From Lachnoanaerobaculum sp. OBRC5-5 (lineage in GTDB: Bacteria > Bacillota > Clostridia > Lachnospirales > Lachnospiraceae): a stretch of DNA of 64,000 bases. A model generated the notes under the pieces. It was given only the letters and a program-made list of their open reading frames with translations. It searched no databases and had not been told where the DNA came from. Both the position numbers and the translations under genes were made by a program. This document shows positions 1 to 64,000 of the stretch, in pieces (the first letter of the stretch is position 1; each line of letters opens with the position of its first letter). The stretch is taken from assembly GCF_000296385.1 (NCBI RefSeq), contig NZ_JH815185.1, positions 289,960-353,959 on the forward strand, given 5' to 3'.

Positions 1-322
1 AAGAATAAGCAAAACCGGATACAAACACTCTGTCGATAAAGCCCTTCAAAATAGCAGGCATACCGCTCCACCATATAGGGAAGATAAAGATAAGCTTATC
101 GGCTTCTTTGATCATATCACGATATTTGCAAGTCTCCGGACTTTTTGCAAGATCACGCCTTTTATTTTCTTCATCAAATTTCAGTACAGGATCAAAATTT
201 TCTTTATATAAGTCTATGGTTTTAATCTTATGTGTAGACGGAATAGAACTTTCCACCTGCTTTAGTATTGCATTATTAAAACTTTTACAATTTGGATGTG
301 CGTAAATAATCAAAATATTCAT
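1..322 (-). CDS. NAD(P)H-dependent flavodoxin-fold oxidoreductase, 3' part outside window
   Basis: Reading from the ATG at 320-322 toward position 1 gives about 107 residues with no stop, so the C-terminus lies outside the window. The start MNILIIYAHP and the later segment IFPIWWSGMPAILKGFIDRV are typical of the NQO1/MdaB/KefF-type FMN quinone reductases: a Rossmann-like first strand, then the flavin-contacting PxWW region. A ribosome site (AAAGGAG) lies inside the end of the upstream tetR gene, and the two genes overlap as ATGA, so they are translationally coupled. The gene is presumably controlled by its TetR partner. Substrate unknown. Confidence 0.85.
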   Translation of the reverse strand, partial: MNILIIYAHPNCKSFNNAILKQVESSIPSTHKIKTIDLYKENFDPVLKFDEENKRRDLAKSPETCKYRDMIKEADKLIFIFPIWWSGMPAILKGFIDRVFVSGFAYS

Positions 323-915
323 TTTCTTTCTCCTTTAATATAGATATCAAGCATATGCCTGATAGTACTTTGTATGGTTACATTATCCAGTTCATTTCCT
401 ATAGGGCTTCCTGAGATTACAGCAAGACCGGAGATAAAACTCCAAAAGTGGAGCAGAGACTCGGCTTCGCTATTTGTAAAGTTTTCCTCTTTTCGAAGCA
501 TCAGCACAATATGCTTAAACTTTGAAAATCCCGGGAAATCAGAGGTGTCTGAAATGGTATTTTCCGTGAATTTCATATATTTAAACGGGAATTTGATAAA
601 TAATGCCTCAAAAAAATAAGGATATTTCTTTGAAAAAATTATCAAATTAAGTCCCATTTGAACCAGCTGTTCTCCTGCACTTTGCTGTACATCCATATCC
701 TTAATAAGCTCATTATCAAGTAAGGTTGAAATATGCTTTAATACAACATTCAAATAATTTTCCTTGCTCTCAAAATGGCGATAAGGAGTACCATGAGTCA
801 CTCCGCAGGATTTGGCTACGGTTCTAAGCGATAAATTATCAATTCCGGATTGCTTTATTTCTTCCACCCCGGTTAAAATAAGATCTTCTTTTAATTTTTC
901 CGTATTTCTTTTCAT
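319..915 (-). CDS. TetR/AcrR family transcriptional regulator
   Basis: 198 aa, a normal length for TetR. Residues about 10-57 form the HTH: the segment LSLRTVAKSCGVTHGTPYRHF (about residues 23-43) matches the TetR recognition helix pattern with the closing YRHF. The C-terminal two thirds is an alpha-helical ligand domain of the WHG/TetR_C type. AGAGG precedes the ATG at 913-915. The gene overlaps the oxidoreductase start by 4 bases, and two identical operators lie directly upstream, so autoregulation of the two-gene operon is likely. The inducer cannot be read from the sequence. Confidence 0.9.
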   Translation of the reverse strand: MKRNTEKLKEDLILTGVEEIKQSGIDNLSLRTVAKSCGVTHGTPYRHFESKENYLNVVLKHISTLLDNELIKDMDVQQSAGEQLVQMGLNLIIFSKKYPYFFEALFIKFPFKYMKFTENTISDTSDFPGFSKFKHIVLMLRKEENFTNSEAESLLHFWSFISGLAVISGSPIGNELDNVTIQSTIRHMLDIYIKGERK

Positions 916-931
916 ATTCGCCTCTTCTAAA

Positions 932-969
932 AGTATACACTGTCTACAATATTAGTATACACTGTCTAC
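932..969 (-). promoter_or_regulatory. Tandem TetR operator (two identical 16-bp sites)
   Basis: The sequence AGTATACACTGTCTAC occurs at 932-947 and again at 954-969. Inside each is a 13-bp dyad of form TAnACA-n-TGTnTA, the size expected for a TetR dimer. The repeats start 22 bp apart, about two helical turns, and sit 17-54 bp upstream of the tetR start. Operator identity is inferred from position and symmetry. Confidence 0.75.
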
Positions 970-1038
970 TTTTATTGTCAAGGGGAAATATAAGGTAGTG
1001 GGAGAAGTTTTATTTTATAAAATTAAAAATAATTATGA

Positions 1039-1044
1039 TATAAT
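1039..1044 (+). promoter_or_regulatory. Probable -10 box for the DUF4869/P-loop pair
   Basis: A perfect TATAAT lies 60 bp upstream of the first gene of the pair. The -35 region is poor (T/A-rich, about 1016-1021), so the promoter call rests mainly on the -10 box and position. Confidence 0.45.
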
Positions 1045-1103
1045 AGATATTCAATATAAGAAAGAATTAGAAAGCCTATATTATAAAAACATGGAGGAGT
1101 ATT

Positions 1104-1565
1104 ATGCTCAGAGTATGGTTTGGCGACAGGGATAATGTAATATATAATACATCAGTGTATTTTAGTAATCGGTATAAAGATGGCTGGATTACAGATGATT
1201 TTGCAATGGCTGTTATTAAAGATATTGACAGGTCGGAGGTTTTGGATTCCCATACTATTAAAAGTCCTGTACTTGGACAAATTCCACCGGATAAATTATC
1301 AGGTGGGGTAAAAGCTTTGATTTTAATGAAAAATGAATCAACAAAAACATTTAATGCTTCAAACTGTGGAGATAATTGTGCAAAGTGGATTCTAAAGCTT
1401 GGAAAGGAAAGAGATTTTACCATAGCTTTATATCATATAATGGATTTTGGAAAGAAAGATTTTGAGATTCGTATTCTTAATAATAAAAATAAAAAGCTTA
1501 TTGTACATAATATGAGAGAGTTTTTGGATGTTGCGAATGATTATCTTAAGGGGAAGGTAGAATAA
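1104..1565 (+). CDS. DUF4869-like protein, first gene of a two-gene module
   Basis: 153 aa, soluble, no signal or membrane segment. GGAGGAG at 1092-1098 fixes the ATG at 1104. The N-terminus (MLRVWFGD...), the central P-x-x-LSGG-KAL segment (about residues 61-72) and the FNASNCGDNCAKWIL stretch (about 83-97) fit what I remember of DUF4869 proteins in Lachnospiraceae. No function is known to me. The conserved LSGGVKALILM segment precedes a cysteine pair (GDNCAKW context) that might be structural. The stop overlaps the ATG of the following P-loop protein by one base (TAATG), so the two are very likely made together and may form a complex. Confidence 0.7.
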   Translation: MLRVWFGDRDNVIYNTSVYFSNRYKDGWITDDFAMAVIKDIDRSEVLDSHTIKSPVLGQIPPDKLSGGVKALILMKNESTKTFNASNCGDNCAKWILKLGKERDFTIALYHIMDFGKKDFEIRILNNKNKKLIVHNMREFLDVANDYLKGKVE

Positions 1566-2530
1566 TGATTGGGAAAATACGTATCAAGGTAAGCAACCAA
1601 AGAAACTCTTACGATTTTACATTAAAGCGAAATATTACTATTCTCAGAGGAAATAGCGGCACAGGAAAAACCACATTATATGATATGGTAAGAGATTACA
1701 ATAATTTGGGAAAAGAAAGTGGAGTAAAAATAAGTGGTGGAAAAATTGCTGTATTGGAAGGGAAAAACTGGGAGAGAGAGCTTGATAATTTAGAGAAGAC
1801 TGTTGTAGTGATTGATGAAGGAAGCAAATTTATATCCTCACCTGAATTTGCAAAAAAGATAGATGCCTGTGATAATTATTTTCTTCTTATAACGAGGAAT
1901 TATCTGGAACAACTGCCATATAGTGTGGATGAGATATATAGGATTAAAGGAAGGGGTAAAAATAAGAGTTTAGAAAAAATTTATTTGGATAGAGACAGAT
2001 TTTATGACAATCCGAATCTTAAAAGATTTCCATTTCATCCGGATCTGATTATTACCGAAGACAGTAATTCGGGGAATCAATTTTTTAAAAATGCAGTTAA
2101 AGATATGGGTATAGAATGTATACCTGCAGGAGGAAAGTCCGGTATTAAAAAGCTTCTTGAGGAATATAAAGACTTAAATATTATTGTTGTGGCAGACGGT
2201 GCGGCGATAGGACCTGAAATGGAGAGCCTTGTTAAGGCACAGGAACTAAGCTATGGCAAATTGGCATTGTTTTTACCGGAATCGTTTGAATGGCTGATTT
2301 TAAAATCAGGTGTAATTGGAGAGATAGAAGAGTTAAATGAAACATATAATTATGTGGACAGTACAAAATATAAAAGTTGGGAACAGTATTTTACACATTT
2401 ATTAGTGGAACTGAGTAAAAATGACAAGGCTAAAAAATATAATAAAAGCAGATTGCCGAAGTATTATATACAGCCTATTGTAAAGGAAAAGATACTAAAT
2501 CAGATTCCACATCTTAAACTTGAGCCATAA
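1565..2530 (+). CDS. P-loop ATPase-like protein with possible Toprim-type C-terminal domain
   Basis: 321 aa. Residues about 29-37 (GNSGTGKTTL) are a Walker A motif; VVVIDEG at about 79-85 is a Walker B motif followed by LLITRN, like the D-loop/switch strand of short ABC-type ATPases. The span between them is unusually short (about 45 residues), with no ABC signature seen. From about residue 160, IITEDSNS, a glycine-rich GGKSG and a hydrophobic strand ending VVADG (about 205-218) resemble the Glu, Gly and Asp motifs of Toprim domains as in OLD or DUF4435 nucleases. The Toprim call is inference. It would make this a miniature ATPase-nuclease partner for the DUF4869 protein. Confidence 0.65.
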   Translation: MIGKIRIKVSNQRNSYDFTLKRNITILRGNSGTGKTTLYDMVRDYNNLGKESGVKISGGKIAVLEGKNWERELDNLEKTVVVIDEGSKFISSPEFAKKIDACDNYFLLITRNYLEQLPYSVDEIYRIKGRGKNKSLEKIYLDRDRFYDNPNLKRFPFHPDLIITEDSNSGNQFFKNAVKDMGIECIPAGGKSGIKKLLEEYKDLNIIVVADGAAIGPEMESLVKAQELSYGKLALFLPESFEWLILKSGVIGEIEELNETYNYVDSTKYKSWEQYFTHLLVELSKNDKAKKYNKSRLPKYYIQPIVKEKILNQIPHLKLEP

Positions 2531-2562
2531 AAATATTATAAAGCTATTGTAAAAAATACCGT

Positions 2563-2592
2563 ATTTACATAACTATATGAAAATGTTACCTG
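2563..2592 (+). repeat. Left copy of metK promoter sequence (degraded -10)
   Basis: Positions 2563-2585 match 4340-4362 exactly over 23 bp. The similarity extends upstream as AAAATAC with a 2-bp difference. The -35 TTTACA is kept, but at the 17-bp position the -10 reads TACCTG instead of TATACT. It is a direct repeat flanking the peptidase E region. Confidence 0.8.
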
Positions 2593-2623
2593 ACTTCCGT
2601 CGTTTCTCTCAAAACCTAGTACT

Positions 2624-2812
2624 CTAGGTGTCCAAGAGCATGCAGTTTTGAAAGAAATTGTCGACTTCAGCTTTGTTTAAATAGAGGGCATCAAGGTTAC
2701 TAAAACCAACCGGTTTTTTAATCTTTTCGTTAATAGCCTGATCTCTTGATATATTGATATATGTATTATCACCTTTATTTACCACCCTAAAATCACTCAT
2801 AAAGTTGATCAA
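2624..2812 (-). pseudogene. Small reading frame, possible gene remnant
   Basis: 62 codons from 2812, or 58 from the internal ATG (MSDFRVVNKG...). The composition is protein-like (mixed charge, NISRDQAINEKIKKPVGFSN). There is no good ribosome site ahead of either ATG and no recognisable domain. It sits between the inverted CTTCCGTCG/CGACGGAAG pair. It could be a decayed fragment or a chance frame. Confidence 0.25.
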
Positions 2813-3018
2813 GTCATATAGGCTATTAGAAATTTAAAACTTCGGAACTTTCATAGTACTTCGACGGAAGACGGGACTTTGGGTCATGTTGGCTTTTTCA
2901 TTATTTATAATATATGCTATGTTAATAATTTGAAATATGCTAAAATATATAAGCCAATTGTTTGAATTTATAGTGGACCACTTGAAAAACAAATTTACGG
3001 AAGGAGAGTGATATTGAA

Positions 3019-3468
3019 ATGTGCAAGGAATGTTATGCTGATAATAATAGAACAACACCACTTTTAAAGCCATTTGATTGTTTAAAAAATCATATACAAT
3101 ATATTTGTGGTTCTTGTGGTCGTTGCATTTGTATTTCTAAAGATCCAAAGAGAGGATTGCAACGCTGGAATTTCCCCTTTGAGTCATTAGAAATTGCTAA
3201 GTTATATTTGAGAACTGCTGATTATACAATGAAAAAATCTTGTGGAATCTATGAGATTAAGAACAAGAATGGTAGATTATCATACAAAATCTTTGCGGAT
3301 AGTGAAGACTTGCGAGTATATCTAAGAAATAATAAAGATAAAACTTGTGAAATGATGTTTCCTGTTTTCCGTGTGGAAGAATATAAAGAGTATCCAAATA
3401 CGCAGATTAGAAAATTAACTTTTGACGAAATACAAAAATATATGTCGGAAAGGCAAATTTGCAGTTGA
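3019..3468 (+). CDS. Cysteine-rich hypothetical protein (zinc-ribbon-like N-terminus)
   Basis: 149 aa. AAGGAGAG at 3001-3008 supports the ATG at 3019. The N-terminus carries CKEC (residues 2-5), C20 and the cluster CGSCGRCIC (about 30-38), a plausible zinc-binding fold, followed by a basic stretch (KDPKRGLQRW). The rest is mixed alpha/beta with no domain I recognise. The frame stays open for 38 codons after the TGA (see the findings), so the protein may be shortened. The gene lies in the cassette next to peptidase E, with AT-rich codon use. Confidence 0.7.
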   Translation: MCKECYADNNRTTPLLKPFDCLKNHIQYICGSCGRCICISKDPKRGLQRWNFPFESLEIAKLYLRTADYTMKKSCGIYEIKNKNGRLSYKIFADSEDLRVYLRNNKDKTCEMMFPVFRVEEYKEYPNTQIRKLTFDEIQKYMSERQICS

Positions 3469-3585
3469 CGAGATGATTGGTCTAATGGAGAATTAGAAGT
3501 AGTAGAATCAACTCAAAAAGTATTGAGGTATAGTATGTGTGGAATTTCTACCGATTTATATAATAATAAATTTACAGTTTGCTAG
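3469..3585 (+). pseudogene. In-frame continuation after the stop of the cysteine-rich gene
   Basis: Directly after the TGA at 3466-3468 the same frame continues for 38 codons (RDDWSNGELEVVEST..., ending ...KFTVC) to TAG at 3583-3585. No ribosome site precedes it. It may be the lost C-terminus of the upstream gene after a nonsense mutation, or a remnant of another gene. Confidence 0.35.
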
Positions 3586-3620
3586 TATGGGTAAATTTGA
3601 ATTTATAAAGGAGAATTTAG

Positions 3621-4223
3621 ATGAAACTGTTTTTGTGTTCGCACTTTTCAAGTGTAGGAAGTTTGATAAAAGAAGAAATTGATAACAAGAAAGTCGCATT
3701 TATTCCAACAGCTTCACTGCGTGAAGGCTATACAGGTTATGTTGGCTCGGCTCGAAAACTATTTAAAAAACTTGGAGCAGCCGTAACTGAAATTGATATT
3801 TCAACGGAGACTTATTCAACAATAAAGTCTGTTTTTGAAGATGCGGATATTATATATTTTACTGGCGGAAATTCTTTTTTCCTTATGGATCAACTACGCA
3901 AAACGGGAACTGATGAGTTGTTGAAGAAAGAATTAGCAAATGGAAAACTCATGATTGGTGAATCGGCAGGTGCGATTATATGTGCTCAAACCATACAATA
4001 TATTGAACAAATGGACGAGAAGCCGGAGGATTACTCACAAAAAGATGATTTAGGTCTTGATTTGATTGATTTCTATGTTCTTCCGCATTATCTTATGGCA
4101 CCATTTAAGAAAGTTACCGAGAAAATAATGACTAAGTTTTCGGATTTAAATCTATTACCAATTAACAACCGTCAGGGAATTGTAATTGATGGTGAAGGTT
4201 CGAAGGTAATTTGTAAAGACTAA
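3621..4223 (+). CDS. Peptidase S51 family protein (peptidase E-like)
   Basis: 200 aa, close to the usual 200-230 of dipeptidase E-type enzymes, which cleave N-terminal Asp dipeptides. The strand-turn FTGGNSFFLMDQL (about 79-91) and the nucleophile elbow GESAGAII (about 113-120, Ser115) are the family signatures; the PHYL segment (about 153-156) supplies the usual histidine region. TAAAGGAG precedes the ATG. It is cytosolic with no signal peptide. It lies as the last gene of the cassette between the two metK promoter copies, which suggests it was inserted there. Confidence 0.88.
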   Translation: MKLFLCSHFSSVGSLIKEEIDNKKVAFIPTASLREGYTGYVGSARKLFKKLGAAVTEIDISTETYSTIKSVFEDADIIYFTGGNSFFLMDQLRKTGTDELLKKELANGKLMIGESAGAIICAQTIQYIEQMDEKPEDYSQKDDLGLDLIDFYVLPHYLMAPFKKVTEKIMTKFSDLNLLPINNRQGIVIDGEGSKVICKD

Positions 4224-4250
4224 TTTGAAAATCTCTGTTTGCCGAGCTGA

Positions 4251-4320
4251 ATAAAATTAAATACGGAAGATGTATCATAGGGATAGTGGAAATAAACTTT
4301 TCACCCTAGGAATTTTATTC
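4251..4320. repeat. Long imperfect inverted repeat upstream of metK promoter
   Basis: Nested pairing arms: AATAAAATT (4251-4259) with AATTTTATT (4312-4320), then TAGGG with CCCTA, then GTGGAAA with TTTTCAC around a short loop. No T-run follows, so it is not a classical terminator for peptidase E. It may mark the right edge of the inserted cassette. Confidence 0.5.
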
Positions 4321-4340
4321 ATTGTTAAGAAAATACAATA

Positions 4341-4369
4341 TTTACATAACTATATGAAAATGGTATACT
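4341..4369 (+). promoter_or_regulatory. metK promoter
   Basis: TTTACA (4341-4346), a 17-bp spacer and TATACT (4364-4369), followed about 45 bp later by the S-box. It is a near-consensus sigma-A promoter in the right place for the riboswitch leader. Confidence 0.8.
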
Positions 4370-4414
4370 ATGCTTGCAACAAAATAATTTTGCCCTGAAG
4401 GGTATATACATATA

Positions 4415-4510
4415 CACTTATTAAGAGTGACGGAGAGTTAAGGATCTGTGATGTCACGGCAACCCCTTTTAGGAAGGTGCCAACCTGAGCGAGAAATCGA
4501 GCAATGAGTG
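4415..4510 (+). ncRNA. SAM-I riboswitch (S-box leader)
   Basis: The conserved core elements are in order: AGAGTGACGGAG (P2/J region), ACGGCAACC, AGGAAGGTGCCAACCTG and the closing strand. P1 forms from CACTTATT (4415-4422) with AATGAGTG (4503-4510). A terminator follows at once. In this family SAM binding stabilises P1 and lets the terminator form, switching off methionine and SAM genes. It lies directly upstream of metK. Confidence 0.93.
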
Positions 4511-4518
4511 GAAACCTT

Positions 4519-4543
4519 AGTCCACCATTTGGTGGACTTTTTT
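4519..4543 (+). terminator. Riboswitch-controlled terminator upstream of metK
   Basis: AGTCCACC (4519-4526), loop ATTT, GGTGGACT (4531-4538), then a run of T. This is the expression platform of the SAM riboswitch. A metK start placed at 4508 would run through this hairpin, another reason to reject that start. Confidence 0.9.
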
Positions 4544-4570
4544 ATATATAAGTGTAAAGATAGGAGAGAA

Positions 4571-5755
4571 ATGGAAGAGAGAAGACTTTTTACTTCAGAA
4601 TCAGTTACTGAGGGACATCCTGATAAGATGTGCGATCAGATTTCAGATGCAATATTGGATGCATATTTAAGTGCGGACCCGAATTCGAGAGTGGCTTGTG
4701 AGACAGCTACAACTACAGGTATGGTACTTGTAATGGGAGAAATCTCATCAAAGGCAACTGTTGATATTCAAAAGATAGTTAGAGAAACTGTAAGAGAAAT
4801 AGGTTATGACAGAGCAAAATACGGCTTTGACTGTGATACCTGCAGTGTGCTTGTAGCACTTGATGAGCAGTCAAGTGATATAGCAATGGGTGTAGATAAG
4901 GCGCTTGAGTCAAGAGAGCATATTGATAAAGAGGATGAGGACAATGGTGCAGGTGACCAGGGACTTATGTTCGGATATGCTACAGATGAAACAAAAGAGT
5001 TTATGCCATACCCTATATATCTTGCACATAATCTTGCAAAGAGACTTACACAGGTAAGAAAAGACGGTACTCTTAAGTATCTTAGACCTGACGGCAAGAC
5101 ACAGGTTACAGTAGAGTATGATGAGGAAGGTAAGCCTGTAAGAATAGATACAGTTGTACTTTCCACACAGCATGATGAGGATGTGGAGCAGGAGCAGATT
5201 CATACGGATATAAAGAAATATGTATTTGATGAAATAATTCCACAGGATATGGTCGATGAGAATACAAAATACTTTATAAATCCTACAGGTAGATTTGTTA
5301 TAGGTGGACCTCACGGAGACTCCGGACTTACAGGAAGAAAGATAATAGTGGATACTTACGGCGGTTATGCAAGACATGGCGGAGGTGCTTTCTCAGGTAA
5401 GGACAGTACTAAGGTGGACAGATCGGCAGCTTATGCAGCAAGATATGTTGCAAAGAATATAGTAGCTGCAGGACTTGCAAAGAAATGTGAGATTCAGTTA
5501 TCTTATGCTATCGGTGTGGCTCATCCTACATCTATTTCAGTAGATACATTCGGAACAGGAAAGATAAGTGACAGTGCAATAGTTGAGCTTATCAGAAAGC
5601 ATTTTGATTTAAGACCTACCGCAATCATAAAGATGCTTGATCTCAGAAAGCCTATTTTCAAGCAGACTGCGGCATACGGACATTTTGGAAGAGATGATTT
5701 GAGTCTTCCATGGGAAAGACTTGATAAGGTAGAAGAACTTAAGAAGGCTATCTGA
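4571..5755 (+). CDS. metK: S-adenosylmethionine synthetase
   Basis: 394 aa from the ATG at 4571, chosen because AGGAG (4562-4566) precedes it and the family starts [15 protein letters not shown] at this point. An upstream in-frame ATG at 4508 lies in the riboswitch. It makes SAM from methionine and ATP in the cytosol as a tetramer. The motifs GHPDK, GAGDQG-MFGYA (methionine/ATP site) and GGGAFSGKD (P-loop-like, metal and phosphate binding) are all intact. The stop overlaps the start of the following histidine kinase by one base, so metK and the two-component system should share the SAM-controlled transcript. Confidence 0.97.
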
Positions 5756-6786
5756 TGAAAATCGGCTCCGGTTTATTTTCGATATTTTGCCTTATAATAA
5801 TCATACCGTCTATACTTCTCATATACAGTATGAATTATGATACTACGGGTAATATAGGTATCTGGCTTACCATTCTTGTAACCATAATAGATATTGTGGC
5901 GGTTGTTATGTGGGTTTGGATTTATAAAAGAATCCTTGTTCCTCTGGATAAATTGCAAACCGCCACAAAGAGGATAGCAGACGGAGATTTGGATTACCAA
6001 TTGGATGAAAAAGATTTTTCGGAAATTCCTTTTTTATATAATGATTTTGAGAGAATGAGAATCAAGTTAAAGGAAGATGAAGAAGAAAAAAAGCGTTCCG
6101 AAGATGCGGCAAAAGAGCTGGTAAGTAATATTTCTCATGATTTAAAGACACCGCTTACAGCAATAAGAGGATATGTGGAGGGAATACTTGACGGTGTTGC
6201 CTCATCACCTCAAAAGACAAGAGATTACCTGAATACAATATATAATAAGACAAATGATATGACTTCATTGATTGACGAGTTGCTGTATTATTCGCAAGTT
6301 GCAGAAAAACACATGTCCTATAAATACGAAAAGATTTATGTAAAAGAATTTTTTGATGAATATGCAAAGGATTTGTATCTGGAACTTGAAACAATAAAAA
6401 TAAAATTTGAGTATATAGTTAATGTAGGCCGACATACTGTTATAGATATGGATAAAGAACAGATAAAGAGAGCCTTAAACAATATCGTTTCAAATGCTGT
6501 GAAATATATGGACAAGGAAGAACCTGAAATTCATTTTAGAGTCACAGAAACGTCGGATGCAATAAATATACAAATCTCGGATAACGGCAGAGGGATAGAC
6601 GAAAAAGATTTGCCGCATATATTTGAGAGATTTTACAGAAGTGATGTGTCAAGAAATACTAAACTTGGAGGTAGCGGTATAGGACTTTCTATTGTAAAAA
6701 AAGTAATAGAAAATCATGAAGGAAGTGTTGTAGCTATGTCTAAACCCGGTGTAGGAACAGAGGTTGGCATAGAGTTAAAGAAGTAG
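5755..6786 (+). CDS. Membrane sensor histidine kinase
   Basis: 343 aa. Two membrane segments (about residues 5-25 and 36-57) are separated by a very short external loop. Then come a HAMP linker (about 58-115), HisKA with phospho-acceptor His128 in NISHDLKTPL, and HATPase_c with N-box NNIVSNAVKY (242-251), G1 DNGRGI (277-281) and G2 GGSGIGLS (305-312). The tiny sensor loop suggests intramembrane sensing. The start overlaps the metK stop (TGATG) and the response regulator follows after 10 bp. It probably reports cell-envelope or membrane stress, but the signal is unknown. Confidence 0.93.
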   Translation: MKIGSGLFSIFCLIIIIPSILLIYSMNYDTTGNIGIWLTILVTIIDIVAVVMWVWIYKRILVPLDKLQTATKRIADGDLDYQLDEKDFSEIPFLYNDFERMRIKLKEDEEEKKRSEDAAKELVSNISHDLKTPLTAIRGYVEGILDGVASSPQKTRDYLNTIYNKTNDMTSLIDELLYYSQVAEKHMSYKYEKIYVKEFFDEYAKDLYLELETIKIKFEYIVNVGRHTVIDMDKEQIKRALNNIVSNAVKYMDKEEPEIHFRVTETSDAINIQISDNGRGIDEKDLPHIFERFYRSDVSRNTKLGGSGIGLSIVKKVIENHEGSVVAMSKPGVGTEVGIELKK

Positions 6787-6796
6787 GAGATATAAA

Positions 6797-7486
6797 ATGG
6801 GCAAAGTTCTTATAATAGAGGATGAAGTAAGTATAGCTGAGCTGGAAAGGGATTATTTGGAAATATCCGGCTTTGAGGTCGATATTTCAACTGACGGTAA
6901 AGAAGGACTTGGAAGAGCGTTAAATGAAAACTATGAGTTGGTATTATTGGATTTGATGCTGCCCGGAGTTGACGGATATGAGATATGTAAGCAGATAAGA
7001 GCTGTAAAAGAGATACCTATTATCATGGTCAGTGCAAAAAAGAATGATATTGACAAGATAAGAGGACTTGGACTGGGAGCGGATGATTATATGACCAAGC
7101 CTTTTCCCCCCAGTGAACTTGTGGCAAGAGTAAAGGCACATATTAACAGATATGACAGGTTGGCAGGTGTTTTAACAGCAAATAAGGACATTGTAGAAAT
7201 CAGAGATTTGAAGATAGATGCAGGTTCCAGAAGAGTTTGGGGCTATGGAGAAGAGAAAACACTGACTGCAAAAGAGTTTGATATACTCTACTTCCTTGCA
7301 AAACATCCGAACAAGGTATATTCAAAAGAAGATCTCTTTAAAGAAGTATGGGGGCTTGAGTCAATGGGTGATATTTCAACAGTTACCGTACATATCAAAA
7401 ATATCAGAGAAAAAATAGAGCAGGACAGTTCAAAACCTCAATTTATAGAGACTATTTGGGGTGTTGGATACAGATTTAGAGGATAA
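6797..7486 (+). CDS. OmpR/PhoB-family response regulator
   Basis: 229 aa. The receiver domain has the acidic pair E8/D9, phospho-acceptor Asp52 in LLDLMLPG, Ser79 and Lys101 (TKPF). The C-terminal winged helix (about 130-229) ends with the typical TVHIKNIREKIE and WGVGYRF motifs. TAGGAG precedes the ATG. It pairs with the kinase immediately upstream; both lie in the metK transcription unit. The target genes are not identifiable from the window. Confidence 0.95.
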   Translation: MGKVLIIEDEVSIAELERDYLEISGFEVDISTDGKEGLGRALNENYELVLLDLMLPGVDGYEICKQIRAVKEIPIIMVSAKKNDIDKIRGLGLGADDYMTKPFPPSELVARVKAHINRYDRLAGVLTANKDIVEIRDLKIDAGSRRVWGYGEEKTLTAKEFDILYFLAKHPNKVYSKEDLFKEVWGLESMGDISTVTVHIKNIREKIEQDSSKPQFIETIWGVGYRFRG

Positions 7487-7491
7487 AGATA

Positions 7492-7520
7492 AGGGTCGAC
7501 AAAGGTCGGCCCTATATTTA
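7492..7520. terminator. Bidirectional terminator between response regulator and azlD
   Basis: AGGGTCGAC (7492-7500), loop AAAG, GTCGGCCCT (7505-7513) with one G-T pair, followed by an AT-rich tract. It ends the metK transcript and, on the other strand, azlCD. Confidence 0.75.
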
Positions 7521-7820
7521 TACAATAAAATATTCAATAATTAGTACAAGACTGCAACATAGAAGTGCAACCTTAAAAAGATTGGCTCCAAACCACGCTG
7601 CAATAATTCCTACAATAAAGCTTACAAGTGCTGCTGATTTTGACATTGTAGCATTTAATATTGCAGGAAAAGTCATTACCGAGAGAGTTACATACGGTAC
7701 ATAGTATAAAAAAGATCTTATAAATGTGTTTTTAATCTTTTTTCTTATTAGTGTAAGAGGAAGTACCCTTATCATATATGTAACTGCAAACATTATAAAA
7801 ATATAGATCCATTTATTCAT
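7518..7820 (-). CDS. azlD: AzlD-like branched-chain amino acid export subunit
   Basis: 100 aa with about three to four membrane spans. The segment RVLPLTLIRKKIKN (about 18-31), followed by FLYYVPYVTLSVMTFPAIL, is characteristic of the AzlD small subunit. It works with AzlC to export branched-chain amino acids and analogues such as azaleucine. The start lies 8 bp inside the azlC end, so translation is coupled. Confidence 0.85.
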   Translation of the reverse strand: MNKWIYIFIMFAVTYMIRVLPLTLIRKKIKNTFIRSFLYYVPYVTLSVMTFPAILNATMSKSAALVSFIVGIIAAWFGANLFKVALLCCSLVLIIEYFIV

Positions 7821-8535
7821 CGGCTACTCCGTTCTTTAAAGGAAAGAATATTGCTCCAAGAGCAGATATTATCACAGTTAAAAGTATTGTTTTTATTCCC
7901 TCAGATATATGAAAAAATTTAAAAGAGAATATATAGCTGAGTGAAAAGCTGATGATAACCAAAGTAAGTATTATCTTATCAGACTTTGCTGCAGGAACTA
8001 TTATTGCAATAAACATTCCGTAAAGCGCCACGCTGAAAGCTGAAACCAACCTCACAGGCAATATATTCCCCGCTATTGCACCGAAGAATGTACCGAATGA
8101 CCATGCGGGCGAGGCGACAAGCATTACACCGAAGGTGTAGTACGGATTTATATCTCCGGGTCTTGCAATGGATACGGCAAAGACCTCATCAGTCAGCATA
8201 TGTGCGATTATAAATATATGGTGAAGAGGTGTATCCTTTCTTATTCTCTGGCTCATGGCAATACTCATTAAAAGATATCTGGCGTTTGCTATGAGAGTGA
8301 TAACGGCGATTTCTATGTAAGTTGAAGATACGGCAATCATTGAAAAACCGGCATATTCCCCTGCAGAGGCATTGTTTAGAAAACTTGCTATTAGTCCTTG
8401 AAAAGGGGACAGCCCTGATTTTGTAGCCATTATTCCAAGAGAAAATGATACGGCAAAGTATCCGAGAGCAATCGGAATACCGTCTCTGATGCCGAGAAAG
8501 AAAATTTCTTTATTTTTGCTGAATTTATACTCCAT
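7813..8535 (-). CDS. azlC: AzlC-like branched-chain amino acid permease
   Basis: 240 aa, multi-spanning. The N-terminal DGIPIALGYFAVSFSLGIMA and the later NARYLLMSIAMSQRIR and DEVFAV segments are typical of AzlC/YgaZ proteins. An AGAAGG ribosome site precedes the ATG. It forms a two-gene operon with azlD on the minus strand, opposed to the metK and asp23 units. Substrate specificity is by family only. Confidence 0.9.
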   Translation of the reverse strand: MEYKFSKNKEIFFLGIRDGIPIALGYFAVSFSLGIMATKSGLSPFQGLIASFLNNASAGEYAGFSMIAVSSTYIEIAVITLIANARYLLMSIAMSQRIRKDTPLHHIFIIAHMLTDEVFAVSIARPGDINPYYTFGVMLVASPAWSFGTFFGAIAGNILPVRLVSAFSVALYGMFIAIIVPAAKSDKIILTLVIISFSLSYIFSFKFFHISEGIKTILLTVIISALGAIFFPLKNGVADE

Positions 8536-8823
8536 AAAAAACCTTCTAAAAAATGATGTATCTATTGTACTACAAAAATTGTATTGTGGAATAAAAATTT
8601 ATACCGATTTCAGTATAATCGATTTGGCAGAATAAAAGCTTGCATTGTCTTTATTATAAAAAAATGTTATGATTAAGTATCTTAGATGTGTTATGGACCT
8701 CAATAGCATATTTGGGAGATATTAAAAATATCTATAAAACTACGAAAAGTATTTACTCTTTCATAGTTAAGTGGCAGGACCACAGTATAAAGTCTTTTGA
8801 CGATAAAATGATTGGAGGGTTAT
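8536..8823. other. Divergent intergenic region between azlC and asp23
   Basis: Contains the azlC upstream region (minus strand) and the asp23 promoter (8645-8673), then a leader of about 140 nt with no structured element that I can recognise. Confidence 0.5.
8645..8673 (+). promoter_or_regulatory. Probable promoter of the asp23-fakA unit
   Basis: TTGTCT (8645-8650), 17 bp, TATGAT (8668-8673). Two mismatches in each box, but the spacing is right and it lies upstream of the first gene of the unit. Confidence 0.5.
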
Positions 8824-9183
8824 ATGAACAAAGGTCAAATCAATACAAATCTTGGTCAGATAAGCATAAATCCGGATGTTATAGCATTCTATGTAGGAAT
8901 ACAGGCGGTTGAATGCTTCGGTATAGTTGGTATGGCGGCAGTTTCTGTAACAGACGGTATATCAAGGCTTTTGAAGAGAGAAAATCTCACAAAGGGCATC
9001 AGTGTAAAAATAGAGGATAATAAGTTGATTTTGGATTTCCATATCATAGTTGCGTATGGACTTAGCATAAGTGCTATAACTCAAAATCTAATAGAGACTA
9101 TCCAGTATAAGGCGGAGAAGTTTACCGGAATGGAAGTAAAGAAAATAAATATATTCGTAGAAGGTGTACGAATAATAGACTAA
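8824..9183 (+). CDS. Asp23/Gls24 family envelope stress protein
   Basis: 119 aa from the ATG at 8824, with GGAGGG (8814-8819) in front; a TTG four codons earlier lies within the ribosome site and is rejected. DUF322 features are the GQINISPDVIA-like start (here LGQISINPDVIAFYVGIQAVE), a GI-VGMA segment, and the final KINIFVEGVR strand. These proteins are cytosolic or membrane-associated and linked to envelope homeostasis. In Firmicutes this gene (yloU) is regularly followed by fakA, as here with 12 bp between. Confidence 0.93.
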   Translation: MNKGQINTNLGQISINPDVIAFYVGIQAVECFGIVGMAAVSVTDGISRLLKRENLTKGISVKIEDNKLILDFHIIVAYGLSISAITQNLIETIQYKAEKFTGMEVKKINIFVEGVRIID

Positions 9184-9195
9184 GGAGGATTTTTT

Positions 9196-10851
9196 GTGAG
9201 TCTAGAGCAGATTGATGCACAATCACTAAAGAGTGCTTTTATAACAGGAGCAAAAAGCTTAGAAGCAAAAAAAGAATGGATAAATGAACTGAATGTGTTC
9301 CCGGTTCCTGACGGAGATACCGGTACAAATATGACAATGACAATAATGTCGGCGGCAAAGACATTGGCGGCTGAAGAAGGCGATGACATTGCATCTATGT
9401 GTAAGGCAATAGCACAGGGCTCATTGCGTGGTGCCAGAGGAAACTCAGGTGTTATACTTTCACAGCTTTTTAGAGGTGCAGCCAAGATATTAAAGGAGTC
9501 ACCTGTTGTAGATGTGTTTGAAATTGCACTTGCATTTGATAAGGCAAGTGAGACTGCATATAAGGCGGTAATGAAGCCGAAAGAGGGTACAATACTTACA
9601 GTTGCAAGAGCAATGGGTGAAAAGGCCCTTGAAATACATGATGAATATGATGATATTATCGCATTTTTGGAAGCTGTATTGGCATATGGTGATGAGACTT
9701 TAAAGAAAACACCTGAGATGTTACCTGTACTGAAGAAAGCCGGAGTGGTAGACTCAGGCGGTCAGGGACTTATGGTTATACTTCACGGTATACTTGAAGG
9801 CCTTAAGGGAAATGTGATAGAGCTTGGCGATGTGGTACTTTCAACAAAGACTGAGGGTAGTGCAAACGGTGCCGCAAGAGAGGATATCGATACTTCAGAT
9901 ATCAAGTTCGGATACTGTACAGAGTTTATTGTAAATTTAAATAAGGAATTTACAGATAAGGATGAAGAGGAGTTTAAAGAATTCCTTACTTCAATCGGTG
10001 ATTCACTTGTATGTGTAGCTGATGATGAAGTGGTTAAGATTCATGTGCATACAAACGATCCGGGATTGGCTATTCAAAGAGGATTGACTTTTGGTGAGCT
10101 TACCAATCTTAAGATTGATAATATGCGTGAAGAGCATAGAGAGAGAGTTATCAAGGGAGTTGATCAAATCCTTGAATCTCAAAAGAAGAAAAAGAAAATG
10201 GGAGTTATAAGTGTCAGTGCAGGTAGCGGTCTTACATCAATTTTTAAAGAAATAGGAGTTGATGTGGTTGTTGAAGGCGGACAGACAATGAATCCGAGTA
10301 CAGAGGATATCTTGAATGCCGTAGAGCATTTGAACGCTGAAACTATATATATATTACCTAATAATAAAAATATTATTTTGGCGGCTGAGCAGGCGGCTAA
10401 AATAGTTGAAGATAAGAAGGTTGTAGTAATACCTACCAAGACTATTCCTCAGGGAATTACAGCGATGATAAGTCTTTCAGAGGACAGAAGCGCTGAGGAA
10501 AATCTTGAAAATGCTACTGAAGAGATTTCAAATGTGAAGTCGGCTCAGATCACCTATGCGGTAAGAAATACCACTATTGACGATGTTGAAATACATGAAA
10601 ATGATGTTATGGCATTGGGAGACAGTGGAATAATAGGTGTAGATAAGAGCATTGATTCAGCTGTAGACAAGGCACTTGCCAATATGATTGATGATTCAAG
10701 TGAATTGGTATGCCTTTACTATGGCGAGGAAGTAAGTGAAGAGGATGCTACCAAGTTATGCGATGAATTGGTTGGCAAATACGAGAATGTAGAGTTTGAA
10801 TTACATTTTGGAGGACAGCCTGTTTACTACTATTTCATATCTGTAGAATAA
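9196..10851 (+). CDS. fakA: Fatty acid kinase subunit A (DhaL-fold kinase)
   Basis: 551 aa, as usual for FakA/YloV. GTG start with TAAGGAGG 8 bases ahead. The N-terminal DhaL domain carries PDGDTGTNM (38-46), whose aspartates hold the Mg-ATP, and GARGNSGVILSQ (about 74-85). A DegV-like C-terminal half contributes to binding of the FakB-acyl partner. It phosphorylates fatty acids bound to FakB so they can enter phospholipid synthesis. It follows asp23 and precedes recG, a standard clostridial order. Confidence 0.93.
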   Translation: MSLEQIDAQSLKSAFITGAKSLEAKKEWINELNVFPVPDGDTGTNMTMTIMSAAKTLAAEEGDDIASMCKAIAQGSLRGARGNSGVILSQLFRGAAKILKESPVVDVFEIALAFDKASETAYKAVMKPKEGTILTVARAMGEKALEIHDEYDDIIAFLEAVLAYGDETLKKTPEMLPVLKKAGVVDSGGQGLMVILHGILEGLKGNVIELGDVVLSTKTEGSANGAAREDIDTSDIKFGYCTEFIVNLNKEFTDKDEEEFKEFLTSIGDSLVCVADDEVVKIHVHTNDPGLAIQRGLTFGELTNLKIDNMREEHRERVIKGVDQILESQKKKKKMGVISVSAGSGLTSIFKEIGVDVVVEGGQTMNPSTEDILNAVEHLNAETIYILPNNKNIILAAEQAAKIVEDKKVVVIPTKTIPQGITAMISLSEDRSAEENLENATEEISNVKSAQITYAVRNTTIDDVEIHENDVMALGDSGIIGVDKSIDSAVDKALANMIDDSSELVCLYYGEEVSEEDATKLCDELVGKYENVEFELHFGGQPVYYYFISVE

Positions 10852-10861
10852 GATTTTTAAT

Positions 10862-10899
10862 AACTAGGTCTGTCAAATATCTGATTTGGCGACCTAGTT
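10862..10899 (+). promoter_or_regulatory. Stem-loop between fakA and recG
   Basis: AACTAGGTC (10862-10870) pairs with GACCTAGTT (10891-10899), and inside it CAAAT pairs with ATTTG around ATCTG. No T-run follows, so it is not an ordinary terminator. It sits 12 bp ahead of the recG ribosome site and may affect mRNA stability or recG translation. Confidence 0.55.
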
Positions 10900-10921
10900 A
10901 AAACTTTGTAGGGAGGTAGGC

Positions 10922-12973
10922 TTGATAGATATATCTGTAAAAAATATAAAGGGCGTAGGAGCAAAAACAGCAGAATATTTGGAAAAGCTTGATATAAAGA
11001 CCGTTAAGGGTCTTTTGAAACATTATCCTATAAGATATTTGGAATACAAAGCTCCTACAAAAATTTCAGAAGCAAACAAGGATGAGGAAATAGTTATAAA
11101 GGCTACAATCACTAAGAGCATATCACTTACCGGTCCGAACAGAAAAATAGCTGTAACGAAAGTTACAGACTTTATTGATGTATTAGATGTAATATGGTAT
11201 AATTCCCCATACCTTAGGGCAACCCTAAAGCAGGGTGAGAGTTATATTTTTGTGGGGAAATTCTCAAAGAGAAGCAAGAATACGCTTGAACATCCTACAA
11301 TTTATACCATAGATGAATACAAGAAAAAGATAGGCAGTTTTAAGCCTATATATGCACTTACGGCAGGTATAAATAATAATGCAATGGAGAAGCTGATAAA
11401 ATCGGCTTTTGAATATATAGATGACAAGGATTTTGAAGAATACTTACCTGAGAGCATACTTAAAGAGTTTTCTTTGGAAGACAGAAATAAAGCTGTTAGA
11501 AATATTCATGATCCTATAAGTAAGTCAAGTCTTTTTGAATCTAAAAAAAGGCTGGCTTTTGATGATTTCTTCAGATTCTTATATGGAATGAAACTTTTGA
11601 AAAATAAAAGGCTCAGAGTAAAATCGAAAAATATAGTATCAAAAGAAATCAAATATTTGGAAGAAATAAAGTCCACTCTGCCGTTTAAGCTCACAGATTC
11701 ACAAAATAATGTGATAGATGAAATTTTAAACGATATGTCAAGAGGTGTGGTTACAAATAGATTGATACAGGGAGATGTAGGCTCGGGAAAGACCGTTGTG
11801 GCTTTGATATGCCTATATATGGCTGTAAAATCGGGTTTTCAAGGTGTTGTTATGGTGCCTACCGAAGTTTTGGCAAAACAGCATTTTAAATCCATGTCAG
11901 AGACATTGGGGAACTTGGAAAATCCTCCTAAAATAGGGATTCTAACAGGTTCTATGACAAAGAAAGAACATTTGGCAGTCTATGAAAAAATAGAAGCCGG
12001 TGAGATTGATATTGTAGTCGGTACACATGCTCTGCTAGTGGAAGATGTGAAGTTTAAAAATCTCGGACTTGTCGTAACAGATGAGCAGCATCGCTTCGGT
12101 GTAAGGCAGAGAACAACTCTTTCAGATAAGGGAGAGGATGTTCATGTACTTGTAATGTCGGCTACACCGATACCGAGGACACTTGCAATTATACTTTATG
12201 GTGATCTGGATATTTCCACTATAGAAACAAAACCTGTGGGCAGATTACCTATAAAGAATGCTGTTATCACGGAAAATGACAGGGAAAAAGCCTACAGGCA
12301 TATATCACTTGAAATAGGTAAAGGACATCAGGCATATATAATCTGTCCCATGGTTGAAGAGAGTGAGAACATCGAGGCGGAGAATGTAATAGAGTACAGT
12401 AAGAAAATAGCAGATAAATTTTCACAAAATTGTAAGATAGAAGTGTTACATGGGAGACTGCAACAGAAAGAAAAAGATGATATAATGTCTCGGTATGTAA
12501 ATAAAGAGATAGATATTTTAGTTTCTACAACTGTAATCGAAGTTGGTGTGGATGTGCCTAATGCAACAGTTATCATGATTGAAAATGCCGAAAGGTTCGG
12601 ACTTGCGACTCTTCATCAGCTTCGAGGCAGAGTCGGAAGAAGCGAATTACAATCTTATGCCATATTTGTCAGAACTTCAAATTCAAATATTGCAAAAAAG
12701 AGACTGGAAATTATAGGAAATTCTAATGACGGATTTTATATTGCATCAAGGGATCTTGTTTTAAGAGGCCCGGGAGAGCTTTTCGGTCTTGCACAAAGCG
12801 GAGAACTTGATTTTGGAATTGCGGATATATACAATGACAATGATATATTTGAGATGGCAAAAAAAGCTGTGGATATGGTGCAAAACGAGAATATAGGGGA
12901 AGAAGAAAGTAAAAAGCTTGAAGAAAGAATAAATAACTACATGGATTTACATTATAAAAAGTTAGCACTTTAA
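10922..12973 (+). CDS. recG: ATP-dependent DNA helicase RecG
   Basis: 683 aa, full length. TTG start 5 bases after GGGAGG. The N-terminal wedge/OB-fold region is followed by the helicase core: Walker A GDVGSGKT (284-291), DEQH box (about 389-392), SATPIPRT, and the C-terminal [11 protein letters not shown] and QLRGRVGR motifs. It remodels stalled forks and branched DNA. Its position between fakA and the rsmD-coaD pair is common in Firmicutes. Confidence 0.97.
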
Positions 12974-12983
12974 TAGGAGTAGT

Positions 12984-14543
12984 ATGGCTGAGAATAAAAA
13001 AGAACCAAGAAAAAGAGGTAAAAAAGAGAAGAAGGGAAATAAGTTTGCACTCTGTGTGGCGGTGCTTGGAATTGTATTCATAGCGGGTTGCTATACTGTA
13101 AAAGCAAACACTTACAGGACAAAATTTTTCCCACATACAATAATAAACGGCATAGATGCTTCGGAAAAAACCGTTGATGAAGTCAGACAGGTGATGTCCA
13201 AGCAGATAGATAATTTTGAGAGTAAAATAAGATCAAGAGATAACAATGATGAGATAATAAAGGGAAGTGATGTAGGTCTTGCCTTTGTTGAGGACTCTTC
13301 ACTTGAGGATTTATTACATCAGCAAAACAGTATGGCATGGATTGCAAATATGAGCGGTGAAAAGGACTTGAAAATCAAATCCTCATTTACGGTGGATGAC
13401 AACAAGTTTGAGGAAACCGTTTCAAAACTGAGAGCGTTTGACGAGTCCAAATTTGTTGCGCCTGTAGATGCGAAAATTTCCGATTTTGTTCAGGGTTCGG
13501 GATACTCCATCATACCTGAAGTTGAGGGAAATACACTTGATGTAAAGAAGGCAAAAGAGTATATAAAGAGTCAGCTCATCGTTTTAAACGATGATATAAA
13601 TCTTGACTATGAAGAAAACGACTTGTATGAAAAGCCGGCAAAAAGATCGGACGATCCTACACTTAACCTTGCACTTACAAATTTGAACAAGTATATATCT
13701 GCCAGAATTTCATATGATAAGCTCAATGTTTTGAACGGTGATACTATACATAAATGGTTAACTGTAAACAGTGACGGATCTGTAAATATATCGGATGAGG
13801 GAGTTGCTTCATTTGTAAAGACAATTTCAAATGCTTATAACACTGTAGGTAAGCCGAAAACATTGAAGACATCTTACGGTCCTACCGTAACAATATCAGG
13901 GGGATCATACGGATGGAAAGTTGATGCCGAAAAGGAAAAGGCAACTATAAAATCTCTTATCGAGGCAGGTGAGACCACAAAGAGAGAACCCGAGTTCTCA
14001 AGAAAAGCGGCTTCACACGGTGAGAATGACTACGGCAATTCATATGTTGAAGTAAACCTTACAACTCAGCATATGTTTTTAATAAAGAACGGTTCAAAGG
14101 TACTTGAGAGTGATTTTGTATCGGGCAATATCGCAAAGAACTGGACTACACCTCCGGGTGCATTCCCGCTTACTTATAAGACCAGAAATGCAACTTTAAA
14201 GGGTGAAGGATATTCAACTCCGGTAGATTATTGGATGCCTTTTAACGGAGGTATCGGTTTTCATGATGCACCGTGGAGATCAGCTTTCGGAGGTCAAATA
14301 TACAGAACTTCAGGTTCACACGGTTGTGTAAACCTTCCGCCTGCAATAGCAAAGCAATTATACGATTACGTTGACAGCGGTTTTCCTGTACTTTGCTACA
14401 ATTTGGCACCGACTGTCGCCGCTCCTGCACCTACAGAATCCTCATCTTCAAGTGAGAGCAGTGCGACAGAGGCAACTGTAGAGCCGATAGGCGACACTAC
14501 ACAGGCAGGAGAAATCAAATCCGCTGTTGAAATAGGACAGTAA
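12984..14543 (+). CDS. Membrane-anchored L,D-transpeptidase (YkuD domain)
   Basis: 519 aa. A basic N-terminus and one membrane segment (about 22-42) are followed by a peptidoglycan-binding-4-type repeat region (about 55-290) and a C-terminal YkuD catalytic domain with HDAPWRS and SHGCVNLP (445-452, catalytic Cys448). A low-complexity Ser/Glu/Ala tail (about 475-510) follows. It makes 3-3 peptidoglycan cross-links or attaches proteins to the wall on the outside of the membrane. It is 10 bp after recG and 3 bp before rsmD. Confidence 0.92.
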   Translation: MAENKKEPRKRGKKEKKGNKFALCVAVLGIVFIAGCYTVKANTYRTKFFPHTIINGIDASEKTVDEVRQVMSKQIDNFESKIRSRDNNDEIIKGSDVGLAFVEDSSLEDLLHQQNSMAWIANMSGEKDLKIKSSFTVDDNKFEETVSKLRAFDESKFVAPVDAKISDFVQGSGYSIIPEVEGNTLDVKKAKEYIKSQLIVLNDDINLDYEENDLYEKPAKRSDDPTLNLALTNLNKYISARISYDKLNVLNGDTIHKWLTVNSDGSVNISDEGVASFVKTISNAYNTVGKPKTLKTSYGPTVTISGGSYGWKVDAEKEKATIKSLIEAGETTKREPEFSRKAASHGENDYGNSYVEVNLTTQHMFLIKNGSKVLESDFVSGNIAKNWTTPPGAFPLTYKTRNATLKGEGYSTPVDYWMPFNGGIGFHDAPWRSAFGGQIYRTSGSHGCVNLPPAIAKQLYDYVDSGFPVLCYNLAPTVAAPAPTESSSSSESSATEATVEPIGDTTQAGEIKSAVEIGQ

Positions 14544-14546
14544 TAA

Positions 14547-15101
14547 ATGAGAGTAATTTCGGGAACTGCAAGAAGTCTTATTTTAAAAACGCCAAAGGGT
14601 ACTTCCACAAGGCCTACTACCGATAAGATAAAAGAAACATTATTTAATATAATTTCAAATGAACTTTATAACGCCACCTTCCTTGATTTGTTTGCCGGAA
14701 GCGGCGGAATAGGTATCGAGGCCTTAAGCAGGGGCGCAAAAGAAGCATATTTTTGTGATATAGACAGAGAGGCTATAAGGTGTATAAGAGAAAACCTTGA
14801 GCACACAAAGCTGATAGATAAAGCTACCATACTTAAGGGAAGCTTTGAAGCAAATTTAGAAAAGATAAAAACACATGGAAAGAAATTTGATATTGTTTTT
14901 ATCGATCCGCCATATCAAAAGGGATTTGAAGATAAATGTTTGGATATTTTAATAAATTCCACATTGATTGATGAGCATACATTGGTTATAATTGAAGAAG
15001 AATTTAAGACTGATACCACACATTTATCAAAGGATTGGTATATAGATAAGGTCAAAGAGTATAAGTCTAATAAACATATTTTTATGCATAAGCGAGGGTG
15101 A
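14547..15101 (+). CDS. rsmD: 16S rRNA (guanine966-N2)-methyltransferase
   Basis: 184 aa. The start [12 protein letters not shown] and [13 protein letters not shown] are RsmD hallmarks. SAM-binding motif I is [15 protein letters not shown] (46-60), and the N-methyltransferase motif IV is DPPY (120-123). It methylates G966 of 16S rRNA during 30S assembly. The stop overlaps the ribosome site of coaD; rsmD-coaD is a widely conserved pair. Confidence 0.95.
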
Positions 15102-15103
15102 CT

Positions 15104-15607
15104 ATGGCTAAAGCTATTTATCCGGGAAGTTTTGATCCTATTACTAACGGACATATCGATATTATTGAAAGAGCATCAAAGATGTTTGACAAGCTTATTG
15201 TAGGAGTACTTATCAATAACACCAAAGATCCTCTTTTCACACCTGCTGAAAGAGTGAACATGATAAAAAGTGTAGTGGGACATTTGCCTAATGTGGAAGT
15301 TTTAGAATTTGCAGGATTATTGGTGGATTTTGCACATGAGCAAAATTGTAATATATTGGTTAGAGGACTTAGAGTAATTACAGACTTTGAATATGAATTA
15401 CAATTGGCTCAGACAAATAAAATAATTGCACCGAATCTGGAAACTGTTTTTCTTAGTTCAAGCTTGAAATACTCATATCTGAGTTCAAGTATTGTTAAGG
15501 AAATTGCGGTATATAATGGAGATATCAGTCATTTTGTAAGAGACCATATCAGAGAAATGGTAACGAAAAGACTGATTGAAAAAGGTTTGAGGAGAGATCA
15601 TGAGTAG
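15104..15607 (+). CDS. coaD: Pantetheine-phosphate adenylyltransferase
   Basis: 167 aa from the ATG at 15104, placed after GAGGG; a GTG at 15098 is in frame but adds only two residues. It has the nucleotidyltransferase motif [12 protein letters not shown] (6-17), RG-LR (about 88-92) and the SSSIVKE segment near the C-terminus. It carries out the fourth step of coenzyme A synthesis (4'-phosphopantetheine + ATP). It overlaps the next gene by 8 bp. Confidence 0.96.
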
Positions 15608-16265
15608 AATTGAACAGGTGATAACTGAGATAGAGGAGTTTGTGGAGAGGTGTAAAACCGTTGCACTGTCCAATTCAATAATAAAGGTAAATAAAGAAGA
15701 ATTTATAGCCTTATTGAACGAGTTGAGACAGGAGATACCTGAGGAGGTCACACAGTCACAAAAAGTTATCAGCAATAAGGACAGCATTTTAACAGATGCA
15801 AAAAACAGAGCTGAGAAGCTTATACTCGATGCAAATATTCAAAGTAATTCCATAAAGGATGAGGCAAAGAGAAAGGCTGATGCAATTGTTCTGAGCGCAA
15901 GAAAAGAGTCTGATGCTATAATGAACGAGGCAAACAAGTTAAAGTCACAACTTGTAAATGAAAATCAAATTATGCAGACTGCATATGCGGAATCCGATAA
16001 AATATTGGAATATGCAAGAATGGAAGCCAACAATATTGTATATGATGCAAGAAATGAGGCCAACAGTGTCAGACAGGCGGCTATATCTTATACCGATGAG
16101 TTGCTTCAAAGTCTTCAGGGAATAATCTCCGGGACAATGATTGAGAGTCAGAACAGATTCAATCAATATTTGAGTTCATTACAGTTTTATACAGGAGAGA
16201 TCGATAAGAACAGACAGGAACTTGCAACCAGTATTGTTCCGACAGATCAGAATACACAGGAATAA
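15600..16265 (+). CDS. Coiled-coil protein, ATP synthase subunit b/DivIVA-like
   Basis: 221 aa with no signal or membrane helix. Residues about 50-165 form a long heptad-rich Ala/Glu/Lys coiled coil (repeats such as [12 protein letters not shown] and [16 protein letters not shown]) like subunit b of ATPases or DivIVA. It starts inside coaD, with an 8-bp overlap, and ends with a strong terminator. Such coiled-coil proteins often follow coaD in Lachnospiraceae (recollection). Function is not known; a cell division or scaffold role is only a guess. Confidence 0.8.
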
Positions 16266-16270
16266 TTATG

Positions 16271-16299
16271 GGGCTGTTGCTTGCAACAAGCCCTTTTTT
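16271..16299 (+). terminator. Rho-independent terminator
   Basis: GGGCTGTTGC (16271-16280), loop TT, GCAACAAGCCC with one bulged A, then six T. It closes the asp23-to-coiled-coil unit. Confidence 0.9.
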
Positions 16300-16331
16300 G
16301 CGTAATAAGATTGATTTAGATTGAGGTATAT

Positions 16332-17738
16332 ATGATACAGGAAAAGGATTTACCGAAGTCCTATGTAGATGCCATGAAGGAGCTTTTAGAAGGTGATTAT
16401 GATGCTTATATCAAATCTCTGGATGAGAAACCATATGTAGGTATCAGAACAAATTTATTAAAGCTTACAGGGGAAAAACTTAAGGAGATTCTTGACAGAG
16501 ATTTTAAAGAGATTCCGTGGGTCAAAGAGGGATTTTACTTTGAAGAAGAAAAGGGAGTACTGACAACACCTTCTTTAAGTAATATTGAAAAAATAAAGAG
16601 TATATCTAAAAATCCGTATTATTTTGCAGGGCTTTATTATATACAGGAGCCTTCAGCTATGACACCTGCAATGGTGGCAGGTATAAAACCGGGAGATAAG
16701 GTACTTGATCTTTGTGCCGCTCCGGGAGGAAAATCGACTCAGGCAGCATCATATCTTCAAGGTGAAGGTTTATTGGTATCAAATGATTTTTCGGCTTCCA
16801 GAGTAAAAGCGCTTCAAAAAAATATTGAGGTCAGCGGAATTGACAATGTTTTGATAACAAATGAAGATCCGAAGAATCTTTCAAAGGTGTATATTGAATA
16901 TTTTGATAAGATAATAGTGGATGCACCATGTTCCGGTGAGGGTATGTTCAGGCGTGACAGTGCTGTTTTTAGGGCATATCTTGGAAGGGGTCCGGAGTTT
17001 TTCACAGGATTACAGGTAGGCATATTAAACGAGGCCGCGAAGATGTTAAAGCCCGGCGGAACCTTGGTATATTCCACATGTACATATTCTAAAGTGGAAG
17101 ATGAGGGAAGCTTATCGGAATTTTTAGAAAATCATCCTGACTTTAAAATAGATAAAATAAAGCCGGATTTCGGATTTGAAGAGTCTAAAATTTTACCGGG
17201 AACAATAAGACTTTTCCCACACAAGATAAAGGGAGAAGGACATTTTGTAGCAAGGCTTAAAAAAGATGATAGAGCCATTGAAAAAAATGAAAATAAAACA
17301 AAAGACAAAAAGAAAAGAAAATCACCGAAGCTTCCGGAAGAGTTACTTGAGTTTCTTGGAAAAATTAAAAGAGACTGGGATTATGAGAGAATTTTTATAA
17401 ATAAGGATTATGCATACTATCTTCCAAAGGATGCTTTGATAGATAAGAGTTTACATTATATAAGAACCGGTTTGCTACTGGGTGAGATAAAAAAGAACAG
17501 ATTTGAGCCTTTTCAGGCATTGGCAATGAATATAAAATTTGATGAATGGGAAAATCCTTTAAACTTAAGTGCAACGGATGAAAGAGTAATAAAGTATTTA
17601 AAGGGCGAAACCATAGAGGCTGATGATGAGTATATGGGAATCAGACTTGTATGTGTGGACGGATTTTCACTCGGATTTGTAAAGCAGAATAAAAAGAGCT
17701 GTAAAAATAAGTATTATCAAGGTTGGAGATGGATGTAA
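16332..17738 (+). CDS. rsmF: rRNA cytosine-C5-methyltransferase, RsmF/NOL1-NOP2-sun type
   Basis: 468 aa. SAM motif LDLCAAPGGKSTQ (125-137) is followed by motif IV DAPCSGEGMFRRD (197-209, Cys200) and motif VI YSTCTY (Cys250, nucleophile). The C-terminal extension (about 320-468) is the PUA-like RNA-binding part of RsmF. The length fits the Gram-positive RsmF group better than RsmB, which has an N-terminal NusB-like domain missing here. Its stop overlaps the rsuA-type start. Confidence 0.9.
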   Translation: MIQEKDLPKSYVDAMKELLEGDYDAYIKSLDEKPYVGIRTNLLKLTGEKLKEILDRDFKEIPWVKEGFYFEEEKGVLTTPSLSNIEKIKSISKNPYYFAGLYYIQEPSAMTPAMVAGIKPGDKVLDLCAAPGGKSTQAASYLQGEGLLVSNDFSASRVKALQKNIEVSGIDNVLITNEDPKNLSKVYIEYFDKIIVDAPCSGEGMFRRDSAVFRAYLGRGPEFFTGLQVGILNEAAKMLKPGGTLVYSTCTYSKVEDEGSLSEFLENHPDFKIDKIKPDFGFEESKILPGTIRLFPHKIKGEGHFVARLKKDDRAIEKNENKTKDKKKRKSPKLPEELLEFLGKIKRDWDYERIFINKDYAYYLPKDALIDKSLHYIRTGLLLGEIKKNRFEPFQALAMNIKFDEWENPLNLSATDERVIKYLKGETIEADDEYMGIRLVCVDGFSLGFVKQNKKSCKNKYYQGWRWM

Positions 17739-18439
17739 TGATTGTCAGAGTTGATAAGATCCTTTCAGAGCTCGGTTTTGGAAGCCGTCAGGAAATAAAA
17801 AAATATGTAAAAGCCGGTAAGATAAGGATAAATGACAATATAGTAAAAAAGCCCGAGGAAAAACTAAACAGTGAAGTAGACAAATTATTCTTTGAAGGCA
17901 AAGAGGTGGAAGTAGAAGAGTTTGAAACATTTATCCTCTATAAGCCTGCAGGATATGTATGTGCCACAAAAGATAATGTACATAAAACAGTTATGGAGCT
18001 GATAGATTCAAAGAGAAAAAATATTGTACCTGTAGGAAGACTGGACTTGGATACCGAGGGCATTTTGATACTTACAAATGACGGGGATTTAAATCACAGA
18101 CTTGTATCACCTTCATCGCATGTGGATAAGACTTATTATGCGATATTTGAAGGTAGACTAAATGAAAATGCCGTGGAGATGACAAAAAACGGGCTGGACA
18201 TCGGTGAAGGTGAAGTATCCAAACCTGCAAAGCTTGAAATTATATCTTCTAATGAAATAATACTTACAATACATGAGGGTAAATTTCATCAGGTAAAGAG
18301 AATGGTAAAAGCTTTAGGAGGAGAGGTGACTTATTTAAAAAGGGTTGCCTTCGGAGGACTCAGACTTGATGATTTGAAACTGAAAAAAGGGGAAAGCAGA
18401 AAAATAACGGATATTGAGATGGAGATGCTGAAGAGATGA
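17738..18439 (+). CDS. rsuA: RsuA-type 16S rRNA pseudouridine synthase
   Basis: 233 aa from the ATG at 17738 (TAATG overlap with rsmF; GGAG about 9 bases ahead). Earlier in-frame TTG and ATG codons exist, so the exact start is uncertain by up to five codons. An S4 RNA-binding domain (about 1-60) is followed by the catalytic GRLDLDTEGILILTNDG motif with the essential Asp, and the KFHQVKRM motif. It isomerises uridine in 16S rRNA (Psi516 in E. coli RsuA). It is coupled to the helicase gene by an ATGA overlap. Confidence 0.92.
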   Translation: MIVRVDKILSELGFGSRQEIKKYVKAGKIRINDNIVKKPEEKLNSEVDKLFFEGKEVEVEEFETFILYKPAGYVCATKDNVHKTVMELIDSKRKNIVPVGRLDLDTEGILILTNDGDLNHRLVSPSSHVDKTYYAIFEGRLNENAVEMTKNGLDIGEGEVSKPAKLEIISSNEIILTIHEGKFHQVKRMVKALGGEVTYLKRVAFGGLRLDDLKLKKGESRKITDIEMEMLKR

Positions 18440-21400
18440 AAAATAATATTTTAGACGCATGGATCATGGTTGAACATCTCTCTGAGGGAGATATAAGTCT
18501 TAGAGATAAAAAAAATCTGAGACTTGATGATTTAACAGATAAAAAATACTTTGATTATTTTAATTCATTGATTGAAAAAGCGAATATCAGAAGATACAAG
18601 AATTCAGGTTTGGTATTTTATTTGGATATATTTGCCTTTAGAGAGGTGGTTGATTTCTTAAGAAAAACATATGGAATAGCAAAGCCTGAAGGCGATATAA
18701 ATTACGGTGATAAATTCAGTATGGCACTGTATTTTGATAAAACTTTGCGCTATATTGATGAAAATTTATTTTTCAGTGCAAGCGCATATATGAGATATTA
18801 TAAAAAAGTGCCTACAGAGTCGGAGTTTCATAAGTTTGAAGAGGATTTAAAAGATGAGCTGAAACAAAGATTTGAAAACTGTGAAGATAATCCTGAAAAA
18901 TTTGATAAGACTGTTGAAACTGTTTTGAATAAATACGGAATCGATTTAAAGAATTGTCGTGTACAGCTTTTAAATAATATAGAAACCGATGCCACAAATC
19001 TTCATTCTTTTTTCGTGGACGATTTGACAAAGGCTAAGAGAATTGATAATAAAAATCTGAATGATTACCTTTATGGAAAAACAGCCGGAAGGAAAAATTT
19101 GGACAGCAAAAAAGATTCTTATGGGTTTAATAAGTCGGAGTTTGAAAAGATTTTAAGTCCTGAAAATTATCCTCTCGGAAGATTCCCAAGCAATACAAAG
19201 TTTGCGCTTTCATTTATGCAGCAGGTGGCTGTAAATCTTACTATAGGGTATGATAATAATCAAATGAGAAGTGTAAACGGACCTCCGGGTACGGGTAAGA
19301 CTACACTCTTAAAAGATATATTCGCACAGCTTATCGTAAAGCAGGCTTTTGACATATGCGGATTGTCTGAAAAGTATGTGAAAGGAAATGAGCTGACAAG
19401 ATATTTTGATAAGGCTTCTATAGGCGAGCTTCCTGAGCGTATTGCAAAAAACAATATAGTTGTTGCAAGTTCAAATAACGGTGCGGTTCAAAATATTGTA
19501 AATGAACTGCCTCTAAAAGAGGGAATTGATGAGAATATTTTGCCTGAACTTGAAAACATAGACTATTTTAAAGAGATTGCAAACAAGAATGTAAAAGAAA
19601 ATTGGGTAAAGGAAGACGGAAAGAGTAAAAAAGAACTGATACTTGAGGATACAGGTGAAGAAAAGTTCTGGGGCTCCTTTTCTCTTGAAGGCGGCAAGTC
19701 CGACAATATGACCAATATACTCAACAGGATTGAATGTATAATAAACTGTCTTGAAAATGAGTATGAGCCGGATGATGAAATTTACAATAAATTTAAAACT
19801 CAATATAAAAAAGTATCGGGACTTAGAAATGATGCAAAAAGCTTACAAAATAAGTTTGACGCTTATTATAATGCAAAGTCCGAACTTAATAAAATCGAGA
19901 ATACTTTATTGAATGAGGATGAAGAGAGAAGAAAAAGGATTGCTGTGTTAAGGGAGCAAGCTGAAGAGTCTGTAAAGGAGAAAATTGTAAGCCTTAATGA
20001 GGCTTCAAGTTCACTCAGTCATACTAAAAAACAAAGAGAAGAACTTGCAGGAAGTATTTCAAATCAAAAAATGCTTTTTGAAGCCAAACAGAGTCAAAAA
20101 CCGGGATTTTTTTCATCTATCTTTAATTCCGAGAAAAACAAGAGCTTTACAAATGAATTAAATGCTTTGCAAAATAAGTTACAGGCATTATTTGATGAGG
20201 ATGAGACCTACAGAAAACTTGAAAATGAGCTTCAAAATAAAATAAATGAGTTGAAAAAATCAATAGATACGCAAAGTAATGCGGCAGATAATGAGAATAC
20301 TCAGTATGAAGCTTGGAAGCAAAACTTAAATAACAGAAAAGAAAAATACTCTAAGATAATAAGAGAATTCAATACTGATAATACAAGTATATCTAAGGGA
20401 CTTGACTTTGGAAGTGAATATGAAAAGCTTCAACTTTCAAATCCGTGGTTTGATGAAAACTACAGAGTGGAGCAATCAAAGCTTTTTGTATCGGCTCTTG
20501 GTGTAAGAAAGCAGTTTTTATATGAAAACAGAAAAAATATTAAGGCTGCCGTAAGCATATGGAGAAATCAAAGTAAATATATGGAAAATAAGAGACTGAT
20601 AAATATCTCTTGGAATTGGATAAATCTTACAATTCCTGTTATCAGTTCCACTTTTGCCAGTTTTTCAAGGATGTTAAAAAATATTGACGAGAATGTTCTG
20701 GGACATACATTTGTGGATGAGGCGGGACAGGCTCTTCCTCAGGCTGCGGTGGGTGCGATATTCAGAAGCAAAAATATTATGGTTGTAGGAGATCCTTTCC
20801 AAATAAAGCCTGTACTTACTTTGGACGGTGGTCTGCTTGCACTGCTTTCAAAAAGCTATAATGTCAGCGAAAAGTACTTGTCGGAGTCCGCTTCAGTACA
20901 GACCTTGGTGGATGCAGCAAGTCAATACGGTTTTTACACAAAAGGAGAAAAGGAAGAGGACTCATGGATAGGTATTCCGCTTTGGGTACACAGGCGCTGC
21001 AAATATCCTATGTTTACCATATCAAATGAGATTTCTTATCAAAACCTTATGGTACAGGGCAATGAAGGCTATGGAAAGACCGGATGGTATGATATAAGCG
21101 GTAAAGCTGTAGATAAGTATGTTGAAGAACAGGGAGAATTTCTTCTAAAAAAGATACAGGATATGGCAAAGTCAAATCCTGAAATATTGGATAAAAACGA
21201 GAGTGACACTATTTATATAATATCACCTTTCAAAAATGTTGCTTACAGACTGGCAAGAAAGCTGTATGAGATAGGTTTTACAAGAAGAGAAAACGGAAAA
21301 GTCACAAATATCGGAACTATTCATACCTTCCAGGGAAAGGAAGCTCCTATAGTATTTATGGTGCTTGGAGCGGATACAAACAGTAAGGGTGCCGCAAGCT

Positions 21401-21594
21401 GGGCGGTAAGTGAGGCCAATATGATGAATGTGGCGGCTACAAGAGCAAAGAAGGAATTTTATATAGTAGGAGATAAAAAACTTTATATGAGTTTGGGAAG
21501 TGAAGTGATAAGCAAGATAAATAAGGTTATAACGGCTTACAGTAAGGAATATCCCGAGCTTATAGATGAGAATACAGATTTAGGTAGTTTATGA
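18436..21594 (+). CDS. Large superfamily 1 (UPF1/DNA2-like) helicase with central coiled coil
   Basis: 1052 aa. An N-terminal region (1-250) has no domain I recognise. Then come a Q-type motif (FMQQVAVN, about 260), Walker A GPPGTGKTT (282-290), a long coiled-coil insert (about 455-640), Walker B VDEAGQA (about 759-765), motif III GDPFQIKPV (about 785-793), HTFQGKEAP (motif V, about 963-971) and a motif VI NVAATRAKKEFYIVGD near 1000-1015. These define SF1B helicases of the UPF1 group, which unwind RNA or DNA. It sits between rRNA modification genes with 4-bp overlaps on both sides, which points to a role in RNA or ribosome handling (inference). Confidence 0.85.
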   Translation: MKNNILDAWIMVEHLSEGDISLRDKKNLRLDDLTDKKYFDYFNSLIEKANIRRYKNSGLVFYLDIFAFREVVDFLRKTYGIAKPEGDINYGDKFSMALYFDKTLRYIDENLFFSASAYMRYYKKVPTESEFHKFEEDLKDELKQRFENCEDNPEKFDKTVETVLNKYGIDLKNCRVQLLNNIETDATNLHSFFVDDLTKAKRIDNKNLNDYLYGKTAGRKNLDSKKDSYGFNKSEFEKILSPENYPLGRFPSNTKFALSFMQQVAVNLTIGYDNNQMRSVNGPPGTGKTTLLKDIFAQLIVKQAFDICGLSEKYVKGNELTRYFDKASIGELPERIAKNNIVVASSNNGAVQNIVNELPLKEGIDENILPELENIDYFKEIANKNVKENWVKEDGKSKKELILEDTGEEKFWGSFSLEGGKSDNMTNILNRIECIINCLENEYEPDDEIYNKFKTQYKKVSGLRNDAKSLQNKFDAYYNAKSELNKIENTLLNEDEERRKRIAVLREQAEESVKEKIVSLNEASSSLSHTKKQREELAGSISNQKMLFEAKQSQKPGFFSSIFNSEKNKSFTNELNALQNKLQALFDEDETYRKLENELQNKINELKKSIDTQSNAADNENTQYEAWKQNLNNRKEKYSKIIREFNTDNTSISKGLDFGSEYEKLQLSNPWFDENYRVEQSKLFVSALGVRKQFLYENRKNIKAAVSIWRNQSKYMENKRLINISWNWINLTIPVISSTFASFSRMLKNIDENVLGHTFVDEAGQALPQAAVGAIFRSKNIMVVGDPFQIKPVLTLDGGLLALLSKSYNVSEKYLSESASVQTLVDAASQYGFYTKGEKEEDSWIGIPLWVHRRCKYPMFTISNEISYQNLMVQGNEGYGKTGWYDISGKAVDKYVEEQGEFLLKKIQDMAKSNPEILDKNESDTIYIISPFKNVAYRLARKLYEIGFTRRENGKVTNIGTIHTFQGKEAPIVFMVLGADTNSKGAASWAVSEANMMNVAATRAKKEFYIVGDKKLYMSLGSEVISKINKVITAYSKEYPELIDENTDLGSL

Positions 21595-22235
21595 TAAAAG
21601 ATATAGATGCATGTATATTCGATCTGGACGGTACTTTGGTAGACTCCATGTGGATGTGGCCTGATATTGACGCCGAGTATTTGGAAAGATTCGGATTTGA
21701 ATACGATGACAATTTAAAAAATGAAATAGACGGAGTAAGCTTTCATGAAACGGCGGTTTATTTTAAAAAGAAGTTCGGTATAAAAGACAGTGTGGAAAAG
21801 ATCTGTCAGGACTGGGAAGATATGGCGCTGGATAAATATAAGTATGAAGTGAAAGAAAAGCCGGGATGCACATGCTTTTTGGAACATTTAAAGTCAAGAG
21901 GAATCAAAATGGGAATTGCAACCAGCAATAACAAAAACATGGTGGATGCTGTACTTAATTCTTTAAATATGAAGGATTATTTTGAGGTTATCACCACATC
22001 TGATGAGGTGAAGAAGGGAAAGCCCGCACCTGATGTGTATTTAAGAACGGCAGAACTTCTTGGAGTTAACCCTGAAAAATGTCTTGTATTTGAAGATGTG
22101 GTAGCAGGTGTTGTAGCCGGAAAAGCCGCAGGAATGAAGGTTTGTGCAATAGAGGATGATTTCTCAAAAGATGTCAGAGAAAGAAAAAAGGAACTGGCGG
22201 ATTATTATATAGACGACTACAGGGAATTGCTATGA
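21591..22235 (+). CDS. HAD-superfamily hydrolase, beta-phosphoglucomutase/PGP-like
   Basis: 214 aa. Motif I DLDGTLVDS (about 11-19) carries the nucleophile Asp. There is a helical cap domain, motif II TSN (about 111-113), motif III lysine in KKGKPAPDVY and motif IV FEDVVAGV. It is a small phosphatase or phosphomutase of the YcjU/YqaB group; the substrate is not predictable. It overlaps its neighbours on both sides by 4 bp. Confidence 0.9.
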   Translation: MIKDIDACIFDLDGTLVDSMWMWPDIDAEYLERFGFEYDDNLKNEIDGVSFHETAVYFKKKFGIKDSVEKICQDWEDMALDKYKYEVKEKPGCTCFLEHLKSRGIKMGIATSNNKNMVDAVLNSLNMKDYFEVITTSDEVKKGKPAPDVYLRTAELLGVNPEKCLVFEDVVAGVVAGKAAGMKVCAIEDDFSKDVRERKKELADYYIDDYRELL

Positions 22236-22771
22236 CAAAGAAAAAAGGCGAGTACGGGTACAGAAAGTACTTTAAAATAAAAAACGGAATAATTATAGGA
22301 TTTTTTGTTTTTATTATACTTTTGCTTTTTATATCTTCAAAGCTTACAAAAAATGCCGATATTTCAAGGATACTGCTGGTTTCATCCATACTTACGGTGC
22401 TTCCTATGGCAAATCTTTTGTCACCTTTTTTGGTGGTATTTAAGTACAAATCTTTTGAATATGAGAAGATAAAGGAATACCTTGATGATAAGCATTTTTT
22501 ATTTGATATAATCCTTACAATGAAGGAGCAGGTAATGCCTCTTGATATAATATATATCAATGAAGAAAGAATCTTCGGTATTCTTTCCAATAAGGCGGAT
22601 AAGTCAAAAACCGAGGAATTTATCAAAGAAAGGATGAAAATAGGCGGTATCAAGGTCAGTGTGAAGATTTGTGACAGCTTTAGTGAAATGAAAAAGTTTG
22701 TTCAAAGTAAAGATGTAAATGACAAAAATTTAGATGAGATAAGGGCTATCTTTAAAAGCCTTTCAGTATAA
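22232..22771 (+). CDS. Hypothetical membrane protein with two N-terminal spans
   Basis: 179 aa. A basic N-terminus, two membrane helices (about 20-37 and 45-68) and a mixed cytosolic C-terminal domain (about 75-179) with no motif I recognise. It is coupled to the HAD gene (ATGA) and to the pseudouridine synthase (TAATG), so it belongs to the operon. Function unknown. Confidence 0.8.
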   Translation: MTKKKGEYGYRKYFKIKNGIIIGFFVFIILLLFISSKLTKNADISRILLVSSILTVLPMANLLSPFLVVFKYKSFEYEKIKEYLDDKHFLFDIILTMKEQVMPLDIIYINEERIFGILSNKADKSKTEEFIKERMKIGGIKVSVKICDSFSEMKKFVQSKDVNDKNLDEIRAIFKSLSV

Positions 22772-23793
22772 TGATTGAAATAATTGTAGGAAAAAACGAA
22801 AGCGGACAAAGGCTTGACAGGGTTTTGGAAAAAATATTTGTAAATGCAAATACAGGATTTATTTTCAAGATGCTTAGAAAAAAGAATATTACTTTAAATG
22901 ATAAAAAAGCTGACGGTAAGGAAAGGCTTGAGCCGGGGGCAAGTATCAAGCTTTGGTTTTCAGATGAAAGTTTTGAAAAATTATCAGGGAAAAAGGCGAT
23001 AAATATAAAAGATATAGAGGGGAAGCCCAAAGCTGATAAAAAAAGTATAGAAGCTTTTGAATCATATATAGTATATGAGGATGAAAATACTGTTATAATA
23101 AATAAACCTGCAGGTCTTTTATCACAGAAATCAAATGAAAATGATATATCGGTAAACGATCTTTTACTTGAATATCTTGAATTTGATTCTAAGGCGTTAA
23201 ATACATTCAAGCCTTCCATATGTAACAGACTGGACAGAAACACTTCAGGACTTATGGTTTGCGGAAAGACTCTGGAAGGCCTGAGAGTAAATAATGAACT
23301 TATAAAAACAAAGGCTGTGAGCAAATTTTATCTGGCTTTGGTAAAAGGCAGAGTGAAAAAAACGGGAAGTATTAATGCCTGGCTTTATAAGGATGAAAAG
23401 ACCAATAAAGTTACCGTCAAAAATAAGTCCTTTGAAGGTGCGGATTTTATACAGACAGAATACGAGGTACTTGATTATTTTAAAGATGCTACACTGCTTT
23501 TGGTAAAGCTTATAACAGGAAAAACTCATCAGATAAGAGCGCATTTATCCTCAATATCACATCCTATAATAGGGGATTTCAAATACGGAGAGAAGTCTGT
23601 GAATGAAAAGTTTAAAAAGGAGTACGGTATAAAGTCTCAGCTTTTACATTCATTCAGACTTGTATATCCTAACAGTGATATTTCAGATACGGATACATTT
23701 AAAGCTTTAAAGGGAAAGTGCTTTGAGGCTTCATATAATAATGATTTCAGAAAGGTGATAGGAGATGGGTACTTGGAAAACAAGAGGCCTTAG
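22771..23793 (+). CDS. RluA-family pseudouridine synthase
   Basis: 340 aa. N-terminal S4 domain (about 10-85). The catalytic motif is CNRLDRNTSGLMVC (about 151-164), with the RLD aspartate as nucleophile. The C-terminal TGKTHQIRAHLSSISHPIIGD block is typical of RluA/C/D enzymes of 23S rRNA (or tRNA). The exact target (RluC, RluD or another) is not decidable here. The 3' end overlaps recU by 29 bp. Confidence 0.93.
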   Translation: MIEIIVGKNESGQRLDRVLEKIFVNANTGFIFKMLRKKNITLNDKKADGKERLEPGASIKLWFSDESFEKLSGKKAINIKDIEGKPKADKKSIEAFESYIVYEDENTVIINKPAGLLSQKSNENDISVNDLLLEYLEFDSKALNTFKPSICNRLDRNTSGLMVCGKTLEGLRVNNELIKTKAVSKFYLALVKGRVKKTGSINAWLYKDEKTNKVTVKNKSFEGADFIQTEYEVLDYFKDATLLLVKLITGKTHQIRAHLSSISHPIIGDFKYGEKSVNEKFKKEYGIKSQLLHSFRLVYPNSDISDTDTFKALKGKCFEASYNNDFRKVIGDGYLENKRP

Positions 23794-24298
23794 GGGATCC
23801 GCTTTGGAAGAGTATATCAACTACTCCAATGAAAAGTACAGAGAAAGCGGACTTGCACTTATTCAAAAGATTCCCACTCCGATTACTCCGATTGATATTG
23901 ACAAAGCTTCAAGGCATATCACTTTGGCTTATTTTGAGAAAAAGTCCACAGTTGATTATATAGGAGTTGTTCAGGGAATACCTGTATGTTTTGATGCAAA
24001 AGAATGTGCAAGTACAAGCTTTTCACTCGCCAATGTACATGAGCATCAGTTTAAGTTCATGGAGGAGTTTGAAAAGCAAGGAGGTATAGCTTTTCTTATT
24101 ATATTTTTTAAATCACTTGATAAGATAATATATTTACCGCTAAAGGATCTTAAAGTTTTTTTTGAAAGGATGAATGAAGGCGGTAAAAAAAGTTTTAAGT
24201 ATGAAGAGCTTAATGAGGAGTATTTGATACCTAAAAAGGGTGATATTATAGTGCATTATTTAGAGAGCCTTAGCTTATATCTCAGTAAGGAATCTTAA
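23765..24298 (+). CDS. recU: Holliday junction resolvase RecU
   Basis: 177 aa, the usual size. The PD-(D/E)xK nuclease site is seen as STVDYIG (Asp about 62) and CFDAKEC (D-x-K, about 75-81); B. subtilis RecU has FEAKE here, so the Glu is replaced by Asp. The ANVHEHQFKFMEEF and GGIAFLIIFF segments are family signatures. It resolves four-way junctions in Gram-positive bacteria. The gene starts within the pseudouridine synthase gene, so it belongs to the same operon. Confidence 0.93.
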   Translation: MGTWKTRGLRGSALEEYINYSNEKYRESGLALIQKIPTPITPIDIDKASRHITLAYFEKKSTVDYIGVVQGIPVCFDAKECASTSFSLANVHEHQFKFMEEFEKQGGIAFLIIFFKSLDKIIYLPLKDLKVFFERMNEGGKKSFKYEELNEEYLIPKKGDIIVHYLESLSLYLSKES

Positions 24299-24335
24299 AA
24301 GAGGATTGAAAAAGTTGGATATAAAGGAGACATAA

Positions 24336-24701
24336 ATGAAACAAATAGATGCAAGAATTTATAACGGAAAAACAAACTTTGAGTGGAAAGATTTAGAATT
24401 AAACAGTGAAGGTCTGCTTCCGGTGATAGTACAGGATTATATAGATCATACTGTACTTATGTATACATATATGGACGAAGATGCATGGGAGAGAACACTT
24501 GCCACAGGACTTTTGACTTATTACTCAAAATCTCATAAGAGGTCTATAGTAAAGGGAAAAAAATACGGAAATTATCAATATGTCAGGGAACTGTTTTTAA
24601 ACGGAGAAAAGAATGCGCTTTTAATAAAAGTTTATCCTATGGGTCCGGCATGTGACGACAGCAAAAAAAGCTGCTTTGCAAATGAGATAGAGGAAATATA
24701 A
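24336..24701 (+). CDS. HisI-like protein with a lost metal motif
   Basis: 121 aa. The fold signature of phosphoribosyl-AMP cyclohydrolase is clear: LLPVIVQD, VLMYTYMDEDAWERTLATGLLTYYSKS, KG, ALLIKV, C-x6-C. The family's DCDxD segment that binds Zn and Mg is replaced by NGEKN (about residues 90-94), and CHxGxxSC reads CDDSKKSC. AAGGAG precedes the ATG. No other histidine gene is nearby. It is probably a divergent or inactive paralogue with a new role (inference). Confidence 0.8.
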   Translation: MKQIDARIYNGKTNFEWKDLELNSEGLLPVIVQDYIDHTVLMYTYMDEDAWERTLATGLLTYYSKSHKRSIVKGKKYGNYQYVRELFLNGEKNALLIKVYPMGPACDDSKKSCFANEIEEI

Positions 24702-26308
24702 TGATGAATCATATTTTGCTGATTGTATCAGTTATTATTTTACTTTGTATAGTACTGAATCTTATAACAAGTAAAATAGGTGTACCCGTACTTTTAGCAT
24801 TTATTTTGCTGGGAATGGTATTCGGATCTGAGGGTATATTTAAAATCAGATTTGATGATTTCAAACGGGCGGAAACCATATGTTCATTCGCGCTTATTTT
24901 TATCATGTTTTACGGAGGATTCGGAACAAATATAAAGGAGGCAAAGCCTGTACTTTTAAAGGCCGGACTTTTGTCAAGCATCGGAGTAGTGCTTACTTCA
25001 ATGTTTGTGGCAATGTTTGCATACCTGGTTCTGAAATTTTCATGGATAAACTCAGTACTTATAGGTGCGGTGATTTCTTCAACGGATGCGGCAAGTGTAT
25101 TTTCCATATTAAGAGATAGACATTTGAATCTTAAATATAATACCGCATCTATTTTGGAAGTGGAGAGCGGAAGTAACGATCCTTTTGCATATATGCTTAC
25201 AATGATTGCAGTGACTATGATATCGGGAAGTATTACAGTCGGCAGTGTTTTTTACATGCTGTTTTTACAGCTTTTTGTGGGAGCATTATCAGGTGTTTTA
25301 ATCGCTTTTATCTTCAAATATTTGATAAACAGATTTATTATAAATACACCCGGATTTAATATGGTGCTTGTAATTGCGGTTGCACTGCTTTCATATTCAT
25401 TGCCGACAGTGGTCGGCGGAAACGGATATTTGAGTGTGTATATCACAGGTATTATACTTGGAAATTCGGATATCAGAGGAAAGAAAGAGTTGGTACCTTT
25501 CTTTGACGGTATAACAGGTATTATGCAAATACTGATATTTTTCCTGCTTGGGCTTTTAGCCTATCCGTCAAGACTTTTATTTGTTGCAGGTACAGGATTT
25601 GCTCTGGCATGCTTTATAACATTTGTTGTAAGACCTCTTGTTATTACAATAATTATGAAACCTTTTAAGGCAACATGGAATCAGATATTTCTTGTTTCAT
25701 GGTCGGGATTTAGAGGCGCTTCGTCCATCGTTTTTGCAATTACAGCATTATTAAATACCGATGCAAACTATGATATATTCAACAATGTATTTTTTATAGT
25801 ATTATTTTCAATACTGGTACAGGGAAGCCTGCTTCCGTTTATATCTAAGAAAATTGATATGATTGATGAAGGCTATGATGTAATGAAAACCTTTTCGGAT
25901 TACAGTGGAGATGAGATACCTATAGAATTTATTCAGCTTACGGTGAGTGAAAATCAAAACTGGTGCGGTAAAAGTATCAGTGATATAAATCTGCCGCCTG
26001 ATACATTGATAGTTTTAATTAAACGAGAGGGTGAGGATATAGTTCCAAACGGACAAACTGTGCTTTGCTGCGGTGATACTATAGTTCTTGCTGCAAAGTC
26101 TATTGACTTTGAAGAATATTATATTATGACCGAGCTTGTTTTAACCAAGAAATTACTCTCAAAAGGTACCACACTGTCAGAGCTTTCAGGGGAACTTGAT
26201 GCACTTGTAATGCTTATTATAAGAGGGGATGATTTTATTATTCCAAACGGTGAGACAACTCTTTATGAGGGAGATACTCTGGTTTTAAACAACGGACCTA
26301 TACAATAA
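24701..26308 (+). CDS. CPA1-type monovalent cation/H+ antiporter with two RCK_C domains
   Basis: 535 aa. About 12 membrane spans (1-390), with the GSNDPFAY and STDAASVFS segments that carry the ion-exchange aspartates of NhaP-type carriers. Two cytosolic TrkA-C/RCK_C modules (about 405-470 and 475-535) each have the GxxLxDLxLPxxxLIVLI-type beta layout, as in NhaP2/CvrA K+/H+ antiporters. It overlaps the HisI-like gene by one base. It likely exports K+ or Na+; the ion is inferred from similarity only. Confidence 0.9.
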   Translation: MMNHILLIVSVIILLCIVLNLITSKIGVPVLLAFILLGMVFGSEGIFKIRFDDFKRAETICSFALIFIMFYGGFGTNIKEAKPVLLKAGLLSSIGVVLTSMFVAMFAYLVLKFSWINSVLIGAVISSTDAASVFSILRDRHLNLKYNTASILEVESGSNDPFAYMLTMIAVTMISGSITVGSVFYMLFLQLFVGALSGVLIAFIFKYLINRFIINTPGFNMVLVIAVALLSYSLPTVVGGNGYLSVYITGIILGNSDIRGKKELVPFFDGITGIMQILIFFLLGLLAYPSRLLFVAGTGFALACFITFVVRPLVITIIMKPFKATWNQIFLVSWSGFRGASSIVFAITALLNTDANYDIFNNVFFIVLFSILVQGSLLPFISKKIDMIDEGYDVMKTFSDYSGDEIPIEFIQLTVSENQNWCGKSISDINLPPDTLIVLIKREGEDIVPNGQTVLCCGDTIVLAAKSIDFEEYYIMTELVLTKKLLSKGTTLSELSGELDALVMLIIRGDDFIIPNGETTLYEGDTLVLNNGPIQ

Positions 26309-26356
26309 AAGGGACTGTTAATCGTAGAAAAAACGGTTAACAGTCCCTTATTTTTA
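26309..26356. terminator. Bidirectional terminator
   Basis: AAGGGACTGTTAA (from 26309) pairs with TTAACAGTCCCTT (to 26349), with a mismatch near the loop, flanked by A- and T-rich tracts. It ends the long plus-strand operon and the minus-strand export gene. Confidence 0.9.
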
Positions 26357-26872
26357 TACAACATTTGATATTACTCCGAATGATATAATCATCATTATAA
26401 TACTTGCCATAAGCATACCTAAGCAGATTGCAAGGAAGGCTTTCTTTCTGTCCATCTCAAGGAAGGCGGCTATTATCGCACCTGTCCAGGCACCTGTACC
26501 CGGAAGAGGTATACCTACAAAGATTACAAGTCCCCAGAATCCGTATTTTTCTATGGAGTCTTTGTTTTTCATAATCTTTTTATGTAGGAATGAGTGCATT
26601 TTATTAAAAAGCTTAAATTTAGACTTTTCCATAGCACTTAAGATCTTGTTAATCAAAAGCAGTAAAAAAGGAATCGGTATAGCATTACCTACAATTGCTA
26701 TAACATAACTTTCAACAGGTGAAAGCTTTAGAAGAGAAGCCGCTATAAGACCTCCTCTGAGTTCCAAAATAGGGAGCATTGATATAATAAATACTATCAA
26801 TTGCTTTCCGAAGCTGAGAGAGAGCAGTCCTCCCATCATTCCTATAAGTGATTTTGCTAATTTTTCTGCCAT
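26354..26872 (-). CDS. Small multidrug export protein family (COG2426, DedA-like)
   Basis: 172 aa, four to five membrane spans. The segment MLPILELRGGLIAA (about 32-45) and VFVGIPLPGTGAWTGAIIAAF (about 116-136) are the two conserved re-entrant-like motifs of this family, related to VTT/DedA proteins. The family name (export) rests on weak old evidence. Monocistronic, convergent with the antiporter gene. Confidence 0.85.
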   Translation of the reverse strand: MAEKLAKSLIGMMGGLLSLSFGKQLIVFIISMLPILELRGGLIAASLLKLSPVESYVIAIVGNAIPIPFLLLLINKILSAMEKSKFKLFNKMHSFLHKKIMKNKDSIEKYGFWGLVIFVGIPLPGTGAWTGAIIAAFLEMDRKKAFLAICLGMLMASIIMMIISFGVISNVV

Positions 26873-27004
26873 AAACTACCTTCCGTTTTAACATATTTTT
26901 ATATAATCATTGTTATATTCTACCAAAATCAGAATAAGTTAGATTGTAACAGATTGAGTAATTACAATCAAGGTGCTAATATATTAAGATATGGAGGTAG
27001 AAAG

Positions 27005-27871
27005 ATGGAATTATTAAAAGGGGCAATGTGTCTGGAAGGCGGATCTTTAAGAGGGTTGTTTACAGCTGGTGTTTTGGATGCTTTGCTTGATAATGAAGTA
27101 TATATTGAATATGTGAACGGAGTTTCTGCAGGCTCGATGAACGGAATGAACTATATTTCAAGACAAAGGGGCAGATCAAAGAGAATCAATTTAAAATACC
27201 TGCATGATAAGAGATATATAAGTTATAAAAACATGTTTAAATCCAGACAGATATTTAACTTCGATTTCTTATTTGATGATATTTCAAATAAATACGATAT
27301 TTTTGATTGGGAATCATTTAATGATAAAACGAAAAAATATGAAGTTGTAGCTACAGATGTAATAACCGGAGAAAGCAAGTTTTTTGATAAGAATAATTGC
27401 AGCGATATTATATCGGCAGTAAAAGCGTCTGCATCCATGCCTGTAATGTCAAAGATGATAGATGTGGAAGGCAGGAAATATCTTGACGGAGGTATATCAA
27501 CCTCCATTGCATATAAAAGAGCATTTTATGTCGGATATTCAAAAGCAATAGTAGTACTTACAAGAGAAGAGGGATACAGGAAAAAGCCGGTAAATAAGAT
27601 AAATGAAAGCATCTATAGAAGATATTTTAAGCCGCTTCCTAATTTGGTTGAAAAATTGATGACTGTACCGGAAAGATACAACAGGATGCAGGAAGAAATG
27701 GAAGGGCTGGCTAAAGAGGGTAAGCTTTTAATTATCAGACCGCAGAATAAGGTGACTGTACAAAGGCTTGAGCACAGCAGTGTAAAACTTGAAAAGCTGT
27801 ATAATGAAGGCTATGAAGAGGGATTAAAAAATATTGAGAATATAAAGAACTTTATTGCTTTAAAGTTTTGA
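27005..27871 (+). CDS. Patatin-like phospholipase, YjjU-type
   Basis: 288 aa from the ATG at 27005, with GGAGG (26993-26997) in front; a TTG 17 codons upstream is rejected. The oxyanion loop is EGGSLRGLFTAGVLDAL (about 9-25), the nucleophile elbow GVSAGSMNG with Ser about 43, and the DGG aspartate (about 161) completes the Ser-Asp dyad. It hydrolyses acyl esters of lipids. No signal peptide. It lies alone between the export gene and the ABC system. Confidence 0.9.
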   Translation: MELLKGAMCLEGGSLRGLFTAGVLDALLDNEVYIEYVNGVSAGSMNGMNYISRQRGRSKRINLKYLHDKRYISYKNMFKSRQIFNFDFLFDDISNKYDIFDWESFNDKTKKYEVVATDVITGESKFFDKNNCSDIISAVKASASMPVMSKMIDVEGRKYLDGGISTSIAYKRAFYVGYSKAIVVLTREEGYRKKPVNKINESIYRRYFKPLPNLVEKLMTVPERYNRMQEEMEGLAKEGKLLIIRPQNKVTVQRLEHSSVKLEKLYNEGYEEGLKNIENIKNFIALKF

Positions 27872-27890
27872 TGTTTAAAGCCTTAAGGTA

Positions 27891-27919
27891 TTGACGTAAT
27901 AAAACAGATATAGTATAAT
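27891..27919 (+). promoter_or_regulatory. Promoter of the ABC binding-protein gene
   Basis: TTGACG (27891-27896), 17 bp, TATAAT (27914-27919): an almost perfect sigma-A promoter 41 bp before the start. No T-box or other riboswitch fits in the short leader. Confidence 0.88.
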
Positions 27920-27959
27920 CCCTTGCATAATAAGTTTTATTTATACGGAAGGGAAGTTT

Positions 27960-28949
27960 ATGAAAAAAAATATTTTGACAATAGCAATGGCAATGCTCCT
28001 TGGAGCAAGCCTTATGGCATGCGGATCAAAAGTGGATAATACAAACGGTAAGGCTGATTCTTCATCGGAAGTAAGCGCCGATGCTAAAAAAATCGGAGTT
28101 TTGCAGTATGTACAGCATCCTGCACTTGATAAAGCAAATGAAGGTTTTGTAGCCGCACTTGAAGAAGCAGGTATTGAGGTAGATATCGAGCAGCAAAATG
28201 CAGGCGGTGAGCAGTCTGCGGCACAGACTATTGCAAACAAGCTTGTAAATGATAAGAAGGATTTGATTCTTGCAATAGCTACACCGGCGGCACAGGCGGT
28301 AGCAGGAGCAACTTCAGATATTCCGGTAGTTATAACGGCAGTAACGGATCCTGCAGCTTCAGGCCTTGTGGAGAGCAATGACGCACCGGGAGGAAATGTT
28401 ACAGGAAGTTCGGATCTTACACCGGTAGCGGATCAGATTGAGCTTTTGACAAAACTTTTACCTGAAGCAAAGAATGTAGGTATACTCTATTGTACAGCCG
28501 AGGCAAACTCAAAGTTGCAGGCGCAAATGGCTATGGACGCTCTTAAAGAGAAGGGGCTTACAGGAGTTGAATACACAGTTTCAAGTTCAAATGAGATTCA
28601 GACAGTGGTTGAGTCAATGGTAGGTAAGGTGGATGCCATATATGTACCTACCGATAATGTTATTGCGGCAGGTATGACAACGGTTGCTATGATTGCCACT
28701 ACAGAGCATAAGATTCCTATAATCGGAGCGGAGTCCGCACATGTGGAAAACGGTGCCTTGGCAACATACGGTATTGATTACTTCGAAGTTGGAAAGCTTG
28801 CAGGAGAGCAGGCTGTTGAAATCTTAAACGGAAAGTCACCTGCAGATATTCCGATAGCTTATTTATCAAAGGATAAATGCAAACTTACAATAAATGAAGA
28901 GGTTGCAAAGGAACTTGGAATAGATACATCAAATATTTCAATGAACTGA
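27960..28949 (+). CDS. ABC transporter substrate-binding lipoprotein (TrpX-like, COG2984)
   Basis: 329 aa. Lipobox SLMAC with Cys21, then a Ser/Asp-rich linker and a two-lobe periplasmic-binding fold with family signatures VLQYVQHPALDKANEGF and GGEQSAAQTIANKL. Related proteins bind tryptophan or other aromatic compounds (TrpX), but the ligand here is not proven. It is anchored on the outer face of the membrane and feeds the permease and ATPase downstream. Confidence 0.9.
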   Translation: MKKNILTIAMAMLLGASLMACGSKVDNTNGKADSSSEVSADAKKIGVLQYVQHPALDKANEGFVAALEEAGIEVDIEQQNAGGEQSAAQTIANKLVNDKKDLILAIATPAAQAVAGATSDIPVVITAVTDPAASGLVESNDAPGGNVTGSSDLTPVADQIELLTKLLPEAKNVGILYCTAEANSKLQAQMAMDALKEKGLTGVEYTVSSSNEIQTVVESMVGKVDAIYVPTDNVIAAGMTTVAMIATTEHKIPIIGAESAHVENGALATYGIDYFEVGKLAGEQAVEILNGKSPADIPIAYLSKDKCKLTINEEVAKELGIDTSNISMN

Positions 28950-28967
28950 GATATAAAGATTAATAAG

Positions 28968-28986
28968 ACCGGTATATGCCGGTTTT
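28968..28986 (+). terminator. Hairpin after the binding-protein gene (partial terminator)
   Basis: ACCGG, loop TATATG, CCGGT followed by TTT. Short stem, so probably leaky. This would leave more binding protein than permease mRNA, a common arrangement. Confidence 0.55.
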
Positions 28987-29017
28987 GTTAATTTTATACA
29001 GGTTTTTCATATGTAAA

Positions 29018-29045
29018 TTAACATTGCAGTAATTTGTGATATAAT
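29018..29045 (+). promoter_or_regulatory. Second promoter ahead of the ABC permease
   Basis: TTAACA (29018-29023), 16 bp, TATAAT (29040-29045), 49 bp upstream of the permease start. It suggests separate transcription of the permease-ATPase pair. Confidence 0.6.
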
Positions 29046-29093
29046 ATAAAATAATGAAAGCCTAAATGGAAATATAATTTTTTGGAGGTATAA

Positions 29094-29996
29094 ATGTTTA
29101 CAGCACTGTTAGGTGCCGTTGCTCAGGGAATACTTTGGGGAGCAATGGTGCTTGGGGTATATATTACCTATAAACTGCTGGATATAGCGGATTTGACAGC
29201 AGACGGAAGTTTTGCTTTTGGCGGATGTGTATGTGCGGTTATGATTGTAAACTTCAACATGAATCCTTTACTTGCACTTCTTTTTGCAACTTTTGCGGGA
29301 ATGATTGCAGGATTTATCACGGGAGCATTGCACACAATATTTGAAATACCGGCTATTCTTGCAGGTATACTTACTCAGATTTCTCTTTGGTCTATAAATC
29401 TTAGAGTAATGGGAAAGAGTAATATACCGCTCTTAAAGACAAATACCATATTCTCATGGCTTACAGACGCTACAGGTATGAGTAACGCCGTAGCCGGAGT
29501 TATTCTCGGCGGAATTATTATTGTACTTATTATAATGATACTATACTGGTTCTTCGGTACGGAGCTCGGTTCAGCGCTCAGAGCAACCGGAAATAATGAA
29601 GCTATGATCAGAGCTCTCGGAGTAAATACAGGTCATGCAAAGCTTCTTGCCTTGGTGATAAGTAACGGACTTATAGGTCTTTCAGGAGGACTTATAGTAC
29701 AAAGCCAGAAGTATGCCGATATCAATGCAGGAACGGGAGCTATAGTTATAGGACTTGCAGCTATAGTTATCGGTGAAGTAATACTTGGAAAAGTAATATC
29801 TTTCTGGATGAAGCTTTCTGCGGCTGTTGTGGGTTCTGTTGTATACTTTGTAATCAGAGGAATTGTATTACAGCTTGGAATGGATGCAAACGATATGAAA
29901 ATGCTTTCTGCCATTATAGTGGCACTTGCGCTTGCCGTACCTGTAATGAGTGCAAAAATAAGGGCTAAAAGAGCCTATTCACCGAAGGGAGAATAA
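29094..29996 (+). CDS. ABC transporter permease (COG4120, TrpY-like)
   Basis: 300 aa, about eight membrane helices. Conserved segments ITYKLLDIADLTADGSFAFG (near 24-43) and SALRATGNNEAMIRALGVN (near 161-179) are typical of the branched-chain/BMP-type permeases that work with COG2984 binding proteins. TTGGAGG precedes the ATG. It is followed one base after its stop by the ATPase gene. Confidence 0.92.
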   Translation: MFTALLGAVAQGILWGAMVLGVYITYKLLDIADLTADGSFAFGGCVCAVMIVNFNMNPLLALLFATFAGMIAGFITGALHTIFEIPAILAGILTQISLWSINLRVMGKSNIPLLKTNTIFSWLTDATGMSNAVAGVILGGIIIVLIIMILYWFFGTELGSALRATGNNEAMIRALGVNTGHAKLLALVISNGLIGLSGGLIVQSQKYADINAGTGAIVIGLAAIVIGEVILGKVISFWMKLSAAVVGSVVYFVIRGIVLQLGMDANDMKMLSAIIVALALAVPVMSAKIRAKRAYSPKGE

Positions 29997-29997
29997 G

Positions 29998-30795
29998 ATG
30001 TTAGAGATTATAAATGTCAGTAAAACCTTCAATATAGGTACAATAAACGAAAAGAAAGCTTTGAATAAATTATCACTCAAGTTGAATCCGGGAGACTTTG
30101 TAACAATAATCGGAGGAAACGGTGCAGGTAAGTCAACTATGCTCAATATGATCGCAGGTGTATATCCCATTGACGGCGGTCAGATTATAATAGACGGTGT
30201 TGATATATCAAGAATGCCTGAGCATAAGAGAGCGAAGTATATTGGAAGAGTTTTTCAGGATCCTATGATGGGAACCAGTGCAGGAATGCAGATAGATGAA
30301 AACCTTGCACTTGCTTTCAGAAGAGGAGAAAAAAGAGGTTTATCCTGGGGAATTAAAAAGAGCGAAAAAGAGCTTTACAAGGAAATACTTGCAAAACTCG
30401 GACTTGGACTTCAAAGCAGAATGACATCAAAGGTAGGACTCTTATCGGGAGGACAAAGACAGGCGCTGACACTTTTGATGGCAACACTAAAAAAGCCTAA
30501 GCTATTACTGCTTGATGAGCATACGGCGGCGCTTGATCCGCAGACTGCAAAGACGGTTCTTGATCTTACAGAGCAGATTGTGGCCGAGCAAAATCTTACC
30601 GCAATGATGGTAACTCATAATATGAAGGATGCCCTTAATATAGGTAACAGACTTATAATGATGCATTCGGGCAGAGTGATCTATGATGTAAGCGGTGAGG
30701 AAAAGAAGAAACTTAAGGTTGAAGACCTTTTAAGAAAATTTGAAGAGGCAAGCGGCGGTGAGTTTGCCAATGACAGAATGATGTTGGCCAATTAG
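29998..30795 (+). CDS. ABC transporter ATP-binding protein (COG1101, TrpZ-like)
   Basis: 265 aa. Walker A GGNGAGKST (about 38-46), Q-loop FQDP, signature LSGGQRQALT, Walker B LLLLDEHTAALDP and H-loop VTHNM are all present. It has the extended helical insert RRGEKRGLSWGIKKSEKE typical of this group. It drives uptake by the preceding permease. Specificity as for the binding protein: aromatic amino acid is a guess. Confidence 0.94.
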   Translation: MLEIINVSKTFNIGTINEKKALNKLSLKLNPGDFVTIIGGNGAGKSTMLNMIAGVYPIDGGQIIIDGVDISRMPEHKRAKYIGRVFQDPMMGTSAGMQIDENLALAFRRGEKRGLSWGIKKSEKELYKEILAKLGLGLQSRMTSKVGLLSGGQRQALTLLMATLKKPKLLLLDEHTAALDPQTAKTVLDLTEQIVAEQNLTAMMVTHNMKDALNIGNRLIMMHSGRVIYDVSGEEKKKLKVEDLLRKFEEASGGEFANDRMMLAN

Positions 30796-30817
30796 TGAAT
30801 TCAAATAGGAGGGGACT

Positions 30818-31450
30818 ATGGATAAGAAACTTATTATCACCATAAACAGAGAATATGGAAGCGGTGGAAGAATAATAGGACAGCAGCTTTCAGAGAAGCT
30901 TGGAATACCGTATTATGATGATGAAATTATAAAAATGGCGTCAGAACATTCAGCTGTAGCAGAACAATATTTCAGAATGAATGATGAGAAACCGGGGCAT
31001 AATATTTTACAAAGAATAATAGGCGGAATAAAGAATGCAAATAATAAGCCGTCCATAGGAGACGATATCGTTTCACCCGACAATCTTTTCAGATTTGAAA
31101 GCGAAGTTATAAGAGAGTTGGTAGCAAGCGAATCCTGCATACTTATAGGTAGATGTGCGGATTTTGTACTCAGTTCGGCAGGAGAAGATGATTTTATTTC
31201 ACTTTTTGTATATGCCGATTTGTCAAAGAAAGTTGACAGAGTAATGGAAGTTGACGGAGTTGATGCCAAGGAAGCGCTCAGAAGAGTGCAAAGAAACAAT
31301 AGAATAAGGAAAGAGTATTACAAGTATTATACAGGCGAAGAATGGGATGATATGACACATTACGATCTTCCGCTTAATACATCAAAGATTACACTTGAAC
31401 AGGGTGTGGATTTGATACTGGAATACTTGAAAATCAGAGGTAAGTTATAG
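30818..31450 (+). CDS. Cytidylate kinase-like family protein
   Basis: 210 aa. The start LIITINREYGSGGRIIGQQLSEKLGIPYYDDEII is the signature of the cytidylate_kin2 family, with GSGGRI as a modified P-loop. It is not the essential Cmk and is common as an extra copy in Clostridia; its true substrate is unknown. GGAGGGG precedes the ATG. Stop and next start are one base apart from citrate synthase. Confidence 0.88.
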   Translation: MDKKLIITINREYGSGGRIIGQQLSEKLGIPYYDDEIIKMASEHSAVAEQYFRMNDEKPGHNILQRIIGGIKNANNKPSIGDDIVSPDNLFRFESEVIRELVASESCILIGRCADFVLSSAGEDDFISLFVYADLSKKVDRVMEVDGVDAKEALRRVQRNNRIRKEYYKYYTGEEWDDMTHYDLPLNTSKITLEQGVDLILEYLKIRGKL

Positions 31451-31451
31451 A

Positions 31452-32798
31452 ATGAAGGATAATTATATTGACAGCTTTTTGGCACAGGAATTCGGTAAGA
31501 GCCAAAATTATAATGAAATAAAGAACGGGCTTTTCAGTGAATTCAATGTAAAAAAAGGTCTCAGAAATGAAGACGGTACAGGAGTAAGAGTAGGTCTTAC
31601 AAAAGTATCCGATGTAGTGGGCTATGATATAATAGACGGTGTAAAAACCAATGTAGACGGCAAGTTATACTACAGAGGTTACAGCCTAAACGATCTTGTA
31701 GACGGAAGTGCAAAGTCCACAAGAGGATATGAGGAAGTAATGTTCTTGCTTTTATTCGGATTTTTACCAAATAAAGTGGAACTTGACAATTTCTCAAAGG
31801 TATTCAGAAGTATGTATACACTGCCAAGCAACTTTTTTGAGAGTGTACTTCTTAGAAATCCCGGAAAAAATTTGATGAATGTGCTTCAAAATGCTGTACT
31901 TACTCTATACAACTATGATGAAGAACCTGACAATGTGGACGTATATTCCACTCTTGTAAAAGGTATTAGAATATCCGCATCACTTCCTGTAATTATGTGC
32001 TATGCATATCAGGCAAAGAGACATTATTTTTATAATGACAGTTTGATAATACATTATCCTGATGAGAAGCTTTCAATGGCTGAGAACATATTGCAGATGC
32101 TAAGAGTAGATCAGAAGTTTTCAAAGAATGAGGCGGCTCTTCTTGATACAATACTTATTCTTCATGCAGACCATGGCGGCGGTAACAATTCTACATTTAC
32201 CAATGTAGTGGTTTCATCCACAGGTACGGATATCTATTCAACTATAGCGGCATCAATAGGATCGTTAAAAGGACCTAAGCATGGCGGTGCAAATATTTCC
32301 GTTGTACAGATGATGAAGGCTATAAAGGATGAAATAGGTATAACCACAGACGAGAAGAAGATAAGAAATATCGTAAACAGACTGCTTGATAAAGACTTCT
32401 TTGATTGCAGCGGACTTGTATATGGATTCGGACATGCGGTATATACTATCACAGATCCGAGAGCGGAGCTTTTAAGAGAGTACTGTGAGACGGTAGCAAA
32501 AGATAAGGACAGACTGGACGAGTATCATTTCTATGAGGAGTTTGAAAAGACTGTAAAGAAGGTGGTATTTGAGAGAAAGGGAACAACTATTTCTTCAAAT
32601 GTAGACCTTTACTCAGGATTTGCATACAACATGCTCGGTATTCCTGAAGATCTTTATACACCTTTATTTGTTATATCAAGAAATATAGGCTGGGTAGCTC
32701 ATAATGTGGAAAACAAGCTTTATGACGGTAGAATAATGAGACCTGCAACAAAGTATGTGGGTGAATTAAAAGAATATACACCTTTTAAGGACAGATAA
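31452..32798 (+). CDS. Citrate/2-methylcitrate synthase
   Basis: 448 aa, as for the clostridial form with an N-terminal extension of about 60 residues. Active-site features: LHADHGGGNNSTF (His about 239), GPKHGGAN (His about 277) and GFGHAVYTITDPRA (His about 327). It condenses oxaloacetate with acetyl-CoA, in these anaerobes mainly for glutamate synthesis. No aconitase or isocitrate dehydrogenase is in the window. Confidence 0.92.
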   Translation: MKDNYIDSFLAQEFGKSQNYNEIKNGLFSEFNVKKGLRNEDGTGVRVGLTKVSDVVGYDIIDGVKTNVDGKLYYRGYSLNDLVDGSAKSTRGYEEVMFLLLFGFLPNKVELDNFSKVFRSMYTLPSNFFESVLLRNPGKNLMNVLQNAVLTLYNYDEEPDNVDVYSTLVKGIRISASLPVIMCYAYQAKRHYFYNDSLIIHYPDEKLSMAENILQMLRVDQKFSKNEAALLDTILILHADHGGGNNSTFTNVVVSSTGTDIYSTIAASIGSLKGPKHGGANISVVQMMKAIKDEIGITTDEKKIRNIVNRLLDKDFFDCSGLVYGFGHAVYTITDPRAELLREYCETVAKDKDRLDEYHFYEEFEKTVKKVVFERKGTTISSNVDLYSGFAYNMLGIPEDLYTPLFVISRNIGWVAHNVENKLYDGRIMRPATKYVGELKEYTPFKDR

Positions 32799-32826
32799 AA
32801 AAGAGGCCATAGGCCTCTTTTTATTT
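32797..32826. terminator. Bidirectional terminator
   Basis: AAAGAGGCC (32800-32808), loop ATA, GGCCTCTTT (32812-32820), with A and T tracts outside. It serves citrate synthase and the convergent minus-strand gene. Confidence 0.92.
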
Positions 32827-33384
32827 ATTATCTTTACTGCTCTCTAAAATATCATCAATCTTTTGTGCCAGGTCTTTTTTGTCCTCGTCGGAGTCCATCT
32901 CATAGAATTCAACTTCCACATCGGAATCAAGGTCGTTTTCAACTATATCGGATTTTTTGGCATCTTTTCCGAATTTATCAAGCTGCTTTTTAGCCTTGTC
33001 AACTACAGGTTCAACGCTTGATTTAGCTTTTTCAAACAAAGGCTTTGCATTGTCCTTTGCCACATCACCGGCAGCAGAAACATTATCTGTAATAATGTTT
33101 GCCACATCCTTTAACATTTCCTTAGCCGCATTTGCCATGCCCTTTGCACTGTTTGCGGTGTCCTTTGCCGCCGTAACGAATTCATCTGTAGTAGACTTTA
33201 ATGCCGTATACTTTCTGTTTGCGGTAGCATCTTCTGTTTTATAATCTGAAAGTTCGTCTTCAAAATCTTTGAATTCACCCTCCAATTCTCTTTGATATTC
33301 TTTATACTTCAGTATATATGACACTCCGGCTGCCGCAGCACCTGCAACAGTTGCCCAAAACATTAACTTTTTTAAACCTGCCAT
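32821..33384 (-). CDS. YtxH-like membrane-anchored protein with amphipathic repeat
   Basis: 187 aa from the ATG at 33382-33384, preceded by AAAGGAGG; a longer frame start is rejected. One N-terminal membrane helix (about 6-24), an acidic helix, then a long Ala/Lys/Asp-rich amphipathic stretch (about 60-140, KDTANSAKGMANAAKEML) as in YtxH or apolipoprotein-like repeats, and a very acidic C-terminus. Probably a general-stress or envelope protein; function not established. Confidence 0.75.
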   Translation of the reverse strand: MAGLKKLMFWATVAGAAAAGVSYILKYKEYQRELEGEFKDFEDELSDYKTEDATANRKYTALKSTTDEFVTAAKDTANSAKGMANAAKEMLKDVANIITDNVSAAGDVAKDNAKPLFEKAKSSVEPVVDKAKKQLDKFGKDAKKSDIVENDLDSDVEVEFYEMDSDEDKKDLAQKIDDILESSKDNK

Positions 33385-33461
33385 AATAACCTCCTTTACA
33401 ATAGTAGTAATTACAGTGTAATATCTATTTATAAAAAGTACAAGCATTATTTGGAGAGTTT

Positions 33462-35144
33462 ATGAAAAAAGTCATCTGTTTATTTGGTTGCATAGCAGGA
33501 TTTATTGTGATTGCTTATATTCAAAGCTTATATGTAAACTTGGGAGTATCACATACAAGTGATTACTTTTTAAGTAAGAGCTATATTATATTATCTGTGG
33601 CAGCTCTTTTGCTGTTACTCGTATCGGGAATATATTTGAATATAACAAAATTCAGTATAGTTAAGATATATCCGATTGTAATGCTTATATTCGGACTTGG
33701 ATATATGTATGTTTTTCCTGCCATGTCTGCACCTGATGAAATAGCACATTTTATATCGGCTTATAAAATATCAAATAAGATGCTTGGAAAGCAGGCAACC
33801 GTTAAAGACGGTCATGTGATAATCAGGGCCGGGGATCTTTGGCTGGAAGATGTGGACGGAGAGTACACTTTTGATAAAATGAAGAGTGAAGAGGAGAATG
33901 TTTTAATACCGGAGGAGGGAAGTCATGGGAAAATTATTTCGAGCAAACTTGAAGAAACATCTTACAAGGTTTTTTATGGAGAGGGGAATATTCGCGGCAC
34001 TGATAATTATATCAGTTTTGGCGGCAAAGATTATGAAAAGGCACAGTCGCTACACGCGCCTGTAAATACCATACCGAGTGTATATTTTTTACCTGCAACA
34101 GGTATCACTGTAGCCCGAATAATGGGGCTTAACAGCATTTATCTTGTACTGTTTGGAAGAACGGCAAATCTGATTTTATTTATATTATTGGGAACTCTCG
34201 GAATATATTTCCTGCCAAGATTTAAAGAATTTATTTTTTTAGTCAGCCTTCTTCCTACCACAATTGAACTGGCGGCTTCATATTCCTATGATGCGGTTAT
34301 GATTTCAAGCATGATTTTTTTTGTGTCCTATGTGTTTTATCTTGCACATGAAAAAAAGGACTTTGATATAAAGGATCTGGTCATAGTTTCCCTTATTGCA
34401 GGACTTGTTTTACCATGTAAAATGGTTTACTTCCCTATGCTTTTACTGCTTTTCAGTATACCGTTGTATAAGTTTAAGTTCAGAGGTAAGGTGGACGGCA
34501 AGATAAAAAAAGAAAATATAGCTTTTTTTCTTGCATCTGCGGTAGTTGTGCTATTGTCATGGGTATTTGCAATGTATCTGGTAAACAGAGCTACAGTTGT
34601 GGGATATTCCACAAGTACTACTTCAAGCCTTGATTGGGCAGGTGAGGAGAGCTACACCATAGGTTATTTATTGCACAACAAATTAAAGGCCGTAAAGCTG
34701 TTTTATAATACATTGCTTTTGCAACTTGAATATTACCATAAAACAATGTTCGGAGCATATCTCGGACATGCGGATGATGTGGTAGGTATTCCGTATATAG
34801 GATTTTTAGTACTTAATATAGGCATGACATTTTCTGTTTTCGGGGAAGCAAAAGAAAAGCAGCTGCAGGTAAAAGAGAGAGTGCTTACAGGTATCAGTAT
34901 ATTTTTTGTCGTATTTTTGGTGCTTTTATCAATGCTTATTGCATGGACTCCGATAAGTTCCGAATTTATAGAAGGTGTGAGCGGAAGATATTTTATTCCG
35001 GTACTATTGCCTCTGCTTATGATATGCAGGAATAATAAGATAGTGATAAAGGATGAGACCAAGAGAAATATTATATTCCTGTTTATACTTATAAATGCCA
35101 TATCTTTGCTGAAAATATTCAGTACAGTATGTATAAGACTGTAA
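33462..35144 (+). CDS. DUF2142 family multi-spanning membrane protein
   Basis: 560 aa, about 11-12 membrane spans. The motif MSAPDEIAHFISAYKIS (about 88-104) is the acidic first-loop signature of DUF2142, a GT-C-fold-like family found in polysaccharide gene clusters. A large extracellular insert (about 105-205) follows. TTGGAGAG precedes the ATG. First gene of the surface-glycan region; it may transfer a sugar from a lipid carrier (inference). Confidence 0.88.
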   Translation: MKKVICLFGCIAGFIVIAYIQSLYVNLGVSHTSDYFLSKSYIILSVAALLLLLVSGIYLNITKFSIVKIYPIVMLIFGLGYMYVFPAMSAPDEIAHFISAYKISNKMLGKQATVKDGHVIIRAGDLWLEDVDGEYTFDKMKSEEENVLIPEEGSHGKIISSKLEETSYKVFYGEGNIRGTDNYISFGGKDYEKAQSLHAPVNTIPSVYFLPATGITVARIMGLNSIYLVLFGRTANLILFILLGTLGIYFLPRFKEFIFLVSLLPTTIELAASYSYDAVMISSMIFFVSYVFYLAHEKKDFDIKDLVIVSLIAGLVLPCKMVYFPMLLLLFSIPLYKFKFRGKVDGKIKKENIAFFLASAVVVLLSWVFAMYLVNRATVVGYSTSTTSSLDWAGEESYTIGYLLHNKLKAVKLFYNTLLLQLEYYHKTMFGAYLGHADDVVGIPYIGFLVLNIGMTFSVFGEAKEKQLQVKERVLTGISIFFVVFLVLLSMLIAWTPISSEFIEGVSGRYFIPVLLPLLMICRNNKIVIKDETKRNIIFLFILINAISLLKIFSTVCIRL

Positions 35145-35221
35145 TAAAAAGGGCAAACAGACTTACTTACGATATAACAAAAATGTAAAAAAAAATTAAC
35201 AAAGCTTTTTTGCAAATAAGT

Positions 35222-35227
35222 TATAAT
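35222..35227 (+). promoter_or_regulatory. Probable -10 box of the DUF5722-type gene
   Basis: A perfect TATAAT 20 bp before the start codon region. The nearest -35-like TTAACA is 20 bp upstream, which is too far for a strong promoter. Confidence 0.4.
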
Positions 35228-35246
35228 ATATAAAGAAGGAGGCAAG

Positions 35247-36914
35247 ATGAAGAGAAATAATTTAATAAAACTTGCATCTGCATTAGCTATAGTAACAATG
35301 CTTGGACTCGGATTACATAGTAATGCATATGCTCTTAGTGCAACATCAAATATTGAATCGGTTGTGATAGGAGAAAATAAGTCTACAGTAGATATCACTA
35401 TGAATAACTCGGGTGATATGGCAGGTACCGACGGTAATTTTTATCTTTTTGAATTACAGCCGTATGAGGAAGGAATCGGAAACAGAACCGACTATCTTGA
35501 AAAGGTAAGTGCAGGTAATGTTACAAAATCATATCAGCTTAATAAAGGCAGTGAAAACAGCAGATTGTACAACAGTTATGCGGTTGCTGTTTTTGACGGA
35601 TCGAAATATGTTCAGGTAAGTTCACTTAAATATATTACAAATCCTGAGGCGGTTGCGGCAAATACTGATGCGTACAAGGCACAGGCATCAAAGAAAGGTT
35701 TGCAGATAGAGCTTAAGATGCTTGATGATGCATTTAACCTCGGTGTAAAGCATGCATCTACAAATATTGCTTTCAACCAGATTTTAGGAAGCGGTATAGA
35801 TTACAATTATAACGGCAAGACATATCATTTCAATAAGGCGCTTATAGAAAGCTATGATAAGACAATAAGTGCTTTCTCGGGAAAAGATATGACTGTTACA
35901 GCTATTATTTTGAACGGTTATAATGAGGCTCATCCTGAGCTTATGTATCCGAATATGCCGAGAAGAGACAGCATATTCTACTATATGTTCAATGCGTCTT
36001 CAAAAGAGGGTACTGAGACCACTGAGGCTATAGCATCATTCCTTGCGGAAAGATACAACGGAAAAAATACCGCACACGGTAAGGTATCCAACTGGATTAT
36101 AGGAAATGAGATCAACAACCAGCAGTGGAATTATATCGGTGATATGGATGTAAGAAGTTATACTGGAAAATATGAGAAGGCATTCAGAATTTTCTATAAT
36201 GCAATCAAGTCAACTTCTTCTACAGACAGAGTATTCTATTCACTTGATTATAACTGGAATAATGAGATAAACAATAAGAATAAATACGGTGGAAAGCAGA
36301 TAGTAGACAATTTCAATTCTCTTGTGCTTGAGCATGGAGATATTGATTGGGGACTTGCATATCACCCATATCCTGCACCTATGACAGATCCGGAATTCTG
36401 GGATGATGCCCAAAAGACAGGATGGATAAAGGACAGCTTTGATTCTCCTGTAATAAACTTTGCAAACTTAAATAAGCTTACAGATTATTTTGCACAGGAT
36501 GCACTTAAAAAGCATGACGGTTCCGTAAGACATATTATGCTTACAGAGGAAGGATTTACAGCTACAAATCCTACAAGAGGAAATCTTGAAAATGAGCAGG
36601 CTGCGGCATTTGCATACTCATACTATCTTGTAGATTCAAACCCGTATATAGAGGCATATATCTTAAGCCGTCAGGTGGATGCACCGCTTGAGGTAAGACA
36701 GGGACTTTCATTCGGACTTTGGACCTGCAGCATGAATGTAGGAGATGAAATTCAGGCTATATCAAAGAGAAAACTTTGGACAGTATACAGATATATTGAC
36801 AAGTCAAAGTACACTCTTGACAATACCGATTTTGCAAAGAGCATCTTAGGTATAAGTAAGTGGCAGGAATTGGTACCGAACTTCAGATGGGCGGCACAGG
36901 AAAACAGAAGATAA
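35247..36914 (+). CDS. Secreted glycoside-hydrolase-like protein (DUF5722 type)
   Basis: 555 aa. Signal peptide 1-29 (cleavage near SNAYA). A beta-sandwich-like region (30-135) is followed by a TIM-barrel-like domain with WIIGNEINNQQW (about 283-294, candidate acid/base Glu) and MLTEEGF (about 430-436, candidate nucleophile). These are the positions of the two glutamates in clan A glycosidases. It fits my memory of DUF5722; the substrate is unknown. AAGGAGG precedes the ATG. It sits inside the glycan gene region and may trim or process the polymer. Confidence 0.8.
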   Translation: MKRNNLIKLASALAIVTMLGLGLHSNAYALSATSNIESVVIGENKSTVDITMNNSGDMAGTDGNFYLFELQPYEEGIGNRTDYLEKVSAGNVTKSYQLNKGSENSRLYNSYAVAVFDGSKYVQVSSLKYITNPEAVAANTDAYKAQASKKGLQIELKMLDDAFNLGVKHASTNIAFNQILGSGIDYNYNGKTYHFNKALIESYDKTISAFSGKDMTVTAIILNGYNEAHPELMYPNMPRRDSIFYYMFNASSKEGTETTEAIASFLAERYNGKNTAHGKVSNWIIGNEINNQQWNYIGDMDVRSYTGKYEKAFRIFYNAIKSTSSTDRVFYSLDYNWNNEINNKNKYGGKQIVDNFNSLVLEHGDIDWGLAYHPYPAPMTDPEFWDDAQKTGWIKDSFDSPVINFANLNKLTDYFAQDALKKHDGSVRHIMLTEEGFTATNPTRGNLENEQAAAFAYSYYLVDSNPYIEAYILSRQVDAPLEVRQGLSFGLWTCSMNVGDEIQAISKRKLWTVYRYIDKSKYTLDNTDFAKSILGISKWQELVPNFRWAAQENRR

Positions 36915-36927
36915 TTTCTTTTAATTT

Positions 36928-36966
36928 AAATCCATGAAGAAGCAAAATCTTTTTCATGGATTTTTT
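36928..36966 (+). terminator. Rho-independent terminator
   Basis: AAATCCATGAA (36928-36938) pairs with TTCATGGATTT (36953-36963), loop of 14 nt, then T. It ends the glycosidase-like gene. Confidence 0.85.
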
Positions 36967-37001
36967 AAATGTCCCTACATAATGCAATGGCTGTCTTTTC
37001 A

Positions 37002-37010
37002 TGGTATAAT
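37002..37010 (+). promoter_or_regulatory. Extended -10 promoter of the glycosyltransferase operon
   Basis: TGGTATAAT: a TG dinucleotide one base ahead of a perfect TATAAT, 41 bp before the GT2 start. No good -35, as is usual for extended -10 promoters. Confidence 0.65.
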
Positions 37011-37051
37011 AAAGGACATTATAAAAAGAAAGTAGCAAAGACGGGGAAGTT

Positions 37052-37846
37052 ATGAAACATACATTTGTTATTTGCGCATATAAAGAATCACCATATTTAG
37101 AAAGCTGTATAAAATCTTTAAAGGCACAGATTGTAAAATCGGATATAAAGATTGCCACATCCACACCGAACGATTATATATATAACATAGCAAAAAAATA
37201 TAATATTGAAGTGTTTGTAAATGATAAGAAGAAGCCTGAGAATGTATCAAATATCGGATTTGACTGGCAGTTTGCCTATAATACGGCACAAACCGAGCTT
37301 GTAACCATTGCACATCAGGATGATATTTATTTAAAAAACTATACAAAAGATTTGCTTAAGTATAAGAAAAGATATCCTGATATGACTCTTTTTACAACAT
37401 CATCTATTACATTAAAAAACGGCAGGATAAAGCAATTCGGCAAGGTGGAAATTGTAAAAAAAATACTCAGATTACCACTTAGAGTAAATGCTTTAAATAA
37501 TATATCTTTTGTAAAAAGACTTGCAATCACATTCGGTAATCCTATAATTGCACCAAGCTGTGCATATGATAAGAGACTTTGTCCAAAGGATTTATTTATA
37601 TCGGAGCTTAAATTTGCACTTGACTGGGAGTGCCTTCTTAAGCTCTCTAAACTTGAAGGAAGAATTGTACTGTCTGAAAGACCGGGTATTTGCTATAGAA
37701 TACATGACGAGGCTACAACTAAAAAAAGCATAATAGATAATTCAAGGCAGATGGAGGAAAGTATAATGTTTGATACTTTACTGCCGAAGCCGGTTGCGGA
37801 TATTTATAAGAAAATATATCAAAGTTCATACAATGCTTACTTTTAG
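37052..37846 (+). CDS. GT2-family glycosyltransferase
   Basis: 264 aa. GT-A fold: FVICAYKESPYLESCIKSL (about 4-22), a DxD-like AHQDDIY (about 90-96), and the acceptor-side DWECLLKLSK (about 191-200). Cytosolic or membrane-associated. The diverged N-terminal strand and QDD motif fit GT2 enzymes of surface polysaccharide clusters. Donor and acceptor sugars are unknown. The next gene follows after 8 bp. Confidence 0.82.
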   Translation: MKHTFVICAYKESPYLESCIKSLKAQIVKSDIKIATSTPNDYIYNIAKKYNIEVFVNDKKKPENVSNIGFDWQFAYNTAQTELVTIAHQDDIYLKNYTKDLLKYKKRYPDMTLFTTSSITLKNGRIKQFGKVEIVKKILRLPLRVNALNNISFVKRLAITFGNPIIAPSCAYDKRLCPKDLFISELKFALDWECLLKLSKLEGRIVLSERPGICYRIHDEATTKKSIIDNSRQMEESIMFDTLLPKPVADIYKKIYQSSYNAYF

Positions 37847-37854
37847 GAGGATTT

Positions 37855-39705
37855 ATGGCAATTATTAAAATTGAGGAAAAGTATGAGTATCTGAAGGATG
37901 TTATGCTTTCAATACTTCTTATAGGTATTGCATTTGTGATAAATGCAGGAATGAGTATAAGAGGACTCTATCAGGATGACCTCTTTATGTGGTCAACCAG
38001 AAGAGGAGTGGGATTTTTTAAATATGTATTTCCTGAACAAACCAGAAAATTCAGACCGGTATACTGGATAGTTGCATGGATATATCAGGGTATTTTAAAA
38101 AACAATATTTCACTTATAGTACCTATAAATATAATTATAGCTGCAATTATATCAATAGGAGTTTACTTTTTTGCAAAAAGTATGGCAAAGTCAAGAGGTT
38201 TGGCATTTATACCGGCTTCAATGTTTTTGATATCCAGATTTTCATATTATAATATAGGGCAGTTTTTGGGTGTGATGGAGGCCATGGCTTTGGTATTTGC
38301 ACTCCTGATGTTATATTTTTTATATCTATACATCAATAACGGAAAAAATATTCACTTTTATTATGCATGCGGATTTTATTTTTTAAATTGCTTTACACAT
38401 GAAAGATTTATGGTTCTTTTGCCGATGCTTATATTTGCGGCAATTGTCGGGAAAAGAAGAAAAATTTTAAATGCCTTAATATCTATAGCATTATTTGCAA
38501 TGATAACACTTATAAGACTTTTTGCACTGAAGTCGTTTGTACCTGAGGGTACGGGAGGTTCAAAAGTCAGTGAGACATTTAATCTTGCGGACTTTTTCCT
38601 GTCAATGAGAATTGAAATTTTATATCTCTTGGGTATCAATACGGGACCTGAACATCTTAACGGAATAAATTTTCATAATGTAAATACGGCGCTAAAGCTT
38701 GTTATAATAATAGGAATATTGGCTGCATTTGCTTTTATAATAAAATTTATTTATTCGATAGCTGTATACAGAAAAAAAATTGAACTGTCGTGGATAAAAA
38801 ATATTTTACTTTTTACAGGATTTATAATAGGAAGTATGGTGTCATCCGCCGTTACTATAAGAGTGGAGATGAGATGGGTATATGCACCGTATTTATTTAT
38901 GCTTTTATTGTTCTCATATATTTACGGTGTGGATAAAAGTATCATAGTAAAGAGGTTGAAAAGTAAAAAGATAAAAGCCTCACTGGGAAAGCTTTTCCAT
39001 GTATCATTTACTGCGGTAGTGTTACTTTTCGTATGGACATTTTGCATGATAGCGGCAGATATATATTACAGAGGGTATTATGATAATATATATATCTTCA
39101 TAGGTCAAAACAGAGCAAATTCGCTGGCAGATGAAACATATTATAAGTATGGTAAGGACTTAAGCGATAAAAGAATTTTTATAATAAAAAATGATTTTAA
39201 ACTCAGTAAATTTGATTCACTTGAGTTTTTCAGAGCCTATGATCAAAATATCAGAGAAGATATCGTTACCTTTATTGAAAGCTACAGATCCATAGGTCAG
39301 ATCGATGATGATATGATAGTTTTATCCGAAGATTTGAAAAATAATTCATATCAGGATGTAACGGATTTTCTAAAGAATATAAAGATTGAAAATGTATACG
39401 GGCATTATTCGGACGGTTGGACCGACGAAGAAGCTAAACTTAATGTGATGTCAGGAGAAAACGGTGAGATTCACTTTGAGATAATGTATCCGGGTGAGCT
39501 TGACGGAGATGAAGAAATAGAAATAGAAGTCAACGGAGAAAAGGAGACATTGTATCTTATATCAAATATAACACAGTATGAAATAGATACCGCTCCGAAT
39601 TCATTGACGGATATACATTTGAAGAGCAATTTTTACCTGCCTGATGCTTCGGAACAAAGAGGTGAAGACAGATTGAGTTATATTTTAAATATAAAAATAG
39701 ATTAG
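37855..39705 (+). CDS. Multi-spanning membrane protein, GT-C-like
   Basis: 616 aa. About 11 membrane spans up to residue 420, then an external domain of about 190 residues (beta-rich, EIEIEVNGEKETLYLI near 560). The first outside loop carries YQDDLFMWS (about 39-47), the acidic pair usual in GT-C glycosyltransferases that use lipid-linked sugars. AGGAGG precedes the ATG. I recognise no closer family. Likely part of export or modification of the glycan made by its neighbours. Confidence 0.75.
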   Translation: MAIIKIEEKYEYLKDVMLSILLIGIAFVINAGMSIRGLYQDDLFMWSTRRGVGFFKYVFPEQTRKFRPVYWIVAWIYQGILKNNISLIVPINIIIAAIISIGVYFFAKSMAKSRGLAFIPASMFLISRFSYYNIGQFLGVMEAMALVFALLMLYFLYLYINNGKNIHFYYACGFYFLNCFTHERFMVLLPMLIFAAIVGKRRKILNALISIALFAMITLIRLFALKSFVPEGTGGSKVSETFNLADFFLSMRIEILYLLGINTGPEHLNGINFHNVNTALKLVIIIGILAAFAFIIKFIYSIAVYRKKIELSWIKNILLFTGFIIGSMVSSAVTIRVEMRWVYAPYLFMLLLFSYIYGVDKSIIVKRLKSKKIKASLGKLFHVSFTAVVLLFVWTFCMIAADIYYRGYYDNIYIFIGQNRANSLADETYYKYGKDLSDKRIFIIKNDFKLSKFDSLEFFRAYDQNIREDIVTFIESYRSIGQIDDDMIVLSEDLKNNSYQDVTDFLKNIKIENVYGHYSDGWTDEEAKLNVMSGENGEIHFEIMYPGELDGDEEIEIEVNGEKETLYLISNITQYEIDTAPNSLTDIHLKSNFYLPDASEQRGEDRLSYILNIKID

Positions 39706-39716
39706 AGAGTGTGTGA

Positions 39717-41063
39717 ATGAAGAAGTTTTTAGCGTTTTTCATGCCGGTATTCGGAGCCATATATTTGAGTGCATATATAAGAAGTGCAATGCTTGATGTG
39801 GTCTATACGGATTATATTAGGATAATAAATACCTATCTTAAGGATCCGTTTTCGCCGAAGCCTTATTTTGGCAAGGATGTACTTACAAGATTGCCTATAA
39901 CATATTTTGAAAGAATGATAAATGTAGCCTTTTTTAAATATTCAACAATGTTTGATATGGCTTTGGGAGTTATATTCCTTTCGCTTATGGGAATTATAAT
40001 CGGAATATTTATGGCAAACAAAAATTTAAATCTCAGATATTTTATCCTTGTAATGCTGCTGGTTTTTTCACTTTCTCAATGGGAAATGATTACTAACGGA
40101 ACAGGTTGGGTACATTTTTTTACATTCTTTCTGTTTGCACTGCATTTTTACATACTTGATTCTTATATACACAGGGAAACAAAAGTAAAGTTTGGTTTAA
40201 ATATTATTCTGCCTGTGTTCACGATACTGTTTGCAGCAGGTTCATATTCACTTGCATATGGTGTTACTTTGATAATTGTATATGTTTTATACACAATTAA
40301 GAAAAAGAATAAAATTATGTTTACACTCGCAATACCTGTGATACTTTCCTTGACTGCATTTATGTATTCATACGCAAATTCTTATACGGAACATGCAGGT
40401 GCAACAACAGAAAGTCTGACTGCCGTATTCGGAAGAAATCCGTTGTACTTTGTTTTATTCGGGCTAAATACCTTTGCATCAGATATTTTAAGCATCGGTA
40501 TAGTGGAAAGATATGAAATAGGTATCATTGTAACAAGTATTATAGGAGCTGTAGTTATATTTTTTTATCTGTATGCTCTGTATTTGAATTTTAAATATAA
40601 AATATATGAGTCTACATTATTCCCGATGCTTATGCTTGTATCAGGACTTTTAAGTCATGCCATGGTTATTTTGACAAGGTGGATTTTTTTAAATCCTTTG
40701 TATGCCATGAGTTCAAGATATGCACTTCAATTTGGTGCGGGGCTTATAGGTGTGATGTTGACATTCGCTTATATGAAAATACATGTAAATAAAGAGAAAC
40801 AAAGTATGTCACCATTGGCAAAGGCGGTGGTCTCAGTATTTGTATTACTTGTATTTTTAGGAAATATTTCCACTGCCGGAAATGAGCTTAGAATGGCAAA
40901 GTATCGTTTGGAAAGCTTTGAAGTGAAGATGGAAGTGGCAAAGAATTTCGAGAATGAAAGCGATGAGACTTTGAAAAAAGTCTTACAATATCATAATCCG
41001 AAGAAGACAAGAGAAGCACTTGGTATTATCAAGTCAAAAAAACTTAATATTTTTTCTGAATAG
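39717..41063 (+). CDS. Multi-spanning membrane protein of the glycan region
   Basis: 448 aa, about 10-11 membrane spans. The N-terminus shares a layout with the preceding gene, but the acidic pair is replaced by VVYTDYIRIINTYLKD (about 23-38). No signature of Wzy, Wzx or MraY seen, so I do not assign a role. It lies 11 bp after the GT-C-like gene and belongs to the same transcript; a transcription break with a new promoter follows. Confidence 0.72.
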   Translation: MKKFLAFFMPVFGAIYLSAYIRSAMLDVVYTDYIRIINTYLKDPFSPKPYFGKDVLTRLPITYFERMINVAFFKYSTMFDMALGVIFLSLMGIIIGIFMANKNLNLRYFILVMLLVFSLSQWEMITNGTGWVHFFTFFLFALHFYILDSYIHRETKVKFGLNIILPVFTILFAAGSYSLAYGVTLIIVYVLYTIKKKNKIMFTLAIPVILSLTAFMYSYANSYTEHAGATTESLTAVFGRNPLYFVLFGLNTFASDILSIGIVERYEIGIIVTSIIGAVVIFFYLYALYLNFKYKIYESTLFPMLMLVSGLLSHAMVILTRWIFLNPLYAMSSRYALQFGAGLIGVMLTFAYMKIHVNKEKQSMSPLAKAVVSVFVLLVFLGNISTAGNELRMAKYRLESFEVKMEVAKNFENESDETLKKVLQYHNPKKTREALGIIKSKKLNIFSE

Positions 41064-41087
41064 TGATATAAATATTGTAGTTTCCTG

Positions 41088-41117
41088 TTGATTTGTAAGG
41101 TATAAAGAGTGTAGAAT
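41088..41117 (+). promoter_or_regulatory. Probable promoter of licD-gtrB pair
   Basis: TTGATT (41088-41093), 18 bp, TAGAAT (41112-41117), 48 bp before the LicD start. Two mismatches in -35 and one in -10. Confidence 0.5.
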
Positions 41118-41165
41118 GATGTAGTTAATATTTAAATATAAATATTTTTGAAAAGAGGCCTATAA

Positions 41166-42011
41166 ATGGATAATTCTTACGGAATGTTGGCTTTGCAGAA
41201 AGCAAATCTATATATTTTACAGGAAATAGATAGAATATGTACAAAATACAAAATAAACTATACTTTGGACTCTGGTACATTGCTTGGAGCTATCAGACAT
41301 GGGGGATTTATACCTTGGGATGATGATGCCGATATTGCAATGACAAGAGCTAATTTTGAGTCTTTCAGAAAAATTGTTAAGAGAGAATTATCGGATAAGC
41401 TGGAATTTATAATGCCTGATGAATTTCAAGGAGGAAAGGTATTTTACGATTTTACTCCAAGAATCATTTATAAGCCCAGTATCAGACATAAAAAACAGGA
41501 TAAAAAAGATCCATATAAAGGTAAACTCAATCATCTTTGGGTTGATATATTTATAATAGATAAGCTGCCGAACAAAAAAACATTAAAAAAGTTTACACTA
41601 TTTACTCAAAAGCTTATATATCTTCTTTCCATGGGACATAGAAAGAAGCTTGATTTCAAGAAGTATAAGGGTATGATGAAAATCGCCATATTGTTTTTCT
41701 CCATCTTCGGTAAAATAATACCTATGAAATTTCTATTCCGTATACAGGATAAGATTTCAAAATTGTTTTATAAAGGCAGAAAAAATAACACCTGGTATTA
41801 CAGCAATTATCAACCGGATTATATCGACATAGAGGTAAACAGCAGATGGTATGAGAAATATATCAAAATTCAGTTTGAAGATATTTCATTATCAATTATA
41901 GATGAATACGAAAATGTATTACAGCTGGTTTACGGAGACTATATGACACCTCCTCCAAAAGCTGACAGAGTACCGACGCATGGAAGTACGGAGATAGAAG
42001 TATATGAGTAA
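41166..42011 (+). CDS. LicD-family phosphotransferase
   Basis: 281 aa. The signature LDSGTLLGAIRHGGFIPWDDDADIAMTR (about 37-64), with the aspartates of the nucleotidyltransferase fold, is unmistakable for LicD/fukutin-type enzymes, which move phosphocholine or other phospho-groups onto glycans. The C-terminal VYGDYMTPPPKADRVPTHG is also typical. AGAGG precedes the ATG. The 3' end overlaps the next glycosyltransferase by 8 bp. The moiety is not certain; a choline-type transporter gene nearby supports phosphocholine. Confidence 0.9.
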   Translation: MDNSYGMLALQKANLYILQEIDRICTKYKINYTLDSGTLLGAIRHGGFIPWDDDADIAMTRANFESFRKIVKRELSDKLEFIMPDEFQGGKVFYDFTPRIIYKPSIRHKKQDKKDPYKGKLNHLWVDIFIIDKLPNKKTLKKFTLFTQKLIYLLSMGHRKKLDFKKYKGMMKIAILFFSIFGKIIPMKFLFRIQDKISKLFYKGRKNNTWYYSNYQPDYIDIEVNSRWYEKYIKIQFEDISLSIIDEYENVLQLVYGDYMTPPPKADRVPTHGSTEIEVYE

Positions 42012-42933
42012 GAAGATTTCAATTATTGTATCTGTATATAATGAAGAGGAAGTTTTATTTGAATTTTACAGAGAGACAATAAAGGTTCTTCTATTAATTG
42101 ATAATCCATATGAGATAATTTTTGTAAATGACGGGAGTACTGACGGATCAAGAAGCACTTTGTTTAAATTATCAAGAGATGATGAGAATGTGAAGGTTAT
42201 ACATTTTTCAAGAAACTTCGGACATGAGGCGGCTATGATTGCCGGTATAGATTATGCAAGCGGAGACTATATTGTCTGTATGGATTCCGATTTACAGCAT
42301 CCTCCTACATTACTTCCTGAAATAATTAGAAAATTTGATTCGGGCTTTGATATAATAAATATGGTCAGAACCGAGAATAAATCGGCAGGTATATTGAAAA
42401 ATATAACATCGGCGGGATTTTACAAAGTGATCAATAAAGTAAGCGATATGAAGCTTGTAAGTAATGCATCCGATTTCTTCGGAATATCAAAAAGGGTTGC
42501 CGACATTTTAAGAAATAACTACAGAGAGAAGACAAGATTCCTTCGCGGTTATGTTCAGAATGTAGGTTTCAATACCACAAATATAGAGTATGAGGCAAGA
42601 AAAAGGTATGCGGGAGAGAGCAAGTATTCAATAAAAAAACTTTTCAGATTTTCGATGAATACTATAATGACATTCTCAAATCTTCCTTTGAAACTTGGAA
42701 TGTATGCCGGTGGAATGGCGGCATTTTTGGCTATCATAATGATGATTTATACTGTTGTATCCTTTTTAAGAGTAGGTACACCGAGCGGTTATGCAACAAT
42801 TATCTGTTTGATATGCTTTATGTTCTCGGTACTTTTCTTTATAGTGGGAATAATAGGAGAATATTTGGGACTTATACTGGCCGAGCAAAAGGACCGTCCT
42901 TTATATATAGTTGAGGAAAAAATTAATTTTTAA
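42004..42933 (+). CDS. GtrB/DPM-like lipid-carrier glycosyltransferase
   Basis: 309 aa. GT2 domain with IIVSVYNEEEVL (about 7-18), FVNDGSTDGS, DSDLQHPP (DxD, about 95-102) and RKRYAGESKYS; then two C-terminal membrane helices (about 233-255 and 262-290). This architecture loads a sugar on undecaprenyl phosphate for use outside the cell by GT-C enzymes, which fits the two membrane proteins upstream. It overlaps licD by 8 bp. Confidence 0.92.
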   Translation: MSKKISIIVSVYNEEEVLFEFYRETIKVLLLIDNPYEIIFVNDGSTDGSRSTLFKLSRDDENVKVIHFSRNFGHEAAMIAGIDYASGDYIVCMDSDLQHPPTLLPEIIRKFDSGFDIINMVRTENKSAGILKNITSAGFYKVINKVSDMKLVSNASDFFGISKRVADILRNNYREKTRFLRGYVQNVGFNTTNIEYEARKRYAGESKYSIKKLFRFSMNTIMTFSNLPLKLGMYAGGMAAFLAIIMMIYTVVSFLRVGTPSGYATIICLICFMFSVLFFIVGIIGEYLGLILAEQKDRPLYIVEEKINF

Positions 42934-42939
42934 ATATAA

Positions 42940-42965
42940 AGAGCTGTGAAAACGGCTCTTTTTTT
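42940..42965 (+). terminator. Rho-independent terminator
   Basis: AGAGCTGT (42940-42947), GAAA tetraloop, ACGGCTCT (42952-42959), then T. It ends the surface-glycan operon. Confidence 0.92.
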
Positions 42966-43020
42966 GATAGAATAAAAGTATATTTCTAAATTTAAATACA
43001 TTTCTAAAATCGGAGAGCAT

Positions 43021-43248
43021 ATGAATATATCACAGGCAATTTCTAAAAGAATTATATTATTATGTTATGAGAAAAATATTACAATCTATGAATTATCAAA
43101 AAGATCCGGTGTTCCCAAGACTACTATAAAAGACATCATTTCAGGCAGGACTAAAAATCCAAGTATTTTGAGTATAGAAAAACTCGCCATAGGATTTTCA
43201 ATATCCATAGGCGAGTTTTGGAATCACGAAATTTTCACTTACCGTTAA
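43021..43248 (+). CDS. Small XRE-family HTH regulator
   Basis: 75 aa, a single HTH domain: ITIYELSKRSGVPKTTIKDIISGRTKNPSI (about 21-50) with helix-turn-helix spacing as in Cro/C1. GGAG precedes the ATG. The last 14 bp overlap the 3' end of the convergent BCCT gene. It is a candidate controller of that transporter, but the target is unproven. Confidence 0.88.
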   Translation: MNISQAISKRIILLCYEKNITIYELSKRSGVPKTTIKDIISGRTKNPSILSIEKLAIGFSISIGEFWNHEIFTYR

Positions 43249-44731
43249 GGTACATATCGGCATCCTTAAAGAATGAAATTATAAGTAAAAGCATTATAAT
43301 TCCTATAGGAAATGCCGCGATAATGGACACAGTCTGTAGGTTTGACATGGAGTTGTCCGAAAAAATAAGTCCTATAGGCAGCAGTATCAAAAGTATTGAC
43401 CAGTAAAGCTTTATCTTTTTTGAAGGTTCTTTGTCTTCAAGATCCTTATATGAATAAGATGCGGCTACAAGTGTTATGGAATCAAATGTAGTAGCATAAA
43501 ATGTAATCATAGCAAGGATCAAAAGTATCATTGCTATAAAAGGCAATGGAAGAGATGATATTACTTCACCTATGGTTTGGTATAGGTTCTGACTTTCATT
43601 GTATATCTTTAATAAGTCTACCTGTCCGAACACATTAAGTGCAATACCGTAGTTTCCAAGTATTATAAAAGACATAAATGTACCTGAAAGACCGAATATA
43701 TATCCGCCAAGTATAACCTCTTTAATTGTTCTGCCCTTTGAGATACTTCCTATAAAAAACGGAGTGGCTACACACCATACCATCCAGTACGCCCAGTAAA
43801 ATACTGTCCAGTCCTGTGCAAAAGTTGTCTGCCCGGTAGGGTCAATATAAGTTGAAAGTGAAAAGAAATTATTCACAAGGTTTCCAAGTGAAGTAAAACC
43901 GAGTTCAAGTATAAACTTTCCATGTCCGCCGCCGAAGAATACATATATCAAAAGTGCAAAGAACAGATAAGTACAGCAGGATGCAAGTTTTGATACACCG
44001 TCAATGCCCAAATAAGCACAGGCGGAATAAATAATACAGGTCACAATCAAAATAGCTATAGTAAGTATATTATTATTTGAAACACCGAAAAGTTTGGCAA
44101 CTGTTTGTGAAAGAAGCGGAGTGGCAAGTGAAAATGTAGTGGCCGTACCTGCTATAAGTGCAAATACCGCTATCAAGTCCACAATTTTCCCCCAAATACC
44201 GTCAACTTTGGAACCCAGAAGTACTCTAAGTCCTTCTGAATATTTTGCCCTTGTTCTTTTCCTTACATGAAGCATAAAGCCGAAGCATGATGCAAGTACA
44301 ACATAAAATCCCCATGGAATAGGACCCCAGTGAAATAAAGGATAGGTGGCGGACCAAAGTGTAGTATCTCCCAGAGAACTGATTCTGCCTTCATTTGCAT
44401 AAAGCATCCATTCACACAGTGAATAAAATAATATATCAGCCGCAAGTCCTGCGGTAAACATCATAGTGCCCCATGCAAAGTTTGAATGTTCCTTTTTGCC
44501 GCTTCCTAGCTTTATACTGCCGTATTTTGAAAATGCAATATATATGGATAATAAGAATATAAACAAACCGAATATAAGGTAAAATATTCCCAGGCTGTTG
44601 TTTAATAAGCTCCTTATTTGTGCAAGTATATTTCCGGCTTGAGCAGGAAATATGAAAAATAATATTACAAGTGATATCACAAGTAAAAAAGGAACTATAG
44701 TGACAAAATAATCAATATCAGATTTTTTCAT
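43235..44731 (-). CDS. BCCT-family transporter (betaine/choline/carnitine)
   Basis: 498 aa, 12 membrane spans. Core signatures: WGPIPWGFYVV (about 134-144), the conserved region AQDWTVFYWAYWMVWCVATPFFIGSISKGRTIKE (about 303-336) and the Gly-rich TM3 region. It takes up or exchanges quaternary ammonium compounds with Na+ or H+, or as an antiporter. GGAGG at 44735-44739 (minus strand) precedes the start. No long osmosensing tail, so substrate supply rather than osmoregulation is more likely. Confidence 0.92.
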   Translation of the reverse strand: MKKSDIDYFVTIVPFLLVISLVILFFIFPAQAGNILAQIRSLLNNSLGIFYLIFGLFIFLLSIYIAFSKYGSIKLGSGKKEHSNFAWGTMMFTAGLAADILFYSLCEWMLYANEGRISSLGDTTLWSATYPLFHWGPIPWGFYVVLASCFGFMLHVRKRTRAKYSEGLRVLLGSKVDGIWGKIVDLIAVFALIAGTATTFSLATPLLSQTVAKLFGVSNNNILTIAILIVTCIIYSACAYLGIDGVSKLASCCTYLFFALLIYVFFGGGHGKFILELGFTSLGNLVNNFFSLSTYIDPTGQTTFAQDWTVFYWAYWMVWCVATPFFIGSISKGRTIKEVILGGYIFGLSGTFMSFIILGNYGIALNVFGQVDLLKIYNESQNLYQTIGEVISSLPLPFIAMILLILAMITFYATTFDSITLVAASYSYKDLEDKEPSKKIKLYWSILLILLPIGLIFSDNSMSNLQTVSIIAAFPIGIIMLLLIISFFKDADMYLNGK

Positions 44732-44742
44732 AACGCCTCCAA

Positions 44743-44780
44743 ATGTTCAAAAACAAAATATTTACTAAGATATTGAACAT
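44743..44780. promoter_or_regulatory. Inverted repeat just upstream of the BCCT gene
   Basis: ATGTTCAA (44743-44750) and TTGAACAT (44773-44780) form a perfect 8-bp dyad separated by 22 bp. It lies 12 bp upstream of the BCCT start, partly over the leader. Operator or mRNA hairpin; the regulator is unknown, the nearby XRE protein being one candidate. Confidence 0.55.
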
Positions 44781-44918
44781 GATAACATTTTTATAGCGAT
44801 AAATCAAGATATAAAAAATATCTTAAAAAATATGGAATAATCAAAAAAACACTACACAAAACAAAACCCTTTGATATAATATAAAAGTTAGTAAATGTCT
44901 AAGGAAAGGTATTCATGT

Positions 44919-45464
44919 ATGATTAAATTTAAAAGACATATTATAGGAATTGTTTCTATAATATTTGCCTTATCTTCAGGAGCCTGTGCAAATTCGGATA
45001 TAGTCGTCAGAGATTCCTCGATGAATAAAGAGGTGGATGAGCCTGTATTTGAAACTCAAAAAAATATAACTTTGGATTGGACTCAAATAAGAAGTGACGC
45101 AGAAGAGCAATTCAATGACAAAACTCTATACCCGATGAGTGATTATATTGATATGGCTTTTAAGGCTGATGAAAATAGGGTATTGCTTATATGGTCACTG
45201 TCAAATGAAATCAGTGATGATGAAGCATTGGCATACGGAACTGAATATATTAAAGCAGTAAATGATTATGCCGCAACTCAGGATTTTTCTATAGAAAAAT
45301 CAAGCGAAAACTCTTATGGCGGACTCTTTGATAAGTATGATCTTGAGGTACAGCTTTTTAGAGAAGATGATATCATGGAAAACTCCAGATATATTGTGAA
45401 TCAGGTTATTGAAGCAGGGACTAATACTAACTTAGAATTACAGAAAAAAAAGGGGGATAAATGA
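44919..45464 (+). CDS. Putative lipoprotein of unknown function
   Basis: 181 aa from the ATG at 44919, after GGAAAGG; an upstream ATG at 44895 has no ribosome site. Basic N-terminus, hydrophobic segment, and SSGAC as a possible lipobox, then a soluble acidic domain without known motifs. The stop overlaps the start of the secreted MBL-fold gene (ATGA), so the two are coupled and may act together at the cell surface. Confidence 0.7.
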   Translation: MIKFKRHIIGIVSIIFALSSGACANSDIVVRDSSMNKEVDEPVFETQKNITLDWTQIRSDAEEQFNDKTLYPMSDYIDMAFKADENRVLLIWSLSNEISDDEALAYGTEYIKAVNDYAATQDFSIEKSSENSYGGLFDKYDLEVQLFREDDIMENSRYIVNQVIEAGTNTNLELQKKKGDK

Positions 45465-46423
45465 AACTTCTAAAGAAAATTCTGATGGCGTCATTATGTT
45501 CATTGATGGTACTTAGTACAAGTATGACATCATTTGCAGGTGTTATAGGTAAGAGTTCATCAAAGTATCCTAAGGTTGTAATGGGTGCACCGGCAGATGC
45601 GGATACTTATTTAAACGGTGCCGAAATCCATATGCTCACCTCATCTACAAAGAGTCAGATGATGAGCTTTGTCATTAAGACAAAGAACGGCAAGATTATT
45701 GTAGTAGACGGAGGTCTTCCTGCAGATGAGCCACACTTGGTAGAAACTATAAAGAGTTTCGGTAATGAAGTAAGTGCATGGATTTTATCACATCCTCACA
45801 GCGATCACGGCGGCGCATTTACAAAGCTTGCAGAGAACGGTTTTGAGGGATTGCAGATAGATGCATTCTACTACAATATAAGAGAGCAGGCATGGTATGA
45901 CAAATATGAAAGCTATAGAGCCGAGATGGTAAATACTATCAGAAACTCAATAGCAAAATTACCTGCAGGTGTATCTCATATGACAAGCAAGGGTGAGGTT
46001 TACTATGTAGACGGTGTAGCCATACATGTACTCAATGATCCTTATTGGATAGAGTCAAACTCTATCAACAATTCATCCGTAGTTTTCAGATTAGACTTTG
46101 ACAACGGTACCAGAGTATTATTCTTAGGAGATATGGGACCTGCAGCAGGTGAGAGACTTAAGGCGGATGTACCTGCTTCAGAGTTAAAGGCTGATATCGT
46201 ACAGATGGCTCATCACGGTCAGTACGGTGTAAACAAAGATGTTTATGAGCTTATAGCACCTAAGGTAGCTATGTGGAATGCTCCTGAGTGGCTTTGGGAC
46301 AATGACGGAGGTTCAGGTTACAATACCGGAAATTATAAGACTCTTGAGGTTAGATCCTGGATGGAAGAGTTGGGAACAAAGAAGAACTTTGTTATAAAGG
46401 ACGGAGACCAGACCATCAAATAA
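45461..46423 (+). CDS. Secreted metallo-beta-lactamase-fold hydrolase
   Basis: 320 aa. Signal peptide (1-26, ...TSFAG). MBL motif HPHSDHGG (about 111-118) holds the first metal ligands; FLGDMG (about 222-227, Asp) and MAHHGQYG (about 247-254, His) are the others, as in ComEC-C-terminal-like and YycJ-like hydrolases. GGGG precedes the ATG. Exported; substrate unknown, possibly a nucleotide or phosphodiester. Confidence 0.88.
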   Translation: MKLLKKILMASLCSLMVLSTSMTSFAGVIGKSSSKYPKVVMGAPADADTYLNGAEIHMLTSSTKSQMMSFVIKTKNGKIIVVDGGLPADEPHLVETIKSFGNEVSAWILSHPHSDHGGAFTKLAENGFEGLQIDAFYYNIREQAWYDKYESYRAEMVNTIRNSIAKLPAGVSHMTSKGEVYYVDGVAIHVLNDPYWIESNSINNSSVVFRLDFDNGTRVLFLGDMGPAAGERLKADVPASELKADIVQMAHHGQYGVNKDVYELIAPKVAMWNAPEWLWDNDGGSGYNTGNYKTLEVRSWMEELGTKKNFVIKDGDQTIK

Positions 46424-46442
46424 TTTAATACCAAAAATGATG

Positions 46443-46490
46443 AACCGGTACAGGTGTTGTGGATTCAATACTTGTACCGGTTTTTGTTTT
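46443..46490 (+). terminator. Rho-independent terminator
   Basis: AACCGGTACA (46443-46452) pairs with TGTACCGGTT (46473-46482), loop about 20 nt, followed by T-rich DNA. Confidence 0.85.
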
Positions 46491-46572
46491 AATGATAAAT
46501 AATATAGTGAATTTATGAAAATTGATAGTATAATAAAGATGTTGAAACAGATAGAAGAATGTTGAGGTATTT

Positions 46573-47601
46573 ATGGTAAAGAAAATAGGAATAGTCAGTT
46601 TATCAAGTGGTGTTTTAGGAGAAAGTTTTATTAAGCATGAACTTAAAATAGGTGTGGAAAGATTAAATAAATACGGTATAGAGGTTAAATTTTTGCCTAA
46701 TTCGCTTAAGGGTATGGACTTTATAAAAGAACATCCCGAATGTAGAGCTAAAGATTTGATAGAAGCGTTTAAGGATGACTCTATTGATATGATTTTATGT
46801 GCAATAGGAGGAGTAGATACATATAAACTTTTGCCATATCTGTTTGAAAACAATGAGCTGAAAAGGCACGTTAAACAAAAAATATTCTTAGGCTTTTCAG
46901 ATACCACCAAAAATCATTTTATGCTAAATAAAGTGGCAATAAAAACATTCTACGGTCAGGCATTTTTACCTGATATATGTGAGCTCTCAAATGATATGTT
47001 GCCATATACAAAAAAATACTTTGAGGAGCTTATTACAACAGGAAAAATAAAAGAAATACGTCCAAGTGAGTTTTGGTATAAGGAAAGAGAAGACTTCAGT
47101 GAGAATTCTATCGGAGTTGATATGGAAAAATATAAAAATACCGGATTTGAATTACTTTGCGGTAAGCCGGTATTTAAAGGTAAGATTTTGGGCGGTTGCA
47201 TTGATTCAATTTATGATATATTTGATAATTCAAGATTTGAAGATACGGTATCTCTTTGTAAAAAATATGATTTATTCCCAAGTCTTGAAGGTTGGAAGAA
47301 TAAAATTTTATTGTTGGAAACAAGTGAGGAAAAACCTGAACCGAAACTATATAGAAAAATGATCGAAGCTTTAAAAGATTATGGAATATTTGATGTGCTC
47401 TCAGGTGTTTTAGTCGGAAAGCCTCAAGATGAGGTATATTATGAGGAGTATAAGCAAATTTTACTTGAGGAAATCGGAGATAAAGACTTATCTGTTGTTT
47501 ATAATATAAATGTGGGGCATGCAACACCGAGGTGTATTATTCCTTTCGGAGTTGAAGCCGAGGTAAATGTAGATAAGCAGGTGATTGTTTTTGATAATTA
47601 A
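46573..47601 (+). CDS. Peptidase S66 family protein (LD-carboxypeptidase/MccF-like)
   Basis: 342 aa. The nucleophile Ser109 lies in GFSDTT; GGCIDSI (about 212-218) and LLLETSEE (about 254-261) give the Ser-Glu-His region of S66 enzymes, and NVGHATPRCIIPFGVEAEV (about 313-331) supplies the histidine. Members act on murein tetrapeptides or self-immunity substrates such as microcin C (MccF). Sequence details favour the MccF side, but this is a soft call. Confidence 0.85.
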   Translation: MVKKIGIVSLSSGVLGESFIKHELKIGVERLNKYGIEVKFLPNSLKGMDFIKEHPECRAKDLIEAFKDDSIDMILCAIGGVDTYKLLPYLFENNELKRHVKQKIFLGFSDTTKNHFMLNKVAIKTFYGQAFLPDICELSNDMLPYTKKYFEELITTGKIKEIRPSEFWYKEREDFSENSIGVDMEKYKNTGFELLCGKPVFKGKILGGCIDSIYDIFDNSRFEDTVSLCKKYDLFPSLEGWKNKILLLETSEEKPEPKLYRKMIEALKDYGIFDVLSGVLVGKPQDEVYYEEYKQILLEEIGDKDLSVVYNINVGHATPRCIIPFGVEAEVNVDKQVIVFDN

Positions 47602-47638
47602 ATCGGATGCTTGTTGCAGAAATACTTAAGGAGGCTAT

Positions 47639-48184
47639 GTGTTTTTAAAATATAATAAAAACGAGAAGCCGGAATTCAATTATAAGAGGGCATGTGGCTT
47701 ATGGTTGATTTTGGTAGCAGCAGTTATTTTAGCGGCTACTTTTGTTGGCGGAAAACAAATCATAAATATGCAGGTGTTTTGCTTAGGATATATTATCAGC
47801 TTTTTTTCTGTTAATATGAATAAAAAAGTACTAAATAAATTGTCTGATGGAAGTTCCTCTGAATTTCAAAGAAAAGTGTCGTTATATGCAATTATTTTAT
47901 TGCTTGTATTAATGTCACTACTTGGTGGACCGTTCTTTGCCGATGAGAATTGGAGATTGATTTGGTTGGGAGCATTGATGGCGACCGCAATACACTTTTT
48001 TATGTATTACTTTGTACATGGAAAATCAATGATTTATTTAGGTGCTGTTTGTTCCTTGAATATTTTGACAGGATATATTTTCTCAGGCATTCCTGTAACT
48101 GTGATTGCATATATTGATGCGGCAATTAAGTTCATAATTGGAATTTACCTGTTGTTTTTTTCAAAGCCGTCAAAGCAGAGATGA
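47639..48184 (+). CDS. Hypothetical membrane protein with about five spans
   Basis: 181 aa from the GTG at 47639, with AAGGAGG ending 4 bases ahead. The N-terminus is charged (KYNKNEKPEFNYKRACG), followed by hydrophobic helices near 21-38, 42-60, 82-98, 110-130 and 140-175. I recognise no family with certainty. It follows the S66 gene by 37 bp and precedes the DUF1697 gene. Confidence 0.7.
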   Translation: MFLKYNKNEKPEFNYKRACGLWLILVAAVILAATFVGGKQIINMQVFCLGYIISFFSVNMNKKVLNKLSDGSSSEFQRKVSLYAIILLLVLMSLLGGPFFADENWRLIWLGALMATAIHFFMYYFVHGKSMIYLGAVCSLNILTGYIFSGIPVTVIAYIDAAIKFIIGIYLLFFSKPSKQR

Positions 48185-48209
48185 ATTTTAGTGTATAGAG
48201 GTAAGTAAG

Positions 48210-48749
48210 TTGAGATATATACTTTTATTGCGTGGTATAAATGTTGGTGGAAAGAATAAAGTCGCTATGAGTGAATTGAAAGTTTTGTTAACTGAATTGG
48301 GATTTGAGGATGTTGATTCTTACATTAACAGCGGGAATTTATTCTTTAACAGTGGGGAAAGCTATGAAAGTTGTATCTCTAAGATAAAATATTTATTGGA
48401 GACAAATTTTAACTTTTCAATCCCTTTTACTTTAATTAGTAAAGAAGAGTACTTGAAAGAGAAGGAGAGACTTCCAAAATGGTGGTATGAAGAAATGGCA
48501 AGAAGAGACGTTTTATTCTTTTCCTATGATTTGGATAGAAGCAAAATCTTTGACTTTATAGACAAATCCACGTTTTATAATGAAATAGTTTACATTGGTA
48601 AAAATGCTGTATTTTGGGGAAAGTATGATGAATCGGAATACATGAAAACTATATACCACAAAAAGCTTATAAAACAGGAATTTTATAAGCAGGTAACAAT
48701 ACGGAATGGAAATACATTTGAAAAGACAGCTAAGATCCTTGAAAAATAA
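48210..48749 (+). CDS. DUF1697 protein
   Basis: 179 aa from the TTG at 48210 (AGAGG ahead). The signature LLRGINVGGKNKVAMSELKVLL (about 5-26) and YINSGNLFFNS (about 37-47) are definitive for DUF1697. Function is unknown for the family. It ends before an AT-rich gap. Confidence 0.9.
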   Translation: MRYILLLRGINVGGKNKVAMSELKVLLTELGFEDVDSYINSGNLFFNSGESYESCISKIKYLLETNFNFSIPFTLISKEEYLKEKERLPKWWYEEMARRDVLFFSYDLDRSKIFDFIDKSTFYNEIVYIGKNAVFWGKYDESEYMKTIYHKKLIKQEFYKQVTIRNGNTFEKTAKILEK

Positions 48750-48982
48750 AGGCCAGGTTATATGAATAGCTAAGGCCTAATTTTTCCTGTATTTATATCA
48801 TTTAGATAATACAAAATAAATCTTAAGAAAATAATTTGTTGATTAATTGAAAAGTTAAATGTAATATTTTTATATATAAAGTAGGGTATTTTGTTAATAT
48901 AAATATTTAAAGTGATAAATATAATATTAAAAATTCTGTGTATATTTATTACACTGATGAATATTGTAGTGGAGGGCAACAA
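48750..48982. other. AT-rich intergenic stretch
   Basis: Contains a weak hairpin (AGGCC/GGCCT, 5-bp stem) near 48750-48778 with a T-tract, a possible terminator for DUF1697, and very AT-rich DNA. GGAGGG at 48971-48976 is the ribosome site of the next gene. Confidence 0.45.
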
Positions 48983-49852
48983 ATGAAAAAAAGAATATGG
49001 TGTATTGCTTTAGTGTTAGGAATTGCGACAATTTTTAGCGGCTGTGGAGTTAGTTCTAATAAGACAGATGCGGAAACAAATAAAACTGAAATATCCTCAT
49101 CTGTGGAAGCATCTAAGAAAAAAACGACAAAAAATAAAAAGGATTTAATATGTCCTACGAGACTTGGTTCTCTTGGTTGGTTTGATTCTTTACCTAAAGG
49201 TGAACATGTATGTTTTGCCGGTGTGATAGGTGCATTAAGCAATTATCAAAGAGGAAGTGTTACAAATAAAAGAGAAAATGTTGCAGGTGAAACACCGGTA
49301 GTAAATCCGTTCAACGCTTTACTTATCAGAGAAAGCTTTACTGAAGAAAAGGCAAAAGATTATGAATTAAAATTTGCTGATAAACTTGAAGAAGTACCGG
49401 ATATTCTTAGGACACAAAAGTTTTGGGGCATTGGATTAAAGGATTATGCTGGATTAGGTTCCGGTGATGATGATAAAATTGATATAATTGTTGACAAATC
49501 TGATAAAGTGAATATAAATGGATTTGATTTCATAAGAGAAGAGGGGCATATAAATTTTTTGAAAGCAGATAATAATGATCAGGATGTAAATAATGCCGCT
49601 TATTATGTTGGTTATTATTACACAACAAAAGGAGTGGATTCTGCTCTTCTTCAAGAGAATTCTGAGGAAATGATGGGAATGGCTGTATTTGTAACTTTTA
49701 GAGAAGGCGTAATTGCATTTTACACAGGAGAGGAAAACGATCGTGGTAAAGATATTACAGAGGAACAGATAAAAGCACTTCATAGCGGATCTGATTTGAT
49801 TATGAGTACTCTGAGAAAAGAGAAGGGAAAGGCATCATATTCTATTTACTAA
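48983..49852 (+). CDS. Lipoprotein of unknown function
   Basis: 289 aa from the ATG at 48983, after GGAGGG; 15 upstream codons are rejected. Signal with lipobox IFSGC (Cys about 24), a low-complexity Lys/Thr/Ser linker (about 25-60), then a globular domain. No family seen. The late segment YYVGYYYTTKGVDSALL is tyrosine-rich. It has its own promoter region and a strong terminator. Confidence 0.78.
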   Translation: MKKRIWCIALVLGIATIFSGCGVSSNKTDAETNKTEISSSVEASKKKTTKNKKDLICPTRLGSLGWFDSLPKGEHVCFAGVIGALSNYQRGSVTNKRENVAGETPVVNPFNALLIRESFTEEKAKDYELKFADKLEEVPDILRTQKFWGIGLKDYAGLGSGDDDKIDIIVDKSDKVNINGFDFIREEGHINFLKADNNDQDVNNAAYYVGYYYTTKGVDSALLQENSEEMMGMAVFVTFREGVIAFYTGEENDRGKDITEEQIKALHSGSDLIMSTLRKEKGKASYSIY

Positions 49853-49920
49853 TTTTGTAACATTGTAAATATAAAAGTGTTGACTATCAAATTATAAAAA
49901 GCTATTTTAATGTAGTGGTG

Positions 49921-49952
49921 AATGGCCCCGTGATAAGGGGCTATTTGATTTT
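49921..49952 (+). terminator. Rho-independent terminator
   Basis: AATGGCCCC (49921-49929), loop GTGATAA, GGGGCTATT (49937-49945) with one G-T pair, then T-rich DNA. Confidence 0.88.
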
Positions 49953-50103
49953 TATAGGTATATATTTTATGAAATATACTTATTAAAAAACAAAAAGAAG
50001 TAAACTTGTTTATATACGGAAAAACAAATAAAAACAGTTATTTTAAATATTGTTGTATTTATAAATTTGTCGCAGTTTTTATTTTTTAGAAAAAGGGTAC
50101 AAA

Positions 50104-50625
50104 GTGGATAATATAATTATAAAAGAAGCCTCTCCTGAGGATGCTTTGGCGAGAATAGAATATTCAAAGAAGATAGGAGCAGAGACGGATAATCTGTCAT
50201 TTGGAGCGGAAGGTTTTCCTATTTCTGTTGAAGGAGAGGCGGAATATATTGAATCTGTTTTGAAAGATGAAAGATCATGCTCATTTTTTGCATGGAGAGA
50301 TGGCGAAATTATCGGAGATGTAAGCTTAAGCGGAATGCCAAGGCGAATGAATCACAGAGCGGAACTTGGTATTATGGTTTTGAAATCCGAATGGAATAAA
50401 GGTCTTGGAAGCAGATTGCTTAAAATGGTGATAGAGTATGCCAAGTCACATGGTATTGAGATAATAAATCTTGAAGTTAGAAGTGATAATTTTAGGGCAA
50501 TTCATGTCTATGAGAAGTTCGGATTCAGAAAAATCGGTACATCTTTCGCATATCTTAAAATAGGAGATTCATATATAGATTTTGATATAATGTATCTGGA
50601 TTTGAGACAGAAAAATTATAGTTAG
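50104..50625 (+). CDS. GNAT-family N-acetyltransferase
   Basis: 173 aa from the GTG at 50104 (AAGGG ahead). Acetyl-CoA-binding motif A is ELGIMVLKSEWNKGLGSRLLKMVIEYAKS (about 93-121), with the Q/RxxGxG/A-type NKGLGS. The RAIHVYEKFGFRKIG segment (about 134-148) is the usual RimL/RimJ-like ending. The substrate is unknown. It starts a run of small housekeeping or stress genes. Confidence 0.88.
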   Translation: MDNIIIKEASPEDALARIEYSKKIGAETDNLSFGAEGFPISVEGEAEYIESVLKDERSCSFFAWRDGEIIGDVSLSGMPRRMNHRAELGIMVLKSEWNKGLGSRLLKMVIEYAKSHGIEIINLEVRSDNFRAIHVYEKFGFRKIGTSFAYLKIGDSYIDFDIMYLDLRQKNYS

Positions 50626-50647
50626 AATTTGTGGAGATGACCGGAAA

Positions 50648-51163
50648 ATGAGAACCAAAAGAGTCGTAGTAGAAAAATGGAATCCGCAATGGAAATATGA
50701 ATATGAAAAGATAGTAGCTTCATTAGGCAAAGATATCATTTACAATTCAATCAAAATTGAACATGTTGGAAGTACATCAGTTGAAGGACTATCAGCAAAA
50801 CCCGTCATTGATCTTGATATTGTTATTGAAAAGGACAAATTTGCAATTATTAAGGAATTACTTAATAAAAAAGGATATGAACACGAGGGAGATTTGGGTA
50901 TTGAAGGTAGAGAAGCTTTTTCATACTCCGGAAAAGAAGAATTGATGACACATCATTTATATGTATGTCCGAAAGATTCCAAGGAACTTTTTAAACATAT
51001 TACATTTAGAAATTTTTTGAAAAATAATCCTGATTTAGCAGCTGAGTACTCAAAGGTGAAAGAACAGGCAGCAGTACTTTATCCGGATGATATAGATAAG
51101 TATATGGAATTCAAATCAAAAATTATTGAAAAGATTTATAAGAAGTGTAGGTTATTAGAATGA
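50648..51163 (+). CDS. GrpB-family nucleotidyltransferase-fold protein
   Basis: 171 aa. The sequence WNPQWKYEYEKI, EHVGSTSVEGLSAKPVIDLDIVI (about 38-60) and THHLYVCP (about 101-108) are the GrpB hallmarks; the paired acidic D-D-x-D region has the nucleotidyltransferase look. The true function is unknown. GGAG precedes the ATG. The stop overlaps the DUF523 start (ATGA). Confidence 0.92.
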   Translation: MRTKRVVVEKWNPQWKYEYEKIVASLGKDIIYNSIKIEHVGSTSVEGLSAKPVIDLDIVIEKDKFAIIKELLNKKGYEHEGDLGIEGREAFSYSGKEELMTHHLYVCPKDSKELFKHITFRNFLKNNPDLAAEYSKVKEQAAVLYPDDIDKYMEFKSKIIEKIYKKCRLLE

Positions 51164-51576
51164 AAATAGCGGTAAGTGCATGTTTACTTGGAGAAAATTG
51201 TAAATATAACGGTAGAAATAATTACAGTGAAAAAGTAAGAGATTATACCAAAGGACATGAGGTAATACCTGTTTGTCCGGAAGTCCTTGGCGGACTGCCT
51301 ATTCCAAGAGAACCTGCGGAAATAGTAAACGGTATAGTCAGTCTCAATGACGGCACCTCTGTTGATAAAGAATTTCGTGAAGGTGCAAGAGCAGCACTTG
51401 AGACAGTAAAAGAGCAAAATGCCGATATTGTTATATTACAGTCCAGAAGTCCCTCATGTGGGGTAAATGCGATATATGACGGTTCATTTTCAGGAAAAAT
51501 TATATCAGGACAGGGTGTATTTGCAGATTTATTAAGGAGAAACGGAATAAAGGCGATAGATGTAGAGGATTTATAG
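51160..51576 (+). CDS. DUF523 protein
   Basis: 138 aa. SACLLGENCKYNG (about 6-18), VIPVCPEVLGGLPIPREPAEI (about 35-55) and QSRSPSCG (about 93-100) are the DUF523 motifs, with conserved cysteines that look like a metal or Fe-S site. Function unknown; DUF1722-linked in other species. It is coupled to grpB. Confidence 0.93.
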   Translation: MKIAVSACLLGENCKYNGRNNYSEKVRDYTKGHEVIPVCPEVLGGLPIPREPAEIVNGIVSLNDGTSVDKEFREGARAALETVKEQNADIVILQSRSPSCGVNAIYDGSFSGKIISGQGVFADLLRRNGIKAIDVEDL

Positions 51577-51625
51577 ATAGACAGGGGGCTGTCGGCTTTC
51601 TTAATCAAAATATAGAGGTAAACAA

Positions 51626-51892
51626 ATGAATGATATTGATATATTATTTGATAAGATAAAACAACTTTCTAAAGCTGTTACAGAATCGAATTTTTCTGAT
51701 TACAGTAAACAGGGGTATGATTTATTAATCGCTATACATGATTTGGGAATTTCAAAAGATTCTGTATATAATATTTTTTTTGAATATTATAAAAGCTTAG
51801 AGGAAGGATTATCAAAAGAGTGGTTTGCGGATATGCTTGATTACATATGTGGATGGTGCAATCCTGAAAAATATATTTGGAAAGATGAGTAA
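51626..51892 (+). CDS. Small hypothetical protein (immunity-protein-like)
   Basis: 88 aa, acidic and all-helical, ending DYICGWCNPEKYIWKDE. The family is not recognised; acidic all-helical proteins of this size with conserved Trp and Cys at the end often turn out to be immunity proteins, a weak hint. AGAGG precedes the ATG. The terminator immediately after it is repeated 1.17 kb downstream. Confidence 0.6.
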   Translation: MNDIDILFDKIKQLSKAVTESNFSDYSKQGYDLLIAIHDLGISKDSVYNIFFEYYKSLEEGLSKEWFADMLDYICGWCNPEKYIWKDE

Positions 51893-51926
51893 TTTATAGG
51901 GCAGCTTTTAGCTGTCTTTTTGATTT
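51891..51926 (+). terminator. Terminator, first copy of a duplicated 35-bp unit
   Basis: AGGGCAGC, loop TTTTA, GCTGTCTT with G-T pairs, then T. The flanking bases AATTTATA and GATT are also shared with the copy at 53064-53099, which has one extra T. Confidence 0.85.
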
Positions 51927-52012
51927 GAAATATATTACAAAATAATTGATTACAAAATATTATTGTGTTAACATGACATTAAGGCATAAGGACATTTGAA
52001 AGTGAGTTTATT

Positions 52013-53065
52013 ATGTATTTTATGAATGATTTAGGTGGTTTTTTAGGAATTACATCTTTAGCAGGTGTATTAAGTTTATTGTTAGTGTTGTACAGTATAA
52101 TACATATAAATCCAATAAGGTATACTTTATTGGAGTATGATAAGAAAGTGGAATATAGTTTTAAGCGGTTAATTATTAGTATTGTATTTATCATTTTTTT
52201 GTTATTTATTTTATTTTCAACATTATATATAACTAATGATAATAAATTCAGCTATTTTAAATTATTTAGTGGGTCACTATTTCTTATTCTATCAATCATT
52301 GCAATCATTGCAAACGTTGCTTTTATATGGAACCTTAATAAACAAATTGGAGCTATGAGGTATAAATTTTGGACGAAGATAAGGATTATATGTATAAGAG
52401 AAGATTTGATTTTACCTCTTATAGCTTCATGGATTGGTATTTATTACTTTTCCTTATCTTTTTCATATATTTGTAAACAAATGCCTAAAGTTTCAATGAT
52501 TATTGTTGTTCTGGGAAGTGTAATTTTCATTCCTACACTAATTTATGGAGTGTATAAAAAAAGTGGTACAGAACAAAATATTGCATATTATTATGCTTAT
52601 GAAAAGAAGAATGATAATAATCGCGATAATGTATTATATCTATATGAAAAAAATGATGAAATTTTTATATGTAGATATAGAAATTATTCGAAGGTCAGTA
52701 AAGAAGAAAGTGATAAATTATCAAAAGAATTAACTGGATGCAAAAATCATATTATCAGTAATTTAAGTGATAATAGTGATAACAAACAAAGTATTATTAA
52801 TATGGTAGTAAAGGTTGAAAAATACAATAAACACGGATATATTGAATTAGGTGATTTATGCGTGCGTAATTTTGTTGACAAGATAAAAAATTATGACTTT
52901 ACTACAAATAATATAGAAGAATCTAATTTTAAAGAAGAATTGGAGAATTTTCTTACAGAAATGGAAGAACTTACTTGCATAAAGTTAGTAGATATCGATT
53001 CGATAAAAGATGGGAAAATATACCCTTATCTGGATAATATAGAAAAGTTTAATAATCTAATTTAA
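52013..53065 (+). CDS. AT-rich hypothetical membrane protein
   Basis: 350 aa. Hydrophobic helices near residues 12-27, 53-70, 85-105, 138-155 and 162-180, then a charged cytosolic C-terminal half (about 185-350). Weak ribosome site; an ATG three codons later (52022) is an alternative start. Base composition is markedly more AT-rich than the neighbours (many ATT, TTA and AAA codons). It lies exactly between two near-identical terminators, a sign of gene insertion. No family recognised. Confidence 0.68.
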   Translation: MYFMNDLGGFLGITSLAGVLSLLLVLYSIIHINPIRYTLLEYDKKVEYSFKRLIISIVFIIFLLFILFSTLYITNDNKFSYFKLFSGSLFLILSIIAIIANVAFIWNLNKQIGAMRYKFWTKIRIICIREDLILPLIASWIGIYYFSLSFSYICKQMPKVSMIIVVLGSVIFIPTLIYGVYKKSGTEQNIAYYYAYEKKNDNNRDNVLYLYEKNDEIFICRYRNYSKVSKEESDKLSKELTGCKNHIISNLSDNSDNKQSIINMVVKVEKYNKHGYIELGDLCVRNFVDKIKNYDFTTNNIEESNFKEELENFLTEMEELTCIKLVDIDSIKDGKIYPYLDNIEKFNNLI

Positions 53066-53099
53066 TTTATAGGGCAGCTTTTAGCTGTCTTTTTTGATT
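53064..53099 (+). terminator. Terminator, second copy of the 35-bp unit
   Basis: Identical to 51891-51926 except for one extra T in the run. It serves as the terminator of the AT-rich membrane gene. Confidence 0.85.
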
Positions 53100-53126
53100 G
53101 ACAAAGAATTTCAAATATTATATACT
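53098..53126 (+). promoter_or_regulatory. Promoter of uxaB
   Basis: TTGACA (53098-53103), 17 bp, TATACT (53121-53126). It begins at the very end of the repeated terminator unit. Confidence 0.88.
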
Positions 53127-53130
53127 CAAA

Positions 53131-53148
53131 AATGTAAACGCTTACATT
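53131..53148 (+). promoter_or_regulatory. cre/LacI-type operator of uxaB
   Basis: TGTAAACGCTTACA within AATGTAAACGCTTACATT, a near-perfect dyad with central CG. It matches the catabolite-response-element and LacI-family pattern TGWAANCGNTWNCA. It overlaps the transcription start region just after the -10, the place for repression. The protein could be CcpA or a hexuronate repressor; none is encoded nearby. Confidence 0.85.
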
Positions 53149-53323
53149 ACTAGAGAGCGAAAAAGGGAAACAAAGTCTGAAGATATGAAGCGAATATATC
53201 AATGTATAAAGCTAAGATGCGGAAGCTGAAAGATGACATTGAAGTAGGTAAAATTATTTCAATGATAACAGATTACTGATGGCAATGGCTGCAGTAGTTA
53301 ATAAAAAATATTAGGAGTATAAT
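53149..53323. other. uxaB leader, 175 bp
   Basis: A frame of 25 codons (53202-53279, MYKAKMRKLKDD...) is open but has no ribosome site. No riboswitch-like structure seen. TAGGAG at about 53312 is the ribosome site of uxaB. Confidence 0.4.
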
Positions 53324-54655
53324 ATGAAGGCTAAAGAGAGAATCATCCAATTTGGTGAAGGCGGTTTTTTGAGAGGGTTTGTAGACTATTTCTTCCAGAA
53401 GTTAAATGACAAGGGTTTGTTTGAGGGATCGGTTGTGGTTGTTCAACCTATAAAGACCGGTATGTGTGAGATGCTTGAAGCGCAAAACTGTGAATACAAT
53501 CTTTTTTTAAGAGGAGTTGATAACGGTAAGGTGGTAGATGAGCATACTCATATAGATGTTATCAGCAGATGTATCAATCCATATGATGACTATGAAGGAT
53601 ATTTGAATCTTGCAAAGAATCCTGATTTCAGATTTATTGTTTCAAATACAACGGAAGCCGGAATAGTGTATGAAGATGATAACAAGCTTTCAGATAAACC
53701 TGCAAACAGCTTTCCGGCAAAACTTACAGCTCTTTTATATGAGAGATTTAAAGCAGGATTGCCGGGATTTATTATACTTTCATGTGAACTTATAGATCAC
53801 AATGGTGAAGAACTTTTAAAATGTTGTAAGCAGTATGCCTCCAAATGGGAGCTTGGAGCGGATTTTGCTTCATGGCTTGAAAAAGAAAACAGCTTCTGTT
53901 CTACATTGGTTGACAGAATTGTTACAGGATTCCCAAGAGATGAACATAAGGCACTTGAGGAGAGAATCGGTCAAAAGGACAATATGATGGATACAGCCGA
54001 GATTTTCCACCTTTGGGTAATACAGGGAAATCACGAGGATGAGCTTCCGCTACAAAAGGCAGGTTTTAATGTAGTTTGGACAGACAATGTGGATCCGTAT
54101 AAGAAGAGAAAGGTTCGCATACTTAACGGAGCACATACTTCAATGGTCTTAGCTGCAAGATTGTACGGACTTGAGACAGTAGGCGAGTGCATGAAGGATG
54201 AAAAGGTATCATCACTTCTTAGAAAATCTGTGTTTGAGGAAATAATACCTACAATAGGAGATACCGAGGACAACAGAAAGTTTGGTGAGGCTGTATTTGA
54301 GAGATTTTCAAATCCTTTTATCAAGCATCAGCTTTTATCAATTGCGCTTAATTCAGTGTCAAAGTTCAGAGCAAGAGTACTTCCTACAATATTGGAATAT
54401 AAGGCTGAAAACGGAAAGTATCCTGAGATACTAAGTTTTTCATTGGCTGCACTTATTGCATTCTATAAGACGGACGAGGCAAATGACGGTGAAGAGATTG
54501 TACAGTTTATGAAGAGCGCTTCGGTAGCGGATATCTTAAAGAGAGAAGATTACTGGGGTGAGGACCTTAGCGATATGTATGATATCGTAAACAGATGGTT
54601 TGAAAAGATAGAAAAGGACGGTGTAGCGGCTTGCTATGATGAACTCTTAAAATAA
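53324..54655 (+). CDS. uxaB: Tagaturonate reductase (altronate oxidoreductase)
   Basis: 443 aa, slightly shorter than the E. coli enzyme (about 480). Mannitol-dehydrogenase fold: N-terminal IIQFGEGGFLRGFVDYFFQ (about 6-24, NAD binding), ILSCELIDHNGEELL (about 148-162), and RILNGAHTSMVLAARLYGLETV (about 265-286), with the catalytic Lys/Asn-His region. It reduces tagaturonate to altronate in galacturonate breakdown. The other hexuronate genes (uxaA, uxaC) are not in the window. Confidence 0.9.
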   Translation: MKAKERIIQFGEGGFLRGFVDYFFQKLNDKGLFEGSVVVVQPIKTGMCEMLEAQNCEYNLFLRGVDNGKVVDEHTHIDVISRCINPYDDYEGYLNLAKNPDFRFIVSNTTEAGIVYEDDNKLSDKPANSFPAKLTALLYERFKAGLPGFIILSCELIDHNGEELLKCCKQYASKWELGADFASWLEKENSFCSTLVDRIVTGFPRDEHKALEERIGQKDNMMDTAEIFHLWVIQGNHEDELPLQKAGFNVVWTDNVDPYKKRKVRILNGAHTSMVLAARLYGLETVGECMKDEKVSSLLRKSVFEEIIPTIGDTEDNRKFGEAVFERFSNPFIKHQLLSIALNSVSKFRARVLPTILEYKAENGKYPEILSFSLAALIAFYKTDEANDGEEIVQFMKSASVADILKREDYWGEDLSDMYDIVNRWFEKIEKDGVAACYDELLK

Positions 54656-54662
54656 GTTGTTT

Positions 54663-54690
54663 AAAGGTGGAGGAAACTTCACCTTTTTTA
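54663..54690 (+). terminator. Rho-independent terminator
   Basis: AAAGGTGGAG, GAAA tetraloop, CTTCACCTTT (with a G-T pair) and a T-run. It ends uxaB. Confidence 0.92.
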
Positions 54691-54923
54691 TTTTGTTCTA
54701 AAGGCTTTAGTGTTGGCTGCAAATTCTTATTCCCGGGGAAGATATCAATTGAAAAAAATATGAAGAGTGATATAATTCAGTCAAGATATATAGACTGTGA
54801 AAATTAATTAGAATTAGGAAGGAGTTAATGACGGTTATTTTGTGTCATCACATACAACTACAGCTATTGAACGTGAGATACAGTTTAATCAAGAGTCGGA
54901 AGAAATAAATGGGGGAAATGCCT
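54691..54923. other. Gap after uxaB with a possible gene remnant
   Basis: A frame from 54818 to 54943 without a good start reads like protein (VSSHTTTAIEREIQFN... ending AYAKKAD). It has EINGG near its end and overlaps the start of the next gene. A second 26-codon frame from 54828 has an AAGGAG box ahead but poor protein character. No clear promoter seen. Confidence 0.35.
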
Positions 54924-55331
54924 ATGCAAAAAAAGCTGATTGAGCGGATTATAGCATTTGCTATTTGCGGTATAGAATTTATTATAATAATTCTTATATT
55001 GTGTATTAATGGATATAATTCTATAAAAAAGCCAATAGGTAGTACATATTGTGCAGATCAAATTTTTGATGTAGTGAATTCAGATGCTATTTCTTTTTTT
55101 GGAACTGATTTCTATGGAGATGGGACATATATGGACACAAAGACCCGTGAATATAGAAATTATACAATAGATCCCGGTGAGAGTTTTTGTACGATTACAT
55201 TGGATAACGGCTCATATGCCATATATGATTATAAGAATACAGTTTGTGTTATTACACCGGGAGTAGGGGTAAAATATTATACAAGAGTGGGAAATTCAAG
55301 CGGAGCATTTGTTCTACAAAAACTTGATTAG
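54924..55331 (+). CDS. Small hypothetical membrane protein
   Basis: 135 aa from the ATG at 54924, preferred because GGGGGA lies at the right distance; ATGs at 54909 and 54918 are possible. One N-terminal membrane helix (about 9-30), then an external domain with Tyr-, Asp- and Gly-rich beta pattern (GDGTYMDTKTREYRNYTI). No family recognised. It precedes another membrane-anchored protein with the same general layout. Confidence 0.6.
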   Translation: MQKKLIERIIAFAICGIEFIIIILILCINGYNSIKKPIGSTYCADQIFDVVNSDAISFFGTDFYGDGTYMDTKTREYRNYTIDPGESFCTITLDNGSYAIYDYKNTVCVITPGVGVKYYTRVGNSSGAFVLQKLD

Positions 55332-55335
55332 AAGT

Positions 55336-55366
55336 AATCAATATTATTTTCACAGTCTATTGATTT
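55336..55366 (+). terminator. Weak AT-rich hairpin
   Basis: AATCAATA (55336-55343) pairs with TATTGATT (55358-55365); a T-containing tract follows. Low GC in the stem, so it is a weak terminator at best. Confidence 0.35.
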
Positions 55367-55387
55367 AATTGTTTTATGGAGGTTAAG

Positions 55388-56137
55388 ATGAATAATAAAG
55401 CTGCAAAGATATCGGTATTTATATTTTTTTGTATTTTCTCTTTAAATATTTGCATCAATTCATTTGGTATCACTCCTCCTTCAAATGATGTTTTAATAAA
55501 TGCTCTTTCAAAAAATGGGGAGCCTAATCAAAATGTTGTAAATAATACCGATTTATTCTTTGTATATAATGCGGTGCCTGTCAGCAAAATTAAATCTGAG
55601 GATAAACTTAGAGAACTTGTCTTTGAGTCGAATACAGATACTATTGATATGAAGGACTCCAACTGGGTTGTGACGGAATATAAGCCGTCAAATGAATATT
55701 TGGAAAGAATACTTTCGTATGATAAAAACGGTAATCTTTTTGAAGCCGAAAATTTAATTTATGAGGACAAAAATTACACAACAATAGCTCTGATGTCCGA
55801 GCTTTTAGGTGAACAATATAATACAGGAATGACAAATATCCTCGTACTTGGGGCAGACAGAGCCACACCCTTCGGATCGGTATTGTTGGTGAAAGTTTTT
55901 GATGATGATTCATTAAAAGTAGGGGTTTTAGTCGATATTGAGAGAGATAAGATTTCTATAAAAAAGGGCTGGTATAGCTTTGATAAAATCAAAAAAATTA
56001 TAGCTTTATATAATTCAGATAAAATCAGTGTAGGAAATTCAATCATAGTATTAATCGGGGGAATAATCGCTGTTTTATCGGTAGGATTTATTTTATATAA
56101 AAAATATTTCAATAAGATTTATTTTATAAACAAGTAG
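55388..56137 (+). CDS. Hypothetical membrane protein with N- and C-terminal helices
   Basis: 249 aa from the ATG at 55388 (GGAGG at 55378-55382). Helix 1 near residues 7-26 (signal or anchor) and helix 2 near 217-236, with an extracytoplasmic domain between that contains NILVLGADRATPFGSVLLVKVFDDDSLKVGVLVDIERDK. That is reminiscent of a beta-strand core, but I assign no family. Confidence 0.65.
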   Translation: MNNKAAKISVFIFFCIFSLNICINSFGITPPSNDVLINALSKNGEPNQNVVNNTDLFFVYNAVPVSKIKSEDKLRELVFESNTDTIDMKDSNWVVTEYKPSNEYLERILSYDKNGNLFEAENLIYEDKNYTTIALMSELLGEQYNTGMTNILVLGADRATPFGSVLLVKVFDDDSLKVGVLVDIERDKISIKKGWYSFDKIKKIIALYNSDKISVGNSIIVLIGGIIAVLSVGFILYKKYFNKIYFINK

Positions 56138-56209
56138 ATTTTTTAAGTGTATTTTGATGTATTTATATGATAAACTGGCATCAGTACAGGTGAAAGGAGA
56201 AACGGCAAA

Positions 56210-57337
56210 ATGAGAGTTGTTGTTGCCATTGATTCATTTAAAGGAAGTATGTCTTCTTTGGAGGCAGGTGAAGCTATATCAAAGGGAATAAGAAACGCAC
56301 ATAAGGATGCGGAAGTTGAAATAAGACCGCTTGCAGACGGTGGTGAGGGCACGGTGGAAGCTCTTTCTATCGGTATGGGTGGAAGGCTTATAAATGTTGA
56401 TGTAACAGGACCGGCAGGAAAAAGTGTAAACGCTGTTTACGGAATAGTCGATTCAAGCAAAACAGCTATAATAGAAATGTCACAGGCTGCAGGCATTACC
56501 TTGGTAAGCGGTGATGAAAAGAATCCTTTATATACTACAACATTCGGAGTAGGAGAGCTTATAAAGGATGCCATAAATAAAGGCTGCAGGCATTTTGTAG
56601 TTGGAATAGGCGGTTCCGCAACAAATGACTGTGGAATAGGAATGCTTCAGGCACTGGGATATGAGTTCCTTGATAAAGAAGGTAAGCAGGTAGGATTCGG
56701 AGCAAGCGGTGTCAGAGATATTGAAAGCATAAGAGATGAGAATGTAATAAAAGAACTTTCGGAATGTTATTTCAGAGTGGCATGTGATGTAAACAATCCT
56801 TTGTGCGGAGATCTGGGCTGTTCTGCAATATACGGACCACAAAAAGGTGCTACAAAGGAAATGGTAGCCGATATGGACGGATGGCTTAAGAGTTATTCAA
56901 AAATCGTAAAGGAAAAATATCCCGATGCAGACTGTGAATATCCCGGAACCGGTGCGGCAGGCGGACTTGGATATGCATTCTTTAACTTTACAAATTCAAA
57001 GCTTGAATCGGGAATAAAAATAGTCCTTGATGAGACAAAGCTTGAGGAATATGTAAAGAATGCGGATATTGTAGTTACAGGAGAGGGCAGACTCGATCAT
57101 CAGACTGTTATGGGAAAGGCTCCTGTAGGTGTGGCAAATATCGCAAAGAAGTATAACAAAAAAGTTATAGCATTCTCAGGAAGTGTAACAGAGGATGCTG
57201 GAGTTTGTAATGAACACGGTATTGACGCCTTCTTTCCTATCTTAAGAAGAATAGTTACATTGGAAGAGGCGATGCAAACAGATACTGCAAAGAAAAATCT
57301 GACAGATACTGCGGAGCAGGTATTCAGGCTATTGTAA
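56210..57337 (+). CDS. Glycerate kinase (GlxK/GarK type)
   Basis: 375 aa. Family motifs: VVAIDSFKGSMSSLEAGEAI (about 3-22), PLADGGEGTVEAL (about 43-55), GIGGSATNDCGIGMLQALGYEF (about 137-158) and VTGEGRLDHQTVMGKAPVGVA (about 288-308). It phosphorylates glycerate to 2-phosphoglycerate. AAAGGAGA precedes the ATG. It may link sugar-acid breakdown (uxaB side) to glycolysis, although no operon connects them. Confidence 0.95.
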   Translation: MRVVVAIDSFKGSMSSLEAGEAISKGIRNAHKDAEVEIRPLADGGEGTVEALSIGMGGRLINVDVTGPAGKSVNAVYGIVDSSKTAIIEMSQAAGITLVSGDEKNPLYTTTFGVGELIKDAINKGCRHFVVGIGGSATNDCGIGMLQALGYEFLDKEGKQVGFGASGVRDIESIRDENVIKELSECYFRVACDVNNPLCGDLGCSAIYGPQKGATKEMVADMDGWLKSYSKIVKEKYPDADCEYPGTGAAGGLGYAFFNFTNSKLESGIKIVLDETKLEEYVKNADIVVTGEGRLDHQTVMGKAPVGVANIAKKYNKKVIAFSGSVTEDAGVCNEHGIDAFFPILRRIVTLEEAMQTDTAKKNLTDTAEQVFRLL

Positions 57338-57340
57338 AAA

Positions 57341-57388
57341 TAAAATCCCCGGGATTTTGGAATTCACCAAATACCGAGGATTATTTTT
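57341..57388. terminator. Bidirectional terminator
   Basis: AATCC/GGATT outer pairs and TTTGG/CCAAA inner pairs around AATTCA, with A- and T-rich flanks. It ends glycerate kinase and the convergent PTS gene. Confidence 0.82.
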
Positions 57389-58475
57389 ATAATTTAAGAT
57401 CGCCTGTCTTTACCAGTCCCATCTTTTTCACAAACATATGAATAACAGGTGTGATAACAGCCGGAAGAACAAATGATATAAATATAAGTCCTATCCAGTC
57501 AAAAGAAGTAATGGAAGCTTTGCTTCCGTTTGCAATATCGCTTACCCAACCTGTATACACTCCGATCTGCCCTACAAGACCGCAGGTACCCATACCTGAT
57601 GATACAGCAGCACCGTTCATTTGCAGTTTAAATATACATGTAGCAATAGGTCCTGTAATCATAGATGTAATACATGGTGCAATCCAAATGCGTGGATTCT
57701 TTACTATATTGCCCATTTGCAACATAGATGTTCCAATACCTTGAGATATAAGTCCTGACCATTTGTTCTCGGGAAATGAAATGATTGCAAAGCCGACCAT
57801 CTGTGCACAGCAGCCTGCCAAAGCGGCACCGCCTGCAAGTCCTGTAAGTCCAAGAGCCGCACAAATGGCTGCCGATGATATAGGAAGTGTAAGTGCCACA
57901 CCGACAAGAAGTGAAACCAGTATACCCATAAGGAAAGGTTGAAGGCTTGTGGCCCACATAATTACAGTTCCAAGCTTCATAGCGGCTTTTCCAAGAGTTG
58001 GTGCAAGTATAGCTGATAAAAAGATTCCGACAGATATTGTTACCAGAGGTGTAACAAGTATATCTATCTTGGTTTCTTTTGAAACCATTTTTCCGACTTC
58101 AGATGCTATAATAGCAACAAATAATACTGCCAAAGGTCCGCCTGCACCACCCAGTGCATTGGAAGCAAAACCTACAGTAATCAAGGAAAAGAGTACAAGC
58201 GGCGGAGTATTGAGTGCATAGCCGATAGCAACAGCCATTGCCGGACCGCTCATAGCACTTGCCAGAGATCCTACCGTATATTCAACCCCTGCAATAGTAG
58301 CAACCGTACTTGTAAGAAAAGAAATCTGAAACTGCTTACCTACAGTATTTATAATAGTACCTATAAGTAGTGAACAAAACAGTCCCTGTGCCATAGCGCC
58401 CAAAGCATCAATGCCGTAACGCTTGGCTGAAATTACAATATCTTTCCTTTTGAAAAATAATTTTAGCTTTTCCAT
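57387..58475 (-). CDS. PTS sugar transporter subunit IIC (PTS_EIIC_2 family)
   Basis: 362 aa, about ten membrane spans. The repeated Gly/Ala-rich signature GPAMAVAIGYALNTPPLVLFS (about 76-96) and GGAGGPLAVLFVAIIASEVGK (about 107-127) fits the stand-alone IIC_2 family. No IIA or IIB domain is near, so either it uses other PTS proteins or it is not a true PTS carrier. The start is preceded by GGAGGG (minus strand). Confidence 0.85.
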   Translation of the reverse strand: MEKLKLFFKRKDIVISAKRYGIDALGAMAQGLFCSLLIGTIINTVGKQFQISFLTSTVATIAGVEYTVGSLASAMSGPAMAVAIGYALNTPPLVLFSLITVGFASNALGGAGGPLAVLFVAIIASEVGKMVSKETKIDILVTPLVTISVGIFLSAILAPTLGKAAMKLGTVIMWATSLQPFLMGILVSLLVGVALTLPISSAAICAALGLTGLAGGAALAGCCAQMVGFAIISFPENKWSGLISQGIGTSMLQMGNIVKNPRIWIAPCITSMITGPIATCIFKLQMNGAAVSSGMGTCGLVGQIGVYTGWVSDIANGSKASITSFDWIGLIFISFVLPAVITPVIHMFVKKMGLVKTGDLKL

Positions 58476-58561
58476 AGAAGCCCTCCATAGACGTGTATTT
58501 TTGTTTCAATGTTTATTCTAGAATTAAATTGAAATTTGTCAAGGAAAAAAATATTTATATA

Positions 58562-58590
58562 TTGACGGTTATACTTGTATATGTTAGAAT
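58562..58590 (+). promoter_or_regulatory. Promoter of rpmG-secE-nusG-rplK-rplA
   Basis: TTGACG (58562-58567), 17 bp, TAGAAT (58585-58590), 74 bp before rpmG. It is a strong sigma-A-type promoter. Confidence 0.88.
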
Positions 58591-58663
58591 ACTTAAGATT
58601 AAGGATGCAAAGTCCTTTTTTTTTGGATTTTCAAGTCTAATTCGAACAATGGAGGTGGAGATT

Positions 58664-58813
58664 GTGCGTACAAAGATAACACTTGCTTGTACAGAGTGCA
58701 AGCAGAGAAACTATAATACGACAAAGGATAAGAAAAATCATCCTGACCGTATGGAAATTAAAAAGTATTGTAGGTTCTGTAGAACTCATACAGTGCATAA
58801 GGAAACAAAATAG
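58664..58813 (+). CDS. rpmG: 50S ribosomal protein L33
   Basis: 49 aa from the GTG at 58664, after GGAGGTGG; a longer upstream frame is rejected. The zinc-binding pairs CTEC (about 9-12) and CRFC (about 37-40) are intact, so it is the zinc-containing form. This is the standard location directly before secE. Confidence 0.96.
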
Positions 58814-58821
58814 GAGTAATT

Positions 58822-59019
58822 ATGGCTGAAGGAAAAAGCGGAAAGATATCTGACTTTTGGAAGGGAATAAAGACAGAGTTTAAAAAGATAGTATGGCCAA
58901 CAAAGGATGATATTGTAAAGCAAACTATTGCTGTTATTTCATCATCTATTGTACTTGGTATTATAATATCAATACTTGACTTTATCTTCAAATTTTTACT
59001 AAACTTTGTTCTTAAATAG
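58822..59019 (+). CDS. secE: Preprotein translocase subunit SecE
   Basis: 65 aa. The amphipathic helix FWKGIKTEFKKIVWPTKDDI (about 11-30) and one membrane helix (about 37-60) are typical. Part of the SecYEG protein channel. TAGGAG precedes the ATG; nusG starts 8 bp after the stop. Confidence 0.96.
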   Translation: MAEGKSGKISDFWKGIKTEFKKIVWPTKDDIVKQTIAVISSSIVLGIIISILDFIFKFLLNFVLK

Positions 59020-59027
59020 GTGAAAAT

Positions 59028-59561
59028 ATGGCAGAGGCACAATGGTTCGTAGCCCATACTTATTCAGGCTATGAGAATAAAGTAAAAGTAGATATTGAAA
59101 AGACAATTGAGAATCGCGGACTTCAAGATCAGATACTTGAGGTTACGGTTCCTATGGAGACCATACTTGAAGTAAAAAATGGTGTCGAAAAATCGTCAGA
59201 TAAAAAACTTTTCCCCGGATATGTTCTTATACATATGTATATGAATGATGAAACCTGGTATGTTGTAAGGAATACCAGAGGCGTTACAGGTTTCGTAGGC
59301 CCGGGAAGCAAGCCGGTACCACTCACCGAAGATGAACTTGTAGCACTTGGCTACAGTGGCAATGCCGCAAAGCCGGAAGCAAGACTTGAGGTTGACCTTA
59401 AGGAAGGCGATATGGTTACAGTCATCAGCGGAGCATGGAAGGATACCGTGGGAGTGATTACCGCTGTCAACGAAAAGAGGAAAACTGTTTCTATTAATGT
59501 AGAAATGTTTGGACGCGAGACAAAAGTAGAGCTCGAGTTCACAGAAGTTAAGAAGATGTAA
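59028..59561 (+). CDS. nusG: Transcription termination/antitermination factor NusG
   Basis: 177 aa. WFVAHTYSGYENKVK and GYVLIHMYMNDETWYVVRNTRGVTGFVG are the NGN domain; GDMVTVISGAWKDTVGVI is the KOW domain. It links RNA polymerase to the ribosome or Rho. A short gap with the L1-site leader follows. Confidence 0.97.
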   Translation: MAEAQWFVAHTYSGYENKVKVDIEKTIENRGLQDQILEVTVPMETILEVKNGVEKSSDKKLFPGYVLIHMYMNDETWYVVRNTRGVTGFVGPGSKPVPLTEDELVALGYSGNAAKPEARLEVDLKEGDMVTVISGAWKDTVGVITAVNEKRKTVSINVEMFGRETKVELEFTEVKKM

Positions 59562-59589
59562 TTTATTACATAGTTGCATTTATTTAAAT

Positions 59590-59620
59590 GCGTGGGAGGG
59601 AAATCCCCGAAATTACCACA
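59590..59620 (+). promoter_or_regulatory. L1-binding mRNA element mimicking 23S rRNA
   Basis: GTGGGAGG (59592-59599) with CGAAATTACCAC (59608-59619) copies the two strands of the L1 site of 23S rRNA helices 76-77 (GUGGGAGG ... UUGAAAUACCAC). GTGG pairs with CCAC and GGG with CCC. It directly precedes the rplK ribosome site, so L1 can repress L11/L1 translation as in E. coli. Confidence 0.8.
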
Positions 59621-59632
59621 AGGAGGTGCCAT

Positions 59633-60058
59633 ATGGCAAAGAAAGTTACAGGATATATCAAATTGCAGATACCTGCTGGTAAAGCAACACCGGCTCCACC
59701 TGTCGGTCCGGCTCTCGGACAGCATGGTGTAAACATAGTTGAGTTTACAAAGCAGTTTAATGCAAGAACAGCAGATCAGGGAGACTTAATCATCCCTGTT
59801 GTTATCACAGTTTATGCAGATAGAAGCTTTAGTTTCATAACTAAGACTCCACCGGCTGCAGTTTTACTTAAGAAAGCATGTAAAATCTCTTCAGGTTCAG
59901 GCGTACCTAACAAGACAAAGGTAGCTAAGATTACAAGAGCACAGCTTGAGGAAATCGCTACTCTTAAGATGCCTGATCTTAACGCAGCAAATATTGATTC
60001 AGCTATCTCTATGATAGCAGGTACAGCCCGCTCAATGGGTATCACAGTAGAAGACTAA
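59633..60058 (+). CDS. rplK: 50S ribosomal protein L11
   Basis: 141 aa from the ATG at 59633, after AAGGAGGTG; 15 upstream codons are rejected because they overlap the L1 site. [26 protein letters not shown] is the L11 start; MPDLNA and ARSMGITVE the end. Binds the GTPase centre. Confidence 0.98.
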
Positions 60059-60075
60059 TTTAGGAGGTAATATAC

Positions 60076-60771
60076 ATGAAACACGGAAAAAGATATGTTG
60101 AAGCTGCCAAATTAGTTGATCGTAGCGTACAGTATGATGCAAGCGAGGCAGTAGCTTTAATTAAGAAGACAGCAGTTGCTAAGTTCGATGAAACAATAGA
60201 ATTACATATAAGAACAGGTCTTGATGGACGTCATGCAGACCAGCAGATTCGTGGTGCGGTAGTTCTACCACACGGAACAGGCAAGACTGTAAAAATCTTA
60301 GTATTCGCAAAGGGACCAAAGGCTGATGAGGCTTTGGCTGCCGGAGCAGACTATGTTGGAGCAGAGGAGCTTATTCCAAAGATCCAGAACGACGGTTGGT
60401 TAGATTTTGATGTTATCGTTGCAACACCTGATATGATGGGCGTTGTAGGACGCCTCGGTAAGGTACTCGGACCTAAGGGACTTATGCCGAACCCTAAGGC
60501 AGGTACAGTTACAATGGATGTTACAAAGGCTATCGCAGACATCAAAGCAGGTAAGGTAGAGTATCGTCTTGATAAGACAAACCTCGTTCACGTACCTGTA
60601 GGAAAGGCTTCATTCAGTGAGCAGCAGCTTTTGGAGAACTTCCAGAGCATTATGGATGCTATCAATAAGGCAAAACCAAGCACAGTTAAGGGTGCTTATC
60701 TTAAGAGTGTAGTTTTAACATCAACAATGGGTCCGGGAATCAGACTCAACGTTGCTAAAATTACAGGCTAA
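60076..60771 (+). CDS. rplA: 50S ribosomal protein L1
   Basis: 231 aa. [35 protein letters not shown] (about 36-70) and [15 protein letters not shown] (about 132-146) are diagnostic. It binds the L1 stalk of 23S rRNA and probably its own leader at 59590-59620. AGGAGG precedes the ATG. rplJ and rplL do not follow here. Confidence 0.98.
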
Positions 60772-60797
60772 TTAGCTAATATAATAAAGACGCGCAG

Positions 60798-60833
60798 ACT
60801 GCCATGTACTCATAAAGAGTATGTGGCAGTTTT
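60798..60833 (+). terminator. Terminator after rplA
   Basis: ACTGCCATGTACTC (60798-60811), loop ATAAA, GAGTATGTGGCAGT (60817-60830): 14 pairs including two tandem G-T, then TTTT. Confidence 0.9.
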
Positions 60834-60867
60834 AATGTCAAGACAAAATTTCAGATTGGAGTATGTA

Positions 60868-61056
60868 ATGGAAAAAGTTTTAGGTGTTATAATTTTATTT
60901 GTGATAGGTTTCGGACTTCGCTATCTTATGCGCATGCTTATGAGAGGGGCATTTAGATTGACGGGTAATGCTGTTAGAAAGATAGCTAATAAAGGGAACA
61001 ATAATAGAGAAGACCAAAACGATTCTGATAAGCCGACAGCAAGATATATAGATTAA
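60868..61056 (+). CDS. Small membrane protein
   Basis: 62 aa from the ATG at 60868 (GGAG 7 bases ahead); an upstream start is rejected because it lies inside the terminator. One helix (about 4-22), a basic amphipathic part (RYLMRMLMRGAFRLTGNAVRK) and a charged tail. Function unknown. It lies between two look-alike hairpins. Confidence 0.65.
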   Translation: MEKVLGVIILFVIGFGLRYLMRMLMRGAFRLTGNAVRKIANKGNNNREDQNDSDKPTARYID

Positions 61057-61385
61057 GACGGGAGTAATAGAAACAATGATACCGGTATAAAGTCATTGTT
61101 GCCAAAATTATAGTTAAAATAGACAATATAATAAAATATATAGATTACCACATGTTCATAAAGGATGTGTGGTATTTTTGTGTGATAAAATGTTTGAATC
61201 AGTCGGTTAAATCAAGTGATTAGTTAAAAAGCAAATAAAAATATATAGATAAGTTGATTTTAAAACTTGAAAATAGTATATGTATATATTAACATATAGG
61301 TAAGAAAAGTCGGATGTTATAACGTGATTAAATTTACAACTAAATAAATATTTAAAATATTTGAGAATATATAGGGGATATGCTT
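61057..61385. other. 329-bp AT-rich intergenic stretch
   Basis: Contains the hairpin at 61146-61179. The rest is AT-rich DNA upstream of the LRR gene. AGGGG at 61373-61377 is the ribosome site for the next start. Confidence 0.5.
61146..61179 (+). terminator. Terminator, look-alike of the rplA terminator
   Basis: TACCACATGTTC (61146-61157), loop ATAAA, GGATGTGTGGTA (61163-61174), then five T. It has the same tandem TG/TG wobble and same loop as 60798-60833, with different paired bases. Confidence 0.85.
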
Positions 61386-63176
61386 ATGGGCAAAGGATTA
61401 AAATTCAGACTGACTATTACAATATTATTGTTTGTGTTGTTTTTTGCACAATATGTAATTACACATGTGAAAATAAAAATGATTATAAAGAATAATATAT
61501 TCTATGGTGTTGAAGACGGTCTATTTGAGAGTAAACTCAGTCTAAAAGAATTAACTGTTCCTGCAGGAGTTAAATCAATATCTACGTATGCCTTTTTAGG
61601 CTGTGAGAATATTGAAGTTGTGGAATTACCTGATACACTTGAAAGTATTGGAGAACTCTCATTTATGGGCTGTAGAAAACTTAAGCATATTAAAATACCG
61701 GAAAATGTAAAAGATATAGGTATGGGGGCATTTTATGAATGTTCAAGTTTAAAAAATTTGGAATTACCCGAAGGTTTGGAGAAAATAAATGCTGCAACAT
61801 TTAAAGATTGTATTGTTTTGGAAAAAATAAATATTCCTCCGGGAGTAAATGAGGTTGACGAGTCTGCATTTTCAAACTGTAAAGAATTGAAAGAAATAGA
61901 GCTGAATGAAGGTTTAAAAAATATAGGAAGTGAAGCCTTTTCAGGCTGCGAAAAACTACAGAGTATAGAAATCCCGGATTCAGTCGAGCGGATAAATTCC
62001 TATGCGTTCAAAGATTGTAAAAAACTTTCTGAAATATATATGTCCAAGGGAATAAAATATATTGAGGAAGGTACATTTGAAGGTACAAAGTATTATGAAA
62101 GGGGACTCTGGGAAGATGAGAATGGAATATATATAGGTGACGCCCTGATAAAATATTGGAATAAAGGCAGTGAAATGAAGGTAAAAGATGGTACAAGAGT
62201 TATTGCAAGTAAAGCCTGTTCAAATCTGCCTGATTTGATTACGGTTGAATTACCTGAAAGTATTAAAGTTGTAGGGTATGAAGCCTTTGCAAACTGTAAG
62301 AGTCTTAAAAATATAAATATGCCGCAAAGCTTAGAAGATATTGAAGACAGAGCATTTTATGAATGTGGTATAGAAAGTATAAATATATCTGAAAATGTAA
62401 AGAATATAGGAAGTATGGCCTTTGCAAATTGTAGAAATCTATCTGATATCGATATGGAAAAAACTCCTGACGGATTGGATGCAGGAGTATTTGAGAATAC
62501 ATATTGGCTTGAAAATTTGGAAAAGGATGAATATGGATGTAAATATTTCCAAGATATACTACTTAAATACGAAAATGGAGCAAGTTATGTTAAAGTCAGG
62601 GAAGGAACAAAGAGTATAGGTAGTGAGGCATTTTTAAACTCTGAAGGATTAAAAAGCATAGAGATTCCAAAAAGTGTGGAAATCATAGGCAGGGAAGCTT
62701 TTAGCGGATGTAAGAATTTAAATGAGTGTATATTTGAAGAAGAAAGCAATATTAAAGAAATTCAATTGGGAGCTTTTAAAGAATGTAAAAGTCTTAAAGA
62801 AATAGAGATACCAAAGAGTACAGAATATCTTGGTGTAAAGGCCTTTGAAGACTGTGAAGCACTTGAAAAGGTTGTATTTAAGGAGGGCTGTGATATCAAA
62901 ATATTGAATATGGGAGTATTTTTTGGTTGTACCGGTTTAAAAGAGATTACTCTGCCTTCAAGATTGGAAGAGGTACACTTTGCAGCTTTTGCATATTGTG
63001 TAAGCCTTGAAAAAATAAGATTTCCGGAAAGTATGCAGTATATAGACAGCTACGCTATAACTATATGTAAGAACCTAAATCAAATTGAAGTACCTTCAAG
63101 TATAAAAGAGGATTTTGCTATAATAAAGAAAAAGATAAACTCTGAAAAGGTATACCCTAAAGTTATATATTATTAA
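61386..63176 (+). CDS. BspA-type leucine-rich-repeat protein (membrane-anchored)
   Basis: 596 aa from the ATG at 61386 (AGGGG 8 bases ahead); an ATG two codons earlier is too close to the ribosome site. One N-terminal helix (about 8-25), then about twenty 23-residue LRR_5 units of type L-x-x-I-x-I-P-x-x-V-x-x-I-G-x-x-A-F-x-x-C, interrupted twice by GIYIGDALIKY-like inserts (about 240 and 390). Such proteins bind host or partner cells. It is followed by a paralogue. Confidence 0.9.
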   Translation: MGKGLKFRLTITILLFVLFFAQYVITHVKIKMIIKNNIFYGVEDGLFESKLSLKELTVPAGVKSISTYAFLGCENIEVVELPDTLESIGELSFMGCRKLKHIKIPENVKDIGMGAFYECSSLKNLELPEGLEKINAATFKDCIVLEKINIPPGVNEVDESAFSNCKELKEIELNEGLKNIGSEAFSGCEKLQSIEIPDSVERINSYAFKDCKKLSEIYMSKGIKYIEEGTFEGTKYYERGLWEDENGIYIGDALIKYWNKGSEMKVKDGTRVIASKACSNLPDLITVELPESIKVVGYEAFANCKSLKNINMPQSLEDIEDRAFYECGIESINISENVKNIGSMAFANCRNLSDIDMEKTPDGLDAGVFENTYWLENLEKDEYGCKYFQDILLKYENGASYVKVREGTKSIGSEAFLNSEGLKSIEIPKSVEIIGREAFSGCKNLNECIFEEESNIKEIQLGAFKECKSLKEIEIPKSTEYLGVKAFEDCEALEKVVFKEGCDIKILNMGVFFGCTGLKEITLPSRLEEVHFAAFAYCVSLEKIRFPESMQYIDSYAITICKNLNQIEVPSSIKEDFAIIKKKINSEKVYPKVIYY

Positions 63177-63217
63177 AATTACATATTAGAATAGCAATAT
63201 CAGAGGGGAGGATGTTT

Positions 63218-64000
63218 GTGGGTAACAGAAAGACTAAGATATATTTATTTATTATAACAGGTATAGCATGTATAGCTATAGGTTTCTTTTTGAGCAATTT
63301 GAAATGTAAGAAGATTATAGAAGATAATATCCTTTTAGGTATTAAAGACGGTATATTGGAGAAAAGAGAGAATATCAAAAAAATAGAAATACCTGACGGA
63401 GTTACAGATATAGGTGATAGAGTATTTTATAATTGTACCAATCTGGAAAATATTACGATACCGGAAACCGTAAAGACAATAGGATTTCATGCCTTTGATA
63501 ACTGTGTAAAAATTAAAGACATAAAATTACCTGATAATCTGGAAGTAATACAGACAGGTGCTTTTTATAATTGTATTTCGCTAAAGAAAATAGAAATACC
63601 GAAGGGTGTGAGTGCTGTTTATACGAAAGTATTTTCGGATTGCAGATCTTTGGAGGATATTGTTTTTTTGGGAAATATAGGTGAAATAGAGGACAGTGCC
63701 TTTGAGGGTTGCGAGAAGCTTAAAACAATAAAAGTTCCTAACAGTCTTGAAAAAATAGGCAAATATGCCTTCAGAAATTGTAGCAGTTTATCTGATATAA
63801 ATATTCCCGAAGAGATAAAAACTGTTGGAGAAGATGCTTTCTTAGGAACTGATATTCTTAGGAAAGCGGATATTGATGAATACGGTTGTGCATATATAGG
63901 AAAAGTATTGGTATATAGTGATGGGGAAAAAGAGTATGTTAAGGTTAAAGATTATACCAAAGTAATTGCAGACTGTGTATTTTATGATAATGAAAATTTA
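63218..64000 (+). CDS. BspA-type LRR protein, second paralogue (3' end outside window)
   Basis: At least 261 codons and still open at the end of the window. GTG start at 63218 is 6 bases after GGGGAGG; the ATG at 63212 touches the ribosome site. Same layout as the gene before: one N-terminal helix (about 9-27, YLFIITGIACIAIGFFL), then LRR_5 units beginning IKKIEIPDGVTDIGDRVFYNC. It probably arose by tandem duplication. Confidence 0.88.
   Translation, partial: MGNRKTKIYLFIITGIACIAIGFFLSNLKCKKIIEDNILLGIKDGILEKRENIKKIEIPDGVTDIGDRVFYNCTNLENITIPETVKTIGFHAFDNCVKIKDIKLPDNLEVIQTGAFYNCISLKKIEIPKGVSAVYTKVFSDCRSLEDIVFLGNIGEIEDSAFEGCEKLKTIKVPNSLEKIGKYAFRNCSSLSDINIPEEIKTVGEDAFLGTDILRKADIDEYGCAYIGKVLVYSDGEKEYVKVKDYTKVIADCVFYDNENL

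Follow-up and report, generated by a model that had tools for sequence, protein, structure and literature searches.

A two-gene locus and its relatives

The window, that is, the whole 64,000-nucleotide stretch analysed here, carries two overlapping open reading frames on the + strand. Gene A (1104–1565) encodes 153 aa and gene B (1565–2530) 321 aa; the TAA stop of A (1563–1565) gives its last base to the ATG of B (1565–1567). An earlier note, made from the sequence alone, had described this one-base TAATG overlap, which is borne out, and had called the first gene DUF4869-like. The A product is indeed a member of PF16163 (DUF4869), at 203.8 bits against a cut-off of 28.9 (E = 9e-61). The same note had seen Walker A and Walker B motifs about 45 residues apart in B, and 42 residues lie between them; the Glu, Gly-rich and Asp elements that it had read further downstream occur in that order, as Glu165/Asp166, AGGKS (aa 188–192) and Asp211. 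The features of the locus, with the basis for each in brackets, are:

1093–1099, + strand: GGAGGAG, resembling a ribosome-binding site, 5' of gene A (sequence)
1104–1565, + strand: gene A, PF16163 (DUF4869) protein of 153 aa, proposed signature half (Pfam match, model, profiles)
1296–1313, + strand: LSGGVK, ABC signature motif, A aa 65–70 (alignment, profiles)
1365–1379, + strand: CGDNC, A aa 88–92 (alignment, model)
1434–1436, + strand: His111 of A (alignment, global profile alignment)
1550–1557, + strand: GGGGAAGG, candidate ribosome-binding site of gene B, within the end of gene A (sequence)
1563–1567, + strand: TAATG, one-base overlap of the A stop and the B start (sequence)
1565–2530, + strand: gene B, 321 aa, P-loop domain joined to an acidic Toprim-like domain (open reading frame, alignment, model)
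1565–1990, + strand: B aa 1–142, ABC-type P-loop core without signature or helical subdomain, homologue of the stand-alone B' (model, profiles)
1649–1672, + strand: Walker A GNSGTGKT, B aa 29–36 (sequence, alignment)
1799–1819, + strand: Walker B TVVVIDE, B aa 79–85 (sequence, alignment)
2039–2527, + strand: B aa 159–321, Toprim-like effector domain, homologue of the stand-alone C' (model, hhalign 95%)
2057–2062, + strand: Glu165-Asp166 of B, after predicted strand 1 (91/91 C domains)
2195–2197, + strand: Asp211 of B, after predicted strand 3, followed by Gly-Ala and so not a DxD (91/91)
2288–2290, + strand: Glu242 of B, PESFEW motif, after predicted strand 4 (91/91)
2381–2383, + strand: Glu273 of B, SWEQYF motif (90/91)
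2583–2876, strand not given: insertion-sequence remnant 3' of B (genome comparison)

A scan of 84,980 species genomes returned at least 507 B relatives, from which the best 79 loci were kept; together with one viral contig they form a set of 80 loci that is biased to good B matches. The earlier note had proposed an obligate partner for B, to be checked by how often the two genes occur together. A adjoins B in 78 of the 80 loci, and in the remaining two the contig ends close to the start of B (at 135 bases in L080 and 127 in L131), which supports the proposal. Gene order is A-B in 73 loci, B-A in three (L097, L117 and L122) and A on both sides of B in two (L069 and L136), and B-A order is also found in L018, L026 and L028. 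Where A is upstream, the gap is at most 50 bases in 72 of 75 loci. Tandem and fragmentary copies occur in L069, L070, L114 and L136. In the further set of loci to which L018, L026 and L028 belong, A is present wherever the B match is strong.

Of 195 related genomes, 24 hold B relatives and 27 hold PF16163. The window's genome is close to Lachnoanaerobaculum gingivalis and L. saburreum, its B being 71% identical to that of either species, and the genus is inferred from this identity. Hosts of B include Lachnospiraceae, Faecalibacterium, Selenomonas and Anaerovibrio. When 348 genomes were sampled evenly across the phylum, PF16163 turned up in the window's own genome only; the family is thus concentrated in a few clades. 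One Lachnospiraceae-family genome (G115) has 13 PF16163 matches on many contigs, in two- and three-gene forms. B homologues also occur in three plasmid records (Ruminococcus, Agathobacter and Collinsella), and B relatives in five unannotated metagenomic records of a phage collection. Phages as the main habitat of the pair were considered and rejected, IMG/VR giving 0 loci in a single-protein search and one with an alignment.

More distant relatives, found via A, consist of three genes, A' (~145–180 aa), B' (127–164 aa, P-loop only) and C' (~190–280 aa), which are adjacent or overlapping in the order A'B'C' or C'A'B'. Profile comparison matched A with A' (99.5%), the N-domain of B with B' (98.9%) and the C-domain of B with C' (95.2%, 144 columns). 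By these profile matches the window's B corresponds to a B'–C' fusion, a separate line of evidence for joint action of the three parts. Among 23 distant A'B' pairs, chosen via A', C' was judged by eye to be intact in 11 or 12, and some C' genes may lie beyond the fetched stretch. Neither of two C' proteins scanned against Pfam had a family above the cut-off; PADLOC gave no match for four A' proteins and one of two C' proteins, and for the other C' only Cas2_II (E = 0.006). The separate C' proteins of L212, L214, L217, L221 and L022 have cysteine-rich C-terminal parts that are absent from the fused form.

Complementary ABC motifs in A and B

Searches of Pfam and NCBIfam with gene B returned no family above its cut-off. 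The best PADLOC match was LmuB (E = 2e-5) and the best PDB sequence match the retron Ec83 ATPase (E = 0.042), each in the P-loop half. Residues G29, K35, D84, E85, E165, D166 and D211 are invariant in all 79 aligned B sequences, and G190 and K191 nearly so; with such invariance, the motif residues of B are not due to chance. In VIA-align searches with the AlphaFold2 model of B (pLDDT 92.6), aa 1–142 aligned best with ABC ATPases (Z up to 8.6, with 4 of 999 chains at Z of at least 8), and MutS and AAA+ chains ranked after them. A profile of this region matched one built from 16 ABC ATPases of the window's genome at 95%, though the match is confined to 16 columns around Walker A.

The Walker A pattern occurs in 79/79 B and 19/23 B' sequences, and the signature pattern LSxGxK in 0/79 B ATPase domains and 0/23 B' (0/102 together); a looser pattern, LS[GST]G, is present in four of the 79 B domains. 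For A the counts are 0/74 and for A' 0/25 for Walker A (0/99 together), and 72/74 and 25/25 for LSxGxK (97/99 together). Neither chain alone has Walker A, Walker B and the signature, and all three are present in A and B together. The earlier note had suggested that B may be a reduced ATPase. This is right, but for another reason than size: the half that holds the signature seems to be supplied by the DUF4869 protein, and the lack of the signature from B, with its presence on A, explains the size of B's ATPase.

Three elements of A can be set beside the signature, D-loop and H-switch, names and roles that are general knowledge for ABC ATPases. G67 and G68 of LSGGVK are invariant in the 74 close A sequences, as are C88, G89, N91 and C92 of CGDNC. 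The latter motif sits where the ABC Walker B/D-loop would be and probably serves as the D-loop. His111 is kept in at least 90% of the close relatives and is not conserved in the distant A' proteins; global profile alignment puts its motif, YHIMDFG, opposite the ABC H-switch THEMQFA. In L124 (1686–2495) and L127 (704–1513) the A proteins are 269 aa long, with an N-terminal extension of ~120 aa.

The AlphaFold2 model of A (pLDDT 92.9) has a helix after LSGG, a strand at the Walker B position, a helix, a switch strand, a hairpin and a last helix, which we take to be the order of ABC ATPases. Among the 50 Foldseek matches listed, 48 were proteins of the ABC superfamily, the best being PtuA (8ee4, E = 0.009), and the other two were titled only 'Mitochondrial outer membrane protein'; none of the 50 reached E = 0.001. 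VIA-align gave an ABC ATPase as best match (Z = 5.2, rmsd 4.2, 125 residues aligned), and Z among the matches listed ran from 4.0 to 5.2, where Z of 4–5 is the tool's range for possibly a common arrangement. The model aligns along its length with ABC, SMC, PtuA and AriA heads, weakly but consistently. With scores this weak, fold likeness alone would not support a relation to ABC ATPases; the motifs do.

We also compared A with 65 reference profiles (ABC, AAA_21, two OLD sets, two DUF4435 sets and 59 neighbour-gene clusters). ABC-transporter profiles ranked first (50%) and second (18%), both at the signature, one of the two being a neighbour-gene cluster that was recognised as ABC by eye. The local match between A and ABC spans just 10 columns. 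When A' was added, the best local alignment fell on the same A columns in 5/5 ABC-type references, and the printed alignments pair these columns with the signature-like stretches of ABC, AAA_21, OLD and an AriA-type ATPase; neither A nor A+A' reached a probability of 1% with the signature of AAA_21, OLD or AriA, and in global mode the signature was left unaligned between A and AAA_21.

The sequence and fold scores of A against ABC proteins, each weak, leave some room for a DUF4869 family that is unrelated to ABC ATPases, in which case LSGG would be a loop that fits the motif by coincidence and A would act on its own as a regulator or sensor. We consider this highly doubtful, given that LSxGxK is retained in all 25 distant A' proteins, that the same columns align to all five ABC-type references, that the secondary-structure elements follow what we take to be the ABC order, and that B is without exactly the element that A has. 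The assignment of A and B as two halves of one split ABC ATPase is well supported. From it we infer a heterodimer with a composite ATP site.

The acidic C-terminal domain of B

Residue counts over 79 fused and 12 separate C domains, with one broken C' excluded, showed that E165, D166, D211 and E242 are invariant in 91/91 and E273 in 90/91. In an alignment of 18 of the 79 fused and 11 of the 13 separate C domains, together with one divergent fused form, there were five invariant columns, all acidic. Toprim domains have a Glu after strand 1 and a DxD after strand 3. The model of B has a strand at 161–164, followed by Glu165, so that a Glu follows strand 1 and an Asp follows strand 3, and its predicted order of strands and helices is compatible with Toprim. 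The DxD is not present: D211 is followed by Gly and Ala, and position 213 is Ala in 78 of the 79 fused forms and Gly in one. No Toprim family was above its cut-off in B, OLD-like_TOPRIM (PF20469) reaching 14.3 bits against 23.2 (E = 0.06).

With C' added, the C domain profile placed a nine-sequence DUF4435 (AriB-type Toprim) set first among the 65 references, at 15%; it was the only C domain profile to do so. An hE(N/W/Y)hhL element after strand 4 is common to the C domains and DUF4435. The profile of the B C-domain alone gave OLD and DUF4435 (4 sequences) only 1–2%; against the 65 profiles it gave AAA_21 first (11 columns) and DUF4435 second (12%), and the AAA_21 match is taken to be a chance match at GKS. 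A smaller profile comparison gave the B' P-loop 23% and DUF4435 15%, yet B' had the lower score. The OLD reference set retained 12 of 15 loci and the DUF4435 set 9 of 12, the others being fragments or having no open reading frame over the match. Foldseek (PDB and viral models) and VIA-align runs with whole B matched mainly the P-loop half and were uninformative on the fold of the C domain.

The earlier note had read a possible Toprim nuclease here, from a pattern seen by eye, and had proposed structure prediction of the 321-aa protein as the check. The prediction gives an order of elements that is compatible with Toprim; the P-loop half dominated the comparisons and no solved Toprim was matched. 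The nuclease itself is plausible: element order, invariant acidic residues and the first rank of DUF4435 (15%) speak in favour, and the absent DxD and a receiver match speak against. The best PDB profile match of the C domain was a receiver domain (E = 0.007), and a receiver-like cluster came second among the 65 profiles. These two matches, with the missing DxD, would fit an acidic domain that is receiver-like, or Rossmann-type in some other way, and has no nuclease activity; the module would then be a signalling switch. Such a reading is quite doubtful in our view: the Glu after strand 1, the Asp after strand 3 and the hE(W/Y/N)hhL Glu after strand 4 parallel DUF4435, the first of the 65; the Thr/Lys pattern that we associate with receivers was not seen in the C domain; and there is a further Glu, E273, in 90/91. 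We therefore describe the C-terminal domain as Toprim-like, a Toprim fold being likely but unproven, and do not class it as Toprim. By this likeness, the effector would be a nuclease.

One-sided decay, proposed mechanism and genomic setting

Among the 195 related genomes, 29 near-full-length A genes without stops were counted at E < 1e-25, matches weaker than this being excluded, and one at a contig end was set aside. In the remaining 28, B is intact in 16 and broken or missing in 12. The broken B genes (G106, G073, two in G115, G005, G001, G033, G116, G088:C29 and G056:C64) have stops, truncations or a frameshift; an intact A without any B is found in G056:C39 and G094. None of the 16 intact B genes has a broken or missing A. 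In a second copy in G005 and in G030, A is broken and B is broken or absent. If single breaks follow gene length, the chance of zero A breaks is ~0.009 (hand arithmetic, on genomes that are partly related). Short or split B genes with an intact A were also seen in the 80-locus set (L075, from the same genome as G005, L101, L126 and L140). The 12-to-0 asymmetry suggests that A restrains a costly B effector, and it fits an A protein that does no harm by itself but is required alongside B. G005 holds, at C20 (L282:14063–15762), an allele 93–96% identical to the window pair with internal deletions in both A and B.

The earlier note had suggested a defence or repair module and had pointed to neighbouring defence genes. 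In BLAST clusters over the 80 loci, A is the only gene with a constant position next to B. Families matched in PADLOC at E of at most 1e-10 numbered 219 for the 148 nearest neighbours and 207 for an equal number of proteins that lie 5.5 kb or more away in these loci, a crude count of families rather than proteins; the families listed for the neighbours include Wadjet JetC and JetD, type I restriction and DpdE. With no clear excess, genomic association was dropped as evidence for defence. A repair module gained no support and was set aside, together with a translation factor and a restriction enzyme, since B has no fixed neighbour and no family above cut-off. Of the three plasmid records, only one gives its B homologue a product name, 'translation initiation factor 2' (NC_014825.1, a Ruminococcus albus plasmid), an annotation for which we find no support and which is called into question here.

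We propose, at a probability of roughly 0.55, that a Toprim-like effector is controlled by a heterodimeric ABC ATPase that is split over two chains and has one composite ATP site. B would contribute both Walker motifs, together with an arginine at the switch position. A would be a degenerate ABC half that has no P-loop; it would contribute LSGG(V/C)K as the signature and, probably, the D-loop, and the two would form a heterodimer with one composite site. In the window's subfamily B would also bear, at its C-terminus, the acidic alpha/beta effector, which is probably a Toprim nuclease of the DUF4435/AriB kind; in the more distant subfamilies the effector would be a separate third protein. The A-B ATPase most likely keeps the effector inactive, until a trigger, probably derived from a phage or plasmid, alters the A-B conformation. 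This change would activate or release the effector, which would then cut host or invader nucleic acid, a guard or abortive-infection logic as in PARIS and OLD systems.

A rival reading replaces immunity triggered by infection with a toxin-antitoxin or addiction-like pair. In it, A would bind the ATPase half of B and silence the effector, loss of A would free B, and ATP turnover would set the stability of the complex. The frequency of an intact A without an intact B, with the reverse not seen (12 to 0), fits this arrangement, as do the tandem and fragmentary copies and the standing of the pair on its own, with neither recurrent neighbours nor a clear defence excess. To our knowledge, antitoxins do not usually carry an ABC signature. 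An ABC-type switch with a Toprim-like effector is, moreover, the build of phage-defence systems described in excerpts of PMC12409363 and PMC10568477. We regard an addiction-like pair as possible but unlikely, and infer a defence role for A-B.

The proposed split ATPase can be compared with several known systems. MRP/CFTR-type transporters have heterodimeric ABC ATPases with one degenerate site, and the asymmetric dimer with one working composite ATP site proposed for A-B resembles them; each of their subunits is, however, a full nucleotide-binding domain, whereas A is without Walker A and B without the signature. In Septu, PtuA forms a whole ABC-type ATPase and is partnered by an HNH protein. 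The likeness to Septu and retron PtuA lies in the best Foldseek match of A (8ee4) and the best PDB sequence match of B (the retron Ec83 ATPase), but no HNH partner recurs beside A-B.

In PARIS, according to excerpts of PMC12409363, the Toprim tRNase AriB is kept sequestered by AriA until a phage trigger comes into play. PARIS too comprises two genes, for an ABC-type ATPase (AriA) and a Toprim-type effector (AriB, DUF4435); the AriA-type signature MSDGER lies opposite LSGGVK of A (score below 1%), and DUF4435 came first among the profiles for the effector domain. PARIS has, however, the whole ABC ATPase in one chain and Toprim in the other, whereas here the ATPase is divided and its Walker half fused to the effector. 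As for PARIS markers in the pair, Pfam gave no DUF4435 match, and AriA matched only at the P-loop (E = 0.006).

OLD proteins, as outlined in excerpts of PMC10568477, are single chains that start with an ABC-type ATPase and continue with a Toprim-like domain. B shares this order with OLD of class 1, class 2 (GajA) and class 3 (retron), but is far shorter (321 aa against 521–710 aa for 12 OLD-like proteins from relatives), is without the helical insert and the signature, and stays below the PF20469 cut-off. Unlike in Gabija (class 2 OLD), no UvrD-like helicase recurs beside B in the 80 loci. OLD-ABC modules with several nucleases are covered in PMC12839542, and a divided ATPase is not described in the excerpts of that source.

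ABC and Toprim modules are thus known; an ATPase divided between two proteins, with DUF4869 as its signature half, appears to be new. In the collection of papers searched, none names DUF4869 or PF16163, a mention in the 2020 ABC ATPase classification of Krishnan and colleagues being possible, and searches on split or inactive ABC ATPases and Toprim showed nothing matching among the papers listed. On this reading PF16163, an uncharacterised family, gains a likely fold, job and partner, and an ATPase is predicted with half an active site per protein. At 474 residues in all, the pair would be a very small system for ABC-Toprim sensor-effector logic, mainly in gut and oral Clostridia. We see an even chance for the broader view that the DUF4869 superfamily is a detached ABC signature half, and that these Clostridia hold a large class of modules, so far undescribed and made up of two or three genes, each a heterodimer-only switch with a Toprim-like suicide or invader nuclease fused to or beside its Walker half.

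Within the genus, the pair belongs to a variable region. In G002 the left and right flanks of the window are joined without a 1.88-kb block, most of which is A, B and the insertion-sequence remnant; the block thus varies by presence or absence. The remnant (2583–2876) consists of two insertion-sequence ends that bear inverted CTTCCGTCG repeats and that an internal deletion has brought together, and elsewhere in the window's genome there are copies with ends ~2 kb apart. The pair lies 2 kb from the metK region in the window. In G001, G002 and G003, copies at least 71% identical lie ~12 to 21 kb upstream of that region, with variable gene content; in G005 the copies sit on another contig, flanked by genes of the same families, and G004 lacks them. 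By eye, this stretch in G001 to G004 also holds genes that resemble type I restriction genes, with a recombinase. Inspection by eye of the loci upstream of metK in Lachnoanaerobaculum showed type I restriction-modification-like genes, with a recombinase-like, several specificity-like and a Fic-like gene, in four of six genus genomes (L278, L280, L281 and L283); they were not seen in the corresponding stretch of the window's genome. Across L277–L284, a GNAT-like family of ~136 aa was seen 12 times between differing genes (by eye), and a block of 136-, 206- and 327-aa genes repeats, as if genes had been shuffled by recombination between the GNAT-like copies.
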